A stretch of 64,000 nucleotides of DNA from an uncultured Parabacteroides sp. (GTDB lineage: Bacteria > Bacteroidota > Bacteroidia > Bacteroidales > Tannerellaceae): assembly GCA_949296075.1 (NCBI GenBank), contig CASFNG010000006.1, forward strand, positions 124,001-188,000, written 5' to 3'. Positions 1-64,000 of the stretch are shown piece after piece. A program made the translations under genes and the position numbers. Numbering within the stretch: the stretch's first letter is position 1; each line of letters starts with the position of its first letter. The notes below the pieces were generated by a model that searched no databases, was not told the DNA's origin, and was given only the letters and a program-made list of their open reading frames with translations.

Positions 1-201
1 TGCCCCGATTCCCTCGAAACCACCCGGTTTCGTACGCGGTTTCCAGATCCCGGCACGAAAGATCTTGATACCTCTCGACGCCAATCCCTTGGCCGTTTCC
101 AACACTTGTTCCTCAGTCTCCGCGCTACAAGGGCCCGCGATCACGATCGGGCGCTGCGGATCAATCCCCTGCAATGCCAGGGGCTCAATTTTCATTTCCA
201 T
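1..201 (-). CDS. DAHP synthase / chorismate mutase, N-terminal fragment
   Basis: The gene runs off the left edge, so only the first 67 codons are visible. The fragment contains IVIAGPCSAETEEQV followed by GLASRGIKIFRAGIWKPRT, which is the N-terminus of type I 3-deoxy-7-phosphoheptulonate synthases of the KDO8P/DAHP synthase family; Bacteroidales copies are usually fused to a chorismate mutase domain that would lie outside the window. It catalyses the first shikimate-pathway step and, if fused, also converts chorismate to prephenate. The ATG at 201 is used; a second ATG lies two codons later. It starts 14 bases after the aminotransferase stop and is the third gene of the Phe/Tyr operon, so it should share the attenuator upstream of pheA. 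The family call is firm; the mutase fusion is inferred. Confidence 0.88.
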   Translation of the reverse strand, partial: MEMKIEPLALQGIDPQRPIVIAGPCSAETEEQVLETAKGLASRGIKIFRAGIWKPRTKPGGFEGIGA

Positions 202-215
202 ACCCATTTATCTTA

Positions 216-1409
216 TTATTTCGACTTATCATTGATTTTCCGGATTCGATCTAACGCTTCCGCCAACATCTCATTCTTGCAGCACAGGGAGATCCGGATA
301 TAACGCTCGCCCTTGCTCCCGAAAATGAAGCCGGGTGTCAAGAAGACGTTCGCCTCGTACAGCACCTTATCCGCTACCGCCTCGCTACTTTCCGCCTCAT
401 CGGGGATACGCCCCCAGAGGAACATCCCCACTTGGTTCTCATCATAAGAGCAACCAAGGGTCCGCATGATCTGCCCGGCCAAGTCGCGCCTGCTCCGATA
501 TACCCGGTTCATGTTATCGTACCACTCCTTCTTCGCGGCCAAAGCCTCTACCGCCGCATATTGCATCGGCTTGAACTGTCCGGAGTCGATATTGCTCTTT
601 ACCTTCAGGACCCATTGGACGAAGCGGGCATTCGAGGCCAACATCGCCATACGCCAACCCGGCATATTGTGCGCCTTGCTCATCGAGTTCATCTCGATAC
701 AGATCTCTTTTGCCCCGGGGACGCTCAAGATGCTCAAGGGATGCTCATTCAAGATAAAGCTATATGGGTTATCGTTGCAGATCACGATACCATGCTTCTT
801 GCCGAAAGCCACCAACTTCTCATAAAGCTCCCGGCTCGCGTTCGCTCCCGTAGGCATATTCGGATAGTTTGTCCACATCAGTTTCACCCGGGAGAGATCC
901 ATCCGCTCCAGCTCCTCGAAGTCGGGTTGCCAACCTAATTCCTCCTTCAGCTCATAAGGTATGAGATCCGCTTCCACCAGCTTGCTCACCGAGCTGTACG
1001 TCGGGTATCCCGGATTAGGGACAAGTACCCCGTCTCCCGGATTCAAGAAAGCTAAGGAAATATGCAAGATTCCCTCTTTTGAGCCGATCAAGGGCTGGAT
1101 CTCCGTTTTCGGGTCCAAGTCCACGCCATACCACGTCTTATACCAGTCAGCGAACCCCTTACGCAGCTCCGGAATCCCCACATAAGGCTGGTAACCATGC
1201 TCATCCGCCCGTCGGGCATGTGCGCACAACGTCTCGATCGTCGGCTCCGACGGGGGAAGATCCGGGCTTCCAACACCCAAGTTGATGACATTCTTACCTG
1301 CGGCGTTCATCTCCGCCACCTCTTTCAATTTACGGGAAAAGTAATATTCTTGCACGCTTCCCACCCGATTAGCGGGTGCAACCTTACACACTTTGTCTTC
1401 CTTCTGCAT
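216..1409 (-). CDS. PLP-dependent aminotransferase (aromatic amino acid type, fold I)
   Basis: A class I/II aminotransferase of 397 residues, normal for the family. Visible landmarks are NLGVGSPDLPPSEP near residue 43, NYPNMPTGA near 181 (the NxPTG loop), the cofactor Asp in CNDNPYSF near 213, the Schiff-base lysine in NSMSKAHNMPGWRM (Lys245) and the substrate-carboxylate Arg in YIRISLCCKNEML near the C-terminus. It lies between prephenate dehydratase and DAHP synthase, so the likely reaction is final transamination of phenylpyruvate (and possibly hydroxyphenylpyruvate) to Phe/Tyr. That substrate is inferred from context; the closest families also include LL-diaminopimelate-type aminotransferases. 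The start overlaps the 3' end of pheA by 26 bases, which suggests translational coupling. Confidence 0.9.
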   Translation of the reverse strand: MQKEDKVCKVAPANRVGSVQEYYFSRKLKEVAEMNAAGKNVINLGVGSPDLPPSEPTIETLCAHARRADEHGYQPYVGIPELRKGFADWYKTWYGVDLDPKTEIQPLIGSKEGILHISLAFLNPGDGVLVPNPGYPTYSSVSKLVEADLIPYELKEELGWQPDFEELERMDLSRVKLMWTNYPNMPTGANASRELYEKLVAFGKKHGIVICNDNPYSFILNEHPLSILSVPGAKEICIEMNSMSKAHNMPGWRMAMLASNARFVQWVLKVKSNIDSGQFKPMQYAAVEALAAKKEWYDNMNRVYRSRRDLAGQIMRTLGCSYDENQVGMFLWGRIPDEAESSEAVADKVLYEANVFLTPGFIFGSKGERYIRISLCCKNEMLAEALDRIRKINDKSK

Positions 1410-2229
1410 ATTCGCCTAATATTTTTAAGTCCTTGGTAAGTGGCCTGATCGCGTCCAACGCCTGCTTATACCGGATCATATCCGTGAACGTGAGATCCAC
1501 ATAGAAAAGATATTCCCATTCGCGGCCGATAATCGGCAACGACTGTATCTTGGAAAGATTCATATCATAGAAAGAAAGCACGGAAAGCACCTTGGACAGG
1601 CTGCCGGATGTATGCGGCAACGCGAACACAAGCGAGGCCTTATTCTTATCGACCCCCCTAAGGATCTCGTCGGCTATCCAGCGGTCGGCGATAGAGAGGA
1701 AACGGGTAAAATTCCGTTTGTTGGTCTCTATACCCTCAGCCAGCACCTCCATATTATAGATCTTCGCCGCCAACTTGCCACAGATCGCCGCATGCCCTTT
1801 CAATTGGTTCTCGGAAATCCAACGGGCACTCATGGCCGTATCCTCTTTCTCCACCACTTTCGCGTTGGGCAGGGTGTCCAAGAAATCAGCGCACTGCATC
1901 AAGGCGATCGGATGCGAGTTCACCTCCGTTATCTCATGGATGGAAGTCCCGGGTAACGCCACCAGCGAATGCGAGATACGCAGCTTATACTCCCCCGTCA
2001 CGCTCAGTCCGCTCTCCCGGATCAGCTCATGATTTTGCAGCAAACTGCCCGCTATGGTGTTCTCGATCGCCATCAGCCCCACCACGGAGGGATCTTTCTT
2101 GATCGTGGCGATCACCTCCCGAAATGTATTACAGGGGATTATCTCGATCTCCTCTCCCTCATAATAATTACGAGCCGCGATGTCGTGATACGAACCCGCT
2201 ATACCTTGTATTGCTACTTTCTTTTTCAT
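1384..2229 (-). CDS. pheA: Prephenate dehydratase with C-terminal ACT domain
   Basis: A 281-residue protein that converts prephenate to phenylpyruvate, the committed step to phenylalanine. The N-terminal dehydratase domain (about 1-185) shows GIAGSYHDIAA, ENTIAGSL near 56 and the catalytic TRFL at 175-178. An ACT domain (about 198-270) follows, with FALPHTSGSLSKVLSVLSF and the Phe-binding-type stretch LSKIQSLPI, so feedback inhibition by Phe is expected. It is a stand-alone dehydratase without a chorismate mutase domain; that activity is probably on the DAHP synthase two genes on. I chose the ATG at 2229 because the longer frame back to 2298 begins inside the intrinsic terminator that separates this gene from its leader peptide. 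It is the first structural gene of the attenuated operon. Confidence 0.93.
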   Translation of the reverse strand: MKKKVAIQGIAGSYHDIAARNYYEGEEIEIIPCNTFREVIATIKKDPSVVGLMAIENTIAGSLLQNHELIRESGLSVTGEYKLRISHSLVALPGTSIHEITEVNSHPIALMQCADFLDTLPNAKVVEKEDTAMSARWISENQLKGHAAICGKLAAKIYNMEVLAEGIETNKRNFTRFLSIADRWIADEILRGVDKNKASLVFALPHTSGSLSKVLSVLSFYDMNLSKIQSLPIIGREWEYLFYVDLTFTDMIRYKQALDAIRPLTKDLKILGEYAEGRQSV

Positions 2230-2263
2230 ATCAACCTTTATTTGTCTCTTTTCACCTTCTATC

Positions 2264-2295
2264 AAAAAAAAGTCCCACCGAAACCGGCAGGACTT
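2264..2295 (-). terminator. Attenuator terminator of the Phe/Tyr operon
   Basis: Read on the minus strand, AAGTCC (2295-2290) pairs with GGACTT (2275-2270) around inner CCG/CGG pairs and a GTTT loop, followed directly by a run of seven T. It sits between the leader peptide (stop at 2339) and the pheA ATG (2229), which is where an attenuator terminator belongs. Its 5' arm, AAGTCCTGCC, is complementary at 9 of 10 positions to GGCAGGAGTT near the end of the leader ORF (2348-2357). That gives a mutually exclusive antiterminator. Confidence 0.9.
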
Positions 2296-2338
2296 CATAT
2301 ATTCTATTGATCACTCATTGTATCCAATCATCAACGCT

Positions 2339-2413
2339 TCACATATAAACTCCTGCCCTTACCTTGCTAAAGTAAAAGTAATAAAAGTAATATGTAAAGC
2401 TAAATCGGTTCAT
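2339..2413 (-). CDS. Phe/Tyr-rich leader peptide of the pheA operon
   Basis: A 24-codon ORF (ATG at 2413, TGA at 2339-2341). Codons 2-15 read NRFSFTYYFYYFYF, so 10 of the 12 codons from position 4 to 15 are Phe (5) or Tyr (5), and another Tyr sits at position 23. This is the composition expected of an attenuation leader that senses charged tRNA-Phe and tRNA-Tyr. The 3' part of the ORF carries the antiterminator arm (about 2347-2358). A ribosome stalled on the Phe/Tyr block would leave that arm free; one reaching the stop would mask it and let the terminator at 2264-2295 fold. A promoter with an exact -7 element lies 31 bases upstream. The peptide itself probably has no other function. Confidence 0.92.
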   Translation of the reverse strand: MNRFSFTYYFYYFYFSKVRAGVYM

Positions 2414-2443
2414 ATACCCTATCTGTTGTTTTCTAACACGCAA

Positions 2444-2473
2444 CAAAAGTAACGTTTTTTCGGGAAATACAAA
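2444..2473 (-). promoter_or_regulatory. Promoter of the Phe/Tyr leader and operon
   Basis: On the minus strand, TTTG (2473-2470), an 18-base spacer and TACTTTTG (2451-2444) match the Bacteroidetes sigma-ABfr consensus (TTTG, about 19 bases, TAnnTTTG) exactly in both boxes. Transcription would begin near 2437, giving about 24 bases before the leader ATG. Confidence 0.8.
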
Positions 2474-2684
2474 CAAAAAGTGATATTTTTTTCTTATTAC
2501 ATTTTCCTTTTTAATCAATCGCTCTGAAAGAAGCCCATAAAACAGACCTATATAGAGACAATTCCCGGACACATCTCCACCGGATTACCTCCCGAGTCCG
2601 GCAGAGATCCCTTGAAAAACTTTGCCTTTTGGAAATTAATTATTTCCTTTGACACCCCAACAAATCGGGCTTAGCGGAATAAAT

Positions 2685-3095
2685 ATGAGACATATAAGAA
2701 GATATATCCCGGCAATCGCCTGCCTCGCCCTGTTGATCTCGTGCGAGAAAGCGGAACATGGACTGGAAGGAAAATGGCAATTGAAGACCATCGAGGCAGA
2801 CGGGGTCGTACAGACAGTTGATACGGTCTGGTACAATTTCCAGAACGTATTGTTCCAATATCAATATTACGTACCCGCCACCGATACCTATCATGCCCAT
2901 CCCGGATACAAGACGTTGGAGGGAGATTCCCGGTTAGAGCTGGAACTGGCCAACGAGAACGGTTACGACGCACGAACCTTCCTGCCCCATACCGACTGGA
3001 GCTCGCCTAAACGCACCTTCACCATCGAGAGCTCTTCCGGAGATCGGCTGATCCTCAACAGCGAAGGCAAGACCTATACATTCCACAAGCGATAA
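2685..3095 (+). CDS. Small lipoprotein, lipocalin-like (function unknown)
   Basis: A 136-residue protein beginning at the ATG at 2685; a frame extension to 2649 would put 12 residues before the signal peptide and was not used. MRHIRRYIPAIACLALLISCEKAEHGLEG is a lipoprotein signal with Cys20 as the lipidation site, followed by acidic residues. The mature part opens with GLEGKWQLKTIEADG and ends with a strand-rich tail, resembling the small lipocalin-like lipoproteins common in Bacteroidales. No catalytic motif is visible. It is a lone plus-strand gene diverging from the Phe/Tyr operon and converging on ybaK. Confidence 0.75.
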   Translation: MRHIRRYIPAIACLALLISCEKAEHGLEGKWQLKTIEADGVVQTVDTVWYNFQNVLFQYQYYVPATDTYHAHPGYKTLEGDSRLELELANENGYDARTFLPHTDWSSPKRTFTIESSSGDRLILNSEGKTYTFHKR

Positions 3096-3161
3096 CCTCT
3101 CCGGGCGACCCTGTCCACACTTATCCCGATGAATCCGGGGAAAGCGGATCGCCTACGGAGA

Positions 3162-3644
3162 TTATGCGGTCAAATCCGCCTCGACCGCGCCAGACTCCCG
3201 GATCAGGTCCGCCGGAGCGAGCTCGACCTGCAACCCACGCTGCCCGGCACTCACGAAAATCGATTCAAAGCTCATCGCCGAATGATGGATATAGGTAGGG
3301 AAACGCTTCTTCATCCCGATCGGCGAACATCCTCCGCGTATATACCCGGTAAGCGGCAACAACTCCTTGACCGGGATCATCTCACACTTTTTGTTACCCG
3401 ACACTTTAGCCGCCTTCTTCAGGTCTACCTCCTCCGCGCCGGGGATCACGCAGACAAAATAGCCACTCTTGTCGCCATGCAGCACCAAGGTCTTGAACAC
3501 CTGTGCCACATCCTCGCCCAACTGCGCCGCCACGTGCGTGGCGCTCAAGTCGTTCTCGTCCACCTCATAAGGCACGAGCCGATAACTCACCTTCGCCTTA
3601 TCGAGCAGCCGCGCCACGTTCGTCTTATTCACCTTCTCCTTCAT
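3162..3644 (-). CDS. ybaK: YbaK/Cys-tRNA(Pro) deacylase
   Basis: A 160-residue protein of the YbaK/ProX aminoacyl-tRNA editing family, which hydrolyses Cys mischarged on tRNA-Pro in trans. It shows VFKTLVLHGDKSGYFVCVIPG with the conserved Lys of the FKTL element, then KKAAKVSGNKKCEMIPVKEL and the GYIRGGCSPIGMKKRFPTYI loop typical of the family. The ATG at 3644 overlaps the tex stop as ATGA, which fixes the start; the longer frame back to 3821 would only re-read the end of tex. Co-expression and translational coupling with tex are therefore likely. Confidence 0.93.
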   Translation of the reverse strand: MKEKVNKTNVARLLDKAKVSYRLVPYEVDENDLSATHVAAQLGEDVAQVFKTLVLHGDKSGYFVCVIPGAEEVDLKKAAKVSGNKKCEMIPVKELLPLTGYIRGGCSPIGMKKRFPTYIHHSAMSFESIFVSAGQRGLQVELAPADLIRESGAVEADLTA

Positions 3645-5773
3645 TTTTCTATTCCTTTCATGGATAATTGTATCCGTTTTCTCGCTAAATCCACATTCAG
3701 TACCCGTACCCGGACATGCTGGTGAATGGAGACTACCTGCGTAGGATCGCTCACGAAGCGATCCGCCAGTTCCGAGATATGCACCAAACCATTCTCCTTG
3801 ATTCCCACGTCCACAAAGCAACCGAAGTTGGTAATGTTCGTCACGATGCCGGGCAATACCTGTCCTTCGCGCAAGTCGTCGATCGTCTTCACCGAGGGAT
3901 CGAACTCGAAGACCTTGATCCCCTGCCGAGGATCCCGCCCCGGCTTATCCAGTTCCTCCATGATGTCCGACAAGGTAGGTATCCCCACCTTATCAGTCAC
4001 GTAATCCTCCAAGCGAAGCCCTCTTTTGCGCTCCTTGTCGGCGATCAGCTCAGCCACCGAACAACCCAAGTCGGCCGCCATCCGCTCCACCACCGGATAA
4101 CTCTCCGGATGCACGGCCGAATTATCCAACGGGTTCTCGCTATCAGGAATCCGCAAGAATCCTGCGCACTGCTCGAACGCCTTCTCGCCCATGCGAGGCA
4201 CCTTCATCAGCTCCCGACGCGAGGCAAAGGGACCATGCTCCGCCCGATAGTCCACGATATTTTGCGCCAGTGTAGGGCCTAAACCCGATACATACGTCAA
4301 GAGATGCTTGCTCGCCGTGTTCACGTTGACGCCCACCAAGTTCACGCAGCTTTCCACCGTCTGGTCGAGGCTCCGCTTCAACGCCGCCTGATCCACATCG
4401 TGCTGGTACTGCCCCACCCCGATGCTTTTGGGGTCGATCTTCACCAGTTCCGCCAAGGGATCCATCAGCCTGCGCCCGATACTGACCGCCCCGCGCACCG
4501 TGACATCGTAATCGGGAAACTCCTCACGGGCGATCTTCGAGGCGGAGTAGATCGACGCACCGTTCTCGCTGACCACGAATACCTGCACCTTACGGTCGAA
4601 CCGGATCTGGGTGATGAACGTCTCCGTCTCCCGGCTTGCCGTACCGTTCCCGATCGCGATCGCGTCGATCGCGTAGGTAGCCACCAATTGAGCTATCTTA
4701 GCCGAGGCCTTCCCCTTCTCCGACTTGGGAGGATGGGGGAAAATCGCCTCGTTGTGCAGCAGATTCCCCTGCGCGTCCAAGCAAACCACCTTGCATCCCG
4801 TCCGGAAACCCGGATCGATCCCCATCACCCGCTTTTGCCCGAGCGGGGGAGCCAGCAGCAACTGCCGCAGATTCCCGGCGAATACTCGGATCGCCTCCTC
4901 ATCCGCCCTCTCCTTGCTCTGCCGGGCGAACTCCGTCTCGATCGACGGTTTAAGCAGCCGCTTGAACGCATCGTCCACCGCCATCTCCACCTGCTCCGAG
5001 ACCTCTCCCCGCCCTTTCACGAAGCGGCGGTCGAGCCGTTCGAGGCAACCTTCCGTATCCGGGGTGATCCCTACCCGGAGCACACCTTCCGCCTCTCCTC
5101 TACGAATCGCCAAAAGGCGATGGGAACTGACCCGGGCGAGCGGCTCGCTGAAATCGAAGTAATCCCTATACTTGGATCCTTCCTCCTCCTTGCCTTTCAC
5201 CACTTTCGCCGTGACCACCGCGGTACGGGCAAACGAGTTACGCACGGTATTCCGGGCTCCCTCGTTCTCATTGATCCATTCCGCGATAATATCGCGGGCA
5301 CCACGCAAGGCCTCCTCCTCACCCGTCACCTCCCCCTTCACGAAGGCTCGCGCCCGGGAGGAAAGCGAGCGTTCATTTTGCGCCATGATGATCCTCGCCA
5401 AAGGCTCCAATCCCTTTTTACGGGCGATCTCGGCACGTGTCACCCGCTTCGGCCGATAAGGGAGATACAGATCCTCGATCTCCGTACTATCCCACGAGGC
5501 CTCGATACGTGCGCGCAATTCCGGGGTCAACTTCCCCTGCCCGTCGATCGTGTCGATGATCGTCTCCTTACGCTTGGCCAACTCTTTCATCCGCTCCAGC
5601 CGCTCCTGGATAGCTCCGATCTGTACCTCGTCCAATCCACCGGTCGCCTCCTTACGATAACGGCTGATGAATGGAATGGTAGCCCCACCCTCCAAGAGGG
5701 CGATCGTACGCTCCACCTGCCCGGCCGGAATGCCCAACTCACGGGCTATCTGTATATGAAAATCCATCGTCAT
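3641..5773 (-). CDS. tex: Tex-family S1 RNA-binding transcription accessory protein
   Basis: A 710-residue Tex protein, near the usual length. The N-terminal helical part includes GGATIPFISRYRKEATGGLDE (about 29-49). A YqgF/RNase H-like domain starts at MGIDPGFRTGCKV near 320. Helix-hairpin-helix repeats follow (LTYVSGLGPTLAQNIVDYR and RELMKVPRMGEKAFEQCAGF). A C-terminal S1 domain starts at GQVLPGIVTNITNFGCFVDVG. Tex binds structured nucleic acid and RNA polymerase in other bacteria. The first ATG (5773) is used; another lies two codons in. An exact promoter box sits 27 bases upstream, and the gene is coupled to ybaK downstream. Confidence 0.95.
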   Translation of the reverse strand: MTMDFHIQIARELGIPAGQVERTIALLEGGATIPFISRYRKEATGGLDEVQIGAIQERLERMKELAKRKETIIDTIDGQGKLTPELRARIEASWDSTEIEDLYLPYRPKRVTRAEIARKKGLEPLARIIMAQNERSLSSRARAFVKGEVTGEEEALRGARDIIAEWINENEGARNTVRNSFARTAVVTAKVVKGKEEEGSKYRDYFDFSEPLARVSSHRLLAIRRGEAEGVLRVGITPDTEGCLERLDRRFVKGRGEVSEQVEMAVDDAFKRLLKPSIETEFARQSKERADEEAIRVFAGNLRQLLLAPPLGQKRVMGIDPGFRTGCKVVCLDAQGNLLHNEAIFPHPPKSEKGKASAKIAQLVATYAIDAIAIGNGTASRETETFITQIRFDRKVQVFVVSENGASIYSASKIAREEFPDYDVTVRGAVSIGRRLMDPLAELVKIDPKSIGVGQYQHDVDQAALKRSLDQTVESCVNLVGVNVNTASKHLLTYVSGLGPTLAQNIVDYRAEHGPFASRRELMKVPRMGEKAFEQCAGFLRIPDSENPLDNSAVHPESYPVVERMAADLGCSVAELIADKERKRGLRLEDYVTDKVGIPTLSDIMEELDKPGRDPRQGIKVFEFDPSVKTIDDLREGQVLPGIVTNITNFGCFVDVGIKENGLVHISELADRFVSDPTQVVSIHQHVRVRVLNVDLARKRIQLSMKGIEK

Positions 5774-5799
5774 CTTGATCTTTCTCCTAAAACAAGGTA

Positions 5800-5829
5800 C
5801 AAATATACGTTTTCGCGCCCATCCGGAAA
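5800..5829 (-). promoter_or_regulatory. Promoter of tex-ybaK
   Basis: Minus strand: TTTC (5829-5826), an 18-base spacer, then TATATTTG (5807-5800), an exact match to the -7 consensus. The predicted start is about 20 bases before the tex ATG. Confidence 0.65.
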
Positions 5830-5849
5830 GAGGTCATGCGCATAAGATC

Positions 5850-5906
5850 AAAAAAAGAGGCCGGGTTTTCCGAAAACCATCCACTCGTTTTCCGGAAGGC
5901 CCGACC
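5850..5906 (-). terminator. Intrinsic terminator after the glycoside hydrolase lipoprotein
   Basis: A long, slightly imperfect hairpin. On the minus strand GGTCGGGCCTTCCGGAAAAC pairs with GGTTTTCGGAAAACCCGGCC and is followed by CTC and a run of seven T (5856-5850). It lies 34 bases after the stop codon at 5941. Confidence 0.8.
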
Positions 5907-5940
5907 AGTTTTCTTTTGATTCCTACCTACGAATAGTGGA

Positions 5941-7224
5941 TTATTCCACGGCGAACGGCACATTAGCCGTAGCCACGAAGCCTGTACCATCCAGCACATA
6001 GACATACAACCGGTAATATCCCTTATCCGGGATCGATAAGGTACACTCATCCACGTCAGTGGTCAGCACCTCGCCTACCCGATCCGGACGAGGCTCGTAA
6101 GCGCCACCGGTAGCCGTCACGGTCGCCTCTTTCAGCACCTCCCATACGTAAGTCAGCTTATCCTGCTCGCAGTCGGATACATCCACCTTGCCCGAGAACG
6201 GTTTTCCCGCCTTCACCCGCGGACTGAAATCCACGCCATCCACCGACATCCCCTTCACCACGGGAGCAGTCTGGGCCGGCTCTTGGCGAGTCCATACCCG
6301 CTCCATCGCCTCTACCATCGGGGTCTTCTCCCCCTTCAACGGCAAGCCTTCCACATCATCTTCCACGAACAGGCAGAACCAGGTAGGGGTACGTTCCTCT
6401 TTCTGTCCCCACAAGAACACGAACGAGCCCATGCAACGAGGATCGGCGGCTATCGCCTGGGTATAACGCGCCTCATAGACCTGCCGTTTCTCCTCGCTCG
6501 TCTGCTCGATAGGCGCCTTCCAGTCGGTCAATCGTGTCTCCCACCAGCCGGTAGGCCCCCACTCCGTGATCAGGTAAGGTCCTTTATAGGAGGATTGGGC
6601 GAACACGTTCTTCACGTTCAATATATCACCGTAACTGTTGATACCCACGAAATCCAGGTCGGGAGCGTATCGGGCGATCATCTCCAACGCGGCGGGATGA
6701 TGCGAGATCACGGAAGATACCAAATGGCGCTTATCTATCTTCTTGATCTCTTGGGCAAGCAGGTTGACAAAGTTCCAGGCGGTCGGCGTATTGGCGGCGT
6801 CGTTCAGCTCGATCTCATTGCCTATGCCCCAAGCGAAGATGCTCGTATCGTTCCGGAAAGTCTGTGCCAACAAGCGTACCTCCTCCAATTTCTTTTCCCG
6901 AAAGGTCTCATCGTGGTATAGGGCTGAATCCTTCGGAAGATCGATTCCCTGCATCACGTACAAGTGACTGGCCCGGGCCAGCTCCAAATCCTTCTGGATA
7001 GAGGCCACGTCTCCACCCCAGGTACGGAACGCGTTCGCCCCGTTCGCCGAGGCCACATCCAGCCGATTCGTTCCGCCCACTCCTTGGATAAAGAGCGGAC
7101 GGCCATTTATACTTACTTGCCATGTGCCATCGTTCTGCTCGACAGCCACTCCCTCATGCGCACTTTCACAGCCACATAGCAGGGATGAAAGCGCGATCGC
7201 TGAAAACAATGCCTTGATTTTCAT
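5941..7224 (-). CDS. Lipoprotein glycoside hydrolase, GH2-like TIM barrel
   Basis: A 427-residue lipoprotein with a lipobox at LLCGC (Cys19), so it should be membrane-anchored. Residues about 40-330 look like a clan-A glycosidase barrel: the opening GRPLFIQGVGG, the acid/base pair Asn136-Glu137 in AWGIGNEIEL at a strand-4 position, and a candidate nucleophile Glu221 in LITEWGPTGWWETR. The C-terminal 100 residues look like a beta-sandwich. The family is closest in motif to the GH2 catalytic domain or related glucanosyl-type barrels, but the usual N-terminal GH2 sandwich domains are missing. The substrate cannot be told. It stands alone with its own terminator. Confidence 0.72.
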   Translation of the reverse strand: MKIKALFSAIALSSLLCGCESAHEGVAVEQNDGTWQVSINGRPLFIQGVGGTNRLDVASANGANAFRTWGGDVASIQKDLELARASHLYVMQGIDLPKDSALYHDETFREKKLEEVRLLAQTFRNDTSIFAWGIGNEIELNDAANTPTAWNFVNLLAQEIKKIDKRHLVSSVISHHPAALEMIARYAPDLDFVGINSYGDILNVKNVFAQSSYKGPYLITEWGPTGWWETRLTDWKAPIEQTSEEKRQVYEARYTQAIAADPRCMGSFVFLWGQKEERTPTWFCLFVEDDVEGLPLKGEKTPMVEAMERVWTRQEPAQTAPVVKGMSVDGVDFSPRVKAGKPFSGKVDVSDCEQDKLTYVWEVLKEATVTATGGAYEPRPDRVGEVLTTDVDECTLSIPDKGYYRLYVYVLDGTGFVATANVPFAVE

Positions 7225-7287
7225 ACGTCAATAGAATTAGATTTTTCGCTAAAATACAAAATAAGGCGAAATTGACAGCTACCCTAT

Positions 7288-7332
7288 AAAAACAAACGCT
7301 CCCGCCAAGCCCAAAGGCCTGACGGAAGCGTT
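7288..7332 (-). terminator. Terminator of the metal-efflux operon
   Basis: Minus strand: AACGCTTCCGTCAGGCC, a TTT loop, and GGGCTTGGCGGGAGCGTT form a long stem, followed by TG and TTTTT. It lies 35 bases downstream of the TolC-like gene. Confidence 0.88.
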
Positions 7333-7366
7333 CACGAATCACCCTTTCCGGTCCGGATCACCTCAT

Positions 7367-8548
7367 CTATAAGCGATGCTTATAGAGTTGAGCCATGATC
7401 TTTTGGTACTGGTTCTGTAATTGCAAATAATTCTGTACACTCTGATAGTAGGTAGTCACGTCCACGAAATACTCGATCATGGAGATCTGCCCCGCCTGTA
7501 TCGCCTTGTTCAGCAACGCTATGTTATTTTGGCTACGCAATACATCCTGATACTCGTCGATGGATTTTTTCAAAGAGACCGACTGCGTATAGAGTTGGCG
7601 CAATCCACTCTCCACGGTAAACGAGGTGCTCTCTAACTGCATATCCGCATACAACCGCTGCGCCTTGGCGAGCTTCACGTTATTGCGGTTGGAGAATAAT
7701 GGGATACGGATACCTACCAAGAAGCCATTATAGCGATCGCCTCCGGAAGAGGGATTCATCCGATAGCCCAGCTCAAACCCGGGCAAGCCTTTTGCCTTGT
7801 TCACTTTCAGTTGACGTGCGGCTATCGTTTGGTTCTCACGTAGCGAACGTAATTGGGGATCCGCTTCCATCACCTCGTCCTTCAATTCCTCGAAAACGGG
7901 AGGCTCCGGCGTCAGCACATAGGCTGTATCCGTAAAATCAATAGCTATTCCTCCATTCAAGGTGGCGAGTTCCTGCAACTTGGCGGCACGGGCGGTCTCG
8001 TTCATCCGAGCCTCAGTCCTGACGTTCAGAAGCTCCAAGTCGATCTTGTTTGTCTCCAACACATTCGCGTCTCCCCGCTCCAAGCGTGAGGCATACAAAT
8101 CCGAGAGTTGTTCCGCGTTTTGGAGGCGTATCTCCAACAGGCGCTTTTGCTGGTTCAAGAGTACCAAATCCAAGCAAATCTCTTTCGCTTGCAGCAGGAT
8201 TTGCTGACGAAAAGCGCTCGCCTGCTGGTCGAGGCCAGCGGATTTCGCTTTCGTCAACTTATGCTTTTGAGCGTAAAGAGAGGGGAAATCGAACGATTGA
8301 GAAGCGATAAACTCTCCGGTGAATCCCATGCCCTCCTTATTCCCGTACAAATGAGAGTAGGTGACCGTAGGATCAGGCAGGTTGTTGTCCAACCTCGATT
8401 CTAATTTTTGCGACTGGATCAGCTGAGCGTTCGCCCGCAGATCCTTGTTGTTCGCCTCCACGCTCCGTAACACGTCGTCTATCGAGTTTTGGGAGGAAAG
8501 GCTTCCTGCCCACAGGAACAGGACAGCTGTTATGATAGTTAATTTCAT
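7367..8548 (-). CDS. TolC/CusC-like outer membrane efflux channel
   Basis: A 393-residue outer membrane factor with a signal peptide (MKLTIITAVLFLWAGSLSSQ). The mature part is the repeated, largely helical TolC architecture: long Gln/Leu/Ala-rich helices such as QQASAFRQQILLQAKEICLDLVLLNQQKRLLEIRLQNAEQLSDLY, and LPGFELGYRMNPSSGGDRYNGFLVGIRIPLF at the start of the second repeat. It would form the trimeric exit duct of the tripartite pump encoded upstream. I chose the ATG at 8548. A GTG at 8557 would overlap the pump stop as GTGA and cannot be excluded. It is last in the operon and has no lipobox, unlike many CusC proteins. Confidence 0.88.
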   Translation of the reverse strand: MKLTIITAVLFLWAGSLSSQNSIDDVLRSVEANNKDLRANAQLIQSQKLESRLDNNLPDPTVTYSHLYGNKEGMGFTGEFIASQSFDFPSLYAQKHKLTKAKSAGLDQQASAFRQQILLQAKEICLDLVLLNQQKRLLEIRLQNAEQLSDLYASRLERGDANVLETNKIDLELLNVRTEARMNETARAAKLQELATLNGGIAIDFTDTAYVLTPEPPVFEELKDEVMEADPQLRSLRENQTIAARQLKVNKAKGLPGFELGYRMNPSSGGDRYNGFLVGIRIPLFSNRNNVKLAKAQRLYADMQLESTSFTVESGLRQLYTQSVSLKKSIDEYQDVLRSQNNIALLNKAIQAGQISMIEYFVDVTTYYQSVQNYLQLQNQYQKIMAQLYKHRL

Positions 8549-8553
8549 AAGAT

Positions 8554-11500
8554 TCACGCTTTATGCTTGTTCATTATCAAATAAACGATCGGGATGATGA
8601 AACCATTCAGGAATGTAGAGGTGAGCAGGCCTCCCAATATTACCTTGGCCATCGGACTCTGGATCTCGTTGCCCGGCAGATCCCCATTCAAGGCAAGCGG
8701 TATCAAGGCCAACGCCGAGCTCAAGGCTGTCATAAGGATCGGGTTCAGACGATCCAAGGAGCCATGAATCACGGCCTCACGCAACCCGACTCCCTCGCCA
8801 CGCAAATGCGTATAATGGCTAATCAGCAGCATACCGTTGCGGGTAGCTATACCGAACAAGGAAATAAAACCGATAATAGCCGGGATACTGATCTCCCCCG
8901 AAGTAAGCCATAAGATAAAGACACCTCCGATCAACGCCAAAGGTAAGTTCAGCAAGATCACACCACTCTCTTTCACATCCTTGAATTCATGATACAGCAA
9001 CATGAAGATCACCAACAAGGACATGAGCGACGTAAGCAAAAGGGTACGGCTGGCGGCTGCCTCACTCTCAAACTGTCCGCCATACTCAATATGGTATCCC
9101 TCGGGTAAATGGATGCTCTCTTCTACCCGATCCTGGATCTCATTCACGACGCCACGCAAATCCCGCCCTGATACGTTCGCGCTGACAACGATCTTACGCT
9201 GCACGTTCTCCCGGTTGATCGTATTCGGCCCCGTAACCGATCGTATATCCGCCACGTAACTCAAGGGAATCTTCTGTCCGGCGGCATCAATCATAAGGTT
9301 GCCGATGTCGGCCATTGTCGCACGGCTCTCGTCGGAAGTCTTCACGGTAAGGTCAAAATTCTTACCTTCCTCATAGACCTGGCTCACGACCTCTCCGCCT
9401 AACATGACATTCACGTACTCTTCAAACTCCGGGAGCGGAATCCCGAATTTCGCCAACAACTCACGTCTCGGGGTAATTGTCAGCTGCGGACGCTCGATCT
9501 GCTGCTCCACCTTCAAGTCCACCAATCCCGGAATCCCCTGGATAACCGACTTGACTTGATTCCCGATCTGGAACATCTGGTTCAGATCCGTACCGAAGAG
9601 CTTGATAGCGATATTCGCCTCCGTGCCGGACAGCATGGCATCAATACGATGAGAGATGGGCTGCCCGATCTCGATATTAGCGCCACTAATGGTAGATAGC
9701 TTCCGGCGGACGTCGTCCGTCACCTCCTCCCGGCTACGATCGGCCAACTCAAACGGGGCCTCGATCTCGGAGACATTTACGCCTAACGCATGCTCATCCA
9801 GCTCCGCACGTCCTGTCTTGCGAGCCACGGTCTGGATCTCGGGCACTTGCAACAGCAACTCCTCGGCACGCCGCCCGATACGGTCTGATTCTTCCAACGA
9901 GATACCGGGCAACGAACTTACGTTAATCGTAAAAGAGCCCTCATTAAACGGAGGCAAGAAGCTGCGTCCCAGATTAAAGAAGACCACTAATGCCGCCACA
10001 AAAAAGGCGAATGTGCACCCTAACACCCATTTTTGATGGATCAATGCCCACTCCAAGGCACGTTGATAGACCTCTTTCAGTTTACGGGCCACCCATGCCT
10101 CACGCAACTCCCGCCCTTTCGTGGCTTTCCTGTTCAACAGGTAACTACAAAGTACAGGGGTTAAGGTAAGCGCTACCACGGTGGAGGCGAATAAGGCAAC
10201 GATAAAAGCGATGCCCAGCGGCACCAACATTCGGCCCTCCATACCACTCAGGAAGAACAGAGGCACGAAACTTACCACAATAATCAACGTAGAGTTCAAG
10301 ATTGGCATCCGGACTTCCCGGGAAGCATCGTACACCACGTCCAGTGTCGGACGCTGTTGATCCGCAGGCAAGAGCCGGTTCTCGCGGATTCGCTTGAATA
10401 CGTTTTCCACATCCACGATAGCGTCATCGACCAACGAGCCGATAGCGATCGCCATACCACCCAAGCTCATCGTGTTAATGGTAAGCCCCATATAATGCAG
10501 CACGATGATAGACACCAACAAAGACAACGGCAAAGCGACCAGCGAGATCACGGTAGTCCGTACGTTCATCAAGAACAGGAACAAGACGATCACCACAAAG
10601 AAGCTACCTTCGAAGAGGCTTCGCTTCACGTTATTGATCGAGCTATCAATAAAGCGGCTCTGACGGAAAATATCGGTGGACACGTGTACGTCAGCCGGTA
10701 GGTTCTTCTGCAGATCCGCCACGATAGCGTCCAACTTCTCTGTCAGCCTCTCCGTACTGGTATCCGGCTGCTTGGTCACGGTGATGAGCACCGCCGGTTT
10801 AGCCCGTTCGGAAGCGGTACCCAGTTTCGGGCTCTTCCCGCCAATCTTGACCGTGGCTATATCATTCAACGTCACCGGATAGCCATTCACGAGCTTAACA
10901 ACTCCTTTCGCTATCTCTTCCACTTTCGTACTCGACAAGACACCTCGTATGATATATTCATTCGAATATTCATATAAGACACCGCCATTCGCGTTACGGT
11001 TCATGTTCCGGCAGACGGTCAACACCTCGTCAAGCCCTACGCCATAATGTTTCATCCGTGCGGGATCCAGCAAGATCTGATACTCCTTTATATCCCCTCC
11101 GATCACGGCAACCTGGGCCACCCCACCGGTGGAGAGAAGGCGGGGCCGGATCGTCCAGTCAGCGATCGTACGCAAATCGAGCAACGAGGTTGAGTCGGCC
11201 GTCAAACCAATAATCATCATCTCCCCCAAGATTGAGGATTGCGGGCCTAAAGTCGGCTTACCCACATTCTCAGGAAGGCTCTCGCCCAAGATAGAGAGTT
11301 TCTCGGACACGATCTGACGAGCCCGGTAAATATCCATTCCCCAATCAAACTCTACCCAAACGACAGAGAATCCCGTCGTGGAAGAGGAACGGACCCTGCG
11401 GACATTCATCGCCCCGTTCACGGCTGTCTCTACCGGGAAGGTCACCAATCGCTCCACCTCCTCCGGCGCCATGCCGTTCGCCTCGGTCATGATCACGACA

Positions 11501-11637
11501 GTCGGGGCGTTCAAATCGGGGAATACATCCACATCTGTTTGGAATGTCGTATAGACTCCCCCTATCATCAGTAACAACGCGCACACCAATATAACCAATC
11601 GGTTGTGCAATGAATAATGTATTATCTTGTTTAGCAT
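8554..11637 (-). CDS. CusA/CzcA heavy-metal efflux RND transporter
   Basis: A 1027-residue inner-membrane proton-driven pump of the HME-RND family. It shows the 12-helix, two-large-loop plan: TM1 RLVILVCALLLMIGGVYT, the porter-domain motif DVDVFPDLNAPTVVIMTEANGMAPEEVERLVTFPVE, and the TM4 signature GGMAIAIGSLVDDAIVDVENVFKR with paired Asp that in this family relay protons. It ends in TSTFLNGFIIPIVYLIMNKH. The likely substrate is a mono- or divalent metal such as Cu, Ag, Zn or Co; the sequence does not decide which. It lies 71 bases after the adaptor and overlaps or abuts the TolC-like gene. Confidence 0.95.
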   Translation of the reverse strand: MLNKIIHYSLHNRLVILVCALLLMIGGVYTTFQTDVDVFPDLNAPTVVIMTEANGMAPEEVERLVTFPVETAVNGAMNVRRVRSSSTTGFSVVWVEFDWGMDIYRARQIVSEKLSILGESLPENVGKPTLGPQSSILGEMMIIGLTADSTSLLDLRTIADWTIRPRLLSTGGVAQVAVIGGDIKEYQILLDPARMKHYGVGLDEVLTVCRNMNRNANGGVLYEYSNEYIIRGVLSSTKVEEIAKGVVKLVNGYPVTLNDIATVKIGGKSPKLGTASERAKPAVLITVTKQPDTSTERLTEKLDAIVADLQKNLPADVHVSTDIFRQSRFIDSSINNVKRSLFEGSFFVVIVLFLFLMNVRTTVISLVALPLSLLVSIIVLHYMGLTINTMSLGGMAIAIGSLVDDAIVDVENVFKRIRENRLLPADQQRPTLDVVYDASREVRMPILNSTLIIVVSFVPLFFLSGMEGRMLVPLGIAFIVALFASTVVALTLTPVLCSYLLNRKATKGRELREAWVARKLKEVYQRALEWALIHQKWVLGCTFAFFVAALVVFFNLGRSFLPPFNEGSFTINVSSLPGISLEESDRIGRRAEELLLQVPEIQTVARKTGRAELDEHALGVNVSEIEAPFELADRSREEVTDDVRRKLSTISGANIEIGQPISHRIDAMLSGTEANIAIKLFGTDLNQMFQIGNQVKSVIQGIPGLVDLKVEQQIERPQLTITPRRELLAKFGIPLPEFEEYVNVMLGGEVVSQVYEEGKNFDLTVKTSDESRATMADIGNLMIDAAGQKIPLSYVADIRSVTGPNTINRENVQRKIVVSANVSGRDLRGVVNEIQDRVEESIHLPEGYHIEYGGQFESEAAASRTLLLTSLMSLLVIFMLLYHEFKDVKESGVILLNLPLALIGGVFILWLTSGEISIPAIIGFISLFGIATRNGMLLISHYTHLRGEGVGLREAVIHGSLDRLNPILMTALSSALALIPLALNGDLPGNEIQSPMAKVILGGLLTSTFLNGFIIPIVYLIMNKHKA

Positions 11638-11708
11638 AGAAAACCTTTTTTAATGCCGTCGCCAATCGCCCGCTCAAATGAGAGGACAAAGGCGACACAG
11701 CGGCCTGA

Positions 11709-12920
11709 TTAATGATGGTGTGTATGCGCCGGTATAGCGTTAGAAGCCGAGGCGAGCTTGATCTGGTACGCTCCCTGCGTGACCACCTCATCGCCCGGAT
11801 TCAGGCCGGAAAGCACCCGCACCTCCGAGCCATTGCCAGCGCCTAATGTAACCAACTGCTTCTTGTAGTGTTCTCCATGCAAATGGATATATACGGAATA
11901 AGAGCCCTGTTCCTCTATCAAGGCGGAAACCGGCACGCTCAAGACATTGTCCAATGGCTTCGTCAGCAAGAAGATCTCCACGAACGAACCGGGAATAACC
12001 GCCCCCTTATTATCGAACTCAAAGGTGACCGGGATATAGCATGAGCTGGTGTCGGAGGACTTGCCATACGACAACAAGCGCCCACGCAAATCGTCCAACC
12101 TATAAAGGGCGTTATCGTATGGGGTCTTGAAATTGGCGGACTGGATCATAGGCAGCTCGCTATAATATTTCTCCGGCACATCCGCCCGCAACACCAAGCG
12201 GTTGTTCTGGGAAATAGTAGCTATGGGCTGGCCCACGGAAACATAATCTCCCTCCTTCACCTGGATGTTCTTCAGGTAGCCACTCAAGGGGGCGACTACC
12301 GACACGCCCTTGGCGGTCTGTTTCCCGTCAACAGCCTCGAAAGCGACTTTCGCGTTCTCGTAATTCAAACGAGCCTGCTCAAAATCTTTCGCGGAGACGA
12401 TCTTATCCCCCACAAGCGACTTCATGCGCTCGTACTCTTTCTTGGCGGTCTCGTAAGCGAACTTGGCTCTCGCCGCCACGTCTCCTTCCGACAAGGCGTT
12501 GGAGGCGATACTCAATACGGCTTGTCCCTTACGTACCGCGGTTCCGTCCACGACAGGCAAGCCTCCAAAGGAGATCACGCCCGGCACCGTAGCCACGATG
12601 ACAGACTCCTCACCTTGGGCGGCCTGTACGCGGCCTCCGGTCTTTATCACCTCCGTAAAAGAGGACGGATTTATCTTTTGGGTACGCAGTCCAACGGCCT
12701 CGGCCTGCTCTTTCTTGAAAATGATCTCTCCGGGATGGTGCTCCCCCTCCTCGTGATCATGATCATGCCCTTCATGTTCCTCATGTTCATGTCCCTCATG
12801 CGCATGATCGTGGGCCTCTACCTCATGTTCATGCTCGTCGTGTCCGGTATGCGACGCCTGGTTAGCGCATCCAGCCAACAGATAGGCACACATCGTACCT
12901 ATCAAATAGATATTTTTCAT
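11709..12920 (-). CDS. Efflux RND periplasmic adaptor (CusB/CzcB-like), His-rich N-terminus
   Basis: A 403-residue membrane-fusion protein with a lipoprotein signal (MKNIYLIGTMCAYLLAGC, Cys18). Residues about 24-64 form a low-complexity segment with 15 His interspersed with Asp/Glu, a likely metal-collecting tail. The rest is a normal adaptor: a barrel-sandwich hybrid from ATVPGVISFGGLPVVDGTAVRKGQAVLSI, a helical hairpin (TAKKEYERMKSLVGDKIVSAKDFEQARLNYENAKVAFE), then beta-barrel and membrane-proximal domains ending VVTQGAYQIKLASAS. I used the ATG at 12920 because it starts the signal peptide; the frame opens at 12962. It bridges the pump and the TolC-like channel. Confidence 0.92.
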   Translation of the reverse strand: MKNIYLIGTMCAYLLAGCANQASHTGHDEHEHEVEAHDHAHEGHEHEEHEGHDHDHEEGEHHPGEIIFKKEQAEAVGLRTQKINPSSFTEVIKTGGRVQAAQGEESVIVATVPGVISFGGLPVVDGTAVRKGQAVLSIASNALSEGDVAARAKFAYETAKKEYERMKSLVGDKIVSAKDFEQARLNYENAKVAFEAVDGKQTAKGVSVVAPLSGYLKNIQVKEGDYVSVGQPIATISQNNRLVLRADVPEKYYSELPMIQSANFKTPYDNALYRLDDLRGRLLSYGKSSDTSSCYIPVTFEFDNKGAVIPGSFVEIFLLTKPLDNVLSVPVSALIEEQGSYSVYIHLHGEHYKKQLVTLGAGNGSEVRVLSGLNPGDEVVTQGAYQIKLASASNAIPAHTHHH

Positions 12921-13009
12921 CGTACAAATCTTGATTACGTTAATACTTAAAAGATAACTCATGGGAAGCGGCTTGGATCCCCAGCCTATTTCCCCCTAAA
13001 AACGTACCA

Positions 13010-13414
13010 TCAAGACATGGGAGGGGCTCGCAACCCTGAGGCGCTCACGATCCATGAGTCGCGCAAGGCTTCGACATACAGTATATACCCCCGATATAGA
13101 AGTTGCCCCCGAAACGCAGGCTCAGGCGGATAGACATAATCAAAAAGGAGAGACAAAGGCACTAAATGATGCATCACGTCCCCACTCACCGACGAGGATG
13201 CCCCGATATTCAAATAGGCGAGGTTATGCCCATCGCAACTGCAATGGTGCGTGTCGGATCGCGTGGAATCCTGCGACTGCTCATCGGTCAATACCTTATA
13301 GCAAGGCATTCCATCCCGATGGTGATGGTGTGGGACCACCACGGAAACCAACGCCAGTATGCCTGCCATCAGCACGACATACCGCAGGATCTTCTGTCGT
13401 ACGTTCTCCCGCAT
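13010..13414 (-). CDS. Small His/Cys-rich membrane protein of the efflux operon (DUF6769-like)
   Basis: A 134-residue protein with one N-terminal hydrophobic segment (YVVLMAGILALVSVVV), followed at once by HHHHRD and then MPCYKV and DTHHCSCDGHN. These are metal-binding-looking clusters on the outer face. I believe this matches the short DUF6769-type proteins found before Bacteroidales CusBAC-like operons, but that label is from memory. A role as periplasmic metal sensor or chaperone is inferred from position and composition. It is first in the operon, with 89 bases to the adaptor ATG. The ATG at 13414 sits only four bases after a possible -7 box, which would make a leaderless or nearly leaderless message. 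Confidence 0.7.
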   Translation of the reverse strand: MRENVRQKILRYVVLMAGILALVSVVVPHHHHRDGMPCYKVLTDEQSQDSTRSDTHHCSCDGHNLAYLNIGASSSVSGDVMHHLVPLSLLFDYVYPPEPAFRGQLLYRGYILYVEALRDSWIVSASGLRAPPMS

Positions 13415-13418
13415 AACG

Positions 13419-13426
13419 CGAAGATA
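13419..13426 (-). promoter_or_regulatory. Possible -7 box of the efflux operon
   Basis: Minus-strand TATCTTCG, one mismatch from TAnnTTTG, with ATTG 20 bases upstream in the -33 position. The very short distance to the ATG at 13414 is unusual. Confidence 0.4.
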
Positions 13427-13463
13427 TGTTTTTTTCACGAGACCAACAATTCCACACAAAAGA

Positions 13464-13521
13464 ATCGGGAGCCAAGAACCCTATTTTTCAAGCTTTCCAG
13501 CCTCGGTCCCTGCCTCCCGAT
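13464..13521 (-). terminator. Probable terminator of thi4
   Basis: ATCGGGAG (13464-13471) and CTCCCGAT (13514-13521) are perfectly complementary, with further partial pairing inside (ACC/GGT). On the minus strand the stem is followed by TCTTTTG. It lies 26 bases beyond the thi4 stop. Confidence 0.6.
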
Positions 13522-13547
13522 ATTTTACCGATCCTAAGCGGATCCTA

Positions 13548-14315
13548 CTATCCCAATTTCTCGCAAATCAATTCCGCTGCCTTCTTCCCGCTCATCAACA
13601 TCCCACCAAAGATGGGCCCCATGCGGAAACTGCCGCTTACGCCATTGGCCGCCATTCCGGAGACAAACAAGCCCGGGTAGATCTCCTTCGTGTTCTCCAC
13701 CGTGGTCTGCTCACCCAGCTCCACGTTCAGGGAACGCTCGCCGATCACGCCACCTGTCGGCGTATTCAGCCGAATACCGTTCTTACGGGCTACCACACGG
13801 GCGATCTCGCAATCATGGCCAGTACCTTCCAGCACCGCCTTCGCCATGATCGTCAACGGGTCGACGTGCATCCCCTCGCGGATCACAGGAGCCCAGTTGA
13901 CCACCACTCCGGCTACCGCGTCGTTATGGAATACCACATCCTCCACCGAATAGCAGTTAAACAACGTAGCGCCCGCCTTGGTAGCCTGATAGATCAAGGC
14001 GGAGGTCGTATGCACGGAGTCCATGATATAGGTGCCATCGGCTCCCTCTTTATAGCTTACGCCCAGCTCCTTCACGATCGGCATAGCCTCTTCCTGTACC
14101 ACGATGTCGTTGAACATCATGGCGCCGCCCCACATACCTCCACCGGGAGCCAGCTTACGGTCAAACAATGCCACTTTCTTGCCCGCTTTCGCCAAGTAGT
14201 AGGCGGCCACGATACCGGAAGGTCCCCCTCCCACGATCGCCACATCGACAGACAAGTTGTTTCTCAATTTCTCGAAGTAAGAATTGATAATTCCGCTCGA
14301 AACGATCTGTTCCAT
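13548..14315 (-). CDS. thi4: Thi4-type thiazole synthase (sulfide-dependent ADT synthase)
   Basis: A 255-residue Thi4 protein that makes the thiazole moiety of thiamin from NAD, glycine and sulfur. The Rossmann motif VAIVGGGPSGIVAAYY (about 25-40), the acidic FDRKLAPGGGMWGG, and the C-terminal GLFVSGMAANGVSGSFRMGPIFGGML are all family-typical. At the position where suicidal eukaryotic Thi4 has the sulfur-donating Cys, this protein has His102 in MDSVHTTSALIYQ. It is therefore predicted to be the catalytic, free-sulfide-using type described in anaerobes and archaea. I start at the ATG at 14315; a TTG at 14324 is the only in-frame alternative. It is a single-gene unit behind a TPP riboswitch. 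Confidence 0.93.
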   Translation of the reverse strand: MEQIVSSGIINSYFEKLRNNLSVDVAIVGGGPSGIVAAYYLAKAGKKVALFDRKLAPGGGMWGGAMMFNDIVVQEEAMPIVKELGVSYKEGADGTYIMDSVHTTSALIYQATKAGATLFNCYSVEDVVFHNDAVAGVVVNWAPVIREGMHVDPLTIMAKAVLEGTGHDCEIARVVARKNGIRLNTPTGGVIGERSLNVELGEQTTVENTKEIYPGLFVSGMAANGVSGSFRMGPIFGGMLMSGKKAAELICEKLG

Positions 14316-14347
14316 ATTTACCAACTATAATTAGAGTTTAAACATCC

Positions 14348-14372
14348 GGGAGCTCATAGAGGTAACGCTCCC
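14348..14372 (-). promoter_or_regulatory. Expression-platform hairpin between TPP aptamer and thi4
   Basis: Minus strand: GGGAGC (14372-14367) pairs with GCTCCC (14353-14348) around a 13-base loop, about 20 bases downstream of the aptamer and 32 bases before the thi4 ATG. Only a short T-rich stretch follows, so it may be a weak terminator or a translation-blocking stem. Confidence 0.5.
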
Positions 14373-14394
14373 TCATTTTTCTCGTTCTACCTAA

Positions 14395-14470
14395 TTTTCC
14401 CTTCGTCGGCATTACCCGAATCAGGTTCGATGGGTATGATCTCAGCCCGCGCGACGGGCACCCCTATGTG
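14395..14470 (-). ncRNA. TPP riboswitch (THI element)
   Basis: The minus strand carries the full conserved core: AGGGGTGCCC at the 5' side, GGGCTGAGATCATACCC, GAACCTGATTCGGGTAATGCC, and GAAGGGAA closing the element. These are the pyrimidine- and pyrophosphate-sensor segments of the thiamin pyrophosphate aptamer. Thi4 follows, so thiamin pyrophosphate should switch its expression off. Confidence 0.97.
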
Positions 14471-14482
14471 AAAAAGCGGGAG

Positions 14483-14490
14483 CAAATATA
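14483..14490 (-). promoter_or_regulatory. Promoter -7 box of the thi4 riboswitch transcript
   Basis: Minus-strand TATATTTG matches TAnnTTTG exactly. Transcription would start about 6 bases before the aptamer's first conserved bases. Confidence 0.65.
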
Positions 14491-14548
14491 CAAACAACTC
14501 TTCTAACTATCGGGAAAAACCGGTCCTAAAATAACTCCTTGAACGGAT

Positions 14549-15196
14549 TTATCCGAAATGAGGTGGACGTTGATTTCTCTTACGCGCGATAAAATCCTTC
14601 ATATACTCCACCGTCTCGTCGAGCCCTAATACAGACACGTCGATCGAGAGATTATAAGAGGAGGCCATTCCCCACGTCTTGTTCGTGTAATAATTGTAGT
14701 AAGCCGCCCGCGACTTATCGGTCTTTTCCATCAAGGTCTTCGCCTCCTCCACCGTGACGCCCTGCCTTTCCACGATCATCCGGATACGGCACTCCTCCGA
14801 GCTGTGGATAAAAAAGCTCAGGCAGGCGGGATCGTCCCTCAGGATGTAATCCGCGCACCGGCCTACCAGCACGCAGGACTCCTCGCTCGCCAGCTTACGG
14901 ATCGCGTCGCTCTGGATCTTGAAAAGCCCATCGTTCGACAATATATCGTTGTAAGGGGTGAAGATCCCTCCCATGAACGAGGAATAGCCCATAGTGAAGG
15001 CATACGACAAGCCACTCGATGCCCGCTCGTCGGCCCGGGCGAAGACATCCTCGCACAGCCCGCTCTCGCGTGCCGCCATCGAGATCAGCTCCTTATCATA
15101 GTAACCGATTCCTAAATCCTTCGCCAACCTTTTTCCGATTTCCCGGCCTCCACTTCCAAATTGGCGACCAATAGTCAATATAATCTTGTCCTCCAT
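14549..15196 (-). CDS. Cytidylate kinase-like family protein
   Basis: A 215-residue P-loop protein of the cytidylate-kinase-like family. It opens with KIILTIGRQFGSGGREIGKRLAKDLGIGYYDKELI, where GRQFGSGGREIG replaces a classical Walker A, followed by an Arg-rich lid region (ECRIRMIVERQGVTVEEAKTLMEKTDKSRAAYYNYY) and a C-terminal YNLSIDVSVLGLDETVEYM. It probably phosphorylates a nucleoside monophosphate or related small molecule; the true substrate is not known for this group, and a separate housekeeping Cmk is expected elsewhere. I start at the ATG at 15196. A promoter lies between it and the terminator of the upstream mannosidase operon. Confidence 0.82.
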   Translation of the reverse strand: MEDKIILTIGRQFGSGGREIGKRLAKDLGIGYYDKELISMAARESGLCEDVFARADERASSGLSYAFTMGYSSFMGGIFTPYNDILSNDGLFKIQSDAIRKLASEESCVLVGRCADYILRDDPACLSFFIHSSEECRIRMIVERQGVTVEEAKTLMEKTDKSRAAYYNYYTNKTWGMASSYNLSIDVSVLGLDETVEYMKDFIARKRNQRPPHFG

Positions 15197-15222
15197 AAAT
15201 CTATCTTTTGATACCGTGTTCA

Positions 15223-15230
15223 CAAACGTA
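15223..15230 (-). promoter_or_regulatory. Promoter -7 box of the cytidylate-kinase-like gene
   Basis: Minus-strand TACGTTTG matches the consensus exactly. It begins immediately after the T-run of the preceding terminator, so the -33 region would lie inside that hairpin. Confidence 0.55.
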
Positions 15231-15231
15231 C

Positions 15232-15262
15232 AAAAAAAACGTGTCCCGTGAAACGAGACACG
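15232..15262 (-). terminator. Terminator of the SusCD/GH92 locus
   Basis: CGTGTC (15240-15245) pairs with GACACG (15257-15262) around an inner CGT/ACG and GAAA loop. The minus strand continues into eight T. The plus strand also ends in six T, so the element could work both ways. Confidence 0.88.
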
Positions 15263-15272
15263 CTTTTTTGTT

Positions 15273-17546
15273 TTATTCCGGCATTTTGTCGGCCGAGGGA
15301 GGTGGAGCGCCCAGTCCCCAAACCTTGTTCGCTCTCGGCCCCATCTCTATCTCAAGCACCCCGCCGCCAGCTATGTCTTTATGGCTGAACCAAGGCTGAT
15401 CCAGCTCTACGCCATTTAGCTTAACCGACTGCACGTACTTGTTCTCCGGTGAGGCATGGTTCGCCCGGATCTCGAACACCTTGCCGTTACCCAAGTCGAT
15501 CTTAGCGTCCGTGAACATGGGACTGCCGATATTATATACCGGGAAACCGGGGGTTACCGGATAAAATCCCAACTGGCTGAATACCACGAAGGCTGACATA
15601 CCGCCTCCGTCCTCATCACCCGGCACACCCATCAAGTCGTTGCGGAACCACTGGTTAAGGAGCGTGCGGATACGCTTTTGGGTCATCCACGGCTTACCCG
15701 CGTAATTATACAGATACGGGATATGCAAGCTCGGCTCATTGGCCATCGAGAACATCCCGACATTCCCCGTATGGTCCGGCAAGGTGGAATAGAATTGCCA
15801 TTTAGACATCCCTAAAGGTGTGTTAAACATGGAATCCAAGGCCTGCGTGAACCGCTCATTCCCTCCGATCAAAGAGACTAAGTCGCCTATATTATGCTGT
15901 ACGTCCCAACGGTATATATAACCGTTGTTCTCGTCATAATAATCACGAGCCCCCAAGCCACCATCGTAACGATAATCAAGCGGGTAGATAAACCGGCCAT
16001 CCTTATCCTTCGGGTGGAAGAAGCCGGTCTCCGAATTAAAGACATTCCGGTAATTATACGAGCGGCGCAAGTAATAATCAGCCTCATCCGTCTTTCCAAG
16101 TTCCTGAGCGATCTGCGAAAGGCACCATTCATCGTAGGAAGTCCCCAGCGTCACGGCGATAGGTTGTCGCTTCTCCCAAACGGACACATTAGGCACCGTC
16201 TCCTTCTCACCCGGTCTCAACGCCGGAATATACCCATGCTCTTTATAGAAATCGTCCAACCAGCCCGCGGGAGCCGCCGACCAGGGGATCAAGGTCTTCT
16301 CCTCGATTCCTTTCTTGCAGGCGATATAGGCTTTATCCAGATCAAATCCTCGCAGCCCTTTCCGGTAACCATCTATCACGGTGGCGACCGCATGGTTCGA
16401 GTTCATGCGCCGCGTATCTCCCGTCACCTCGGGGAAAGTGGGCATCCAGTTCGTACCCATCTGCTCCGCCATCAGCAGGAAAGAGTTGATGATGTCGTTC
16501 TCTCGGTCCGAGTCTATCAAGACTCTCAGCGGGTGCGTGGCACGATAAGTATCCCAGATCCAGTCGTCGGTATAGAAAGGCCGCCCGTCATCCTCATGTA
16601 CCTGCCCATCAAACGCGCTGTAATAGCGACCATCCTCACTCAAGCAGATCGGGCGCTCATAACAACGATACAACGAGGTATAAAATACCGCCTTCTCATC
16701 CTCCGTACCTCCTTGCACCTTGATTTTGCCCAACGCCTCGTTCCAGGTGCTACGAGCCACTTTTGCGGCCACATCCACGTCGTAAGCGGCGATCTCCCGC
16801 TTCAGGTTCTTTTGAGCCTGCTCAGCGCTGATAAAGGAGATACCGTAACGGATCCCTAACCTTTGGGTCGATTTGCCGAAACAAAGCGCGATAGCGGCGT
16901 TCGTACCTTCCACGGATTTCGCCTCATAATTGATACTTCCGTCCGACACTACCCCTATCCTCTCCGGCTCCTGCTCGGTCTCAGCATACAAGAATACCTT
17001 CGTTTTCTTATCGATATACTGATACCCGCTCACGGCATTGCCTTCAACCTCCAATTTACCGTTCCGGCTATTCAACACCAGATACACAGGTTCTTGCCGC
17101 TCGAAGGAGAGCGCATAAACAGCGCTTTGGTGAGATGGCGCATAATCCACCTCTATCCCTGCCTCGTCCAAATATACCTGATAACGATACGGCCGGATCC
17201 TCTCCTGATCGTAGCTATAAGCAATCACAGGCTTCAGGCCAGACTCAGCCCCTTGATAGGGACAAATATTGAAAGCCGAGCGCTCCCGGTGATTTGTCAC
17301 GATCACGGGTAATCCACCCAAACGGTCGCCCGTGAAGTCAGCCCGCTCCGGATATACCCGCAACATGCTGTTTGGCAAATGTACCGTCGGGAAAGTCGGT
17401 ACCAGCAAATGGCTGATATTTCCCATATACGGGTTCACATAGTCTACCGGATCACGATCCGATACCGTATTTGCACCCGGAGCGCAAGCACCCATCACGA
17501 GGATGGATGCCAGCAGCGCCAAGCTATTTCTCCATGTCTTGTTCAT
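15273..17546 (-). CDS. GH92 alpha-mannosidase, lipoprotein
   Basis: A 757-residue family 92 exo-alpha-mannosidase (Ca-dependent, inverting), last gene of the locus. It has a lipoprotein-type signal ending MGAC (Cys21), no acidic residues straight after the Cys, and so is perhaps periplasmic-facing. Conserved blocks: DYVNPYMGNISHLLVPTFP near 35, WIWDTYRATHPLRVL near 330, DENNGYIYRWDVQHNIGDL near 545, ANEPSLHIPYLYNYAG near 600, and GDEDGGGMSAFVVFSQLGFYPV near 645, which carries the acidic pair at the catalytic-base position. It departs from its neighbours in several blocks (NISHLLV in place of GGHGHVF, and GGGMSAF for GQMSAW), which suggests a different linkage or substrate. It lies 29 bases after the next GH92. 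Confidence 0.9.
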   Translation of the reverse strand: MNKTWRNSLALLASILVMGACAPGANTVSDRDPVDYVNPYMGNISHLLVPTFPTVHLPNSMLRVYPERADFTGDRLGGLPVIVTNHRERSAFNICPYQGAESGLKPVIAYSYDQERIRPYRYQVYLDEAGIEVDYAPSHQSAVYALSFERQEPVYLVLNSRNGKLEVEGNAVSGYQYIDKKTKVFLYAETEQEPERIGVVSDGSINYEAKSVEGTNAAIALCFGKSTQRLGIRYGISFISAEQAQKNLKREIAAYDVDVAAKVARSTWNEALGKIKVQGGTEDEKAVFYTSLYRCYERPICLSEDGRYYSAFDGQVHEDDGRPFYTDDWIWDTYRATHPLRVLIDSDRENDIINSFLLMAEQMGTNWMPTFPEVTGDTRRMNSNHAVATVIDGYRKGLRGFDLDKAYIACKKGIEEKTLIPWSAAPAGWLDDFYKEHGYIPALRPGEKETVPNVSVWEKRQPIAVTLGTSYDEWCLSQIAQELGKTDEADYYLRRSYNYRNVFNSETGFFHPKDKDGRFIYPLDYRYDGGLGARDYYDENNGYIYRWDVQHNIGDLVSLIGGNERFTQALDSMFNTPLGMSKWQFYSTLPDHTGNVGMFSMANEPSLHIPYLYNYAGKPWMTQKRIRTLLNQWFRNDLMGVPGDEDGGGMSAFVVFSQLGFYPVTPGFPVYNIGSPMFTDAKIDLGNGKVFEIRANHASPENKYVQSVKLNGVELDQPWFSHKDIAGGGVLEIEMGPRANKVWGLGAPPPSADKMPE

Positions 17547-17575
17547 TTATCTACTTAATCTAAGTTGAACAAACC

Positions 17576-19858
17576 TTATTCCGCGGTCTTCGGGCGAGCT
17601 TCCGGTGCCGCCCCGAATTCCTTGTTCGGGGTATTCCCCATAACAAAGGTAAGATTACCACCCTTCATGATGTCCTCATACAAGATATACGACTTATCGT
17701 AAGGCTTGCCATTCAGCGTAACCGACTGGATATAGACATTCTCCTTACCGTTATTCTGGGCTACTATCTCAAACGTCTTTCCCTCAGGTAAACAAATGGA
17801 GGCCTTGTCGAACAGCGGACTTCCGAATACATATACGCCATTGGACGGATTCACCTGATAGAAGCCCAAGGCAGACATCACGTGCCATGCCGACATCTGT
17901 CCGCAATCCTCATTCCCGATCACGCCATCCGGCTGATCCGTATAGAACTCATCCTGGATATAACGCACCTTCTCGGCCGTCTTCCATTGCTGGCCGGCAT
18001 AAGGATAGAGGTAAGTCACGTGGTGGCTCGGCTCGTTCCCATGAGCGTACATACCGATCAAGCCGCTAATATCGGGAGAGGCATTCTCACCCATATCCCC
18101 TTCCACGACGAAGAGGGAATCCAGCTTGGTGACAAACGGAGCGTCGCCTCCCATCAGCTCGATCAGCCCTTCCGGATGCTGCGGCACGAAGAAGGTATAA
18201 TGCCACCCGTTGCCCTCGCTGAAGTCGCCTACGCTATGGACCGACTGGATCGGATCGTAAGGCGTACGCCAGCTGCCGTCGTCCATCTTCGGACGGATAA
18301 AGTTAATGCTTTTATCGAAATATTGGGTATAATATTTACCGCGTTTCAGATAATTCTGGTAATCATCCACTTTACCCATTTTTTTCGCCGCCAGCGCGAT
18401 GCCCCAGTCGCCCACGGCATACTCCATCGCTATGGAGGTAGCCTCGTGTATCTTGTCGCAGGGGATATATCCCTTCTCCAACAGATAAGGAACCCCGTTC
18501 TGTTTCTCATAGACCGACGAGGCCACCATCGCGTGATAAGCCCGATCCGCGTCAAAACCCTTGAATCCCTTCAAGTAAGCGTCGGCGATCACGGGGATAG
18601 CGCTATAACCCGGCATCTGGTTTGTCTCACCTCCTACCAACGGCCAGATCGGTAATTTCCCCTGCTGATCGTAAATACTCAACATCGAGTTCACCATATC
18701 AGGCACGTACTGCGGCTTGATGATCGTAAACAAGGGATGCAACGTACGATAGGTATCCCACAACGAGAAAGTGGAGTAGTTCTTCCACGTGTTATTCGTA
18801 TATACCTTATCATCATGCCCCCTGAAATCACCGTTCGCGTCGCAATAAAGAGTCGGGGCGATAAACATGTGATACATGGCCGTGTAGAAGATCTTCTTCG
18901 CACGCTCATCTTGCGTGTCAATATCAACGCAAGCCAACTGCTCGTTCCATTTCCGGTCCGCCTCTTGACGTACCCGCTCAAAGTCCCAATCTGCCAGCTC
19001 GGCCTCCATATTAGCCAACGCTCCCGCGCAGCTCACGGACGAGATAGCCACCTTCACTTGGGCCACTTGAGGATTACCCTTGAAGGAGATCACGCCTTTC
19101 ACGGACTCACCTTTCAGCTCATCCTGACCCGCGGCAGCGTCATCGTTGAACACATCCAGCGACTCGATAGGCTGGTCGCTCTTCAACGTGAAGAACACCT
19201 TATGCCGCGGGCTCCATCCCTTCGAGAAGCGGTATCCCTCAACCGTATATTCATCGACCTTTTTCAGGTATGTATCATAGGCTTGGTCGCCAATGCCCTC
19301 CTTCAAGTTAATCAAGAGCCGACGAGCCCCGTCAGTAGGATAGGTATAACGATGCAAGGCGACACGCTCCGTAGCCGTAAGCTCCACCTTCACGCCATTG
19401 TCCATCAGCAGCGAGTAATAACCCGGAGCCACCGACTCGTTAGCGTGCTTATAATAAGAGGAAGCCGCTCCCTCGATATTATCCTGCTCCCCGCGCAGCG
19501 TACGTACCTCACCCGTATAAGGCATCAGCAGCACGTCGCCCAGGTCTGAACAGCCTGTACCGCTCAAGTGCGTATGGCTGAAGCCGATCACGATACTATC
19601 CGAGTAATGGTAACCGGAGCACCAGTCCCATCCCTTACAAATATTCTGCGGCCCGACTTGCACCGCCCCGAAGGGGACATTAGCCCCCACGAACACGTGT
19701 CCATGCCCACCCGATCCGATATAGGGATCCACGTAAGCCGTATACTCCGTCGCTACCTTCTCCGTCTGTACCGGAGCCGAGCAAGATACCGCAAACCCGC
19801 CCAAGCAAAGGGCGAGTACGGGTATCCATGATTTATGCAATCTATTATTTACGATCAT
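17576..19858 (-). CDS. GH92 alpha-mannosidase, lipoprotein
   Basis: A 760-residue family 92 enzyme, the most canonical of the four in this window. The signal ends AVSC (Cys26). Blocks: YVDPYIGSGGHGHVFVGANV near 42, GFSHTHLSGTGCSDLGDVL near 93, LWDTYRTLHPLF near 368, SEGNGWHYTFFVPQHPEGL near 550, HGNEPSHHVTYLYPYAG near 606, and GNEDCGQMSAWHVMSALGFY near 650. Such enzymes remove terminal alpha-mannose, often alpha-1,2, from N-glycans or mannan. The start ATG overlaps the stop of the upstream GH92 as ATGA, so the two are translationally coupled. Confidence 0.93.
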   Translation of the reverse strand: MIVNNRLHKSWIPVLALCLGGFAVSCSAPVQTEKVATEYTAYVDPYIGSGGHGHVFVGANVPFGAVQVGPQNICKGWDWCSGYHYSDSIVIGFSHTHLSGTGCSDLGDVLLMPYTGEVRTLRGEQDNIEGAASSYYKHANESVAPGYYSLLMDNGVKVELTATERVALHRYTYPTDGARRLLINLKEGIGDQAYDTYLKKVDEYTVEGYRFSKGWSPRHKVFFTLKSDQPIESLDVFNDDAAAGQDELKGESVKGVISFKGNPQVAQVKVAISSVSCAGALANMEAELADWDFERVRQEADRKWNEQLACVDIDTQDERAKKIFYTAMYHMFIAPTLYCDANGDFRGHDDKVYTNNTWKNYSTFSLWDTYRTLHPLFTIIKPQYVPDMVNSMLSIYDQQGKLPIWPLVGGETNQMPGYSAIPVIADAYLKGFKGFDADRAYHAMVASSVYEKQNGVPYLLEKGYIPCDKIHEATSIAMEYAVGDWGIALAAKKMGKVDDYQNYLKRGKYYTQYFDKSINFIRPKMDDGSWRTPYDPIQSVHSVGDFSEGNGWHYTFFVPQHPEGLIELMGGDAPFVTKLDSLFVVEGDMGENASPDISGLIGMYAHGNEPSHHVTYLYPYAGQQWKTAEKVRYIQDEFYTDQPDGVIGNEDCGQMSAWHVMSALGFYQVNPSNGVYVFGSPLFDKASICLPEGKTFEIVAQNNGKENVYIQSVTLNGKPYDKSYILYEDIMKGGNLTFVMGNTPNKEFGAAPEARPKTAE

Positions 19859-22206
19859 TTTCTCTTTTTATTAGATTTAGCCGATATAGGGGTTAATTTC
19901 TGGACGCCCTCCTCATTCACGGAGAAAGAGTAAGGCAGATCTTCCGGACGCGTGCCACGGTTCAGGTTAGGCTGATCCCCCATCTTGATGTCGATCACGC
20001 CTCCCTTGAACATCTCGTTATGATCCAGATAGTTCTTAGTGTATTCCTTCCCGTTGAACGTCATCGACTCGATATACATATTCTTGTCGCTATTGGCAGG
20101 TGCGTTGATCACCAAGTCGTTGCCATTCTCGAAATGCAAGGTGGCCTTCTTGAACAAGGGCGCGCCCATCACATACTGCGTAGTGCCCGGAGCCACCGGA
20201 TAGAATCCCAAGGCCGAGAACACATACCAAGCCGAGGTCTGCCCGTTATCCTCGTCGCCACAATAGCCATCAGGACCGGGCGTGTACATACGATCCATCA
20301 CCTGACGGAGCCAATATTGCGCCTTCCAAGGCTCGCCCGCGTAGTTGTACAGGTAAATCATGTGCTGGATCGGCTGGTTGCCATGCGCGTAGTTGCCCAT
20401 GTTCATCACGGTCATCTCGCGGATCTCGTGGATCACGGCACCATAATAGCTGTCATCAAACAAAGGCGGCACGGCGAACACGGAATCAAGCATCATCACG
20501 AACGTATCCCGGCCTCCCATCAAGTCGATCAGTCCCTGCGGATCGTGGAACACCGACCAGGAATAGTGCCAGCTGTTGCCTTCCGTGAAAGCGTCGCCCC
20601 ATTTCAGCGGCGAGAAAGGAGCCATGAACTCCCCATTCTTGTTCTTGCCCCGCATCAACTTGGTCTCTGCGTCGTACAGATTCTTGTAGTTCAACGCCCG
20701 GCGCGCGAACAGCTCCACCTCTTTCTTCGGGCGTTTCAGCTCCTTGGCGAGCTTCCAGATGCACCAGTCATCGTAGGCGTACTCCAGCGTACGGGCGGCG
20801 TTCTCATTGATCTTCACGTCGTAAGGCACGTAACCCAGCGTATTGTAGTACTCGTGTCCTAAACGTCCGGTGGAAGATACCTTCGGGTGTACGTTCTCCG
20901 TGCCGTGGATCAACCCCTCGTACAAGGTCTGCACATCCTCCACTCTCACGCCTTTCATGTACGCGTCCACCAATACGGAGGCGGAATTGTTGCCTACCAT
21001 GCAACCGCGATGGCCGGGGCTTGCCCACTCGGGGAAAAAGCCACTCTCCTTATAGGTATTGATCAAGCCCTCCTGCATCTCCTTGTTCATCGACGGGAAC
21101 ATCAGGTTCAGGAAGGGGAACAGGCAGCGGAAGGTGTCCCAGAAGCCGGTATCCGTGAACATATAGCCCGGCAGCACCTGCCCGTTATAGGGACTATAAT
21201 GAACCACCTCGCCCCGCTCGTTGATCTCATAGAACTTACGCGGGAACAACAGGGCGCGATACATACAGGAATAGAAGGTACGGTACTGATCCAAGTTGCC
21301 TCCCTCTACCTCGATCTTACCTAATTGCTCGTTCCAGGCGGCTTTTCCTTTTTGCACCAAGGTATCAAAACTGTCATTGCCCAATTCCTTCAGGTTCAAG
21401 GCAGCCTGCTCAAGGCTGATGAACGAGGAGGCAACCTTGGCGTGTACGATCTCCCCCTTCTTGGTCTGGAAGCCGATCACGGCACCCACATGGTCGCCGG
21501 TCTGCTCCCTCGCCCCTTCCTTCAAGGAAGATCCGCTGAAGGTAGCCTCATACGTGAACGGCTTGTCGAACTCGATCACGAAATAATTCTTGAAATTATC
21601 GGGTACCCCGCCGCTGTTCTTCGTGGAATAGCCCACGATCTTGTTCTCGCCCGGGATCACCTGGATCGAGGAACCTTTATCCAAGGCATCCACCACGATA
21701 TACGAATGCTCGTTCTCCGGGAAGGTGAAGCGGAACATCGCCGCGCGCTCCGTCGGAGTAAGCTCAGTCACCACATCATGTTCCGCCAAATATACCTTAT
21801 AATAATAGGCCTTGGCGATCTCTCCCTTATGCGAGAACCAGCTGGCACGCTTGTCCTGGTCGAACTCCGGCTTCCCTACCACCGGCATGATCACGAACTG
21901 CCCGTAATCATTGATCCACGGGCTCGGCTGGTGGGTCTGCTTAAAGCCGCGGATCTTGTTGGCCGTATATACATACTGCCAGCCATCCCCCATCTTCCCG
22001 GTCTGGGGAGTCCAGAAATTCATGCCCCAAGGCCGGGCGATAGCCGGATAGGTGTTGCCGGTCGACAGCTCAAAGGTAGATTGAGTCCCCACCAATGGGT
22101 TCACGTACTCAACCGGATCCGACACGTCGTTGATGGCCGACACGGGATTAGCCCCCCACGTCAGCAACGCCGCTATCGCCGCGATCCATAAAATTTTTTT
22201 CCTCAT
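19855..22206 (-). CDS. GH92 alpha-mannosidase, secreted
   Basis: A 783-residue family 92 enzyme with a cleavable signal peptide (MRKKILWIAAIAALLTWGANPVSA) and no lipobox, hence probably soluble in the periplasm. Blocks: EYVNPLVGTQSTFELSTGNTYPAIARPWGMNF near 34-65, DTGFWDTFRCLFPFLNL near 360, TEGNSWHYSWSVFHDPQGL near 550, HGNQPIQHMIYLYNYAG near 608 and GDEDNGQTSAWYVFSALGFYPV near 653. Two features set it apart: a Gln (about 611) where the two downstream enzymes have Glu in the GNEP loop, and GTQSTFELSTGNTYP in place of GGHGH. It is first of the three mannosidase genes and has its own promoter candidate at 22308-22338. Confidence 0.92.
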   Translation of the reverse strand: MRKKILWIAAIAALLTWGANPVSAINDVSDPVEYVNPLVGTQSTFELSTGNTYPAIARPWGMNFWTPQTGKMGDGWQYVYTANKIRGFKQTHQPSPWINDYGQFVIMPVVGKPEFDQDKRASWFSHKGEIAKAYYYKVYLAEHDVVTELTPTERAAMFRFTFPENEHSYIVVDALDKGSSIQVIPGENKIVGYSTKNSGGVPDNFKNYFVIEFDKPFTYEATFSGSSLKEGAREQTGDHVGAVIGFQTKKGEIVHAKVASSFISLEQAALNLKELGNDSFDTLVQKGKAAWNEQLGKIEVEGGNLDQYRTFYSCMYRALLFPRKFYEINERGEVVHYSPYNGQVLPGYMFTDTGFWDTFRCLFPFLNLMFPSMNKEMQEGLINTYKESGFFPEWASPGHRGCMVGNNSASVLVDAYMKGVRVEDVQTLYEGLIHGTENVHPKVSSTGRLGHEYYNTLGYVPYDVKINENAARTLEYAYDDWCIWKLAKELKRPKKEVELFARRALNYKNLYDAETKLMRGKNKNGEFMAPFSPLKWGDAFTEGNSWHYSWSVFHDPQGLIDLMGGRDTFVMMLDSVFAVPPLFDDSYYGAVIHEIREMTVMNMGNYAHGNQPIQHMIYLYNYAGEPWKAQYWLRQVMDRMYTPGPDGYCGDEDNGQTSAWYVFSALGFYPVAPGTTQYVMGAPLFKKATLHFENGNDLVINAPANSDKNMYIESMTFNGKEYTKNYLDHNEMFKGGVIDIKMGDQPNLNRGTRPEDLPYSFSVNEEGVQKLTPISAKSNKKRK

Positions 22207-22307
22207 AATGTAATTTACTTATAAAATGAATAAATGATAAATTCCCGTTCTCGGCGCCCCGCCCGGTTCCGTCAACGCGGGCACCCGCTCTCTCCACTAA
22301 CAGATCA

Positions 22308-22338
22308 CAAAATTAACGATTAATTCGCGACCTCCAAG
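22308..22338 (-). promoter_or_regulatory. Promoter of the three-gene GH92 block
   Basis: Minus strand: CTTG (22338-22335), a 19-base spacer, then TAATTTTG (22315-22308), an exact -7 box. It would let the mannosidases be expressed apart from SusCD, with a GC-rich leader of roughly 95 bases that can fold (for example GCGGGTGCCCGC). Confidence 0.6.
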
Positions 22339-22396
22339 CCTTTCCGCTTGGCAAAAGGCGGGCCGGAGGCCTACTTCCCCCTAATGGAAGGTTGAC

Positions 22397-22455
22397 TTCC
22401 ACGGTGTGGGAGCCTAACTACCATTCCTCGGGAGTCCGGCTCCCACGGCGTGGAA
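22397..22455 (-). repeat. Imperfect inverted repeats between susD and GH92
   Basis: The 349-base gap from 22207 to 22555 is unusually structured. TTCCACGGTGTGGGAGCC (22397-22414) is complementary at 16 of 18 positions to GGCTCCCACGGCGTGGAA (22438-22455). A third related copy, CCCACGTGGAAGAG, begins near 22468. A further small stem, CCAAGC/GCTTGG, lies at about 22335-22352 on the promoter's upstream side. The gap also holds the SusD terminator and the GH92 promoter. Confidence 0.6.
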
Positions 22456-22485
22456 ATCCGGTTATCCCCCACGTGGAAGAGAATC

Positions 22486-22519
22486 AAAAAAGGGCACGCC
22501 AAGATCATTTGGCGTGCCC
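22486..22519 (-). terminator. Intrinsic terminator after the promoter-distal SusCD pair
   Basis: Minus strand: GGGCACGCCAA (22519-22509) and TTGGCGTGCCC (22502-22492) form a perfect 11-base stem with a 6-base loop, followed by a run of six T. It lies 36 bases after susD and before GH92. Confidence 0.92.
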
Positions 22520-22555
22520 TGTCTTAATGGATCATGGATCCTTGTCGCGCTCTTT

Positions 22556-24148
22556 TTATTTCTCCGAATAGCCCGTGTTCTGGGTCAGGTTCGGGTTACG
22601 TTGGATCTCGTTTACGGGGATCGGCCAATAAAGGTCGGTATCCTTGAAGGTAGCGCCGCTACCGTTCTTCGCCCCGATCAGGTCAACAAACGTAACCTGG
22701 CCTTGATTCGTGGAGGAAATATCCGGGAACTTGTTGATACGTACGCACAGATCCCACAGCTTCATCTCAAGCGGCATCTCGCGCAGACGCTCTTTCCAGC
22801 ACTCCTCGATGAAGGCCTGCTTGCCATAGCCTTGCAGCTCAGCGGCGATCTCCGAGGCGGAGCGGCCATTCATGTCGGCGCGCTCCTTCACCTCAGCCAA
22901 GTAGTTGGCGGCATCCGAGGTAACACCCGAAGTCTGGGCGATACACTCAGCGGCGGAAAGCAGGGTCTCGGCGTAACGATAGAGGTTCCAGTCCTTCGTA
23001 CCGACACCGGTGTTCAGGATCGCCTCCTTATCGTACCAATACCAGTTGCAGAGCATCTTCATGTCCAGTACCTTATGGTCAACCGGATGCTCATAGGTAC
23101 GGTGGAAGAACTGGTTCATCTGGCCGCGCAAGTCGTCAGACTCGTACACGTTCAGATAACGCTCGCTCACGCCAAACACGTTCACCCACAAGGAGTAATG
23201 GTTACCCGTGGAAGTGTTGGAGAAGAAGTTGGCGGAAGCCAAGTTGAAAGCATGAACCGGGACGTTACCGTTGTTCGAGATCGAGCCATCATACTCGTAA
23301 GCGTAGATCACCTCAGGCAGGTCGTCGTTCTCGCGCAGCTTGTTATACGCGCTACCCAAAGCCATATCATCGTTGGTCGTCAGCGAGAACTGGTTGCTGC
23401 CGATCACGTCCTCCAGCAGCGGAGTGGCCGAAGCGTAATCGCCCAAGCGCATATGGACATCCGCCAATAACATATCGGCAGCGTAGCGAGTCACACGATG
23501 GCCATTACCGGCGAAAGTAGCGGCAGGCAAGTTCTCCACGGCATATTGCAAGTCCGGGATAACCACGTTCGTATAGATCTCCGAGACGGCGGTACGGGTA
23601 GGATAAGTGATCTGGTCCACATCCTCCGTCACGTCCGTCACCATCGGCACATCGCCGAACATCTTGATCAGGTAGAAATAGTTCAATGCCCGGAAGAAAC
23701 GAGCCTCGGCAAGATATTGCTCCTTGTTGTTCATATCCACGCCATCGATATATTTCACGACAGCGTTCGCTACGTTGACTGCCTCATAGCATTTTTCCCA
23801 CGCGTTATTCGTCAGGTAGTTACAGCAAGACTGCGTATAACTCTGGCGATTCAGGTTACGGGCATACTGGCAATCCACCTCCTGCCCCTCATACTCGTTG
23901 GTGAAATAGCCCGTCACCATGTTCATGACAGATACGCTGGAACCTCTATAGGCTCCCGACATATCCGACAACATAGAGGGGGCCCCGTTGCGGTACAGGT
24001 AATTGACATTGCCCACGATGTCCTCCTCGGTCTGATAATAGGTCTCCAAGGTCAACGACGACTTCGGATTCTCCTCCAAGAAGTTGTCGCACGCGGTGAA
24101 CATCGCGAGTCCCGCGCACAGTATAGTTGTTGTTAGTATTCTTTTCAT
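22556..24148 (-). CDS. SusD/RagB-family glycan-binding lipoprotein (pair 1)
   Basis: A 530-residue surface lipoprotein of the SusD family. The signal ends FTAC (Cys20) and is followed by DNFLEENP, an acidic stretch typical of surface export in Bacteroidetes. Helical TPR-like segments (WEKCYEAVNVANAVVKYIDG, AEARFFRALNYFYLIKMFGDVPMV) and the C-terminal FIEECWKERLREMPLEMKLWDLCVR plus WPIPVNEIQRNPNLTQNTGY are family-typical. It would act as the lid of the SusC channel and bind mannosides at the cell surface; the ligand is inferred from the GH92 neighbours. It starts 29 bases after its SusC partner, the same spacing as in the second pair. Confidence 0.95.
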   Translation of the reverse strand: MKRILTTTILCAGLAMFTACDNFLEENPKSSLTLETYYQTEEDIVGNVNYLYRNGAPSMLSDMSGAYRGSSVSVMNMVTGYFTNEYEGQEVDCQYARNLNRQSYTQSCCNYLTNNAWEKCYEAVNVANAVVKYIDGVDMNNKEQYLAEARFFRALNYFYLIKMFGDVPMVTDVTEDVDQITYPTRTAVSEIYTNVVIPDLQYAVENLPAATFAGNGHRVTRYAADMLLADVHMRLGDYASATPLLEDVIGSNQFSLTTNDDMALGSAYNKLRENDDLPEVIYAYEYDGSISNNGNVPVHAFNLASANFFSNTSTGNHYSLWVNVFGVSERYLNVYESDDLRGQMNQFFHRTYEHPVDHKVLDMKMLCNWYWYDKEAILNTGVGTKDWNLYRYAETLLSAAECIAQTSGVTSDAANYLAEVKERADMNGRSASEIAAELQGYGKQAFIEECWKERLREMPLEMKLWDLCVRINKFPDISSTNQGQVTFVDLIGAKNGSGATFKDTDLYWPIPVNEIQRNPNLTQNTGYSEK

Positions 24149-24177
24149 CTCGGTTTGTTAAATAAAATATCGGTTAA

Positions 24178-27100
24178 TTAAAATGCCACATTCACACCCA
24201 AGGTAAACGTTCTCGCTCTCGGATAAGAGAAGAAGGCCATGTTCTGACCGAACTGAGCGGAAGAAGTCACACCGTTCGTCGTGTCGATCTGAGAAGTTGC
24301 CTCCGGATCATATCCCTTGAAGTCCTTCGCCGTGATCAGGAAAGCGTTGTTCACGTTGAAATAAACACGCAAGCTGCTGAACGGCGTCTTCTTCAACTGG
24401 TCGGAATCGAACGTATAACCCAACTGGATCAAGTTGGCACGCAGGTAAGAACCGTTGGCCACCCACTGCGAGTCAGTCAGGGTATCCTGTCCGGCATGGT
24501 CACCGTTGAACAACCAGATAGCCTGCTGCATAGAATCCGGGTTCGTACCATCGTAAGCGTCATACAGGATATTCGTCAAACCGTTGGTCATACCGAAGCG
24601 GTCGTATGTAGAGTGGCAGAATTGTTGCAAGGTCTGTACGCCTGCCACGAACTGCAAGTCCAAGGTGAAATCCCAGTTCTTCCAACGCAAGGTATTAATC
24701 ATAGACCCAGTCCAATCGGGTACACCCTTACCGATGATCTCGCGCTCAGCGGAACGTTTGGCGCGACCGATCTGCTTCTGCTCGCACAGACCAGCCTCAT
24801 AGTCCTCGACCGTATAGACACCATAGCGCTTGTATCCGTAGAAGCTACCCACGCTCTCGCCAACCCGCAGGATGGAGGCTCCGCTCACCCACTCGTTCAT
24901 CAAGATATCCTCGTCGTTCTCACCCAAGGAGAGGATCTTGTTCTTGTTGTAGTTAGCGTTGATGGTAGTCGTCCATGAGAAGTCGCTCGTCTCGATATTC
25001 CGGGTAGTCAACATCAAGTCGAGACCCTGGTTACGGATCGAGCCGATATTACGGTAGATCGAGGTGAAACCGGTGGTGTACGGAACCGGGGCATCCAGCA
25101 ACAGATCCGTTGTCTTCTTGTTATAGTACGAAGCGTCCAACGTAATCCGGTTCTGCAAGAAACCCAAATCGAAACCTATATCAAACTGAGCGGTCTTCTC
25201 CCATTTCAGATCCGAGTTCGGGATCCTTCCCAAATGCGACCAAGGCGCACGGTTACCGTTAATCAGCATCGTCCCGGACTCGATCGTCGCCAACGAACGA
25301 TACACGCCGATCTCGGAGTTACCGGTCAGACCGTAGCTGGTATGCAGCTTCAAGTTGCTGAACACCTGCTGCTCCGCCATGAAATCCTCCTGCGTCACGT
25401 TCCAAGCCAGACCAGCTGAAGGGAAGAAAGCATATTTATTGTTCTCACCGAACTTGGAAGATCCATCGTAACGCCCCGTCACGGTAGCCGAATAACGATC
25501 CTTCCAAGTGTAAGCCAAACGCAAGAAGTAGGAGTTCATCGCCCAACGCTCCCAGTAAGTCTTTGGAGGATCGGGTACCGTACCGGACTCCATGAAATAA
25601 TCTTCCAGACGGTCGGATGTGAAGTTCTGCGTGTACATCCGGGAGTAGTCGTATTTACGCTCCTGCCAAGACAAACCGGCCATCGCGTTGATACGGTGCT
25701 CACCGAAGGTCTTGTTGTAGGTCAAATAGGTCTCCTCCTGCCAATAAAGCGTATTGGCGTGATAACGCTCAGCGCGGCCTCTCTGGTCGTAAGCCAAGTT
25801 CACCAGGTCGCTCGGCATATATTTGTGCAAAGCCTTGAAGTTGGCATCGATACCGAACTGGGTCTTCAGGTCCAAACCGTCGATGATGTGGAACGTCAAC
25901 GCCGCGTTACCGAAGATCTTCGTGTTGTAGGTCATGTTCTTGTAGTTATTCAAGATATGAACCGGGTTCGACATGGCCTCGAAGTCCATCGGCATACCCT
26001 GCGGCGTGTTCGTGGAGGTAGCCTCGCCATCATAATAGACCGGCATCCAAGGCACCATCTCGATCATGGTACGGCGGGCATCCTGTCCACCACCCTCCTC
26101 AGGCGTGGAGTTGCCCCACGTATGGTTCACGGAGAGGTTGATCGAGGTAGAGAGCCACTTCGTCGGGTCAGCGTCGTAAGCGAGCTTAGCGTTCAAACGT
26201 TTAGAGTAGGTATTCAACATGATACCTTGATTGTCCGTATAGTTCAGAAAAGCTCCCATCGAGGATTTCTCGCCGGCCTGCTGTACATTCAGCTGATGGT
26301 TGTGAGAGATAGCGGTACGAGTCGCCTCATCCTGCCAATCGGTATCGTAAAGCGGATTACCGTTCTCATCGAAGAAACGGCGATCGGTAAACCAGTCCGC
26401 ACGGTTCGTGGACCAGTTAAAGCCACCCCAACGGTTCTCGTTCTCGATACCCTGCATAAAGGCGTCGCACCACTCCTGGGAGTTCATCACGTCCATCTTG
26501 CGGGCACGGTGCGCCAAGCTGACAGATCCTTGGTAGCTAACCTGTATACCCTCGCCTCCTTTCTTACCGCGCTTGGTCGTCACCATGATGACACCATTCG
26601 CGCCGCGGGCACCATAAATAGCGGTAGCGGAAGCGTCCTTCAAGACCTCCATCGACTCAATATCGTTCGGGTTCATCAAGTAGAAGTTCTCCATTACCAC
26701 GCCATCCACCACGTACAAGGGGTCAGAAGAGGCGTTGATGGTAGCCTGACCACGGATTACGACACGGCTTCCGTAAGCGCCCGGCTGGCTGGAGTTAGAG
26801 AAGATGTTCACACCGGCGGCCTTACCACGCAAGTTATCCAAGGCACTAAAGTTCTGGGCCTTCAACATATCCTCGCCCTTCGCCGTAGAGATGGATCCTG
26901 TCACGTCGGACTTACGCATCGTACCGTAACCGACAACCACGACCTCATCCAAGGTTTGCGTATCCTCCTTCAGGATCACGTTGATCGCCGCTTGATCCCC
27001 TACCGGGATCTCCTGGGACAGATAACCGATATAGGAAATCACCAATATCCCGTTCGCGGGGACATCCGTTAAGGTGAAGTTTCCGTCGAAGTCCGTAATC

Positions 27101-27351
27101 GTACCGTTGGTGGTACCTTTCACCACGATGTTCGCGCCTATAATAGGCTCACCGGTAGCATCGACCACGTTGCCCGTCACTTGCTTGTTCTGTTGTACAG
27201 CCATGCTCTCGTCCACCACGCCAACAGAGGCATGGGCCGCCATCGTGGATGCCACGGAGAAAGCTGAAAGTAGCAAGCAGAACGCTGAGGCTTTCGCTAT
27301 ACCCGAGAAGGATAATAGCTTAGATTCATTCTTTGTCATTTTGCTTTTCAT
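24178..27351 (-). CDS. SusC/RagA-family TonB-dependent outer membrane transporter (pair 1)
   Basis: A 1057-residue TonB-linked outer membrane protein. After a long signal peptide comes a carboxypeptidase-D-like domain (TGNVVDATGEPIIGANIVVKGTTNGTITDFDGNFTL, about 60-140), then the SusC signature DEVVVVGYGTMRKSDVTGS, the plug (LRGKAAGVNIFSNSSQPGAYGSRVVIRG to GARGANGVIMVTTKRGKK) and a beta-barrel ending in FTLGVNVAF with the C-terminal Phe. It imports glycan fragments captured with SusD. It is very similar to the second SusC (29443-32574) through the plug and much of the barrel. It has its own promoter at 27476. Confidence 0.96.
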   Translation of the reverse strand: MKSKMTKNESKLLSFSGIAKASAFCLLLSAFSVASTMAAHASVGVVDESMAVQQNKQVTGNVVDATGEPIIGANIVVKGTTNGTITDFDGNFTLTDVPANGILVISYIGYLSQEIPVGDQAAINVILKEDTQTLDEVVVVGYGTMRKSDVTGSISTAKGEDMLKAQNFSALDNLRGKAAGVNIFSNSSQPGAYGSRVVIRGQATINASSDPLYVVDGVVMENFYLMNPNDIESMEVLKDASATAIYGARGANGVIMVTTKRGKKGGEGIQVSYQGSVSLAHRARKMDVMNSQEWCDAFMQGIENENRWGGFNWSTNRADWFTDRRFFDENGNPLYDTDWQDEATRTAISHNHQLNVQQAGEKSSMGAFLNYTDNQGIMLNTYSKRLNAKLAYDADPTKWLSTSINLSVNHTWGNSTPEEGGGQDARRTMIEMVPWMPVYYDGEATSTNTPQGMPMDFEAMSNPVHILNNYKNMTYNTKIFGNAALTFHIIDGLDLKTQFGIDANFKALHKYMPSDLVNLAYDQRGRAERYHANTLYWQEETYLTYNKTFGEHRINAMAGLSWQERKYDYSRMYTQNFTSDRLEDYFMESGTVPDPPKTYWERWAMNSYFLRLAYTWKDRYSATVTGRYDGSSKFGENNKYAFFPSAGLAWNVTQEDFMAEQQVFSNLKLHTSYGLTGNSEIGVYRSLATIESGTMLINGNRAPWSHLGRIPNSDLKWEKTAQFDIGFDLGFLQNRITLDASYYNKKTTDLLLDAPVPYTTGFTSIYRNIGSIRNQGLDLMLTTRNIETSDFSWTTTINANYNKNKILSLGENDEDILMNEWVSGASILRVGESVGSFYGYKRYGVYTVEDYEAGLCEQKQIGRAKRSAEREIIGKGVPDWTGSMINTLRWKNWDFTLDLQFVAGVQTLQQFCHSTYDRFGMTNGLTNILYDAYDGTNPDSMQQAIWLFNGDHAGQDTLTDSQWVANGSYLRANLIQLGYTFDSDQLKKTPFSSLRVYFNVNNAFLITAKDFKGYDPEATSQIDTTNGVTSSAQFGQNMAFFSYPRARTFTLGVNVAF

Positions 27352-27454
27352 TTAATTATGTTTGGTAATATAACAATGATCCGACTAACAAAAGCCTCTA
27401 TCTTATATGAATAAAGACCCTTATAACTCTATAACCCAATGTCTTTCCTATATA

Positions 27455-27472
27455 CTCGAATCGAAATTCGAG
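27455..27472 (-). repeat. Inverted repeat at the start of the susC (pair 1) transcript
   Basis: CTCGAAT (27455-27461) and ATTCGAG (27466-27472) are perfect inverted repeats around CGAA. They begin 3 bases downstream of the -7 box, across the predicted start site. This could be an operator or the first RNA stem of the leader. Confidence 0.5.
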
Positions 27473-27475
27473 TTG

Positions 27476-27483
27476 CAAATATA
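27476..27483 (-). promoter_or_regulatory. Promoter -7 box of susC/susD pair 1
   Basis: Minus-strand TATATTTG matches TAnnTTTG exactly. The predicted leader is about 115 bases long before the SusC ATG at 27351. Confidence 0.65.
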
Positions 27484-27763
27484 TGTTTTTTTTTTTTCAA
27501 TAAACCTGAAACACGAGATTTTAACGCTATTTTTTTGTCATGAAATCGATTCCCAAACTCAATATTTTGCCCTTAATTAATATCATTTTGATAGGATATA
27601 AATCAAGACTCGATCATATCATCATAGAAATCATCTATCCGTGTTAATAAATGATACACAATTATGCACTTATTAATATTCTTGTCTTTCAATATCATGA
27701 CGATCCTTTTTCAAAAGCATTACAACCAAAAATAAAAAAGGCCCCGAAGGATTCCCCTAAAGC
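27484..27763. other. A+T-rich gap between the two SusCD pairs
   Basis: The gene-free stretch between the pairs spans 27352-27826. Its ends are explained by the susC leader and promoter (27352-27483) and by the terminator of pair 2 (27764-27799). The middle 280 bases are A+T-rich, with poly-A/T tracts upstream of the promoter. I see no ORF, tRNA or convincing RNA structure in them. An upstream activator site would be expected somewhere here, but I cannot point to one. Confidence 0.5.
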
Positions 27764-27799
27764 AAAAAGGGTGTGCCGAATTGTGTCGGCACACCCTTT
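27764..27799 (-). terminator. Intrinsic terminator after SusCD pair 2
   Basis: Minus strand: AAAGGGTGTGCCGA (27799-27786) and TCGGCACACCCTTT (27779-27766) form a perfect 14-base stem with a 6-base loop, then T-rich sequence. It lies 27 bases after the SusD stop. Confidence 0.92.
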
Positions 27800-27826
27800 A
27801 ACGGCAATCTTATATAAAGATATTAC

Positions 27827-29413
27827 TTATTTGACCGCATAGCCATCGTTCTGCGTCAACTTCGGGTTACGCTGGATCTCATCCACGGGTATCGGCCAAT
27901 AGAGATCGGAAGCCTTGAAGGTAGCTCCGCTCGCGTTCTTGGCACCAACCAAGTCCACGTAGCGCACCTCTCCTCTCTTTGTCTCGGATACCTCCGGAAA
28001 CTTGCCTGTACGCACGCACAGATCCCACATCTTGAACTCCAGCGGCATCTCGCGCAAACGCTCCGTCCAACAAGCCTCGATAAAGGTCTGCTTGTCCAAC
28101 GAGCGTAATCCAGCGGCGATCTCCTCTGCCGTCTTGCCCTCCATGTTCGCACGAGCTTGCACCTGAGCCAGGTAACCGGCAGCCTCAGCAGTGACACCTT
28201 CCGTCTGGGCGATACATTCCGCCGCGTCAAGCAAGGCCTCCGCATAGCGATAGATATTCCAGTCCTTGGTGCCTCGTCCGGTATTCAGCAGCGCATCCTC
28301 GTCATAATAATACCAGCAGCAGGCCAGATTCTCCGCCGCGTTCCATACAGCACCCGTACTTGGGTTCGTGTAAGTCCAATGGAAGAACTGGTTCGGCTGT
28401 ACGCGGAGATCATTCGCCTCATAAATATTCAGGAAACGGTTGATCGGCCCGTGGATACGTTGCGTGATCGCATAAGTGCCAAACAGCTTTGACTTTCCGG
28501 AAGTAGCTCCTCCGTCGAAAGCGTAAGTAGGCAGCCAGCCGCTGTTGCTGATCTCGTTGTTGAACTCATAGGCGTAGATTGACTCCGCCAAATCGTCCTG
28601 GGCACGCAGTTTGTTATAAGCACTGCCTGAGCCTAAATCGTCGTTTACGGCCAACTTGTGGGCGGAATTCACCACCTCGCGCACCGAAACAGCTGCCTCG
28701 GCATATTTATGTTGCAACATATACGCATCGGTCAACGTCATCGCTGCCACGTATCGCGTGATGCGGTGACCGTTCTCGGAGAACGTGGTGGCGGGTAACA
28801 GACGGATCGCCTCCTTCAGGTCGCTCTCGATTTGGGCATAGATCGTAGCCGTCTCCGTACGCGGCAACTCCATGTTCACAGCCAACTCGTAAGGCTCAGT
28901 ATAGAAGGGGACCGCCCCAAAGGTCTTCACCAAATAGAAATAATTGAATGCCCGGAAGAACATCGCCTCCCCTTTCAAGGTATTGGCGGTGGCCTCATCC
29001 ATCTTCACCTCCGGTAAGTGCTTAAGCGTACCGTTTGCCACGTTAATGGCGTTATAACATCTTTTCCAGATCTCCTCCAAAGGGTGAGAGATTTGCATCG
29101 TATATTGCTGGCGGGTCAACTCTCTGGAATAGCGGCAGATAATCTCCTGCCCCTCATAGCTATTCGTAAAATAACCGGTCAGATCCTCCTGTATGGACTG
29201 GAACGAGGCGACATAAGCGCTCCCAAAGTTCGTGTATGCGTAAGTAGCACCACTCCTGTACAACCGATTCACGTTCCCTTGTAACTGAGCCGCAGTCTTA
29301 TAATAGGCAACATCGGTCAACGTAGCCCTCGGCTCTTCCTTTAAGAAATCGCTACAAGCCGTAAAATGCATCAATCCGGCACAAGCGATCGCTATCGTTA
29401 TGATTTTTTTCAT
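27827..29413 (-). CDS. SusD/RagB-family glycan-binding lipoprotein (pair 2)
   Basis: A 528-residue SusD-family lipoprotein, clearly paralogous to the one at 22556. The signal ends FTAC (Cys20) followed by SDFLKEEP, an acidic surface-export-like stretch. Shared landmarks include KRCYNAINVANGTLKHLPEV, GEAMFFRAFNYFYLVKTFGAVPFY, FIEACWTERLREMPLEFKMWDLCVR and WPIPVDEIQRNPKLTQNDGY. I use the ATG at 29413; five residues upstream are not needed for the signal. Its SusC ends 29 bases before. The divergence from pair 1 is greater in the middle of the protein than at the ends, where ligand contacts would be expected. Confidence 0.95.
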   Translation of the reverse strand: MKKIITIAIACAGLMHFTACSDFLKEEPRATLTDVAYYKTAAQLQGNVNRLYRSGATYAYTNFGSAYVASFQSIQEDLTGYFTNSYEGQEIICRYSRELTRQQYTMQISHPLEEIWKRCYNAINVANGTLKHLPEVKMDEATANTLKGEAMFFRAFNYFYLVKTFGAVPFYTEPYELAVNMELPRTETATIYAQIESDLKEAIRLLPATTFSENGHRITRYVAAMTLTDAYMLQHKYAEAAVSVREVVNSAHKLAVNDDLGSGSAYNKLRAQDDLAESIYAYEFNNEISNSGWLPTYAFDGGATSGKSKLFGTYAITQRIHGPINRFLNIYEANDLRVQPNQFFHWTYTNPSTGAVWNAAENLACCWYYYDEDALLNTGRGTKDWNIYRYAEALLDAAECIAQTEGVTAEAAGYLAQVQARANMEGKTAEEIAAGLRSLDKQTFIEACWTERLREMPLEFKMWDLCVRTGKFPEVSETKRGEVRYVDLVGAKNASGATFKASDLYWPIPVDEIQRNPKLTQNDGYAVK

Positions 29414-29442
29414 CTCTATTCTCGTCAATTTTATGGGATTAA

Positions 29443-32400
29443 TTAAAACGTAACATTAACACCGAACGTGAACGTTCTCGCCCTCGGATAAGAGAAGAAA
29501 GTCATGTTCTGCCCAAACTTCCCGCCTGTCTCGGAAGTGGACTCAGGATCGTATCCGTTGAAGTCTTTCGAGACGATCTGGAACAGGTTGTTACCGCTCG
29601 CATAAACACGCAAGCCAGACAAACCTATCTTACGGATCACGTTAGAGTCGAAGGTGTACCCCAATTGCAGCATGTTCATGCGTAGGTACGAACCATTAGC
29701 CACCCAACCGCTGTCGGTAGCGGAATCTTGTCCGGCATGACCATCTTGAGCGATGTAAATCATCTGCTCCATCGTATCCGGATTTGAGCCGTTATAGGCA
29801 TCGTATAAGATATTCTTCAAGCCATTGGTAAAACCAAAACGGTCATACGTGGAATGATAGAAGCGCTGCAACGTCTCTACCCCCCATACAAATTGCATAT
29901 CTACCGTCAGGTCGAAATTCTTATATGAGAAGTTGTTGATCCAGCTTCCGGTCCAATCAGGTAATCCCTTTCCGATAATTTGACGCTCAGACGAACGTTT
30001 CGCACGGCCTACTTGTGTCTGCTTGCACAAGCCATTCTTATAGTCTTCCTCGGTGTAGACCCCCTCGCGCACCAAGCCAAAGAAACTACCCATACTCTCT
30101 CCAACTCGTAGGATGCTACCGCCGCTTACCCAGTCGTACATATATACATCCGCATTCGTATCGCCCAACTGGAGAATCTTATTCTTGTTATAGTTCAGAT
30201 TTACGGTCGAGCTCCAAGTAAACTCATTCTGGAGGGGAGTAGCATTTACCATCAAGTCCATACCTTGGTTACGTACCGAACCTATATTCTTATAAATCGA
30301 GGTAAATCCCGTAGAATAGGGAATCGGGCAGTCTAATAACAGGTCGGTTGTCTTCTTGTTGTAGTAAGCCACGTCAAAATTCAGGCGGTTCTGGAACAGC
30401 CCTAAGTTGAAACCTACATCAAACTGCCCTGTCTTCTCCCACTTCAAGTCCGGATTCGGCATGGAATTAATAAAGGAATAAGGAGCACGCACGTTATTGA
30501 TCAAATACGTACCCGACTCAACCTTACCCAATGACTGATATGGATCGATCTCAGAGTTACCGGTCAAACCGTAACTGGTATGCAACTTCAAATTACTGAT
30601 CACATCTTGATCGGCCATGAAGTCCTCTTGAGAGATCGTCCACGCCAAACCAGCTGAGGGGAAGAAGGCATACTTATTATTTTCCCCAAACTTAGAAGAT
30701 CCATCGACACGGCCTGTTACCGTAGCGGAGTAACGGTCTTTGTACGTATAGGCCAAACGCAAGAAGTAAGAGTTCATCGCCCAGCGGCTCCAATCCGACT
30801 CCGGAGAAGCAGGAGTGGTACCTACCCCCATGTTATAATCCTCAAAGAAATCATCAGAGAATCCTTCCGTCTTCGACTTATTCCGCCGATACGTACGCTC
30901 TTGCCATGACAAACCTGCCATAGCGTTGATACGGTGATCTCCGAACACCTTATTATAAGTAAGGTAAGTTTCCTCTTGCCAATACAAAGTGTTCCAGTTC
31001 TCATATTCCGCCCAGCCGTTCGGCATGGAAATATTATTCAATTTCACGGACGAATATCCCCGGTACTGCTTGTTATGGCTATCGATACCGAACTGAGTCT
31101 TCAGGTCCAAACCATCAATAATATGGAATGTCAGAGCGGCATTCCCGAAGATTTGCGTATTGTAACGCATCCGGCGTTGCTGATCGAGGATGAAAACCGG
31201 ATTCGACATACCCTCCAATCCAGAGAAGGAAGTTGATGTTGAAGTCGTATATTCCCCATTTGCGTCACGAACCGGCATCCAAGGAACCATCTCAATCATG
31301 GTACGGCGAGCCTCCTGGCCGCCACCGTCCTCCGGGGTATAGCGTCCCCACGTATGATTCACCAACACGTTCACAGAAGTAGAGAGCCACGACAACGGAT
31401 CAGCGTCGTAAGCCATCTTCGCATTAATACGTTTATTATATGTATTGTTCACGATACCCTGCTGATCAGTGTAGTTCAAGAAAGCGCCCATCGACGACTT
31501 CTTGCCCGCCTGTTGAATGTTCAACTGGTGATTATGCGAGACAGCCGTACGGGTAGCCTCATCCTGCCAATCGGTATCATAGAGGGGATTTCCACTGGCA
31601 TCAAAATAGTTCTTATCCTTGAACCAATCGGCACGATTAAGCGACCAGTTCTTTCCCTGCCACTTGTTCTCATTCGCCAGACCGATCATAAAGGCCTCTA
31701 CCCATTCCTCGGCATTCAGCACATCCATCTTACGGGCGATATGGCTGACACTAAGCGATCCTTGATAGCTTACAGACACACCTTCTCCATCCTTCTTGCC
31801 GCGCTTGGTCGTCACCATGATGACACCATTAGCGCCGCGGGCACCATAAATAGCGGCGGCGGAAGCATCTTTCAACACCTCCATCGACTCAATGTCGTTC
31901 GGGTTCACCAAATCAAAATTCTCCATCACGACGCCATCCACTACATACAAAGGATCCGAAGAGGCGTTGATCGTCGCCATACCACGAATAATCACTCGGT
32001 TGGAATACGCACCCGGCTGACTGGAGTTCGAGAAGATGTTCACACCGGAAACCTTACCACGCAAGTTATCCAAGGCACTAAAGTTCTGGTTCTTCGTCAG
32101 GTCATCACCCTTCGCTACAGAAATAGAGCCAGTCACATCTGATTTACGCATCGTTCCGTAACCGACAACAACTACCTCATCAAGCGCTTGCGTGTCCTCC
32201 TTCAAAGTCACATTAATCATCGATTGGTTCCCGACGGGAATCTCTTGTGTGAGATAACCGATGTAAGAGATAACCAACACCTGGTCTGCCGAGACTCCTT
32301 CAACGGAGAATTTTCCATCAAAATCAGTGATTACACCATTGGTTGTACCCTTTACTACCACGTTAGCGCCGATTACAGGCAAACCTGTTGCGTCAACTAC

Positions 32401-32574
32401 CACTCCTGTTACCTTTTTGCCTTGCTGCACGATCGCGGTTCCCTCGGTCTCGCCTGTTTGGGCGGGAGCCGCTGTCACCACGTTGACAGTCGCAAAAGCA
32501 GAAAGCAACGAACAAAGCACAGCGGCTTTAGCGATCCCCGCAAACGAGGATTCGCATACATTCAATTTTGGCAT
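29443..32574 (-). CDS. SusC/RagA-family TonB-dependent outer membrane transporter (pair 2)
   Basis: A 1043-residue paralogue of the SusC at 24178. Order of parts: signal peptide (ending near TAAPAQ), carboxypeptidase-D-like domain (VTGVVVDATGLPVIGANVVVKG), SusC box DEVVVVGYGTMRKSDVTGS, plug (LRGKVSGVNIFSNSSQPGAYSNRVIIRG), barrel, terminal FGVNVTF. Long blocks are nearly identical to pair 1, such as NPLYDTDWQDEATRTA and GGGQ-ARRTMIEMVPWMPV. Third codon positions look more A/T-rich than in pair 1. It has its own promoter at 32678 and sits first in the locus. Confidence 0.96.
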   Translation of the reverse strand: MPKLNVCESSFAGIAKAAVLCSLLSAFATVNVVTAAPAQTGETEGTAIVQQGKKVTGVVVDATGLPVIGANVVVKGTTNGVITDFDGKFSVEGVSADQVLVISYIGYLTQEIPVGNQSMINVTLKEDTQALDEVVVVGYGTMRKSDVTGSISVAKGDDLTKNQNFSALDNLRGKVSGVNIFSNSSQPGAYSNRVIIRGMATINASSDPLYVVDGVVMENFDLVNPNDIESMEVLKDASAAAIYGARGANGVIMVTTKRGKKDGEGVSVSYQGSLSVSHIARKMDVLNAEEWVEAFMIGLANENKWQGKNWSLNRADWFKDKNYFDASGNPLYDTDWQDEATRTAVSHNHQLNIQQAGKKSSMGAFLNYTDQQGIVNNTYNKRINAKMAYDADPLSWLSTSVNVLVNHTWGRYTPEDGGGQEARRTMIEMVPWMPVRDANGEYTTSTSTSFSGLEGMSNPVFILDQQRRMRYNTQIFGNAALTFHIIDGLDLKTQFGIDSHNKQYRGYSSVKLNNISMPNGWAEYENWNTLYWQEETYLTYNKVFGDHRINAMAGLSWQERTYRRNKSKTEGFSDDFFEDYNMGVGTTPASPESDWSRWAMNSYFLRLAYTYKDRYSATVTGRVDGSSKFGENNKYAFFPSAGLAWTISQEDFMADQDVISNLKLHTSYGLTGNSEIDPYQSLGKVESGTYLINNVRAPYSFINSMPNPDLKWEKTGQFDVGFNLGLFQNRLNFDVAYYNKKTTDLLLDCPIPYSTGFTSIYKNIGSVRNQGMDLMVNATPLQNEFTWSSTVNLNYNKNKILQLGDTNADVYMYDWVSGGSILRVGESMGSFFGLVREGVYTEEDYKNGLCKQTQVGRAKRSSERQIIGKGLPDWTGSWINNFSYKNFDLTVDMQFVWGVETLQRFYHSTYDRFGFTNGLKNILYDAYNGSNPDTMEQMIYIAQDGHAGQDSATDSGWVANGSYLRMNMLQLGYTFDSNVIRKIGLSGLRVYASGNNLFQIVSKDFNGYDPESTSETGGKFGQNMTFFSYPRARTFTFGVNVTF

Positions 32575-32677
32575 TTCGCTCTTGTTTAGATTTAACTATT
32601 TAACATTTACTTTTTCGGAGAAAGACGTTTTTTAAACCGCACTATTCATCCAAAAACTACAGTTTTTTCTCGAAGGA

Positions 32678-32685
32678 CAAATATA
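32678..32685 (-). promoter_or_regulatory. Promoter -7 box of susC/susD pair 2
   Basis: Minus-strand TATATTTG is an exact match. Just downstream, AAAAACT (32652-32658) and AGTTTTT (32661-32667) form an inverted repeat, and upstream TGTAC-AAA-GTACA (32729-32741) is a small palindrome that could bind a regulator. Confidence 0.6.
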
Positions 32686-32752
32686 AAGATGTTTTTTTTA
32701 ATTTAAACTCCAAAAACGAAATAATTATTGTACAAAGTACACAAAGCCCGTA

Positions 32753-34993
32753 TCACTCCACCACGAAACGGGTTTCGTAGGAGTGGATGCCTGAATCGGT
32801 GAACTGATCTACCCGCAGCCGGTAAGTGCCTCTCTCCGTGGCGACCCAAGGTTTCTCCTGATAAGGTTCTGTTTGGGACGAAAGACCTTTAGGCGTATAA
32901 AAGGTTCCTCTGGTAGGTAGAGGACCACTCGGTTTGTAATTACGGGTCTTCACGAGAATCGCCCCATCGATCGCACCCGATGTATAAGCCAATGTCTGCC
33001 AACCGCGCAGCAATTCTACCGACTCAATCTCCCTTGCGGACATATCAAATAGGTTATCATAATCCTCTTCTCCTAACCGAACTCCATCCAGCAGGATAGG
33101 GATAACGGCTGCCTGTCTTAAAGTAGAATTTAGAGTAGAACGACCGCGGGTACTTTCGATGTGCCATGAAAGTTCGCCAGTTTTCTCATCAACCAAACGT
33201 CTGATAACTATCCCTGTAAACGACTTCAATATATCATATAAGGTCTGGTAATTCCATTTCTCAATCTTCTCCCGATCCGCGAAGTTCGTGCTATAAAACA
33301 CCTGGGTCTCTACTGGTGGTTCGTCAGCCAGGAGCCGTGCCGAGACTGTGATGTCCGGAAGGTTCAGATGTCGCAAGCCATCCCGTTGATCGGTATAGCC
33401 CCTGATTGGAACGGCCTCTCCCGCCAAACTCTGGGTCTCCGCATAATAGGGCTTAGGGACACGAAGTGGTTGAGCATTCATCACGGGCGGATAGGTCTCG
33501 TCGTCGATATGGAAATCAGCGAACTCGGGGTTACCTTTCTCTGAGAGCGCCTGCAAAAAGAAGGAGTCTCCCTCCTCAAAATCATCCACTGCCATCAGAA
33601 AGCGGCCATCTTCTTTGATAGGCACATCATACACGAGATCATTGCCTGTATGATAAGCCACTACCGTTCCACTTTTGAAGGGATGTCCGCTTTTCCGGGC
33701 TACCCATCCTCCGAAAGTCAACGTCTTTTCCGGCATATAGGTATAGATAGCGGTGTCTTTCTCCACGGCCTCCTTTAGCGGGAAGCGTTTGAACCGGACG
33801 GTACTCAGCCAAGTCTGCAACTCCTCCTCCCGCTCCTTCCGGTCAAGGCTCTCATAATTATATAAAGGAAAGGGAATGGGCGAATCATAATCCGACAAAT
33901 AGCTTAACGCCGGTTCCGCAAGCGGCACCAAGGGATAGCTATCCTCGGCGACAACCCGGGTAAAGATCCGTCCGTTCCCTTTGCTATCAGGGAGCTGGAA
34001 CCGTAAGGTATCCCCCACCCGCAGCCGCTCGGGAGCTCGCAAGGGCTTGGGAGATGGACATCTCCCCGCTACCGTATATTCAGTGATAAGGCTTAAGTTT
34101 TGATCTGTCAGGAAAAGGCTCAATACTTCCGGCTCATTATCCAACGCCACGATTCCTTCACTTCTCACATCCGGTAGCTCTCGCAAGCCGTTTAGTCGGT
34201 CGTACAGGTAGAGGCGATAGGTTTCCGCCGACAGCTTTCCGTTCAAGATCTTATAGCTAAGCCTGCCATTCGTCAACGTCCCTTGTATCTTCGTATCCCC
34301 AGTAGCTTCCGGCAAATCGAAGCGGCACTCCGCATCATCGATCCTCCCCGTCAGCTCATACTTCGTGTCCGGCCGGGGAATGAAGCTGAACCGTGCCAAT
34401 CCGGAGGCGGAGGTATGCAGACGAGTCAGGGTATCTTCTTGCTCATCCCGCAAAAACAGCTCCGCCGCGATCGGGTAACGAAGCTCATCGTGCAACCACA
34501 CCGCCACATATTGCAGGCAGCCTTCCGCCAACCGTCCTCCTCCGGGCACGATCTCGCAACGAGGTTGCCGGATACGTTCCTCTCCTCTCCGAGGATAATT
34601 CGCTCCTAACAAGAGGGGCTGTACCGGCATACTCGCTACCGAGAAGTTACGCATCAGCCGGGTATAGGCACGCAAGTAATATACGCCTCCCGGCCATTCA
34701 GCTCCCGTAGTGAGCCGGGTATGGAAATAGCCTTTCTCCTTACAAGCCAGTTTCTGCCGGATCAGCACGGAGTCGTTCTCGTCGAACAGCTCCACGTACA
34801 AGTATTCGCTATATGGAAGTAATTCTTTTTCCGAGAGACAGACTACCCGTCCCTCAAGCGCTATCGTATCGCCCGGCATATAGTTTCCCTTTTCCGGATA
34901 AAGATAGATCTGTTCGGAACGGAAGTCTCGGGGAAGTTGTGCCGCACCGCTAAAGGAGAATAAAAGACTTAGTATTAGAATGACGTATTTCAT
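32753..34993 (-). CDS. Secreted protein with MG2-like domain and TonB-receptor plug domain, no barrel
   Basis: A 746-residue protein with a signal peptide (MKYVILILSLLFSFSGAAQ). The N-terminal part, EQIYLYPEKGNYMPGDTIALEGRVV then GGVYYLRAYTRLMRN, looks like the macroglobulin-type MG2 domains of Bacteroidetes surface proteins. Near residues 575-690, the stretch from YDILKSFTGIVIRR through IPILLDGVRLGEEDYDN to EIESVELLRG and SGAIDGAILVKTRNY follows the pattern of a TonB-dependent receptor plug. The protein ends about 55 residues later, so there is no beta-barrel. The role is unknown; peptide or protein processing and secretion partners are possible. It lies just upstream of SusCD pair 2 on the same strand but is separated by a promoter. 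Confidence 0.65.
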   Translation of the reverse strand: MKYVILILSLLFSFSGAAQLPRDFRSEQIYLYPEKGNYMPGDTIALEGRVVCLSEKELLPYSEYLYVELFDENDSVLIRQKLACKEKGYFHTRLTTGAEWPGGVYYLRAYTRLMRNFSVASMPVQPLLLGANYPRRGEERIRQPRCEIVPGGGRLAEGCLQYVAVWLHDELRYPIAAELFLRDEQEDTLTRLHTSASGLARFSFIPRPDTKYELTGRIDDAECRFDLPEATGDTKIQGTLTNGRLSYKILNGKLSAETYRLYLYDRLNGLRELPDVRSEGIVALDNEPEVLSLFLTDQNLSLITEYTVAGRCPSPKPLRAPERLRVGDTLRFQLPDSKGNGRIFTRVVAEDSYPLVPLAEPALSYLSDYDSPIPFPLYNYESLDRKEREEELQTWLSTVRFKRFPLKEAVEKDTAIYTYMPEKTLTFGGWVARKSGHPFKSGTVVAYHTGNDLVYDVPIKEDGRFLMAVDDFEEGDSFFLQALSEKGNPEFADFHIDDETYPPVMNAQPLRVPKPYYAETQSLAGEAVPIRGYTDQRDGLRHLNLPDITVSARLLADEPPVETQVFYSTNFADREKIEKWNYQTLYDILKSFTGIVIRRLVDEKTGELSWHIESTRGRSTLNSTLRQAAVIPILLDGVRLGEEDYDNLFDMSAREIESVELLRGWQTLAYTSGAIDGAILVKTRNYKPSGPLPTRGTFYTPKGLSSQTEPYQEKPWVATERGTYRLRVDQFTDSGIHSYETRFVVE

Positions 34994-35080
34994 GGTACTA
35001 TGATTTTATAAAGAAAGAACAAATCAGACGTAAATAAGTTCTCTCTTTATCTACATATAAGCACTCAATACCAGTAATAC

Positions 35081-35707
35081 TCACCACATAGCTCCCATAT
35101 AGTCTAAATATTCATCAAAATGATTACGATATAAATCCTTACGCATACTGGGTTGATGCGGGAATGGGAAAATACGATGGTGCAACTTATCTTGATTCTC
35201 ATCTATATAATGATAACCACACCCTTTATAATTCCAACGCTTACGCACCTTCTGTTTATTGTCAGTAAGAACCCTAAGCACGGGTTCCCCTAAAGTAATA
35301 ACCGGGCAATCCGGATAGTTGGACAATTCCTCTTTCAATAGTTCAAGATTAGGGGCAAGATGCGCTTCTAAAACCTCCGGGGTCTGGGCCGGAGGTATCG
35401 TATAAAAATATTTAAAGAGATTGGTGGCATATACATTCTCCAAAGTCAAACCAAGACCAAAACAGATGCGTTCCATATAGGTACGCAATGCACCTCCTTT
35501 ATCCAAGTTGAGCGTACAAGTGATCTTGCCCCGTTGCCGCACATTCCTTACTGTCGGGTCTTGCCCGAGAATAACCAGTTTAATTTCCCCCTCTCCGACC
35601 ATTGGAGCTACCGGATCGAGGGAGAAATCAATAGGGTTACAAGGTAGCGCTTGTAGATTCTTTCGTAAAGACAATACATCCTTGATTATTTCCTCGTTCT
35701 TTCTCAT
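35081..35707 (-). CDS. Uracil-DNA glycosylase superfamily protein
   Basis: A 208-residue protein with the two UDG-superfamily motifs: LVILGQDPTVRN (about 45-55, the GQDP motif A) and FPFPHQPS (about 181-187, the HPS-like motif B). Between them lie KITCTLNLDKGGALRTYMERICFGLGL and VYATNLFKYFYTIPPAQ. A canonical Ung has GQDPYH and HPSPLS, so this is a divergent member and the excised base is uncertain. I use the ATG at 35707; the longer frame starts with TTG. It follows the next gene by 38 bases and is probably co-transcribed with it. DNA here looks more A+T-rich than the flanking operons. Confidence 0.72.
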   Translation of the reverse strand: MRKNEEIIKDVLSLRKNLQALPCNPIDFSLDPVAPMVGEGEIKLVILGQDPTVRNVRQRGKITCTLNLDKGGALRTYMERICFGLGLTLENVYATNLFKYFYTIPPAQTPEVLEAHLAPNLELLKEELSNYPDCPVITLGEPVLRVLTDNKQKVRKRWNYKGCGYHYIDENQDKLHHRIFPFPHQPSMRKDLYRNHFDEYLDYMGAMW

Positions 35708-35745
35708 CGCTTTTATATCGATAAAACTCAAGAAAAATCGGGAAC

Positions 35746-36798
35746 CTATTGCATCAAACCTCCTTCAACAAAGAAAACGACCTCATTTAATCGTTGCTTA
35801 TTTTCTTCTTTATTTTTGAAAATAGCGGGAATCTGTATCACCTTATTTTGAATCAAGTTATCCATTAAATCCCACATAACTTCATGGTATAATATCACCA
35901 TTGCCTTGTTTTCATTATTTATACCATAGCGCGTAGCCACATTGCCACTGTTATTTTTAAGCTCTGAAGAAATGGTGTTTACCAACTTCTCTGTAATTTG
36001 ATGAAAACGGTCTTGTCGCTTTTTGATAATAGGGAACAATACCTTCCCGGTATTGTCTGTCAAGCCATAGGGCGTTAACTGAGAAATAAGTTGCGGATCC
36101 TTAATTTTACCATACTTAGCTATTTCATCCGCGCAATCACTCATCACACGACTACGCGGCGCGATCTTATTGTCAAGATAGGTCAATATCAAATTCTGGT
36201 CACCAAAACCGTTCGTTCCACATTTCATACCTTCTCTTGGTTCATATAAGACCCAGTAGCAACCACTCCAACCTGTATGATTGTCTATATCATCAAACAA
36301 AACCATCTTAGTCCACATTCTTCCATCTAACAGATAAGAGAACACGAATGAAAGCGTATTCTCTTTAAATCCCATTTCATCAATCGCTTGTGTAAGGGAT
36401 ATAAAGTCCGTCTTGGTCTTTGCATACATAGATTTCGCGATCTCCTTACTCATACGCCTTAAAGAGCTGGTTTGCTCTTGGTCAAGAATAGGAATAACAC
36501 TTCTCCATTTTCCTTCTGTTCGGCTAATAAGACCTCCTACTTCCAACAATAATATTTGGCTATCCGAACATTTGATTCCCATCTCGTTAAGTTCACTTTG
36601 CGTATGTGGAGTCCTCAAATTATACAGTATTTCCCAATTGTTATCCGCTCGTACATAATCTTCGGGCTGATGCCCACTTACGGCGATGAATTGAGTCGCG
36701 TCCCATTGCTTATAAGGTCTAATTTGTGTTTGAGCTTGAATTGTCGTGAATAAGAATAAAACAGTAGAGCAAAGTAAAAGTCTGTATTTGCACTTCAT
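35746..36798 (-). CDS. Secreted protein of unknown function
   Basis: A 350-residue protein with a signal peptide (MKCKYRLLLCSTVLFLFTTIQAQ), so it is exported. I do not recognise the family. The mature part is mixed helix and strand with no obvious repeats or catalytic motif; LLEVGGLISRTEGKWRSVIPILD and FVFSYLLDGRMWTKMVLFDDI are the most regular segments. I used the ATG at 36798 rather than the TTG two codons upstream. It is visibly A+T-richer than neighbours, has an exact -7 box 41 bases upstream, and is followed by the UDG-like gene. Confidence 0.7.
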   Translation of the reverse strand: MKCKYRLLLCSTVLFLFTTIQAQTQIRPYKQWDATQFIAVSGHQPEDYVRADNNWEILYNLRTPHTQSELNEMGIKCSDSQILLLEVGGLISRTEGKWRSVIPILDQEQTSSLRRMSKEIAKSMYAKTKTDFISLTQAIDEMGFKENTLSFVFSYLLDGRMWTKMVLFDDIDNHTGWSGCYWVLYEPREGMKCGTNGFGDQNLILTYLDNKIAPRSRVMSDCADEIAKYGKIKDPQLISQLTPYGLTDNTGKVLFPIIKKRQDRFHQITEKLVNTISSELKNNSGNVATRYGINNENKAMVILYHEVMWDLMDNLIQNKVIQIPAIFKNKEENKQRLNEVVFFVEGGLMQ

Positions 36799-36838
36799 AA
36801 TCAATTATTTTTGAGTTTGCAATTCATTATACGATATG

Positions 36839-36846
36839 CAAATATA
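36839..36846 (-). promoter_or_regulatory. Promoter -7 box of the unknown secreted protein
   Basis: Minus-strand TATATTTG, an exact consensus match, 41 bases before the ATG at 36798. Confidence 0.6.
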
Positions 36847-36946
36847 GGTTATTTCTGATATTCCATGATTGATTACGGTCCCAAAACGGCCTCTTGCCCC
36901 ATATATTATCTGATCCCGCTTCATCTTATTCATACATCCCTAAACA

Positions 36947-36986
36947 AAAGCTCCCGAAAAGTCTTGATTGGACTTTTCGGGAGCTT
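36947..36986 (-). terminator. Terminator of the mannose operon
   Basis: Minus strand: AAGCTCCCGAAAAGTC (36986-36971) pairs without mismatch to GACTTTTCGGGAGCTT (36964-36949 approximately) around a short loop, followed by TTGTTT. It lies 50 bases after the GH38 stop. Confidence 0.92.
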
Positions 36987-37035
36987 CATATCTGTCAGGA
37001 TCCATGCCGACCTTTTCTGTCAGCGATTGGATCGA

Positions 37036-39927
37036 TTACCATGAGAGCTTGATGAATTTATTCTCCCACGGCTTGAAGGTCAGCGAGGCCGGGGCGGGAA
37101 CAGGATCACCTACCACATCGCAGACCGTTGCCTTCGAGAACTTCACGAGATCCGACTCCACGGCAAACCTTGCCTCTTTGCCTCCGATCTCGCGAAGCTG
37201 GAGCATCACCGCGTTCTCGCCCTCTACCGGACGTATATTCACCAACAGCAGATTGCTCGGGATGATCCGGAAAATAGAGGTCGGACTCAACTTCTTGCCC
37301 GATGAGGCCCCTGCCGGCAAGACACGTGTCAAGAAGGGAATCCGATTCTCCCAAGCGAACTTGGTCGCGTATTCTATGGAGTTGTCTTTCGAGGAGTTGA
37401 TGAAATAGCTCCATTGCATCTCGCCCATCTGATCGGCGTTGAAGTTAGTCACCCAATAATTGTTCATCGGCCACGAATACATGTTCGTGGACTGTGGTAC
37501 AGCTCCCGCCTTGTAGCGTCCGGTGTTGATCGCCCCAAACTGCATCAGGGGAATCTCCTGGCTACCCATCACCACCTGCGACTCATTGTTGCGGGCGGTC
37601 GCGAAATTCTGAACCGTATACCAGTCGTTCGACGACCCGGGAATCTGGTCTACACCCGCCTCGATCGACCCACCCGGCACGTCTAACCAGATCTTTCCAT
37701 CGGGTACCTCAAAGGGGAAAGCGATATAGACTGCCTCCGGGTCGGTCACCGCCTTCTTCCGTAACCGATATACCACCTCGATTTTCTTGGTGACATGGAA
37801 CACCCTGAACTCAACCATCAGGTTATCCGGCTCACGCCCTGCCACCGTCTCGCCCCGGAAACGGTAGGTATCCCAAATGGATCCCCGCTCGTATGCCTCG
37901 AAACGCATCTTCTCCGGCGGACGGCGCAAGAACTGGGGCGCACGGTATTGCTCCATCGGGTGACGGCTGTCGATAATCTCATAGATAAATTGTCCCATCT
38001 CCCACTCCGCGTCCGGGGTAACCAGCTGACGTTTCAGCTCTTTATCAAACAATTGGCTGATCGTTCCCTTGCGGGGATTGAAGTCGATCGCATACCAATC
38101 ATTTTCCACGTGCGTCTCTTTCAGTTCCGTCGCTTTCAAGGATTCCGGACGAGGCTCGTCTTTCACCTGGATATAGTATTGAGCATAACCCAAAGCCGGT
38201 ACCTGTTGCACATACAGATTCCAATAGGTGCCGTCTGAACGGCTCTCTCCCGGCTGGGCGGGGATCACATTTCCTGCCGCGTCCACGATCTCGAACGCCT
38301 TCTCCTTCGGGAGAATCTGATGGTCGATATAGGCCTTGGCGATCCCGCTATAAGCCCAATTCAAGGTATTGAATACCACGATCGAGGGGAGATCGCTCTT
38401 CGGGACAAAGGATTGCAGCAGCCCCATCGTCACCTCTCCCAGCAAACCGGAATGACGGTAAGCCTCCCATGCGTACGACTGCTTCAAGGAACGTTGCTCC
38501 CAAGTCTCCAAGCCATACGGATTCCGTACGCTCTCACTATGCCCGAAGGTATGCTCGTCATAAAACAGGAGGGCTTGGTTGATCTCGGCTATCCGGTCAT
38601 TCACATCGGCAGGCAACTTAGCTCCCAGCATCTTGGCGAACGATAGCCCGGCTTGCGAGGCGATCACGTCAGAATGAGTCACCCGAGAGATAGCTGCCTC
38701 CCGGGCCCCGGAAGCGAAGCCGTCCGTCCACCAGTCGGGCCATGCGCCCCGGATCGTCTCGATACGGTCAGCATACTGGCTCTCCACGGCCTTGAAAAAC
38801 TCGCTGGCCACCGCCGTACGCAACTTCGGCCACTCGTATTTCTCGTTCCATTTACGCAACATCTCGCAGCTCTTCATCGAAGGGGGCGCATTGTCGGTGA
38901 AATAGCCGGAATGCTGTGCCGCCAAGATGTCGAAAGGATAGTTCTTCGCCTCCATCTGATCTAAATAATCCAGCACCCGCTGTTCAAACAACTCGAAATC
39001 GTCGGTATGGATCCCGAAAAAATTACCTTGATTATAATGCTCAGCCCGGTAGGTAAGCACCTTCTTTCCCGAAGGGGATTCCCACCAGAATACGGTCGGT
39101 TTATCAAAGCAGATCAAGGCCCGGTGCCCGTGCGTACCCATGTTCACGTACTTCACGCCCGCGTCGGCGAAATATTCGCTGAAGCACCAGCCGATCCCGT
39201 TCACGTCGTCTTGCATAGCTACCTCGGCTCGCATCCCCTCATCCCGGAACCGCTTAATGGAATAGAGAGATGCCGCGAGAGTCTGCTCATCAGGCAGCTC
39301 ATCGAAATTCAGGTACATCGTGGCCAACTCGATACGCCCCTCCTTCACCCTTTGCTTCAGACGGGCGATCTGCTCCGCCGGACGGCATTTCAGGTATTCG
39401 CTCACCGCCCAAGCGATCTCGCAGGTCCAACGGAATTTCGCGTACTCCGGATAATCGTCGGTCGCGTCACAATAATCCAAGGCATAGTCGATATACCGTA
39501 GGTGCTCCGCCAAGATCTCCATTTGCGAACGGGTATATCCTATATCCGTATGGGTATGCTGCACCATATTCATCTGCCAATGGCGGGCAGGCTTCACGGT
39601 AACCGTAGCCCGTTCCGTCTCCTTTCCGCAAGTAAGCGTCAAAGGGATCTGGCGTTCCTCCTGTACTTGCGGGATCTCTATCCGGAACGTATTCTCCCCT
39701 TCCGCCAATTTCTCCTTACGGGTCTGCTCCCCTAAGCGGATCGTGACGGCAGCAGGCGCCCCCTCATGCCTAACGGAGATCTCCACTTTTTGGGTCAAGC
39801 CGTTTTTCGACTTATACACCGCCGGCAACACCCGGCTTTTCACATCTGAGATGCCCGGAGAGGCAAAGACCGGCAGCAGCCCGATCCACCAAGCCAATCC
39901 AAGCGATAAATACACTCTTTTCCTCAT
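37036..39927 (-). CDS. GH38 alpha-mannosidase, secreted
   Basis: A 963-residue glycoside hydrolase family 38 enzyme with a signal peptide (to about FASPGIS, residue 26). The zinc-binding signature HTHTDIGYTRSQMEI starts at residue 124 (His124, His126, Asp128). MQDDVNGIGWCFSEYF near 232 carries the expected nucleophile Asp, and QHSGYFTDNAPP lies near 339. A long C-terminal beta-rich region follows. The catalytic domain starts later than in many GH38 proteins, after a roughly 115-residue N-terminal beta domain. It would cleave alpha-mannosides (retaining, Zn-dependent) left by GH92 enzymes. It is last in the mannose operon, 7 bases after the transporter. Confidence 0.92.
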   Translation of the reverse strand: MRKRVYLSLGLAWWIGLLPVFASPGISDVKSRVLPAVYKSKNGLTQKVEISVRHEGAPAAVTIRLGEQTRKEKLAEGENTFRIEIPQVQEERQIPLTLTCGKETERATVTVKPARHWQMNMVQHTHTDIGYTRSQMEILAEHLRYIDYALDYCDATDDYPEYAKFRWTCEIAWAVSEYLKCRPAEQIARLKQRVKEGRIELATMYLNFDELPDEQTLAASLYSIKRFRDEGMRAEVAMQDDVNGIGWCFSEYFADAGVKYVNMGTHGHRALICFDKPTVFWWESPSGKKVLTYRAEHYNQGNFFGIHTDDFELFEQRVLDYLDQMEAKNYPFDILAAQHSGYFTDNAPPSMKSCEMLRKWNEKYEWPKLRTAVASEFFKAVESQYADRIETIRGAWPDWWTDGFASGAREAAISRVTHSDVIASQAGLSFAKMLGAKLPADVNDRIAEINQALLFYDEHTFGHSESVRNPYGLETWEQRSLKQSYAWEAYRHSGLLGEVTMGLLQSFVPKSDLPSIVVFNTLNWAYSGIAKAYIDHQILPKEKAFEIVDAAGNVIPAQPGESRSDGTYWNLYVQQVPALGYAQYYIQVKDEPRPESLKATELKETHVENDWYAIDFNPRKGTISQLFDKELKRQLVTPDAEWEMGQFIYEIIDSRHPMEQYRAPQFLRRPPEKMRFEAYERGSIWDTYRFRGETVAGREPDNLMVEFRVFHVTKKIEVVYRLRKKAVTDPEAVYIAFPFEVPDGKIWLDVPGGSIEAGVDQIPGSSNDWYTVQNFATARNNESQVVMGSQEIPLMQFGAINTGRYKAGAVPQSTNMYSWPMNNYWVTNFNADQMGEMQWSYFINSSKDNSIEYATKFAWENRIPFLTRVLPAGASSGKKLSPTSIFRIIPSNLLLVNIRPVEGENAVMLQLREIGGKEARFAVESDLVKFSKATVCDVVGDPVPAPASLTFKPWENKFIKLSW

Positions 39928-39934
39928 TTTTCAA

Positions 39935-41077
39935 TTAACGTGTTTTCAATGATACAAATCCTATATATAATACACAGAGCAATAGCGACATCAAGCTGGC
40001 TGTCTGCCCATACAGATCGGCGATCCATCCCATGCACGGGGTTACCAACGCGCCCCCTGACACTCCCATAATCATCAACGCTGAAATCTCGTTCGAACGT
40101 TTTGGAGAATGTTCCAAAGCAAAAGAGAAAAGGATGGAGAAGATATTGGAGCAAGCCAGCCCCACTCCGACGATCAACGCCCCTAAGCTCCACAAATCAT
40201 CCGCCAACAGCATCCCGACAAAGGCCAGTGTAGCGGCCAGCATACTCCAGCGGAAGAAGGGACGGACGGGGATTCTCGCCAAGAGGATCGCACCCAAGAA
40301 GGAACCTCCCGTACGGGCAGCAAAATAGAGGCTGGTGCCCAAACCCGCCTCTCGCAGGGGCATATCCAGTCTTTCCATCAACAGCTTCGGGATGGTGGTA
40401 TTCAATCCTACATCAATACCGACAATGCACAGGATCCCCAAGAAGAACATACGTATCCGGGGATCCTTGCACAACGCCAAGGTAGAGGAAAGCGAGGCGT
40501 TTTGCTCTTCTTTCTCTTCCTTGGAGGGGATCGCCGCGAGCAACCAGCCTATCGACAACAGGGTAGCCAGGAAATAAACGATAAAGATCTGCTTCCAATC
40601 TCCCCAAAAGGAGGTGGCGAATCCCGCTATGACAGGGCCAAGAAAAGAGGATACCGCCTTGATGAATTGCCCCAAGGTAAGCACGCTCGTCTGTTTATCC
40701 GGGCTCACGACATGAGCGACCATCGGATTCAGGGATACTTGCAAGATCGTATTTCCGATCCCCAACAGGGCGAACGCGCACAAAACGGCCGGGAAATCAT
40801 AGAAAAAGAAGGGGAGCGACAAAGCGAACGCCGTGATCGCCAAAGCGACCAATACCGTAGTCCGACGCCCATGCCGCCCCATCCAGATCCCCGTAGGCAC
40901 CGAGATTACCGCGAACCACAGGAACACCATCATCGGAAGCAGGTTGGCCAAGGTGTCAGACAAGCCGAAATCCTGCTTCACATAGCTCGTGGCGATCCCT
41001 ACCACATCCACGAATCCCATCACGAAGAAGCCGAAAAGGATCGGGAAAATCACGGAAGTCTTGTTATTCGTTTCCAT
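39935..41077 (-). CDS. MFS sugar transporter (FucP-like), probable mannose importer
   Basis: A 380-residue major facilitator protein with about 12 predicted membrane segments, starting FPILFGFFVMGFVDVVGIATSYVKQDFGL. It has the loop motif GIWMGRHGRRTTVL between TM2 and TM3, and GNTILQVSLNPMVAHVVSPDKQTSVLTLGQFIKAVSSFLGP, which is characteristic of the fucose/glucose/galactose H+ symporter group. The position inside a mannosidase, kinase and isomerase operon makes mannose (or manno-oligosaccharide) uptake likely; the substrate is inferred. The start overlaps the preceding GH92 stop by 14 bases. Confidence 0.9.
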   Translation of the reverse strand: METNNKTSVIFPILFGFFVMGFVDVVGIATSYVKQDFGLSDTLANLLPMMVFLWFAVISVPTGIWMGRHGRRTTVLVALAITAFALSLPFFFYDFPAVLCAFALLGIGNTILQVSLNPMVAHVVSPDKQTSVLTLGQFIKAVSSFLGPVIAGFATSFWGDWKQIFIVYFLATLLSIGWLLAAIPSKEEKEEQNASLSSTLALCKDPRIRMFFLGILCIVGIDVGLNTTIPKLLMERLDMPLREAGLGTSLYFAARTGGSFLGAILLARIPVRPFFRWSMLAATLAFVGMLLADDLWSLGALIVGVGLACSNIFSILFSFALEHSPKRSNEISALMIMGVSGGALVTPCMGWIADLYGQTASLMSLLLCVLYIGFVSLKTR

Positions 41078-43436
41078 ATCGATCCTTCGGTTGGTTACCC
41101 ATATCGAGGGTCAAATGCCCTCCGTTCACGATCTCGGAGAAGGGGATACGCGGTTCGGTCAATGGCTTGCCGTTCAATCGCATGGATTGGATATAACCGT
41201 TCTCCTTGCTGTTGTTCAGCGTCTCTATCACGAACTCCTTCCCTTTATAGTAGCGGTTGTTCAGGCGGATCGTGATCTTGTCGAACAACGGGCTACCCAA
41301 GGCGAAGGAAGGACTTGGATCCGTCAGCCCTTTTATATCGAACAAGCCTAAGGAAGAGATCACGTACCAAGCACCAAGCTGGCCTTGATCCTCGTCTTGT
41401 CCGTAGCCATATCCATGAATACCGTCGATACCGTAAAACTCGTTCAAGATCGCACGTACCCATTTCTGCGTAAGAGAGGGACGACCTGCCTCGTTGAACA
41501 ACCACGAGATATGCAGACAAGGCTGATTTCCTTGGTTATACAAAGTCTGTAAGCCGGCAAAAGCGCCAACCTCTTTTCCACCGCTGAAAATCAGCTTGCG
41601 GGAAACCGTGAAGATACTATCTAAACGTTGGGTGAAAACCTCCTCGCCTACCTTGGCGATCAAGCCCTTGGCATCGTGAGGGACATAGAAGGTATATTGC
41701 CAGGCATTGCCTTCCTGGAATCCTCTCCATACCTGCATCGGATTGAAATCCTCGATGAACGTGCCATCTTTCTTCCTCGGACGGACAAAGCCGCATGAGG
41801 GGTCGTAGATCCGTTCCCAACCCTTAGACAAATCCATCAGGCGATTGTAATCCACTGTCCGGCCTAACCGCTTCGCCCATTGCGCTACCGCCCAGGCACT
41901 ATACGAGTACTCCAGCGTATGGGATGCCGAAAACATAAACGCCTCATCAGGCCCTTCTCCCTCATCCTCATGAGGAACGTAGCCATATTCCACGAAATAA
42001 CGCGTATCGGCCTTGCCCGCTCCTAACGGACGGTTCTCACCATCCATCTCATTCTTGAGGCAGGCCTCGTAACCTGTCGCCAGATCAAAATCCCGGATAC
42101 CACATTGATAGGCTCCCGCGATGACCACGCTTAGCAGGTTCGTGCCCACGCCCGACACGAAACGACTGTTGGCTATTCCATCAGCCAGCCAACCGGCATC
42201 CTGATATACCCGCAAGTGGCTGCTGATAAAGTCCGAGTAGTACTCCGGATAGGCCAATGCCCACACCTGAGTCAGGTTCCATTGCGCTCCCCAGGCGGCA
42301 TCCGTGTTATACAACTGGTGGATCGGCTTACCATCTTTCAAGGGGATCTGCCCCACCGAACCGTCGTGTTTCGGATAAGCGCCGTTCACGTCGCTCGCCA
42401 GGCCTCGTCCCAACAGGGCATGATACAGGCCGGTATAGAACTTCACCTTATCATCCCGTACGGGGGTCTCCACCCGGATCCGTCCCAAATATTCCTCCCA
42501 AACTTGATGGGCACGCTCACGCGCCTTATCAAAGGTGAGATCTTTCGCCTCGGTCTCCAAGTTCAGGCGGGCGTTATCCACCGAGGTATAGGAAAGCCCC
42601 ACCTTCACTGTCACCGGATCGTCCTCACCTGTCCGGAAAGTCAGGTAAAGACCTGCCCCTATACCGGTCGCCTTCCGTTCCGAAGGACGGACATCCGCCC
42701 CATTAAACGCTCCATAACCGACTGGTTCCTTATCCAATACGGCTGAGAAGTACAAGGGAACCGAAGCCCCGGGCTGGTACTTTTTTACATATTCCGGCTC
42801 CGTGACGACCCAACCTTCCACACGTCCATCTTCCGTGAAGGAGACCTCAGCGTCGCGTATCGCTCCACTCTCGCCTTGGCGGTTCCCTATATCAAACAAG
42901 ACATGGTTATCCTCCCCGGCGGGGAAGGTATAACGCTGGAATGCCACACGGGGAGTGGTGGTAAGTTCCGCCCGGATCCCATAATCTTTCAACCCGACGG
43001 AATAATAGCCGGCCGTAGCGATCTCGTCCGCATGATCGAAACGGGATCGATAGCCCATGCCGGTCGAATCGTCCACCGCACCGGGAATCGTCTTCAACAC
43101 CCCGGAAGTAGGCATCAGGACGATACCGCCAATCTGGAACTCATGCAGGCAGGGGAAGCCCTCGATCGAATTATCCCTATAATCATAGCCCGTAGCCTCC
43201 CAACCGGATTTATTACCCATATGCCCATTGGTGGAAGGAGCCGGTTTTGCCATCCCGAAGGGTACGGCGCCCAGCGTGAAATGAAACCAACGGCAGTGGG
43301 CCGTACCGATACGCGGCTCCACATAGGCGCTCAGTTCTTCCGCATTCCCGTCGGTATCTCCCGTCGAGCAAGCACCCAACAGACCGGCCATCCATAAGAC
43401 GGAAAGCAGCAGCCCTAACTGATAAGTTTTTCGCAT
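41064..43436 (-). CDS. GH92 alpha-mannosidase, lipoprotein (mannose operon)
   Basis: A 790-residue family 92 enzyme with a lipoprotein signal (MRKTYQLGLLLSVLWMAGLLGAC, Cys23) followed by STGDTDGNAEE, an acidic stretch that may favour surface display. Blocks: YVEPRIGTAHCRWFHFTLGAVPFG near 39, NTDAAWGAQWNLTQVWALAYPEYYSDF near 375, QEGNAWQYTFYVPHDAKGL near 580, QGNQPCLHISWLFNEAG near 634 and GQDEDQGQLGAWYVISSLGLFD near 683. GTAHCRWFHF and the NTDAAWGAQWNL block are far from the other three enzymes, and the loop reads GNQP rather than GNEP. It ends overlapping the MFS gene and starts 3 bases after the ROK stop, so it is tightly operonic. Confidence 0.9.
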   Translation of the reverse strand: MRKTYQLGLLLSVLWMAGLLGACSTGDTDGNAEELSAYVEPRIGTAHCRWFHFTLGAVPFGMAKPAPSTNGHMGNKSGWEATGYDYRDNSIEGFPCLHEFQIGGIVLMPTSGVLKTIPGAVDDSTGMGYRSRFDHADEIATAGYYSVGLKDYGIRAELTTTPRVAFQRYTFPAGEDNHVLFDIGNRQGESGAIRDAEVSFTEDGRVEGWVVTEPEYVKKYQPGASVPLYFSAVLDKEPVGYGAFNGADVRPSERKATGIGAGLYLTFRTGEDDPVTVKVGLSYTSVDNARLNLETEAKDLTFDKARERAHQVWEEYLGRIRVETPVRDDKVKFYTGLYHALLGRGLASDVNGAYPKHDGSVGQIPLKDGKPIHQLYNTDAAWGAQWNLTQVWALAYPEYYSDFISSHLRVYQDAGWLADGIANSRFVSGVGTNLLSVVIAGAYQCGIRDFDLATGYEACLKNEMDGENRPLGAGKADTRYFVEYGYVPHEDEGEGPDEAFMFSASHTLEYSYSAWAVAQWAKRLGRTVDYNRLMDLSKGWERIYDPSCGFVRPRKKDGTFIEDFNPMQVWRGFQEGNAWQYTFYVPHDAKGLIAKVGEEVFTQRLDSIFTVSRKLIFSGGKEVGAFAGLQTLYNQGNQPCLHISWLFNEAGRPSLTQKWVRAILNEFYGIDGIHGYGYGQDEDQGQLGAWYVISSLGLFDIKGLTDPSPSFALGSPLFDKITIRLNNRYYKGKEFVIETLNNSKENGYIQSMRLNGKPLTEPRIPFSEIVNGGHLTLDMGNQPKDRYGNE

Positions 43437-43439
43437 TTC

Positions 43440-44531
43440 TTATTTAGATAAATGATTTAACGCATATACATAAGCTCCCATAGCGATCGAACGGCTGGCA
43501 CCTTGCCGGCTCACCATCACCCCGATCCGTTTACAAGGGTCATACTCCACCGTCCGATCGGTACCGGGAATAGCGATCCGGACAGCCTCTCCCTTGGCGA
43601 ACTCGGCGAAATCCGCCTCATCGTCTAACCAATACGCCTTCATCTGCAATCGACCCAAACGTGTCCCGTCCATCATGGAGAGCGAGGAGTTCAACTCTTT
43701 CATCAAAGAGGGCATGATATACCTTGAGGCTCCGACTAATCCTCCCCCGATCACGAGGATGCCATCGATCAAGGTGATCGCCGAAGCCAACGCATCTCCC
43801 GCCATCTCTCCCAGTTCAGCGAAAGCGGCACGAGCGGCCTCCCGATCCCCGGGGCGTACCCCCTCGGCGATCTCGAAAATCTCCTTGGGGGTAAGGGAAA
43901 TATCCATCCCCGACCGTTCGGCATATACCCGTTGCACGGCTCGGATGCTCACGCTCTCCTCCACGATATATTCGGGATATTTCTTATTCCGGAAGCACCA
44001 GACATCCCCACCGGCGGCGTTGTCACCCTGCAACAACTCGCCATTGATGACCACCCCAGCCCCAAAGCCGGTACCCAAGGTCACGCCTAACAGATTCTTA
44101 TACTGCTTCAGGCTCCCAGCCTCCCGCAACCGACGGTTCAAATCAGGCAGCGCACCAGCCAAGGCCTCCCCATACGCGAACAGGTTCCCGTCGTTATTGA
44201 TGAACACCGGGACATCGAAAATATTCTCTAACATAGGACCTAAAGGAACTCCCCCACGAAATGAGGGAAAGTTCGGCAGGTTTCCGATAATTCCCGCTGA
44301 ATAATCCGCAGGACCCGGGAAAGCAAAACTAATCGCCACCGGAGGTTTCGGCAACTCACTCTTTACCAGCCTAAAACCTTTCACCAAATTGCTTAAGCAC
44401 CGCTCTAAGCAATCCGCGCAAGACGGCAGAACGATCGGCTCCACGATCTCACACGCATCTTGGATAGCGGAAAAGACAAAATTAGTCCCTCCCGCATCCA
44501 AGGTCATCACGATCTCATTATTTGTGTTCAT
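43440..44531 (-). CDS. ROK-family sugar kinase, probable mannokinase
   Basis: A 363-residue ROK protein. The phosphate-binding LDAGGTNFVFSAI (12-17 DAGGTN), the catalytic Asp114 in FINNDGNLFAYGEA and GVTLGTGFGAGVVINGELLQGDNAAGGD are present. The zinc motif CxCGxxGC expected just after this is absent: the region reads DVWCFRNKKYPEYIVEESVS. There is no N-terminal DNA-binding domain, so it is a kinase and not a repressor. In this operon it would phosphorylate mannose to mannose-6-phosphate for the isomerase one gene upstream. The specificity is inferred from context only. Confidence 0.87.
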   Translation of the reverse strand: MNTNNEIVMTLDAGGTNFVFSAIQDACEIVEPIVLPSCADCLERCLSNLVKGFRLVKSELPKPPVAISFAFPGPADYSAGIIGNLPNFPSFRGGVPLGPMLENIFDVPVFINNDGNLFAYGEALAGALPDLNRRLREAGSLKQYKNLLGVTLGTGFGAGVVINGELLQGDNAAGGDVWCFRNKKYPEYIVEESVSIRAVQRVYAERSGMDISLTPKEIFEIAEGVRPGDREAARAAFAELGEMAGDALASAITLIDGILVIGGGLVGASRYIMPSLMKELNSSLSMMDGTRLGRLQMKAYWLDDEADFAEFAKGEAVRIAIPGTDRTVEYDPCKRIGVMVSRQGASRSIAMGAYVYALNHLSK

Positions 44532-44555
44532 GTCTCGATTTTAAAATCCTATTTA

Positions 44556-46301
44556 TCACTGCCGGAACCGGACGTATGCCTTGATGGTTCCGCAATACTT
44601 GCCCACGGAAGATCCGTAAGGACGGATCGTATATTTCCCGACACAAGCGGGGACAATGAAGGTCTCCGCATAGTGGACGATGAAAGGCTCGAACGCCCCT
44701 GTCGGACTCTCCACGATCAGTTCGTCTCCCTTGATCACGTTGAGCACCTGCACTCCTCCATTCGTGTCATGAGCGACCGCATCGGTGAACCAATGGCGGC
44801 GGGTCTCTATGAACTCATTCTCGTGCAGTCCGGTACGTTCTTCCCGCCAACCATCACCCTCGGCGATCATCTCCACCTGATTAATCAGGTTGTGACGGAC
44901 AAATTCTGTCTGGCGCTCCCACTGGATCACCTTCGAGCCATGCCCGATATTGATCGGCCTCGGTAGTCCATCGAGCCCTAAACGTCCCCAATCCCACAAC
45001 TTGAACGTGAAGATGCTTGGCGTAGCGCTGATCTCAAGCACCATCGCTCCCGCGCCGGAACAGTGGACGGTTCCGGCGGGGATCAGGAAATGGTCGTGCC
45101 GTTTCGCCGGCCACCGGTTCACGTACTTCTCCGCGTCGAAAGGTTTCCCGGTCTGTTGCGACTCGTTCAAGGCGGCAATCATCTCATCGGGATCCACCCC
45201 AGTCTTCAAGCCTAAGAAAACCGTGGCTCCCTCCTCCGCGTCGAGCAGATAATAGCTCTCGTCCTGCGTGTAATAAATGCCAAACGTATCGCGAATATAT
45301 TGCGTGACGGGGTGCACTTGCAGGCTCAGGTTCCCCCCTCCCATCGTATCCAAGAAATCGAACCGGATCGGGAAATCCTGACCGAAGCGAGCCTCAACCG
45401 GTCCACCCAACAAATCGCGTGTCTTATAGAATACCAGATCATTGGAAGGAATCTCGAACAGCTCGCCTTCCACCCTCAGGTAGAGGCTGTTCTCTTCCGG
45501 GACGCAATCGAAGCACCAGCCGAAATTAGCCTGCGACTTATCCAAATCGCATACCTCTTTCATCCACTGGCCTCCCCAAGGTGCCGGGTCGAAAAACGGG
45601 ACAACCCGGAAAGGGGTATGCGCTGTCTTCTCCAAACCCTCCTTCAAGGTAGCTCCCTCTATCAGCTTAGGTTGATCGGGGATATGCGTATCCAACCAAT
45701 AGTCCACCTTTGGGAGCAGCCGCTTTTTCAGATTGTCACAAACAATCCAATCCACGAAATACCCGCGCTTATATTGATACGAGGGAGCCTCTTCCTTATT
45801 CTCCACGCCCAAGCCATTGATCTCCTTCCGACGCGAGCGCATCTGGATCTCCCAACGTGCCATATCCACGTAAATCAAGGTTTCCGGGTTGGGGACAACC
45901 TCCGCCGCTCCATGACCATAGATGATCGTCCATCCCCGGGTTTTCCGCAACGATTCGCGGCAAACGGCAACTTTTTCCGCATCCAAAAAATCCACATATG
46001 AGAAGTGAGCCCGAAAACCAAACAACCGGTCATCCGTCACATACGGATAGGTCATCGCCTCGATCTCCTCCACCGGCTTAAACAGGTCATGGGTATCGAT
46101 CAGATGATCCGGGCATAGCGCCTTCAGCTCGCGCAGCAATTCCTCGTGATGGACACCTTGGTAGCATTCCACCACCCAGACCCGGTCTTCCGCCTGTCTG
46201 TTCCGGATCTCCATCAAGCGATCCCTTACCGACTGCCAGCCTTTCCAAAGCCGGCCTTCCACTGCCGTAGCCGGCGATTTGTCATAATTACTCTTCCGCA
46301 T
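44556..46301 (-). CDS. manA: Class I mannose-6-phosphate isomerase with kinase-like N-terminal extension
   Basis: A 581-residue protein; ordinary class I isomerases are about 300-400. The C-terminal half (about 230-581) is a cupin-type phosphomannose isomerase: PWGGQWMKEV near 241, the zinc ligands Gln328 and His330 in LSLQVHPVTQY, and LIPAGTVHCSGAGAMVLEISATP near 425. It interconverts mannose-6-phosphate and fructose-6-phosphate. The first ~210 residues (WVVECYQGVHHEELLRELK, DTHDLFKPVEEIEAMTYPYVTDDRLFG, RWEIQMRSRRKEI) resemble a nucleoside/uridine-kinase-like fold by pattern, but the position of the P-loop has no GKS/GKT, so it may be inactive or regulatory. This reading of the extension is tentative. 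It is first in the operon and diverges from the AraC regulator. Confidence 0.85.
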   Translation of the reverse strand: MRKSNYDKSPATAVEGRLWKGWQSVRDRLMEIRNRQAEDRVWVVECYQGVHHEELLRELKALCPDHLIDTHDLFKPVEEIEAMTYPYVTDDRLFGFRAHFSYVDFLDAEKVAVCRESLRKTRGWTIIYGHGAAEVVPNPETLIYVDMARWEIQMRSRRKEINGLGVENKEEAPSYQYKRGYFVDWIVCDNLKKRLLPKVDYWLDTHIPDQPKLIEGATLKEGLEKTAHTPFRVVPFFDPAPWGGQWMKEVCDLDKSQANFGWCFDCVPEENSLYLRVEGELFEIPSNDLVFYKTRDLLGGPVEARFGQDFPIRFDFLDTMGGGNLSLQVHPVTQYIRDTFGIYYTQDESYYLLDAEEGATVFLGLKTGVDPDEMIAALNESQQTGKPFDAEKYVNRWPAKRHDHFLIPAGTVHCSGAGAMVLEISATPSIFTFKLWDWGRLGLDGLPRPINIGHGSKVIQWERQTEFVRHNLINQVEMIAEGDGWREERTGLHENEFIETRRHWFTDAVAHDTNGGVQVLNVIKGDELIVESPTGAFEPFIVHYAETFIVPACVGKYTIRPYGSSVGKYCGTIKAYVRFRQ

Positions 46302-46340
46302 ATATCACATTATTTAGATTCCTATTTCCACTTACACCCA

Positions 46341-46348
46341 CAAAATTA
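46341..46348 (-). promoter_or_regulatory. Promoter -7 box of the mannose operon
   Basis: Minus-strand TAATTTTG matches TAnnTTTG exactly, 39 bases before the manA ATG. The -33 position is poor, which fits a promoter that needs an activator. Confidence 0.6.
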
Positions 46349-46351
46349 TTT

Positions 46352-46371
46352 CATTCTACCTGAAAGGAATG
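46352..46371. promoter_or_regulatory. Candidate AraC operator between divergent promoters
   Basis: CATTC (46352-46356) and GAATG (46367-46371) form an inverted repeat centred between the two divergent -7 boxes, with a nested TTTC/GAAA pair. It is placed where one regulator could control both directions. The pattern is short and could be chance. Confidence 0.35.
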
Positions 46372-46372
46372 C

Positions 46373-46380
46373 TACCTTTG
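46373..46380 (+). promoter_or_regulatory. Promoter -7 box of the AraC regulator
   Basis: TACCTTTG is an exact -7 box, with TTTC (46349-46352) 20 bases upstream. Transcription would start about 30 bases before the ATG at 46418. Confidence 0.65.
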
Positions 46381-46417
46381 TCCCGATTTACTTGTACAAT
46401 CTTACGATTTATCCGCC

Positions 46418-47308
46418 ATGATTAAGATAAAAGAGGGATTCAAGGGCGAACGGCTCATCTCGCTACCCGAAGAGCTGCTCGCTCATTACCGGGAAGAGGG
46501 ATTGATCGGCAACCTTTACGTACGAAAGATAGGATTTTACCCGCAGGTAAAATATCATTTCGTGCAAAAAGATCAAGGATGTGACTACGCGATGCTGATT
46601 TATTGCACGGACGGGAAAGGGTGGTACCGGATACATGACAAGCGATATACGGTGGAGAAGCACCAATACGTCATCCTCCCGCCGGGCGTGCCCTACGCTT
46701 TCGGGGCGGATCAGGAGGATCCGTGGACAATCTACTGGTTACATTTCGAGGGAAGACTCCGTGACCAGTTCCTGCCTCCTCATACCCATCCCGTGTCCAT
46801 TCCTCCGGGTGAGCATTCGCGGCTGCAAGATAGATTGCAACTTTTCGAGGAGATTTTCAGCAGTTTCTCGATGGGGTATATCAAGGAGTACATGGCCTAT
46901 TCCTCCATGTGCCTCTATCCTTTCTTGGCCTCGTTCCTCTACGCGGAGCCGTATCAGCACGCCCTGAATCCTTCCCATAAGGAGTATCCCTTCTCCGCCC
47001 GGGTGATCTATTATATGCGGGAGAACATTCATCGCAATCTCTCGCTTGGGGAACTGGCGGCTTACTTCAAGTATTCTCCCTCTCACTTCTCGGCTCTTTT
47101 CTCGGCGGAGACCGGGGTATCTCCCTTCAGTTACTTCATCTTGCTGAAAATACAGAAAGCGTGTGAGTACATCGAGATAACGAACATGAGGATGAACGAG
47201 ATCGCCACGCAATTAGGATTTAAGGACGCTCCCTATTTCTCCCGGATCTTCAAGAAGGTGATGGGTTGCTCGCCATCCGCCTATCGGGAAAGGGAGCAGC
47301 GGCTTTGA
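46418..47308 (+). CDS. AraC-family transcriptional regulator
   Basis: A 296-residue regulator. The N-terminal half is a cupin-like sugar-sensing domain (GCDYAMLIYCTDGKGWYRIHDKRYTVEKHQYVILPPGVPYAFG). The C-terminal ~100 residues hold two helix-turn-helix units: NLSLGELAAYFKYSPSHFSALFSAETGVSPFSYF, then MRMNEIATQLGFKDAPYFSRIFKKVMGCSPSAYR, the AraC signature. It diverges from manA with a 116-base shared control region, so it most likely activates the mannose operon in response to mannose or a mannoside. This target is inferred from position. It could also act on the SusCD locus. Confidence 0.92.
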   Translation: MIKIKEGFKGERLISLPEELLAHYREEGLIGNLYVRKIGFYPQVKYHFVQKDQGCDYAMLIYCTDGKGWYRIHDKRYTVEKHQYVILPPGVPYAFGADQEDPWTIYWLHFEGRLRDQFLPPHTHPVSIPPGEHSRLQDRLQLFEEIFSSFSMGYIKEYMAYSSMCLYPFLASFLYAEPYQHALNPSHKEYPFSARVIYYMRENIHRNLSLGELAAYFKYSPSHFSALFSAETGVSPFSYFILLKIQKACEYIEITNMRMNEIATQLGFKDAPYFSRIFKKVMGCSPSAYREREQRL

Positions 47309-47407
47309 GTATTGCCGGGAGAAGCCTTCCCCTACTTTTCCGGAAAACATCGGCATCCTTGCCGAGAAACATGGCCAACATTCGTGGCTTTTATCGCCAA
47401 AACATGG

Positions 47408-47415
47408 TATATTTG
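47408..47415 (+). promoter_or_regulatory. Promoter -7 box of the GltS-type gene
   Basis: TATATTTG matches the consensus exactly. It is 64 bases before the ATG at 47480. Confidence 0.6.
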
Positions 47416-47418
47416 CGG

Positions 47419-47451
47419 ATGGCTCCCGGCAGCTGACGCACAGGGAGCCAT
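47419..47451 (+). promoter_or_regulatory. 5'-leader hairpin of the GltS-type gene
   Basis: ATGGCTCCC (47419-47427) and GGGAGCCAT (47443-47451) form a perfect 9-base stem with a 15-base loop, followed by AAAAA. It begins at the predicted transcription start, so it would cap the mRNA 5' end. Confidence 0.5.
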
Positions 47452-47479
47452 AAAAAGACTCAATTAAAGACACACTACC

Positions 47480-48838
47480 ATGATAGACTTGACACATTTC
47501 AACCCTTGGTCTCTGTTCACCGACCTCGGCTTTATCTCGATTCTTTTGCTGATCGGCAAACTTTTACGGGTAAAGGTAAAAATCATCCAGCAGCTATTCA
47601 TCCCTCCCAGCCTCATAGCGGGATTATTAGGACTGGCCTTCGGGCCGAACGGATTGGGGTGGATCCCGCTATCTAACGAGTTGGGCACTTACGCCGCCAT
47701 CCTGATCGCCTTAGTTTTCGGCGCCCTTCCGCTCTCGTCGCCGGATGTTTCCCTGAAAGAGGTGGCGCAGCGGGTGGGTCCGATGTGGGCCTACGCACAG
47801 ATCGGGATGCTGCTTCAATGGGCAATCATGGGACTGTTCGGACTGACCGTGATCAAGTGGATATGGCCCGACCTGAACGACGCTTTCGGGATCATGCTGC
47901 CTACCGGATTTTACGGAGGGCATGGCACGGCGGCGGCGATCGGTACCGCCTTCAACGAACTGGGTTGGGATGAGGCGCAGAGCTTGGGGATGACTACCGC
48001 CACGGTGGGGATCATCTGCGCTATCATCGGAGGTTTGTTTATCGTGAAATGGGCTGCCCGGCACAAGCAGACGGCCTTTATCTCCGACTTCGACGATCTT
48101 CCCGATGAGCTACGGAGTGGCTTGTTGCCCGAGGATAAGCGGGATTCCATAGGCGAGGCCACGACCTCCTCTATCTCGATCGACTCGCTCACGTTCCATA
48201 CAGCCTTGGTGTTCGTGGTCGCCTTCTTGGGATATATCGCCAGCCAAGGAGTCAAGGGGATATTCCCTGCCTTGGAGCTGCCGGTGTTCAGCTGCGCGTT
48301 TATCATTGGCTTGGTGTTGAAAAAACTGTTCGACGTGACTACCGTGTCCCGCTACATCTGTCCGCAGACGACCCAACGGCTCAGCAGCGCCTTTACCGAC
48401 ATCTTGGTAGCTTGTGGCGTGGCTTCCATAAAATTGGGTGTGATCGTGAAATATGCCGTGCCGCTCATCGTATTGATCTTGGCGGGTATCGTGGTCGTAT
48501 TCTTCATCACCTTCTATTTCGGGCGCCGCTTGTCTAAAACGTTTTGGTTCGAGCGCTCCATCTTCGCTTGGGGCTGGTGGACCGGCACGATGGCGATGGG
48601 TATCGCGCTCTTGCGGATCGTCGATCCTAAACTCGCCAGCAAGGCGATGGATGACTATGCGATGGCTTACCTGCCTATCGCGCCGATCGAGATCCTCCTG
48701 ATCACGTTCGTACCGATCCTCTTCGTGAACGGGATGGGACTTTGGCTGCTGATCGGATGCCTTATCCTCTCGCTCTTGATCCTCTTGCTGGCCTGGAAGA
48801 TGGGTTGGTGGCTCCATCCGGGCAAACGGCAGGCATAA
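47480..48838 (+). CDS. gltS: Sodium/glutamate symporter, GltS family
   Basis: A 452-residue membrane protein with about 11-13 hydrophobic segments in two inverted halves. The family marker GIMLPTGFYGGHGTAAAIGTAF (about 138-159) is a re-entrant loop in GltS proteins. A second, related loop appears as IFAWGWWTGTMAMGIALLRIVDP near 356. The central hydrophilic part, SDFDDLPDELRSGLLPEDKRDSIGEATTSS, separates the halves. It is expected to import glutamate with Na+ across the inner membrane; some relatives may carry other acids. It is a single gene with its own promoter, convergent with the ABC transporter operon. Confidence 0.88.
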   Translation: MIDLTHFNPWSLFTDLGFISILLLIGKLLRVKVKIIQQLFIPPSLIAGLLGLAFGPNGLGWIPLSNELGTYAAILIALVFGALPLSSPDVSLKEVAQRVGPMWAYAQIGMLLQWAIMGLFGLTVIKWIWPDLNDAFGIMLPTGFYGGHGTAAAIGTAFNELGWDEAQSLGMTTATVGIICAIIGGLFIVKWAARHKQTAFISDFDDLPDELRSGLLPEDKRDSIGEATTSSISIDSLTFHTALVFVVAFLGYIASQGVKGIFPALELPVFSCAFIIGLVLKKLFDVTTVSRYICPQTTQRLSSAFTDILVACGVASIKLGVIVKYAVPLIVLILAGIVVVFFITFYFGRRLSKTFWFERSIFAWGWWTGTMAMGIALLRIVDPKLASKAMDDYAMAYLPIAPIEILLITFVPILFVNGMGLWLLIGCLILSLLILLLAWKMGWWLHPGKRQA

Positions 48839-48856
48839 TCTTTCTCATACAATAAG

Positions 48857-48894
48857 GGGGAGCGACAAGAACTTCAAAAGCTCTGCCGCTCCCC
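48857..48894. terminator. Possible hairpin between convergent gltS and ABC operon
   Basis: GGGGAGCG (48857-48864) and CGCTCCCC (48887-48894) are perfect complements with a 22-base loop. There is no clear T-run on either side, so it is a stem at the convergent ends, possibly a weak bidirectional terminator. Confidence 0.5.
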
Positions 48895-48934
48895 ACCTCA
48901 CACTTGAAAGAGTAACATGCTATCTAACCTTTAT

Positions 48935-51298
48935 CTATTCGCTCTTCACGCTGTCTAACGGGTTCGCGTTCGCCACACGCCAGTTCTGGTAAGTCACGGT
49001 ACACAGGGTAACAAGCCCCACAACCGCCAGCGCCAACAGATAAACCCAAGGGTACATCGGTGTCTTATAAGCGAAGTTCTCCAACCAACGATACACCATA
49101 TACCCGGCTATCGGGGCACCTATCACGAAACTGGCAAGCAGGATCTTCACGTATCCTTTATTGAACATAATCAAGATCTCGCCGGTAGTGGCTCCCATCA
49201 CCTTACGGATGCCGATCTCCTTGCGGCGGTACTCGCTGTCGAAGATCACCAACCCGAATACGCCCACGATAGAGATCAGGATAACCAGCAGGCCGAACAA
49301 CGTGACCAACAGGGAGAGCTGGGTCTCTTTCTCGTACAGATTATTCAGAACCTCATCAAACAGACGTACATCGAACGACATATCCGGGGAGAGTTCCCGC
49401 AAGGTCTGCCGCACATGATCCAAAGCGCCATACAGATCCGAGCCGGCCTTTACCTTGATATAGGCATAATTCGCCTCAGTCCAGCCCTTCTCGTGATGTT
49501 TTTCCCCCATCACGATGAATGCCATCGGCGACACCTCCTTACGAAGTGAGGTGAATTTCACGTCAGGGATGAAACCGACGATCTCCATGCTGTCGATCAA
49601 TCCTCCCAACTCCAAGCCGTATTGATAACGGGCACGCTCGTTGAAAATGAGACTGCTGTTACGTTTCAGCACATCGTCCTCGCGAAAATCACGACCATCC
49701 ACAACAGATATGCCCAACGTCCGCAGGAAAGAGGGATCCACGAAGAGGTTCTGGAATTCAATGTCCTTTCCTTGATAGCTCCTTCCCCAGCTTCGATAAA
49801 CATCACTGCTGGAGAACAGGAAATCCGAGAAGGAAACCCCTTCGATACCGGAGTAGGATTTAAGTTGATTCACGAAGGTACCTTGCTCTTTCCGGATATT
49901 CTCGTCCAAATTCGTGACGATCAAGGCATCCTTATCATAGCCTAAAGGCTCATTTCGCATATGCCGGTTCTGCAAATACATGAACGAGGCTCCGATAATC
50001 AATCCGAAGGAGGCGACAAATTGCAGCCAGACCAAGCCATCTCGTAGCAATCTTCCTTTCGGGGACAGCCCGAAATTTCCCTTCAACACCAAGGCTGGCG
50101 GGAAAGAGGTCACGTAATAGGCGGGATACAGTCCTGCGCCAATGCCCGTAAGCAGGGCGATCACGAAGGTAAGCGCCACCAATCCCGGCTGGGCCGACAG
50201 GGAGATATTCGCGTCGATCAGCGAGGTCAGCACGGATCCCTGAGCGAGATAGACCCACAAAAGCCCCAACAAATAAGCAAACAGGGAGATCAGTACAGAT
50301 TCTCCTAACAAGGCAAGACGGATCTCAACGTCAGTTCCGCCCAATACTTTTTGGGTGTTGATGCTCCGAAGCCGCATCGGAGAGATCGCCGTACTGAAGT
50401 TCATGAAATTAATCCCGGCGATCAGCACGATCAAAATCGAGATGGCGAACAGGACAATCAAGGTCGATTTACTCATTTTCGGCAGTAGGTCGAAGTCGAT
50501 GTTCGTCATGAAGTGCAATTCCGTAATCGGATGAAGCCCCAAGGTTTGATGGCTCCAGGAAGCGTCTGCCCGCAAGGTAGAAATATCGAAGTGGGTCATA
50601 AAGTCCTGAACCAGCCCTTCCGCCAAGGAAGGATCATCTAACTTCACATAGAAGTTGTAGCTCCAGTTATTGAAAGTCTGGGCATTCTCGGTCGGAGGTA
50701 TCCGGAAATAGAGAAAGTTATCGACAGAACTATTCTCCGGGAAGTCCTCAAAAACGCCTTTTATGGTAAACCTCTCCCCTAAATACGAGTCTTTCACCCA
50801 AATCTGTTTGCCGACGGCAGGCTGATCCCCGAACATTTTCGTCGCCACGCTTCGAGGAATCAACACGGAGGCGGGCTCTTCCAGACCATTCACGCTTCCT
50901 TCCACCATTTGAAACGAGAAGACCTTCGTATATTCCGGATAGACCGCACACCAAGATTCCACGAAATTCCTCCGGTTCCCACCCTCTTCCGTATAGACGA
51001 GGCTCTCTGTATTCCAGCTTTGCCGTAATGCCCCAGCCACGATATGCGGAGAGAATTGGATAAAGGCATCCGCCAACGGCCGGTTAATCACCGCCCCATA
51101 ATCACTTCCATGCGCCACGTCCACCCGGAACACGTGATCCGCCTCCGGAATGCCCCGATCGAACTCCCGGTCGTAGCGTACTTGCATCATCAGCAAGAGG
51201 AAGGCGGCGAATGCCACCGAGAGCCCTATTATATTCAGCGCCGAGGCCACCCGGAAGCGACGCAGCACGCTCAACAAATTTCTCCAAATCGTTTTCAT
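48935..51298 (-). CDS. MacB/FtsX-like ABC transporter permease (copy A)
   Basis: A 787-residue permease with the double-MacB layout common in Bacteroidetes. There is a TM helix near residues 15-40 (RVASALNIIGLSVAFAAFLLLMMQVRYDREFD), a periplasmic MacB-PCD-like domain, three TM segments from LIVLFAISILIVLIAGINFMNFSTA, a second periplasmic part, and a C-terminal FtsX unit with the coupling motif DSEYRRKEIGIRKVMGATTGEILIMF. It works with the ATPase at 53761 and the paralogue at 51343. Such transporters move lipoproteins, peptides or act as mechanotransmitters; the substrate is unknown here. It is the last gene of the operon, 44 bases after copy B. Confidence 0.9.
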   Translation of the reverse strand: MKTIWRNLLSVLRRFRVASALNIIGLSVAFAAFLLLMMQVRYDREFDRGIPEADHVFRVDVAHGSDYGAVINRPLADAFIQFSPHIVAGALRQSWNTESLVYTEEGGNRRNFVESWCAVYPEYTKVFSFQMVEGSVNGLEEPASVLIPRSVATKMFGDQPAVGKQIWVKDSYLGERFTIKGVFEDFPENSSVDNFLYFRIPPTENAQTFNNWSYNFYVKLDDPSLAEGLVQDFMTHFDISTLRADASWSHQTLGLHPITELHFMTNIDFDLLPKMSKSTLIVLFAISILIVLIAGINFMNFSTAISPMRLRSINTQKVLGGTDVEIRLALLGESVLISLFAYLLGLLWVYLAQGSVLTSLIDANISLSAQPGLVALTFVIALLTGIGAGLYPAYYVTSFPPALVLKGNFGLSPKGRLLRDGLVWLQFVASFGLIIGASFMYLQNRHMRNEPLGYDKDALIVTNLDENIRKEQGTFVNQLKSYSGIEGVSFSDFLFSSSDVYRSWGRSYQGKDIEFQNLFVDPSFLRTLGISVVDGRDFREDDVLKRNSSLIFNERARYQYGLELGGLIDSMEIVGFIPDVKFTSLRKEVSPMAFIVMGEKHHEKGWTEANYAYIKVKAGSDLYGALDHVRQTLRELSPDMSFDVRLFDEVLNNLYEKETQLSLLVTLFGLLVILISIVGVFGLVIFDSEYRRKEIGIRKVMGATTGEILIMFNKGYVKILLASFVIGAPIAGYMVYRWLENFAYKTPMYPWVYLLALAVVGLVTLCTVTYQNWRVANANPLDSVKSE

Positions 51299-51342
51299 TG
51301 GTTATCTGATTTACAAATTCTTTACTTTCTACATTCTCTGAT

Positions 51343-53700
51343 TTACTCGCTCTTCACGCTATCTAACGGGTTTGCGTTCGCCACACGCCAGTTCTGGTAA
51401 GTCACGGTACACAGGGTAACAAGCCCCACAACCGCCAGCGCCAACAGATAAACCCAAGGGTACATCGGTGTCTTATAAGCGAAATTCTCCAACCAACGAT
51501 ACACCATACACCCGGCTATCGGGGCGCCTAATATGAAACTGGCAAGCAGGATCTTCACATATCCCTGGTTACACATAATCAAGATCTCGCCGGTAGTGGC
51601 TCCCATCACCTTACGGATGCCGATCTCCTTGCGGCGGTACTCGCTGTCAAAGATCACCAGCCCAAACACGCCCACGATAGAGATCAGGATAGCCAGCAGG
51701 CTGAACAACGTGACCAACAGGGAGAGCTGGGTCTCTTTCTCGTACAGATTATCTAACACCTCATCGAACAGACGCACATCGAACGACACATCTGGAGAAA
51801 ATTCCCGCAAGGTCTGCCGCACATGTTCCAAAGCACCATACAGATCCGAGCCGCCCTTTACCTTGATATAAGCGTATGACAAGTCCTGTCCCCAGTCATC
51901 CGTTCCCCTAACAAGGAACGCCATCGGCGACACTTCCTTGCGGAAAGAGGCGAACTTCACGTCGGGGATAAAGCCGACAATCTCCATGCTATCCACCAAG
52001 CCCCCTAACTCCAAGCCATACTCATGACGGGCACGCTCGTTGAAGATGAGGGAGTGATGACGTTTCCGCTTGTCATCTTCCCGGAAATTCCGCCCTTCCG
52101 TAACCGGGATATTCATCGTCGTCAAGAAAGAGGGATCCACGAACAGGCTCTGGAACTGGATCTCTTTTCCCCGGTATTCGCGCCCCAAACTCATATACTC
52201 GTCGCTGCTGGAGAGAATGACCGCCGAGAAGGAGACATCCTCTATCCCAGAATAGGATTTCAACTGGTTCACGAAAGCGTCTTTTTTCTCTCCCCTGATT
52301 TTCGGATCCGTATTCGTGATAATCAAGGCATCCTTATCATATCCCAAAGGTTCGTTCCGCATATATCGGTTTTGCAAGTACATGAACGAGGCACCCACGA
52401 TCAGGCCAAAGGAGACAGCGAACTGCAATCCGACCAACCCGTCACGCAAGCGTTTTCCTTTTTGGGAAAGGCCAAAGTTACCCTTCAACACCAAAGCCGG
52501 CGGGAAAGAGGTCGCATAATAGGCGGGATATAAGCCAGCCCCAATCCCCACGAGCAGGGCGATCACGAAGGTGAGCGCCACCAATCCTGGTTGTGCCGAC
52601 AGGGCTATATCCGCATCGATCAAGGAAGTTAACGAAGTTTCCCGCACGAGACAGACCCACAAGAGCCCCAATAGATAAGCAGACAAGGAGATCATCACCG
52701 CCTCCCCCAGCAAAGCGGCACGAATCTCGGAATCGGTACCACCAAACACCTTCTGGGTATTGATACTCCTGAGGCGCATCGGGGAGATCGCCGTATGGAA
52801 ATTCATGAAATTGATCCCGGCGATCAGCACGATCATGACTGCGATGGCGAACAAAACGATCAGGCTGGAACGACTGACCTTCGGGAGAATATCATATTCT
52901 ATATCCGTCATGAAATGCAACTCCGTGAGCGGATGCATCACCATTTCCACCTCATCCCAAGAAGCCTCCTCGTCCAGCGTGGAGAGATCGAAATGATCCC
53001 TGAAACGCTCGATCAGCTCATCCGCAACGGACGGGTCGTCCAACTTGACATACAGATTATAGTTCCAGTTTCCGAAGGCCTGTATATTCTCTTTCGGGGA
53101 GATTCTTTTATAGACATTATTACCAACCGAGCTATTTTCCGGGAAATCCTCGTAAACTCCTTTCACGACCAATCCCTCTTTCGACGAGGAATAAGGCATG
53201 CGGATACGCTTGCCGACGGCAGGCTTGTCCCCAAACATTTTCTCGGCCAAACTCCTCGGGATCAAGACAGAGTTTGGCTCCTCCAAGCCGTCGGCGCTTC
53301 CCTCCACCATCCGGAACGAGAACACTTTCGGATATTCCGGATAGACGGCGCACCATGTCTCCGTGAAACTCCGCCGCTCCCCGTTCTCCTCCACATAGAA
53401 TGTCCCTCTATTGTTCCATACCTGCCGTAAAGCCCCGGCCACGATATGCGGGGAGGATTGGATAAAGGCATCCGCCAATGGCCTATTTATCACGGCGGCA
53501 CTCCAGCCTTCCGTGTCTTGATCCACTCGGAACACGTGATCCGCCTCCGGGATACCCCGATCGAACTCCCGGTCGTAGCGTACTTGCATCATCAGCAAGA
53601 GGAAGGCGGCGAAAGCCACCGAGAGCCCTATTATATTCAGCGCCGAAGCTACCCGGAAGCGACGCAGCACGCTCAACAAATTTCTCCAAATCGTTTTCAT
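51343..53700 (-). CDS. MacB/FtsX-like ABC transporter permease (copy B)
   Basis: A 785-residue paralogue of copy A with the same layout. The first ~60 residues and the last ~100 are essentially identical to copy A, while the periplasmic domains differ at many positions (for example DEYMSLGREYRGKEIQFQSLF against DVYRSWGRSYQGKDIEFQNLF). The pair may form a heterodimer or alternate homodimers with one ATPase. It lies 60 bases downstream of the ATPase gene. Confidence 0.9.
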   Translation of the reverse strand: MKTIWRNLLSVLRRFRVASALNIIGLSVAFAAFLLLMMQVRYDREFDRGIPEADHVFRVDQDTEGWSAAVINRPLADAFIQSSPHIVAGALRQVWNNRGTFYVEENGERRSFTETWCAVYPEYPKVFSFRMVEGSADGLEEPNSVLIPRSLAEKMFGDKPAVGKRIRMPYSSSKEGLVVKGVYEDFPENSSVGNNVYKRISPKENIQAFGNWNYNLYVKLDDPSVADELIERFRDHFDLSTLDEEASWDEVEMVMHPLTELHFMTDIEYDILPKVSRSSLIVLFAIAVMIVLIAGINFMNFHTAISPMRLRSINTQKVFGGTDSEIRAALLGEAVMISLSAYLLGLLWVCLVRETSLTSLIDADIALSAQPGLVALTFVIALLVGIGAGLYPAYYATSFPPALVLKGNFGLSQKGKRLRDGLVGLQFAVSFGLIVGASFMYLQNRYMRNEPLGYDKDALIITNTDPKIRGEKKDAFVNQLKSYSGIEDVSFSAVILSSSDEYMSLGREYRGKEIQFQSLFVDPSFLTTMNIPVTEGRNFREDDKRKRHHSLIFNERARHEYGLELGGLVDSMEIVGFIPDVKFASFRKEVSPMAFLVRGTDDWGQDLSYAYIKVKGGSDLYGALEHVRQTLREFSPDVSFDVRLFDEVLDNLYEKETQLSLLVTLFSLLAILISIVGVFGLVIFDSEYRRKEIGIRKVMGATTGEILIMCNQGYVKILLASFILGAPIAGCMVYRWLENFAYKTPMYPWVYLLALAVVGLVTLCTVTYQNWRVANANPLDSVKSE
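53572..53700 (-). repeat. Near-identical DNA at the ends of the two permease genes
   Basis: The first ~129 bases of copy B match the first ~129 bases of copy A (51170-51298) with only a few differences. The 3' ends are likewise nearly identical (about 48950-49093 against 51357-51500). The central parts are much more diverged. This pattern is what gene conversion or strong purifying selection on the membrane parts would leave. Confidence 0.75.
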
Positions 53701-53760
53701 AAGCCCATCAATTATCCATTATCAATCTATCCATTCCTCCTGCCACAAGATACCTATCAC

Positions 53761-54441
53761 TCAAATGAACTCGCTCACCGAGGAGACGATCTGCCCGTCG
53801 AACAGATTGACCACCCGGTGCGCGAAACCCGCGTCGTGCTTCGAGTGCGTCACCATCACGATGGTGGTTCCCTCCTTGTTCAGCTCGGTAAGCAGCTGCA
53901 TCACCTCCGCCCCGTTCTTGGAGTCCAAGTTACCGGTAGGCTCGTCAGCGAGGATGATCTTCGGGTTCGACACGACCGCCCGGGCGATCGCCACACGCTG
54001 TTGCTGACCTCCGGAGAGCTGCTGGGGGAAATGCGAGGCACGATGGCTGATATTCATGCGTTTCAGAATATCGGTCACCATCTGTTTGCGCTCGGCCGCC
54101 TTGATCTTCAGGTAGGTGAGTGGAAGTTCCACGTTCTCGAACACGTTCAGCTCATCGATCAGGTTGAAGCTCTGGAACACGAAACCGATATTCCCTTTAC
54201 GAACCTGCGTACGATCCCGCTCCTTCAAGTGCCCCACTTCCTGATCTCCTAAATAGTAATTCCCCTCGGAAGGGTTATCCAAGAGCCCGAGGATATTCAA
54301 CAAGGTCGATTTGCCACAGCCGGAAGGCCCCATGACAGCCACGAACTCGCCATCCTCCACGCTCAGCGAAACCTTGTTCAACGCGATAGTCTCCACCTCT
54401 TCCGTCCGGAAGAACTTACTTAAACCTTCGATTTTAATCAT
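53761..54441 (-). CDS. ABC transporter ATP-binding protein (MacB/LolD-like)
   Basis: A 226-residue ATPase with Walker A GPSGCGKST (38-46), Q-loop FVFQSFNLIDELNVFENVELPL, signature LSGGQQQRVAIARA near 140, Walker B IILADEPTGNLDS near 163 and the H-loop MVTHSKHDAGFA. Length and motifs fit the MacB/LolD subgroup that partners FtsX-like permeases. It is the first gene of the three-gene operon and would energise one or both permeases. No dedicated substrate gene or adaptor lies beside it. Confidence 0.94.
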   Translation of the reverse strand: MIKIEGLSKFFRTEEVETIALNKVSLSVEDGEFVAVMGPSGCGKSTLLNILGLLDNPSEGNYYLGDQEVGHLKERDRTQVRKGNIGFVFQSFNLIDELNVFENVELPLTYLKIKAAERKQMVTDILKRMNISHRASHFPQQLSGGQQQRVAIARAVVSNPKIILADEPTGNLDSKNGAEVMQLLTELNKEGTTIVMVTHSKHDAGFAHRVVNLFDGQIVSSVSEFI

Positions 54442-54692
54442 GATCTTATCTTTTTAATCGTACAACAATCGTTTCCATACGCTAAATTCCATTCAAATGC
54501 CGTGCCAAAGTAGTTATTTTTCTATTTATCAACAGAATAAGAAATCCATATTCTGACCAAAGTGTCCATTTTTTTGACAATGCTGTAAAAAAATTAGACA
54601 GTCGTAGGGCCTTTTCGCCCTCCCTACCCTTCCGGAAAACATCCCCAAGCCTTTTCCAAAACCTCTCCAACCTCCCGCGAAAACTTCGGCAT
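54442..54692. other. Gap upstream of the ABC operon, no gene seen
   Basis: The 314-base gap 54442-54755 contains the terminator of the next gene (54693-54731) and A+T-rich sequence near 54500-54600 that probably holds the ABC promoter. TACTTTGG around 54507-54514 on the minus strand is one base short of the consensus. I see no credible ORF; the 117-codon frame on the minus strand has low-complexity, unstructured content. Confidence 0.5.
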
Positions 54693-54731
54693 AAAAAAAC
54701 ACCTTCCTCCCCATCGGGGAAGAAGGTGTTT
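54693..54731 (-). terminator. Intrinsic terminator after the hydroxypyruvate-isomerase-like gene
   Basis: Minus strand: AAACACCTTCTTCCCC and GGGGAGGAAGGTGTTT form a near-perfect stem with a short GAT loop, then a run of T. It lies 25 bases after the stop. Confidence 0.9.
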
Positions 54732-54755
54732 CCATAACCCATACGCCAAGAAGCG

Positions 54756-55637
54756 TCAGACATCACAAATGCGGATGCACTTCTCCAAGGAAGCGATCTT
54801 GTCCGCCTGCTTAGGCACGAACTCCTGGCCGACAAACCCCTTGTAGCCTGTCTCCATCAATGCCTTGATAATGGCGGGATAATAGAGTTCCTGCGTCTCG
54901 TCGATCTCGGCGCGCCCGGGACATCCTCCCGTATGCACGTGCGAGAAATACGAGCTGTATTTCCGGATATGCTCGATCACGTTACCCTCCATGATCTGCA
55001 TATGGTAAATATCGTAAAGCAGCTTGAAATTAGGCGAGCCGAGACGACGGCACAGTTCCACGCCCCATACGGTATGGTCGCAAAGGTAATCCTTATGCCC
55101 CACGCTATTCAGCAGCTCCATCGTCAACACCACGTTGTATTTCTCCGCCAAGGGGATCAGGCGGCTCAACCCCTTCTCGCAATTCTCCCAACCTTGGAGG
55201 TCGGTAGCGCCGTTACGCCGCCCGGAGAAGCAGATCAGGTTGGTAAGCCCTGCCTCCGCCACCATCGGGATCACCTTCTCGTAGCTCGCCACCAGCTCGT
55301 CGTGCAGGGAGGGATCGTTGAACCCCCGGTCGATTCCCAGCCCGGCGCCTTGCGCCATCGCCACGGTCAGCCCATGTTTCCGCACGACAGCCCAATCCTC
55401 GGGATCAAGCAGCTCCACGGACTCGATCCCTATGCCTTTGCAGATCTCGCAGAACTCGTCCAACTTATAATCCCCGAAACACCATTTACTTACCGAATGA
55501 CGTACATTCCCTTTCAAGGGCTGCTTCCCTTCGGTAGCCCTCGCCGCCCCGGACGCGGCCTCCACGCCCGAAACCGCCAACGCCGCCCCTCCGGCCATGA
55601 AGGCCTTGATAGCGGTTCTTCTCGACATATTTTTCAT
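54756..55637 (-). CDS. Hydroxypyruvate isomerase-like TIM-barrel protein with twin-Arg signal
   Basis: A 293-residue sugar isomerase/epimerase-type barrel. The N-terminus MKNMSRRTAIKAFMAGGAALAVSG looks like a Tat-type signal (SRRTAIK plus a hydrophobic stretch), so it is probably exported folded. The mature part, from GNVRHSVSKWCFGDYKLDEFCEICKGIGIESVELLDPEDW, matches the Hyi-like family. Metal ligands can be read as Glu in LTMELLNS, Asp/His in LLYDIYHMQIMEGN and Glu in KGFVGQEFVP, with HVHTGGCPGRAEIDETQELYYPAII typical of the group. An export signal on this fold argues against a role in cytosolic hydroxypyruvate metabolism; the substrate is unknown. Confidence 0.8.
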   Translation of the reverse strand: MKNMSRRTAIKAFMAGGAALAVSGVEAASGAARATEGKQPLKGNVRHSVSKWCFGDYKLDEFCEICKGIGIESVELLDPEDWAVVRKHGLTVAMAQGAGLGIDRGFNDPSLHDELVASYEKVIPMVAEAGLTNLICFSGRRNGATDLQGWENCEKGLSRLIPLAEKYNVVLTMELLNSVGHKDYLCDHTVWGVELCRRLGSPNFKLLYDIYHMQIMEGNVIEHIRKYSSYFSHVHTGGCPGRAEIDETQELYYPAIIKALMETGYKGFVGQEFVPKQADKIASLEKCIRICDV

Positions 55638-55728
55638 GTATTCCCAATTAATTAAGTTACGTCTTCAAAGATACGACAAAGAATCGGGTAAAAGAAAGGC
55701 GTATTTCCACCGTATCACACGAGAAAGG

Positions 55729-55760
55729 TTCGGAACATCCCGATTTTTTTCGTACTTTCG
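55729..55760 (+). promoter_or_regulatory. Promoter of the preQ1 riboswitch transcript
   Basis: TTCG (55729-55732), a 20-base spacer and TACTTTCG (55753-55760); each box has one mismatch to the consensus. Transcription would start close to the first base pair of the aptamer. Confidence 0.5.
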
Positions 55761-55764
55761 CGCC

Positions 55765-55797
55765 CCGAGTGCTTGATGAACCTCGTTAAAAACAAGA
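55765..55797 (+). ncRNA. preQ1-I riboswitch (H-type pseudoknot)
   Basis: CGAG (55766-55769) pairs with CTCG (55782-55785) to form P1. The loop contains CTTG (55772-55775), which can pair with CAAG (55793-55796) after the A-rich linker TTAAAAA, giving the compact pseudoknot of class I preQ1 aptamers. The loop ends in AAC just before the 3' arm of P1, at the position of the C that pairs with preQ1 in known structures. It ends only 5 bases before the ATG of a queuosine-precursor transporter, so ligand binding should block ribosome access. Confidence 0.8.
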
Positions 55798-55801
55798 ATT
55801 T

Positions 55802-56482
55802 ATGCAAAAGACGGTTACGATTCCCTTTATGCTGCTGGGCATCCTTTTCAACATTTGCCTTGTGGCTTCCAACCTGTTAGAGACAAAAGTGGTGCAAGTG
55901 GGCGGTATCACGGCTACCGCCGGCCTGATCGTGTTCCCGATCTCCTACATTATCAACGACTGTATAGCTGAGGTGTGGGGATTCAAGAAGGCACGCCTGA
56001 TCATCTGGAGCGGGTTCGCCTCCAACTTCCTGGTGATCGCCTTCGCTCAACTCGCGGTGTTATTGCCGGCCGCCCCCTTCTGGGAGGGAGAGGAAGGCTT
56101 TAATCTCGTATTCGGGATGGCACCTCGTATCGCGGTGGCGAGCCTGTTGGCGTTCTTGGTGGGATCGTTCCTGAACGCGTACGTGATGAGCAAGATGAAA
56201 ATCGCCTCCAACGGGAAATATTTCTCCTTGCGGGCGATCGTATCGACGCTCGTGGGCGAGACGGCAGACTCCTTGATTTTCTTCCCGATAGCCTTTATCG
56301 GGCTGGTTCCGCTCAAAGAAATATTGGTGTTGATTGGCGTGCAGGCGGTATTGAAGTCGCTCTATGAGGTCATCATACTCCCCGTGACCATCCGCGTGGT
56401 ACGGTATATCAAGAAGATCGACGGGAGCGATACCTACGATTTCAACACTTCTTACAATATCTTGAAGGTAAAGGATCTATAA
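55802..56482 (+). CDS. Queuosine precursor transporter (YhhQ/QPTR family)
   Basis: A 226-residue inner-membrane protein with about six TM segments, beginning MLLGILFNICLVASNLLETKVV. The family core VFPISYIINDCIAEVWGFKKARLIIWSGF (about 40-70) and the later SLRAIVSTLVGETADSLIFFPIAFIGLVP are diagnostic of the YhhQ/COG1738 group, which imports preQ0/preQ1 or queuine. The preQ1-type riboswitch directly upstream supports this: import should be turned off when preQ1 is plentiful. It is a single gene converging on the HAD gene with an 8-base gap. Confidence 0.94.
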   Translation: MQKTVTIPFMLLGILFNICLVASNLLETKVVQVGGITATAGLIVFPISYIINDCIAEVWGFKKARLIIWSGFASNFLVIAFAQLAVLLPAAPFWEGEEGFNLVFGMAPRIAVASLLAFLVGSFLNAYVMSKMKIASNGKYFSLRAIVSTLVGETADSLIFFPIAFIGLVPLKEILVLIGVQAVLKSLYEVIILPVTIRVVRYIKKIDGSDTYDFNTSYNILKVKDL

Positions 56483-56490
56483 GGCAGGCA

Positions 56491-57117
56491 TCAATCGACG
56501 AGTTCGGGAAACAAGTGCGACCAATCCTCCCCGGGTTGCGGCATATACGACCTCATGCCAAGCTCCTCGGCCGCCCGGCAATTCACGGACGCGTCGTCTA
56601 TCAGCATCGTCTCCTCCGGCAAGAGTGAGGCATCGTTCAGCACGTAGGTGAAAATGCAAGGATCCGGTTTCTGCATATGCAGCTCATAAGAAAGGTAAAT
56701 CTTCCGGAAAAAATCGCGGGCGAAAAGCCCCTGATACGAAAAGAACCGCTCCTCTACCCAGTTCCAGTGGATCTCGTTGGTATTACTCAGCAGGAAAGTG
56801 GCATATCGCTCGCGGAGTTTTAACAGCAGGCGTAACTTATTCTCAGGTAAGTCGCCCAGCATGGCGATCCATGCGGCATCGATTTGCTCGTCGGTCAACG
56901 CCCTTCCGGAACGCTCCCGGATCTCCTCATGGAACTGCCTCACCGAGATCGTCCCCATCTCCAGCCGCTCGAACAGATCCTTTTGGCGATAGGTATTCGA
57001 GATCAGCTCCCGCACGTTCGTCATGCCCAGGCCTTCAAAAGCCTCGACACAACGGTTACGCGTCAAGTTGACCAGCACCCCGCCCAAATCGATGATCAAA
57101 TTCTTTACACCTTCCAT
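56491..57117 (-). CDS. HAD-superfamily phosphatase (YihX-like)
   Basis: A 208-residue HAD hydrolase with a helical cap. The nucleophile motif IIDLGGVLVNL contains Asp10, but the usual second Asp is replaced by Gly-Gly, as in YihX-like and epoxide-hydrolase-like members. Motif II is FLLSNTNEIHW. The motif III Lys and motif IV acidic residues are in QKPDPCIFTYVLND and MLIDDASVNCRAAEELGM. It probably dephosphorylates a sugar phosphate; the substrate is unknown. It lies 50 bases after the glycosyltransferase and may be in the same transcript. Confidence 0.86.
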   Translation of the reverse strand: MEGVKNLIIDLGGVLVNLTRNRCVEAFEGLGMTNVRELISNTYRQKDLFERLEMGTISVRQFHEEIRERSGRALTDEQIDAAWIAMLGDLPENKLRLLLKLRERYATFLLSNTNEIHWNWVEERFFSYQGLFARDFFRKIYLSYELHMQKPDPCIFTYVLNDASLLPEETMLIDDASVNCRAAEELGMRSYMPQPGEDWSHLFPELVD

Positions 57118-57167
57118 ATCCTCTTTCTATGCCACGCCCAAACGACAATCAAGCCTGCCGCGGAACC

Positions 57168-58112
57168 TCATTCTTTCTTGTCGAAATTTCGGGTCTCGTC
57201 GATAATATATTCCGGACGCGCCTTGATCTCGTCGAACAGGATACCGATATACTGCCCCAAGACACCGACAGTCAGTAGCTGCACGCCCCCGAAAAAGATA
57301 ACGGAAGTAATGATGGAAGTCCATCCGACCTCGGCATTGCTGAAACCGTAGATCTTCCCCAACGTGAACCAAACAGCCAGCACGATGCCGACCAACACGG
57401 AGATAAATCCCAAACTCGTAGCCAAGCGCAAGGGTTTCTTCGAGAAGTAAAGCATGGCAGTAGAGGCGAATTTCCACATCTTGCTGAACGGATATTTCGT
57501 CTCACCGGCGATCCGTGCCTCACGCTCGTAGTAGAACGGTACTTGCCTGAAGCCAATCCAACTGATAAGCCCCCGTATATATTTCCCTCGCTCCTTGAAA
57601 CGGTCGAACTGGTCCATCACCTTACGGTCCACCAAACGGAAATCGCCGGTGTCGAGCGGGAACTGAACCTCGCTCATATAGTTCATCACCCGATAAAAGG
57701 CTTTTGAGGTAAAGAGCTTAAACAGGCTCTCCCCCTCTCTCGACTTGCGGACACAATAAACCACGTTGGCCTGCTCCCGTGCCTGAAGCGCCAATAATTC
57801 CGGAATCAGTTCGGGAGGATCCTGCATATCCGCGTCGATAATAACCGCCAAATCCGCGTCGCAATGGTTAATTCCCGCCGTCACCGCCGGCTGATGGCCG
57901 AAATTACGGGAGAAATGGATCACCTTCACGCACGGATCAGCCGAAGCTATCTGATCCAGAAGGACGTGCGTCTTGTCGCGACTGCCATCGTTCACGTAAA
58001 TGATCTCCGTAGGGTTTGGCAATTTAACCAATACCTCTTTCGTGCGCCGGTACGATTCCTCGATCACGGCTTCCTCATTATAACAAGGAACTATAACCGC
58101 CAATTTATCCAT
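57168..58112 (-). CDS. Glycosyltransferase family 2 with C-terminal membrane anchor
   Basis: A 314-residue GT2 protein of the GtrB/dolichyl-phosphate-sugar-synthase type. It opens LAVIVPCYNEEAVIEESYRR, has the DxD-like metal site in LAVIIDADMQDPPELIPELL near 95, and the acceptor-loop YNYMSEVQFPLDTGDFRLVDRKV. It ends in two TM segments (LATSLGFISVLVGIVLAVWFTLG and IITSVIFFGGVQLLTVGVLGQYIG). It likely transfers a sugar from a nucleotide donor to undecaprenyl phosphate. The adjacent GtrA-like gene is its usual partner, a candidate flippase for the lipid-linked sugar. Confidence 0.92.
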   Translation of the reverse strand: MDKLAVIVPCYNEEAVIEESYRRTKEVLVKLPNPTEIIYVNDGSRDKTHVLLDQIASADPCVKVIHFSRNFGHQPAVTAGINHCDADLAVIIDADMQDPPELIPELLALQAREQANVVYCVRKSREGESLFKLFTSKAFYRVMNYMSEVQFPLDTGDFRLVDRKVMDQFDRFKERGKYIRGLISWIGFRQVPFYYEREARIAGETKYPFSKMWKFASTAMLYFSKKPLRLATSLGFISVLVGIVLAVWFTLGKIYGFSNAEVGWTSIITSVIFFGGVQLLTVGVLGQYIGILFDEIKARPEYIIDETRNFDKKE

Positions 58113-58120
58113 TACTCCGA

Positions 58121-58501
58121 TCAGACCTTAAATGTATAAAACTTATTCGCCAAGAAATTGGCCATCGTATAGAAAACCATACCAATCAGATGGTTATAAT
58201 AGTGATCGATTGCCAGGCGTGCATTGAGTATCAACACCAACCCGTACTGCAAGGCATAGCAGACCACGAAAGCGATCGCGAAGCGGATGGCGCCTTTTGT
58301 CCATCCGGTCGCGCTGCCCCGGAAAGTCCATTGCTTATTCCAGACAAAACTGTTCAACAGCCCTGCCACATACCCCGTCAGGTTCGAGAGCCCTTCCCGG
58401 CACCCAAACACTTTCATCATTAGCCAAATGACGATCATCGTGATCAAGGTATTGCTCAACCCCACCACGCCGTACTTAATCGCTTGCTTTACCGTTTCCA
58501 T
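58121..58501 (-). CDS. GtrA family membrane protein
   Basis: A 126-residue protein with four TM helices: IKYGVVGLSNTLITMIVIWLMMK, NLTGYVAGLLNSFVWNKQWTF, IRFAIAFVVCYALQYGLVLI and HLIGMVFYTMANFLANKFYTF. The GLSNT and FxxNKxWTF elements mark the GtrA family, thought to help flip undecaprenyl-phosphate sugars. It starts inside the end of the preceding gene (26-base overlap) and stops 8 bases before the glycosyltransferase, so all three are co-translated. Confidence 0.9.
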   Translation of the reverse strand: METVKQAIKYGVVGLSNTLITMIVIWLMMKVFGCREGLSNLTGYVAGLLNSFVWNKQWTFRGSATGWTKGAIRFAIAFVVCYALQYGLVLILNARLAIDHYYNHLIGMVFYTMANFLANKFYTFKV

Positions 58502-59243
58502 CCTTATGCTTTATGATCTCCGCGATCTCCTCTTGTGTCAGTTCCCTCACGTTGGTGATCGAGATGAATTTATCAAGGAAATCCCCATACTGGTTACACT
58601 CATCGATCACCTTCTCCAACACGACGCGAATATCCGCACGGATGGGGAACAGCGCCACCAGCTCCATATATTGCTCGCCTACCGAAAGCCGCTCGATCTC
58701 ACAATCCGATTTCGGGAGGTAATAGGCGAACTCTCTCTCGATCGTCTGCCGTTGATACGCGAGAAATGGCTTGTAATCCTTGGAAAAGAGCAGCACGTAA
58801 AAGCGTAGTTTGTCCTCTTTTCCTCCCAAGCCGCTCGATATATAGATCTGTCGCTCCTCAGAGAGATCAGATTCCAGCGCTATTCGGGCATCCATCTGTG
58901 CCATGTACGCCCAATCCCGCAGCTCTTCCTCCGGATTACGGGCGTATTCCTGTATCAGACGATAGGCCCGAACGCTGCGCGACGTACCCAGTTGGGTGAG
59001 CAAATAACGCTTCTCGTCCAACGTCTTGTCCCCCTTGTCGAGCAACTCCCCGTAGATAGCCTCGCATTGCACTTCCGACAAGGGACGGGGTGGATCGTTC
59101 GCTTTCCGCAAACGCTCGGCGTACTTGAAATACCTCATTTGCAGCTCCAGCGGCACCCGTTGCTCCAATATATGGAAATGCCCCTTCTCCCGGAGATAGG
59201 ATTCCCGGAATCGCTTCAAGTCATCATCCTCTTCGTTTCTCAT
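58476..59243 (-). CDS. Conserved hypothetical protein, helical
   Basis: A 255-residue soluble protein with no signal peptide and no family I can name. It is strongly charged and mainly helical (ESYLREKGHFHILEQRVPLELQMRYFKYAERLRKAND, DERQIYISSGLGGKEDKLRFYVLLFSK). A short stretch near 100-140, RSVRAYRLIQEYARNPEEELRDWAYMAQMDARIALES, resembles a HEAT-like pair. It is first in an operon with gtrA and GT2 and overlaps gtrA by 26 bases, but its role there is not evident. A good promoter box lies 45 bases upstream. Confidence 0.7.
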   Translation of the reverse strand: MRNEEDDDLKRFRESYLREKGHFHILEQRVPLELQMRYFKYAERLRKANDPPRPLSEVQCEAIYGELLDKGDKTLDEKRYLLTQLGTSRSVRAYRLIQEYARNPEEELRDWAYMAQMDARIALESDLSEERQIYISSGLGGKEDKLRFYVLLFSKDYKPFLAYQRQTIEREFAYYLPKSDCEIERLSVGEQYMELVALFPIRADIRVVLEKVIDECNQYGDFLDKFISITNVRELTQEEIAEIIKHKDGNGKASD

Positions 59244-59287
59244 ACGTCTTCCCTTTCTTTATGACACCCCTGATCCATAAACAGGGA

Positions 59288-59295
59288 CAAAGGTA
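59288..59295 (-). promoter_or_regulatory. Promoter -7 box of the hypothetical-gtrA-GT2 operon
   Basis: Minus-strand TACCTTTG is an exact consensus match, 45 bases before the ATG at 59243. Confidence 0.6.
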
Positions 59296-59387
59296 ACTTT
59301 TTTCCCGGATAAATGCACCCGGACATAGCTTCCGCCTCATCTTCCCGCAAGGATCCGGACCATTCGCCCGTTCCTTCAGGCAACCCG

Positions 59388-60392
59388 CTAAAAGGTCTCC
59401 TCGTTCGCCATGCGCCACATATTAAGGAATGAGGCTTTCGTGATCTCCACCACCTTGTCCCAATTGATCCGCTCGGCATGATCGCTCGGCTGATGGTAGT
59501 CCGGATGACCATCGGTATGATACCAGATGATCGGGATCCCCTTCTTGGCGAAAGAGCCGTTATCGCTACCTCCCACGGGGTTATCCCAAGGGCGGTAATC
59601 GGGTTCCAGCCTCAACGCATACTTCCGGATATCGCCACGCAGCCATTCCCCGAAAGCGGGATGCGACTCGGTATAGAAATAGACCACGTGATCGGGACGC
59701 GACTCATCGTTATTGCGCCCGATCATGTCGAAATTCAGGTATCCCTTGATCTTCTTAAGATCCGGGAACGCTTGGACAAACGCTCTCGATCCCAGCAAAC
59801 CTTTCTCCTCGCCGTCCCAGAAGGCGAAAATCACCGTCCGTTCCGGTCGCTCGCCCGTGGCGAGAAAAGCCCGGGCGATCTGCAAGACAGCGGATACCCC
59901 CGAGGCATTATCGTCCGCCCCGTTATAGATGCGGTCTCCCTCCAGCATCGGGTCGATCCCGAGGTGATCGTAGTGCGCGCCCACGATCACGATCTCGTCC
60001 GGGTTCTTTCCCTCTATCCTGCCCAGTATGTTATTGAGCTCCAGCCGCTGGTAGGCGTTGGTCCGCTTGATGGCGGCTATCGAGTCAGGATCTACCTGCC
60101 AGCGGGCGCCCTTTTTCTGCCGCTCTAAGTGGCACGCCTCGAAAGGGTGGTAATACGAATCACCCACGGGCTCTATCCCCAGCGAGCGCAGGTTGGCCAC
60201 GATATAATCCCCGGCGATCCGGCCTCCCCGGGTACCGGCCTCGCGCCCTTCCAGATCGTCATCAGCCAAGAAGCCGATATGCGCCTCGGCGGTGGAGCGG
60301 TTTATCGCGTCCAGCCCTCTCTTTTCCGGACTCTCAGCCCACAGGGCCGTGCCCAAGGCGAGCGACGCGCATAATAACGCTATCTTTTTCAT
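59388..60392 (-). CDS. M28-family metallopeptidase, secreted
   Basis: A 334-residue zinc aminopeptidase with a signal peptide (MKKIALLCASLALGTALWAES). The two-zinc site is clear: VIVGAHYDHLG (His140), YNGADDNASGVSAVL (Asp160), FWDGEEKGLLGSRAF (Glu195/196), GYLNFDMIGRN (Asp) and WYHTDGHPDYHQPSDHAERI near the end (final His). Length and order match M28 peptidases. It probably trims peptides or related amides in the periplasm; specificity is unknown. It has its own promoter with both boxes. Confidence 0.93.
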   Translation of the reverse strand: MKKIALLCASLALGTALWAESPEKRGLDAINRSTAEAHIGFLADDDLEGREAGTRGGRIAGDYIVANLRSLGIEPVGDSYYHPFEACHLERQKKGARWQVDPDSIAAIKRTNAYQRLELNNILGRIEGKNPDEIVIVGAHYDHLGIDPMLEGDRIYNGADDNASGVSAVLQIARAFLATGERPERTVIFAFWDGEEKGLLGSRAFVQAFPDLKKIKGYLNFDMIGRNNDESRPDHVVYFYTESHPAFGEWLRGDIRKYALRLEPDYRPWDNPVGGSDNGSFAKKGIPIIWYHTDGHPDYHQPSDHAERINWDKVVEITKASFLNMWRMANEETF

Positions 60393-60444
60393 CTCTTTAT
60401 TCTCCTTATTTCCTTAGTCATCCTGGCTTTTCGCCTTTTTTTCA

Positions 60445-60474
60445 CAAATGTATGGAAAATACCCGACATTCAAA
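60445..60474 (-). promoter_or_regulatory. Promoter of the M28 peptidase
   Basis: Minus strand: TTTG (60474-60471), an 18-base spacer, TACATTTG (60452-60445). Both boxes are exact matches. The leader is about 45 bases. Confidence 0.75.
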
Positions 60475-60498
60475 GAGCGGGGGTTCGGGTATGGGCAT

Positions 60499-60538
60499 AA
60501 AAAAAAGGCTTACCTGACCTGTTCGTCAAAGGTAATCC
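60499..60538 (-). terminator. Intrinsic terminator downstream of the 53-residue gene
   Basis: Minus strand: GGATTACCT (60538-60530) and AGGTAAGCC (60515-60507) pair with one mismatch around a 14-base loop, followed by eight T. It ends the transcript of the small gene at 60644-60805. Confidence 0.85.
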
Positions 60539-60549
60539 TCCTCCCTTTC

Positions 60550-60592
60550 TTATCTCTCACCCTACCGTGGATCTCACGGAGGTAAGAGATAA
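60550..60592 (-). repeat. Long 3'-UTR hairpin after the 53-residue gene
   Basis: TTATCTC (60550-60556) and GAGATAA (60586-60592) pair at the base, and inside CCGTG and CACGG pair around GATCT, with ACC/GGT between. It lies between the small ORF stop and the terminator, so the mRNA would end in two consecutive stems. Confidence 0.6.
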
Positions 60593-60643
60593 CATCTGAT
60601 TCATTACTTCTTACTTCTGATTCTCTCTAAAAAAACGGCGGAT

Positions 60644-60805
60644 TCAATTCTTATCCGCGTTTTGGCTCATCGCGCTTAACAAGCGACGGATCTCCGCGTT
60701 TAATTGCTGACTCATAGCGCCATTCCCGGCAGATTGATAACGATCCGCTTGATAACGCAGCATCGCTAACGCGCGAAAGTTTTTTTCATTTTCTCTCATC
60801 ATCAT
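60644..60805 (-). CDS. Small 53-residue protein, function unknown
   Basis: A short ORF (ATG at 60805; two more in-frame ATGs follow at once, so the first residues are MMMRENEKNF). The rest reads ALAMLRYQADRYQSAGNG and NAEIRRLLSAMSQNADKN; it is soluble, basic-polar and probably helical, with no signal or membrane segment. Support for a real gene: an exact -7 promoter box at 60891-60898, a leader hairpin, a 3' hairpin, and a strong terminator at 60499-60538, all aligned on the same strand. I do not recognise the family, and which of the three ATGs is used is not decidable. Confidence 0.7.
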   Translation of the reverse strand: MMMRENEKNFRALAMLRYQADRYQSAGNGAMSQQLNAEIRRLLSAMSQNADKN

Positions 60806-60822
60806 AATTTTTGTGTTTTTAG

Positions 60823-60842
60823 GCTTCCCTCGCTTGGGAAGC
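60823..60842 (-). promoter_or_regulatory. Leader hairpin of the 53-residue gene
   Basis: GCTTCCC (60823-60829) and GGGAAGC (60836-60842) form a perfect 7-base stem with a 6-base loop, ending 17 bases before the ATG. Confidence 0.5.
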
Positions 60843-60890
60843 GGGTTAATAATTCGCTAAACCTAAACAATCTCTCTGCTTAATGCACTA

Positions 60891-60898
60891 CAAAGATA
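60891..60898 (-). promoter_or_regulatory. Promoter -7 box of the 53-residue gene
   Basis: Minus-strand TATCTTTG matches TAnnTTTG exactly. The predicted leader is about 80 bases. Confidence 0.6.
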
Positions 60899-60990
60899 AG
60901 GCCTTTTTCCAAATAAATGCTATATAACATACTTTTTCAGCCTATTTTTCAATCTATTTATGACTTCAAAAAGTATATTAACGCATAATC

Positions 60991-61533
60991 CTATTCAACC
61001 TCTGTCAATTCTCCTGTCACGGAATCGATCACGAATCCTCGCACGATAATGTCAGAAGGGATCAAGGGATGACGGCGAATCTGCCCGGCCGTCTCGCGCA
61101 CGGAAATCTCAGAAGACTCAAAGCCGGAGAGCCACGACTCGAAGTCGATCCCGCAATAGCGGATCATGTCGATGCGCTCGCGGGGAATGCCTCGTTCCCT
61201 CATTTTCCCGATCAGCTCGGAGCCGTTCATATGCTTGGCCCCGCAATCGGTATGTCCGATCACCATCACCTCATTTACCCCCAACTCGTAGATCGCCACG
61301 ATCAGGCTCCGGATCACGCTTCCGAAGGGATGGGAGATGATCGCCCCGGCGTTCTTGATGATTTTCACGTCACCGTTCTTGATTCCCAAGGCGGCTGGCA
61401 GCAATTCCGTCAGGCGGGTATCCATACATGACAAAATGGCAATCTTCTTGTCGGGATACTTATTGGTGATATATTTCTCATATCCCCGACTTTTCACGAA
61501 ACCTTGGTTATACTTCACTAATTCGTCGATCAT
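60991..61533 (-). CDS. Beta-class carbonic anhydrase
   Basis: A 180-residue beta-carbonic anhydrase that hydrates CO2 to bicarbonate in the cytoplasm. The zinc site is Cys36, Asp38 and Arg40 in ILSCMDTRLT, with His94 and Cys97 in VIGHTDCGAKH. NAGAIISHPFGSVIRSL is the usual active-site helix start. The length is short for the family but fits the compact clade found in Firmicutes and Bacteroidetes. It starts 32 bases after the HAD phosphatase on the same strand and may be transcribed with it. Confidence 0.94.
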   Translation of the reverse strand: MIDELVKYNQGFVKSRGYEKYITNKYPDKKIAILSCMDTRLTELLPAALGIKNGDVKIIKNAGAIISHPFGSVIRSLIVAIYELGVNEVMVIGHTDCGAKHMNGSELIGKMRERGIPRERIDMIRYCGIDFESWLSGFESSEISVRETAGQIRRHPLIPSDIIVRGFVIDSVTGELTEVE

Positions 61534-61565
61534 GTTTTTCTTATATTTAGGTGGTTAAAATCCGA

Positions 61566-62342
61566 TCAAATCACGTTGAAATGCCTCAAGGCGTTCCATA
61601 TCCCGTCATCGTCCACGGAGTCGGTCACGTAATCGGCGGCCTCCTTAGCGTCGTCGCCGGCATTTCCCATCGCTACCCCGATCCCCGCATGGCGAAGCAT
61701 GGCCGCGTCGTTGCCGCCATCGCCAAAGGCCATTGTCTCATCCAAGGTGATCCCGAAATATTCGATCATCTTGTCGATCCCCACCGCCTTGCTGCTTCCC
61801 TTCGGGACAACATCAGCGAACAGCGGGTTCCAGCGTGTCGCCTCGCAATGGGGCAAGACAGACAGGATACGTTCTTCGCGGCTGACCGGGAAAAAGGCGA
61901 TCAGCTGGTAAACAGGCTTGCCCCCGTTCTCCCGGAGCGGACGAGACAGAGGTTCCGGGAAATGAATAAGCCCGAACATCTCTTCCACCGCCTTGTCCTT
62001 ATAGTTCAGATAGATACCATCCTCCTCCACCAAGGAGCAGGGGAATGGCTCCTCTGTCTCCTGGTAGCGGATCAACGCCTGGATATCCTCGGCGGGAATC
62101 TCGCGTTTATAGATCACCCGCTCTTTCCCCACGAGGCAGTACCCTCCGTTCAAGGTGACGTACCCGTCAAACTCAAGATCCCCTAAATTATTGATAGACT
62201 GCAACTGCCTTCCGGTCGCGATGAACACCTTGATACCTTTTTCCCGAAGTATCCCCAAGGCGCAGATGGTCGATTCGGGTAATCGATGTGTGTTGAAACT
62301 CACTAACGTGCCGTCGATGTCAAAAAAGATCGCCTTAATCAT
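61566..62342 (-). CDS. Cof-type HAD-IIB phosphatase
   Basis: A 258-residue HAD hydrolase of the Cof/YidA group. Motif I is IFFDIDGTLVSF (Asp8, Asp10), motif II is VFIATGRQLQSI, the Lys of motif III is in VPKGSSKAVGIDKMIEYFGI, and motif IV is MAFGDGGNDAAMLRHAGIGVAMGNA. The C2-type cap lies about residues 80-185. It probably acts on sugar phosphates or flavin/PLP-type phosphates; the true substrate is not known. It heads a likely two-gene unit with carbonic anhydrase. Confidence 0.92.
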   Translation of the reverse strand: MIKAIFFDIDGTLVSFNTHRLPESTICALGILREKGIKVFIATGRQLQSINNLGDLEFDGYVTLNGGYCLVGKERVIYKREIPAEDIQALIRYQETEEPFPCSLVEEDGIYLNYKDKAVEEMFGLIHFPEPLSRPLRENGGKPVYQLIAFFPVSREERILSVLPHCEATRWNPLFADVVPKGSSKAVGIDKMIEYFGITLDETMAFGDGGNDAAMLRHAGIGVAMGNAGDDAKEAADYVTDSVDDDGIWNALRHFNVI

Positions 62343-62372
62343 ACCTACCTATATCCTTATCTTTTACGTACG

Positions 62373-62380
62373 CGAAGATA
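62373..62380 (-). promoter_or_regulatory. Possible -7 box of the HAD-carbonic anhydrase unit
   Basis: Minus-strand TATCTTCG, one mismatch from the consensus, 30 bases before the ATG at 62342. Confidence 0.4.
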
Positions 62381-62463
62381 CATTTTTTTGCCACATTTCC
62401 ACCCTGCCTCATCCTGCATACATATTGTTGGGGCTTGATCCATAGCATGATCCGACAAGGCAC

Positions 62464-62499
62464 AAAAAAAGCGGTGTCTCCCTCAACGGGAGGCACCGC
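62464..62499 (-). terminator. Intrinsic terminator after pyruvate:ferredoxin oxidoreductase
   Basis: Minus strand: GCGGTGCCTCCC (62499-62488) pairs with GGGAGACACCGC (62482-62471) with one mismatch around a 5-base loop, then seven T. It is 39 bases past the stop. Confidence 0.92.
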
Positions 62500-62538
62500 C
62501 TCATATAGTCAAGTCAATTTAACGCTGTCCTTAAAGGA

Positions 62539-64000
62539 TCAAGCCTCTTCCGACCAGTTTTCGGCGGCCATGCGCTTGTAGCTGCGCAGACGCCATTTAG
62601 CGTTCTCCTCCGCGGCAGCGAACAACTCAGCGGCCTCTTGAGGATATTGCTTCATCACGGAAGCGAAACGAACCTCGCCCTTCAGGAAGTCCTGGAACTT
62701 GCTCCAATCCGGCTCCTTGCTATCCAGCGTGAACGGATTCTTGCCCTCAGCCTCCAAAGCGGGGTTGTAACGCCACAGGTGCCAGTAACCGCAAGCTACG
62801 GCCTCTTTCTCCTCGGCCTGAGACTTGCCCATGCCTTTCTTCAAGCCGTGGTTGATACACGGAGCGTAAGCGATGATCAAGGACGGACCATCATAAGCCT
62901 CGGCCTCGCGGATCGCCTTCAAGGTCTGAGCCTGGTCAGCGCCCATAGCGATCTGAGCCACATAGACGTAACCGTAGGTAGTTGCCATCAAGCCCAGGTC
63001 TTTCTTACGCACACGCTTGCCAGCGGCGGCAAACTTGGCGATAGCGCCTACCGGAGTAGCCTTCGACGACTGGCCTCCCGTGTTCGAATATACCTCGGTA
63101 TCCAATACCAAGATGTTGACATTCTTGCCGGAAGCGATCACATGATCCAAGCCACCATAGCCTATATCATAAGAAGCACCGTCACCACCGATGATCCATT
63201 GCGAACGTTTTACCAAGAAGTTGGACATCTCCTTGATCTGGGCGCAAAGCGGGCAGCCGTTAGCTATACCCTGCTCCGCCACGGCGATTACTTGAGGAGC
63301 CAGCTCCTTCGTCTTGTCGGCGTCATTCTGGTTAGCGATCCAAGCGGAAAGCACCTCTTTTGCCTCGGCGGGCGCTTTCTCATCGGAGATAATCTCGTTC
63401 ATCAATCTCGTCAAGCGGGCACGCATCTTCTCGTTGGCCAGCTCCATACCCAAGCCAAACTCACAGAAGTCCTCGAACAACGAGTTCGCCCATGCCGGAC
63501 CTTGTCCTTTCTCATTCGTGGTATAAGGTGTGGAAGGTACAGAACCAGAGTAGATAGAAGAACAACCAGTAGCGTTAGCCACCATCTCACGATCACCAAA
63601 CAACTGAGAGATCAACTTCACGTAGGGAGTCTCACCGCAACCTGCGCAGGCTCCAGAGAACTCAAACAATGGAGTGGCGAACTGGGAATTCTTCACGTTC
63701 GACTTAATATCCACCAAATGCTGCTTAGAAGAAACGTTATCGACGCAGTAAGTCCAGTTAGCGGCTTCAGGCAATTGACCTTCCAGAGGAACCATAGACA
63801 GAGCCTTGTTGCCCTTGAATCCCGGACAAACATCCGCGCAGTTACCGCAACCCAGACAGTCCAAGACATCAACTTGCATACGGAACTTCATCCCCTTCAT
63901 CGAGGCCGGAGCCTTTACGTCGATCATCGGGAAGTTAGCGCCCTTCTGCTCCTCATCGTTCAATACGAACGGACGGATAGAAGCGTGAGGACAAACGTAC
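62539..64000 (-). CDS. nifJ: Pyruvate:ferredoxin (flavodoxin) oxidoreductase, C-terminal part
   Basis: The gene enters from the right edge; the frame is open to position 64000 and the visible part is about 486 residues of a ~1,180-residue enzyme. It starts in the ferredoxin-like domain (VCPHASIRPFVL, then DCLGCGNCADVCPG with four Cys for a 4Fe-4S cluster). Next come CAGCGETPYVKLISQLFGDREMVANATGCSS and the thiamin-diphosphate domain WIIGGDGASYDIGYGGLDHVIASG with VLDTEVYSNTGGQSSKATP. The enzyme oxidises pyruvate to acetyl-CoA and reduces ferredoxin, the central fermentation step in anaerobic Bacteroidales. A TTG near 63963 is an internal codon, not the start. Confidence 0.96.
   Translation of the reverse strand, partial: YVCPHASIRPFVLNDEEQKGANFPMIDVKAPASMKGMKFRMQVDVLDCLGCGNCADVCPGFKGNKALSMVPLEGQLPEAANWTYCVDNVSSKQHLVDIKSNVKNSQFATPLFEFSGACAGCGETPYVKLISQLFGDREMVANATGCSSIYSGSVPSTPYTTNEKGQGPAWANSLFEDFCEFGLGMELANEKMRARLTRLMNEIISDEKAPAEAKEVLSAWIANQNDADKTKELAPQVIAVAEQGIANGCPLCAQIKEMSNFLVKRSQWIIGGDGASYDIGYGGLDHVIASGKNVNILVLDTEVYSNTGGQSSKATPVGAIAKFAAAGKRVRKKDLGLMATTYGYVYVAQIAMGADQAQTLKAIREAEAYDGPSLIIAYAPCINHGLKKGMGKSQAEEKEAVACGYWHLWRYNPALEAEGKNPFTLDSKEPDWSKFQDFLKGEVRFASVMKQYPQEAAELFAAAEENAKWRLRSYKRMAAENWSEEA

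Follow-up and report, generated by a model that had tools for sequence, protein, structure and literature searches.

A probable ribosome-mediated attenuator with a mixed Phe/Tyr leader peptide upstream of pheA in Parabacteroides and related Bacteroidia

The short region that precedes the prephenate dehydratase gene (pheA) in the DNA analyzed here, a window of 64,000 nucleotides corresponding to positions 124001-188000 of contig 6 of an uncultured Parabacteroides sp., raises the question of whether it is an attenuator, to which amino acids it would respond, and how far it extends beyond this genome. Ribosome-mediated attenuation is a textbook mechanism of Proteobacteria, and leaders reading more than one amino acid are classic, as in the thr and ilv leaders (thrL, ilvL). 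In enterobacteria, pheL is a leader located before prephenate dehydratase, with a terminator, an antiterminator and a protector, in which the ribosome stalls at Phe codons; its codons are Phe-only. We propose, with a probability of roughly 0.92, that the region 2264-2413 of the window is a ribosome-mediated transcription attenuator of the operon pheA-aminotransferase-DAHP synthase/mutase-tyrA, which a shortage of charged Phe-tRNA or Tyr-tRNA would turn on. The initial annotation of this sequence had read the region as a Phe/Tyr attenuator, and that reading is supported here by alternative folds and by the conservation of the Phe/Tyr runs.

The element lies on the minus strand. Its promoter, of the Bacteroidota type (2444-2473), consists of TTTG at 2473-2470 and TACTTTTG at 2451-2444 with a spacer of 18 nt, boxes that we take to match the promoter consensus of the phylum. 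Of 142 loci, 122 contain the motif TANNTTTG in the 90 nt preceding the leader, at a median distance of 27 nt from the leader start codon; the frequency in random 90-mers is 157 of 2840. Transcription is predicted to start near position 2437. The leader ORF (2339-2413; ATG at 2413-2411, stop codon TGA at 2341-2339) has 24 codons plus the stop, reads MNRFSFTYYFYYFYFSKVRAGVYM and carries ten Phe/Tyr codons among codons 4-15; an additional Tyr codon, Y23, lies beyond this block and outside the stretch in which stalling would be effective. A run of eight consecutive Phe/Tyr codons occurs a single time in the 2.73 Mb of genome sequence (83.75% complete), in the pheA leader itself. The intrinsic terminator (2264-2295) has its stem at 2295-2270 and a T-run down to 2264. 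Promoter boxes, leader with its 12-codon block, and terminator had all been placed at these coordinates in the initial annotation, and the window sequence bears them out.

Four segments account for the proposed alternative pairings. Segment 1, formed by the Phe/Tyr codons themselves, is the 5' arm of a predicted protector hairpin (1:2, 2336-2400, 27 pairs), in which it is paired against segment 2 in the minimum free energy fold and which is also supported by covariation. Segment 2, the 5' arm of the antiterminator (GGCAGGAGTTTATATGT, 2341-2357), sits within the last codons of the leader and is supported by its pairing with segment 3, a swap test and pair counts. Segment 3, the 3' arm (ATATATGAAGTCCTGCC, 2286-2302), is supported by its pairing with segment 2 and by pair counts, and overlaps the 5' arm of the terminator, which is the hairpin of segments 3 and 4. 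An antiterminator arm, GGCAGGAGTT, had been described as pairing at 9 of 10 positions with the terminator 5' arm; this stands, although the pairing is longer, since 16 of 17 positions pair between 2357-2341 and 2302-2286 (G-U counted), with a duplex energy of -24.5 kcal/mol. The leader/terminator region as a whole folds with a z-score of -4.8 with respect to shuffled sequences.

Downstream of the terminator, all on the minus strand, the first gene is pheA (1384-2229; PF00800, 5.4e-52), followed by a class I/II aminotransferase gene (216-1409; PF00155, 9.2e-60) and by a gene for 3-deoxy-7-phosphoheptulonate (DAHP) synthase/chorismate mutase (PF00793 and PF01817). Only the 5' part of this third gene, at 1-207, is contained in the window; most of the gene lies beyond it, and the entire gene is found at 7131-8207 of locus L033. 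These three functions had been recognized correctly, but the operon was incomplete: a fourth gene, tyrA, coding for prephenate dehydrogenase (PF02153), is located just past the left end of the window (L033, 6349-7122). The distance between the leader stop and the pheA start is about 110 nt. At 2227-2298 (minus strand) the pheA frame can be extended upstream as far as an ATG at 2298, in segment 3, giving MKSCRFRWDFF and so on. In relatives such as L006 and L009 the frame matching this extension closes before pheA, so the pheA start is more likely 2229 than 2298.

The switch would operate as follows. RNA polymerase would start near 2437 and a ribosome would follow on the leader. With both tRNAs charged, the ribosome would reach the stop codon and cover segment 2, the terminator 3:4 would form and transcription would stop. 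If either tRNA were short, the ribosome would stall within codons 4-15, opening 1:2 and leaving segment 2 free to pair with segment 3, so that no terminator would form and the operon would be read. Without translation, 1:2 would form and the terminator would win. We evaluated this by a stall scan, in which each leader codon was placed in turn in the A site, the RNA was left free from 12 nt past the first base of that codon, and pairing probabilities were computed. For the full-length window RNA, the terminator probability was 0.99 without a ribosome, 0.99 with codon 2 and 0.91 with codon 3 in the A site; it was 0.00-0.24 for codons 4-15 and 0.18 for codon 16, and 0.93-0.99 from codon 17 through the stop. 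The effective stretch, codons 4-16, is therefore the Phe/Tyr block (4-15) plus one Ser codon. A stall at 4-16 favors the antiterminator, and the terminator is favored both in ribosome-free RNA and with the ribosome at the stop; the alternative folds that the initial annotation had asked for are thus present. As Phe and Tyr codons are both within the effective stretch, the computed folds suggest that a shortage of either amino acid should give read-through. In the window RNA cut ahead of the terminator 3' arm, however, 2:3 had a probability of 1.00 even without a ribosome, so that termination in untranslated RNA would need full-length equilibrium, a 1:2 hairpin that forms first, or a later rearrangement.

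We applied the same scan to other loci. At equilibrium, a full switch (lowest value at a run codon below 0.3, value at the end above 0.7) was obtained in 48 of 133 loci, and in 1 of 133 after shuffling the stretch from the run to the terminator; without a ribosome, the mean terminator probability in the wider set was 0.84-0.94. Judging by equilibrium alone would be too stringent for the majority of loci, so the state before the terminator 3' arm is made was also examined. In that state the terminator 5' arm was sequestered (probability above 0.5) at the best stall in all 133 loci; in 118 of them it was, in addition, free (below 0.25) once the ribosome had reached the stop. Shuffled sequences showed both behaviors in 92 of 399 cases. 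A ribosome-mediated attenuator is recognized by a short leader ORF rich in codons for the products, an intrinsic terminator between leader and first gene, an antiterminator that excludes the terminator and has a 5' arm covered by the ribosome at the stop, and a protector giving termination without translation. The first two are present in the window, and the third is found in its sequence and computed fold; the protector is found at full-length equilibrium, in the computed fold and in the covariation within the family, whereas RNA truncated ahead of the terminator 3' arm is predicted to form 2:3 instead.

To what extent the leader is shared was analyzed in the regions upstream of pheA, with one genome per species. 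Of the loci read, 72 came from the family of the window, its own included (113 genomes had a match), 60 from other families of the order (103 genomes listed with a match, three of them belonging to the family of the window), and 20 from other orders of the class (66 such genomes listed with a match). After dropping L028 and L106, which had too little upstream sequence, 150 loci were left. Of these, 143 have a leader with at least six Phe/Tyr in 12 residues ahead of pheA: 69 of 71 in the same family (own locus included), 55 of 59 in other families of the order and 19 of 20 in other orders of the class. At least eight Phe/Tyr in 12 residues were found in 133 of the 150. Among 2582 random stretches of 453 nt from the fetched loci, the lower threshold was reached in 81 and the higher one in a single stretch. 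A later batch of 20 further loci of the order added 17 leaders, bringing the class total to 160 of 170 species genomes, that of the window included. The mixed leader had been called unusual in the initial annotation; within the class it is instead the rule, as both Phe and Tyr are present in 142 of 143 leader peptides.

Using a finder that demands an unbroken stem, we detected a terminator after 133 of the 143 leaders; in one locus of the class set (L151) the minimum free energy fold does not contain it. Another set, made up of 80 loci from named species, two of them too short, overlaps the unnamed set and was kept out of the class total. In it, 76 of 78 loci have the leader, including those of Bacteroides fragilis, B. 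xylanisolvens, Phocaeicola vulgatus, Dysgonomonas, Paraprevotella and Alistipes, and 49 of these have a contiguous-stem terminator. For the other 27, many of them from Bacteroides, the finder gave no call; two such Bacteroides loci (L175 and L183) were folded, and the terminator hairpin was present in both. Gut species such as B. fragilis and P. vulgatus are included among the examined species of the class, most of which carry a Phe/Tyr leader before pheA, and a matching antiterminator and terminator accompany most of the leaders of the class. In other classes of the phylum, a sample of 20 picked from the better-scoring of 189 genomes with a match yielded a leader in five (L282, L284-L287) and none in the other 15.

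The initial annotation had considered that orthologous regions keeping pheA and losing the Phe/Tyr run would speak against an attenuator. Such regions do occur: no leader was found within 450 nt upstream of pheA in 7 of 150 and 3 of 20 class loci, and in the genus of G357 pheA has been kept but no leader is visible in 6 of 8 genomes. Since the remaining loci keep both the run and the pairing, we read these cases as losses. In the leaderless loci L070, L091 and L143, as well as in L163 of the named set, another open frame ends no more than about 30 nt from the start of pheA, so the leader could be elsewhere. For L073, L084 (from a genome of 1.2 Mb), L132, L133, L316 and L317, and for L208 in the named set, there is no clear reason; by eye, L316 shows a weaker frame with four Phe/Tyr. 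In L313, a candidate leader is located 499 nt upstream.

The pairings themselves can be followed by covariation. Outside the family of the window, the antiterminator arms change together, as in GACGGGA/TCCCGTC, AGCGGGG/CCCCGCT, CGAGACCT/AGGTCTCG, TTTCGGGATT/AATCCCGAAA and GAGAACTTC/GGAGTTCTC. In the swap test, the end of each leader was combined with terminator arms taken from elsewhere, which for family loci meant arms of non-family loci. The duplex of segment 2 with its own terminator arm ranked in the top 5% for 107 of the 133 loci (67 of 69 in the family, 25 of 47 in the order, 15 of 17 in the class). In the 64 order and class sequences outside the family, 73.2% of the 2:3 cells are paired, with two-sided changes at all nine pairs and in 43 cells compared with 19.8 in shuffles, and 93.1% of the 3:4 cells are paired, with 82 two-sided cells compared with 24.2; neither these shuffle counts nor the one given below for the family are probabilities, because the rows of the alignments are related. 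It should be noted that sliding the 2:3 partners one column to the 3' end still left 63.8% paired and 41 two-sided cells against the 43 of the true register, other steps giving 6-19, and that pairing is lost at columns 35, 39 and 40 in 26-29 of the 64 sequences. Within the family (69 sequences), where alone the protector was counted, 93.4% of the 1:2 cells are paired, with two-sided changes at 13 pairs and in 60 cells against 18.5 in shuffles, and all 690 of the 3:4 cells (10 pairs) form a standard pair. The 2:3 arms are 84.3% paired and nearly invariant there, which makes the family weak evidence for covariation of this pairing. The compensatory changes that the initial annotation had asked for are present outside the family; within it, the antiterminator arms vary too little for such changes to be informative.

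Another aspect to consider is the relation between the codons of the leader and the genes behind it. In two lineages of the first batches, neither an aminotransferase nor a DAHP synthase or tyrA gene was detected downstream of pheA. One is represented by L088 of G357 and a relative, L257 of G150, and the other by L097 of G140; in both, the run of the leader is Phe-only. The 20 later loci added two pheA-alone cases with a leader, found after the hypothesis had been formed: L309, with leader MITINNSFFFFFFRSDPEKGL and an ilvD-type gene following pheA, and L306, with leader MYFDFVFGFLFCFPKS, an ARMT1-like gene following pheA, and a weak antiterminator (-7.9 kcal/mol). Among the 127 loci that have a leader and were fetched with at least 2.9 kb of sequence after pheA, one Tyr at most was found in the run in 4 of 4 pheA-alone loci, versus 1 of 112 with tyrA in the operon (Fisher p = 7e-7, kinship ignored). 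Eleven loci with partner genes but no tyrA seen kept at least two Tyr. There is a counterexample, L193: its leader holds Phe, Tyr and Trp codons although 1.4 kb of sequence shows no partner gene. The contig carrying L193 is filed as Planctomycetaceae, its pheA is Bacteroidales-like, and it may be mis-binned. Trp was found somewhere in 19 of 143 leaders, and within the run it makes up 9 of 271 residues other than Phe/Tyr (3.3% versus 0.8% of background). Distant relatives with Trp codons in or beside the run are L108, L110, L117, L130, L134, L140, L147, L152 and L153. We think it probable that the leader works across the Bacteroidia as an OR gate, in which either shortage would open the operon, and that its codons track the genes it precedes: lineages with a pheA lacking tyrA would have dropped Tyr and converged on Phe-only leaders, and some others would have added Trp, perhaps as a three-way aromatic sensor.

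It could be argued that only Phe or only Tyr is sensed, the other codons being a by-product of the U-rich sequence needed for the 1:2 hairpin; indeed, both kinds of codon feed the U-rich arm and are constrained by the 1:2 pairing. We regard this as improbable and rejected the Phe-only version of it, given that in the window sequence both kinds of codon fall inside the anti-terminating stall window, as they do in 51 of the 59 loci having such a window (133 tested), and that Tyr codons of the run are gone, or down to one, where pheA is alone. Moreover, the alternative pairing persists in the three Phe-only leaders that were folded (L088, L257 and L097), which retain a protector-like hairpin and a terminator. 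Still more doubtful is control of the terminator by a metabolite- or protein-binding riboregulator (a riboswitch, a T-box or a PyrR-like element), with an incidental reading frame. A faint match to the PyrR family (24.2 bits, gathering score 54) points that way; against it, no Rfam family, T-box and riboswitch families included, reaches its gathering score at the pheA leader of the window, and none does in 20 related loci; segment 2 is located in the last leader codons, and the coding content is conserved and shifts with the genes of the operon, for which reasons an incidental frame was rejected. Finally, short leader genes near structural genes have been proposed to aid reinitiation (PMC4833913). 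The leader and terminator might be constitutive and do no more than fix the basal level of expression or supply pheA with ribosomes through reinitiation, which we consider equally doubtful given that the leader stop lies about 110 nt before pheA, with a terminator in between, and that the alternative pairings covary.

The mixed Phe/Tyr attenuator proposed here belongs to a kind of element that is already known. It resembles thrL and ilvL in that a single leader reads several end products of its own operon, and differs from them in the amino acids and the bacteria concerned. With pheL (Phe_leader, RF01859) it shares a leader peptide before prephenate dehydratase and the same three RNA elements, but the leader of the window holds Phe and Tyr, its operon includes tyrA, and its RNA scores 19.8 bits against this family, below the gathering score of 55. 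The Phe-only or nearly Phe-only leaders of the pheA-alone lineages would resemble pheL by convergence. A putative attenuator before pheA > hisHb > aroAIbeta-aroQ > tyrA of B. thetaiotaomicron, orthologous and with the same operon as in the window, appears in a table of 2005 as an entry drawn from an automated database (PMC1173090, Table 7); specificity and a class-wide comparison are absent there, and the term leader peptide is nowhere in its main text. Upstream frames containing Phe or Phe/Tyr before shikimate genes follow the same idea (PMC6429828, legend of Fig. 6; uORFC-13-1 in PMC8632094), but no Bacteroidales host is named in those passages, and uORFC-13-1 comes from Acholeplasma and environmental sequences. 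For Flavobacterium psychrophilum, attenuation of amino-acid operons by leader peptides is remarked on (PMC9723704), and leader-peptide-like short frames are described in B. thetaiotaomicron (PMC7366714), both in main texts that do not name Phe. According to a survey of 2010, no groups other than Proteobacteria and Actinobacteria had proven leader peptides before its own Firmicutes case, with ermC as the exception (PMC2965389). In the openly accessible main texts that were searched, we found no description of a Phe/Tyr leader in Bacteroidota. As far as these searches go, the leader with its dual codons, the four-segment anatomy, the class-wide spread and the link between codons and gene content are new within that literature. 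This link represents a natural experiment on the evolution of such sensors, and from it follows a rule for leader specificity that can be read from sequence and tested with ordinary reporters.

Further runs of eight Phe/Tyr codons were listed in genomes of the genus of the window, and seven of the sites were examined. Six were rejected, since they lie in stop-to-stop frames, 10-50 codons long, in which no Met precedes the run; the seventh, L254, is the pheA leader again, present in G022 as a second copy. Other regulatory RNAs were also observed on the same contig. Outside the window, a Bacteroid-trp RNA (RF01692; G000:C6:71890-72028, L255) has a leader MNTFVVNTYWWWRSVQLIRS with WWW plus a terminator. 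This family, a cis-regulatory RNA of Bacteroidetes, had no match at the pheA leader in the Rfam scan; its copy here follows the same logic as the pheA leader and differs in having Trp codons. Within the window, a TPP riboswitch is located at 14381-14475 on the minus strand (67.9 bits).
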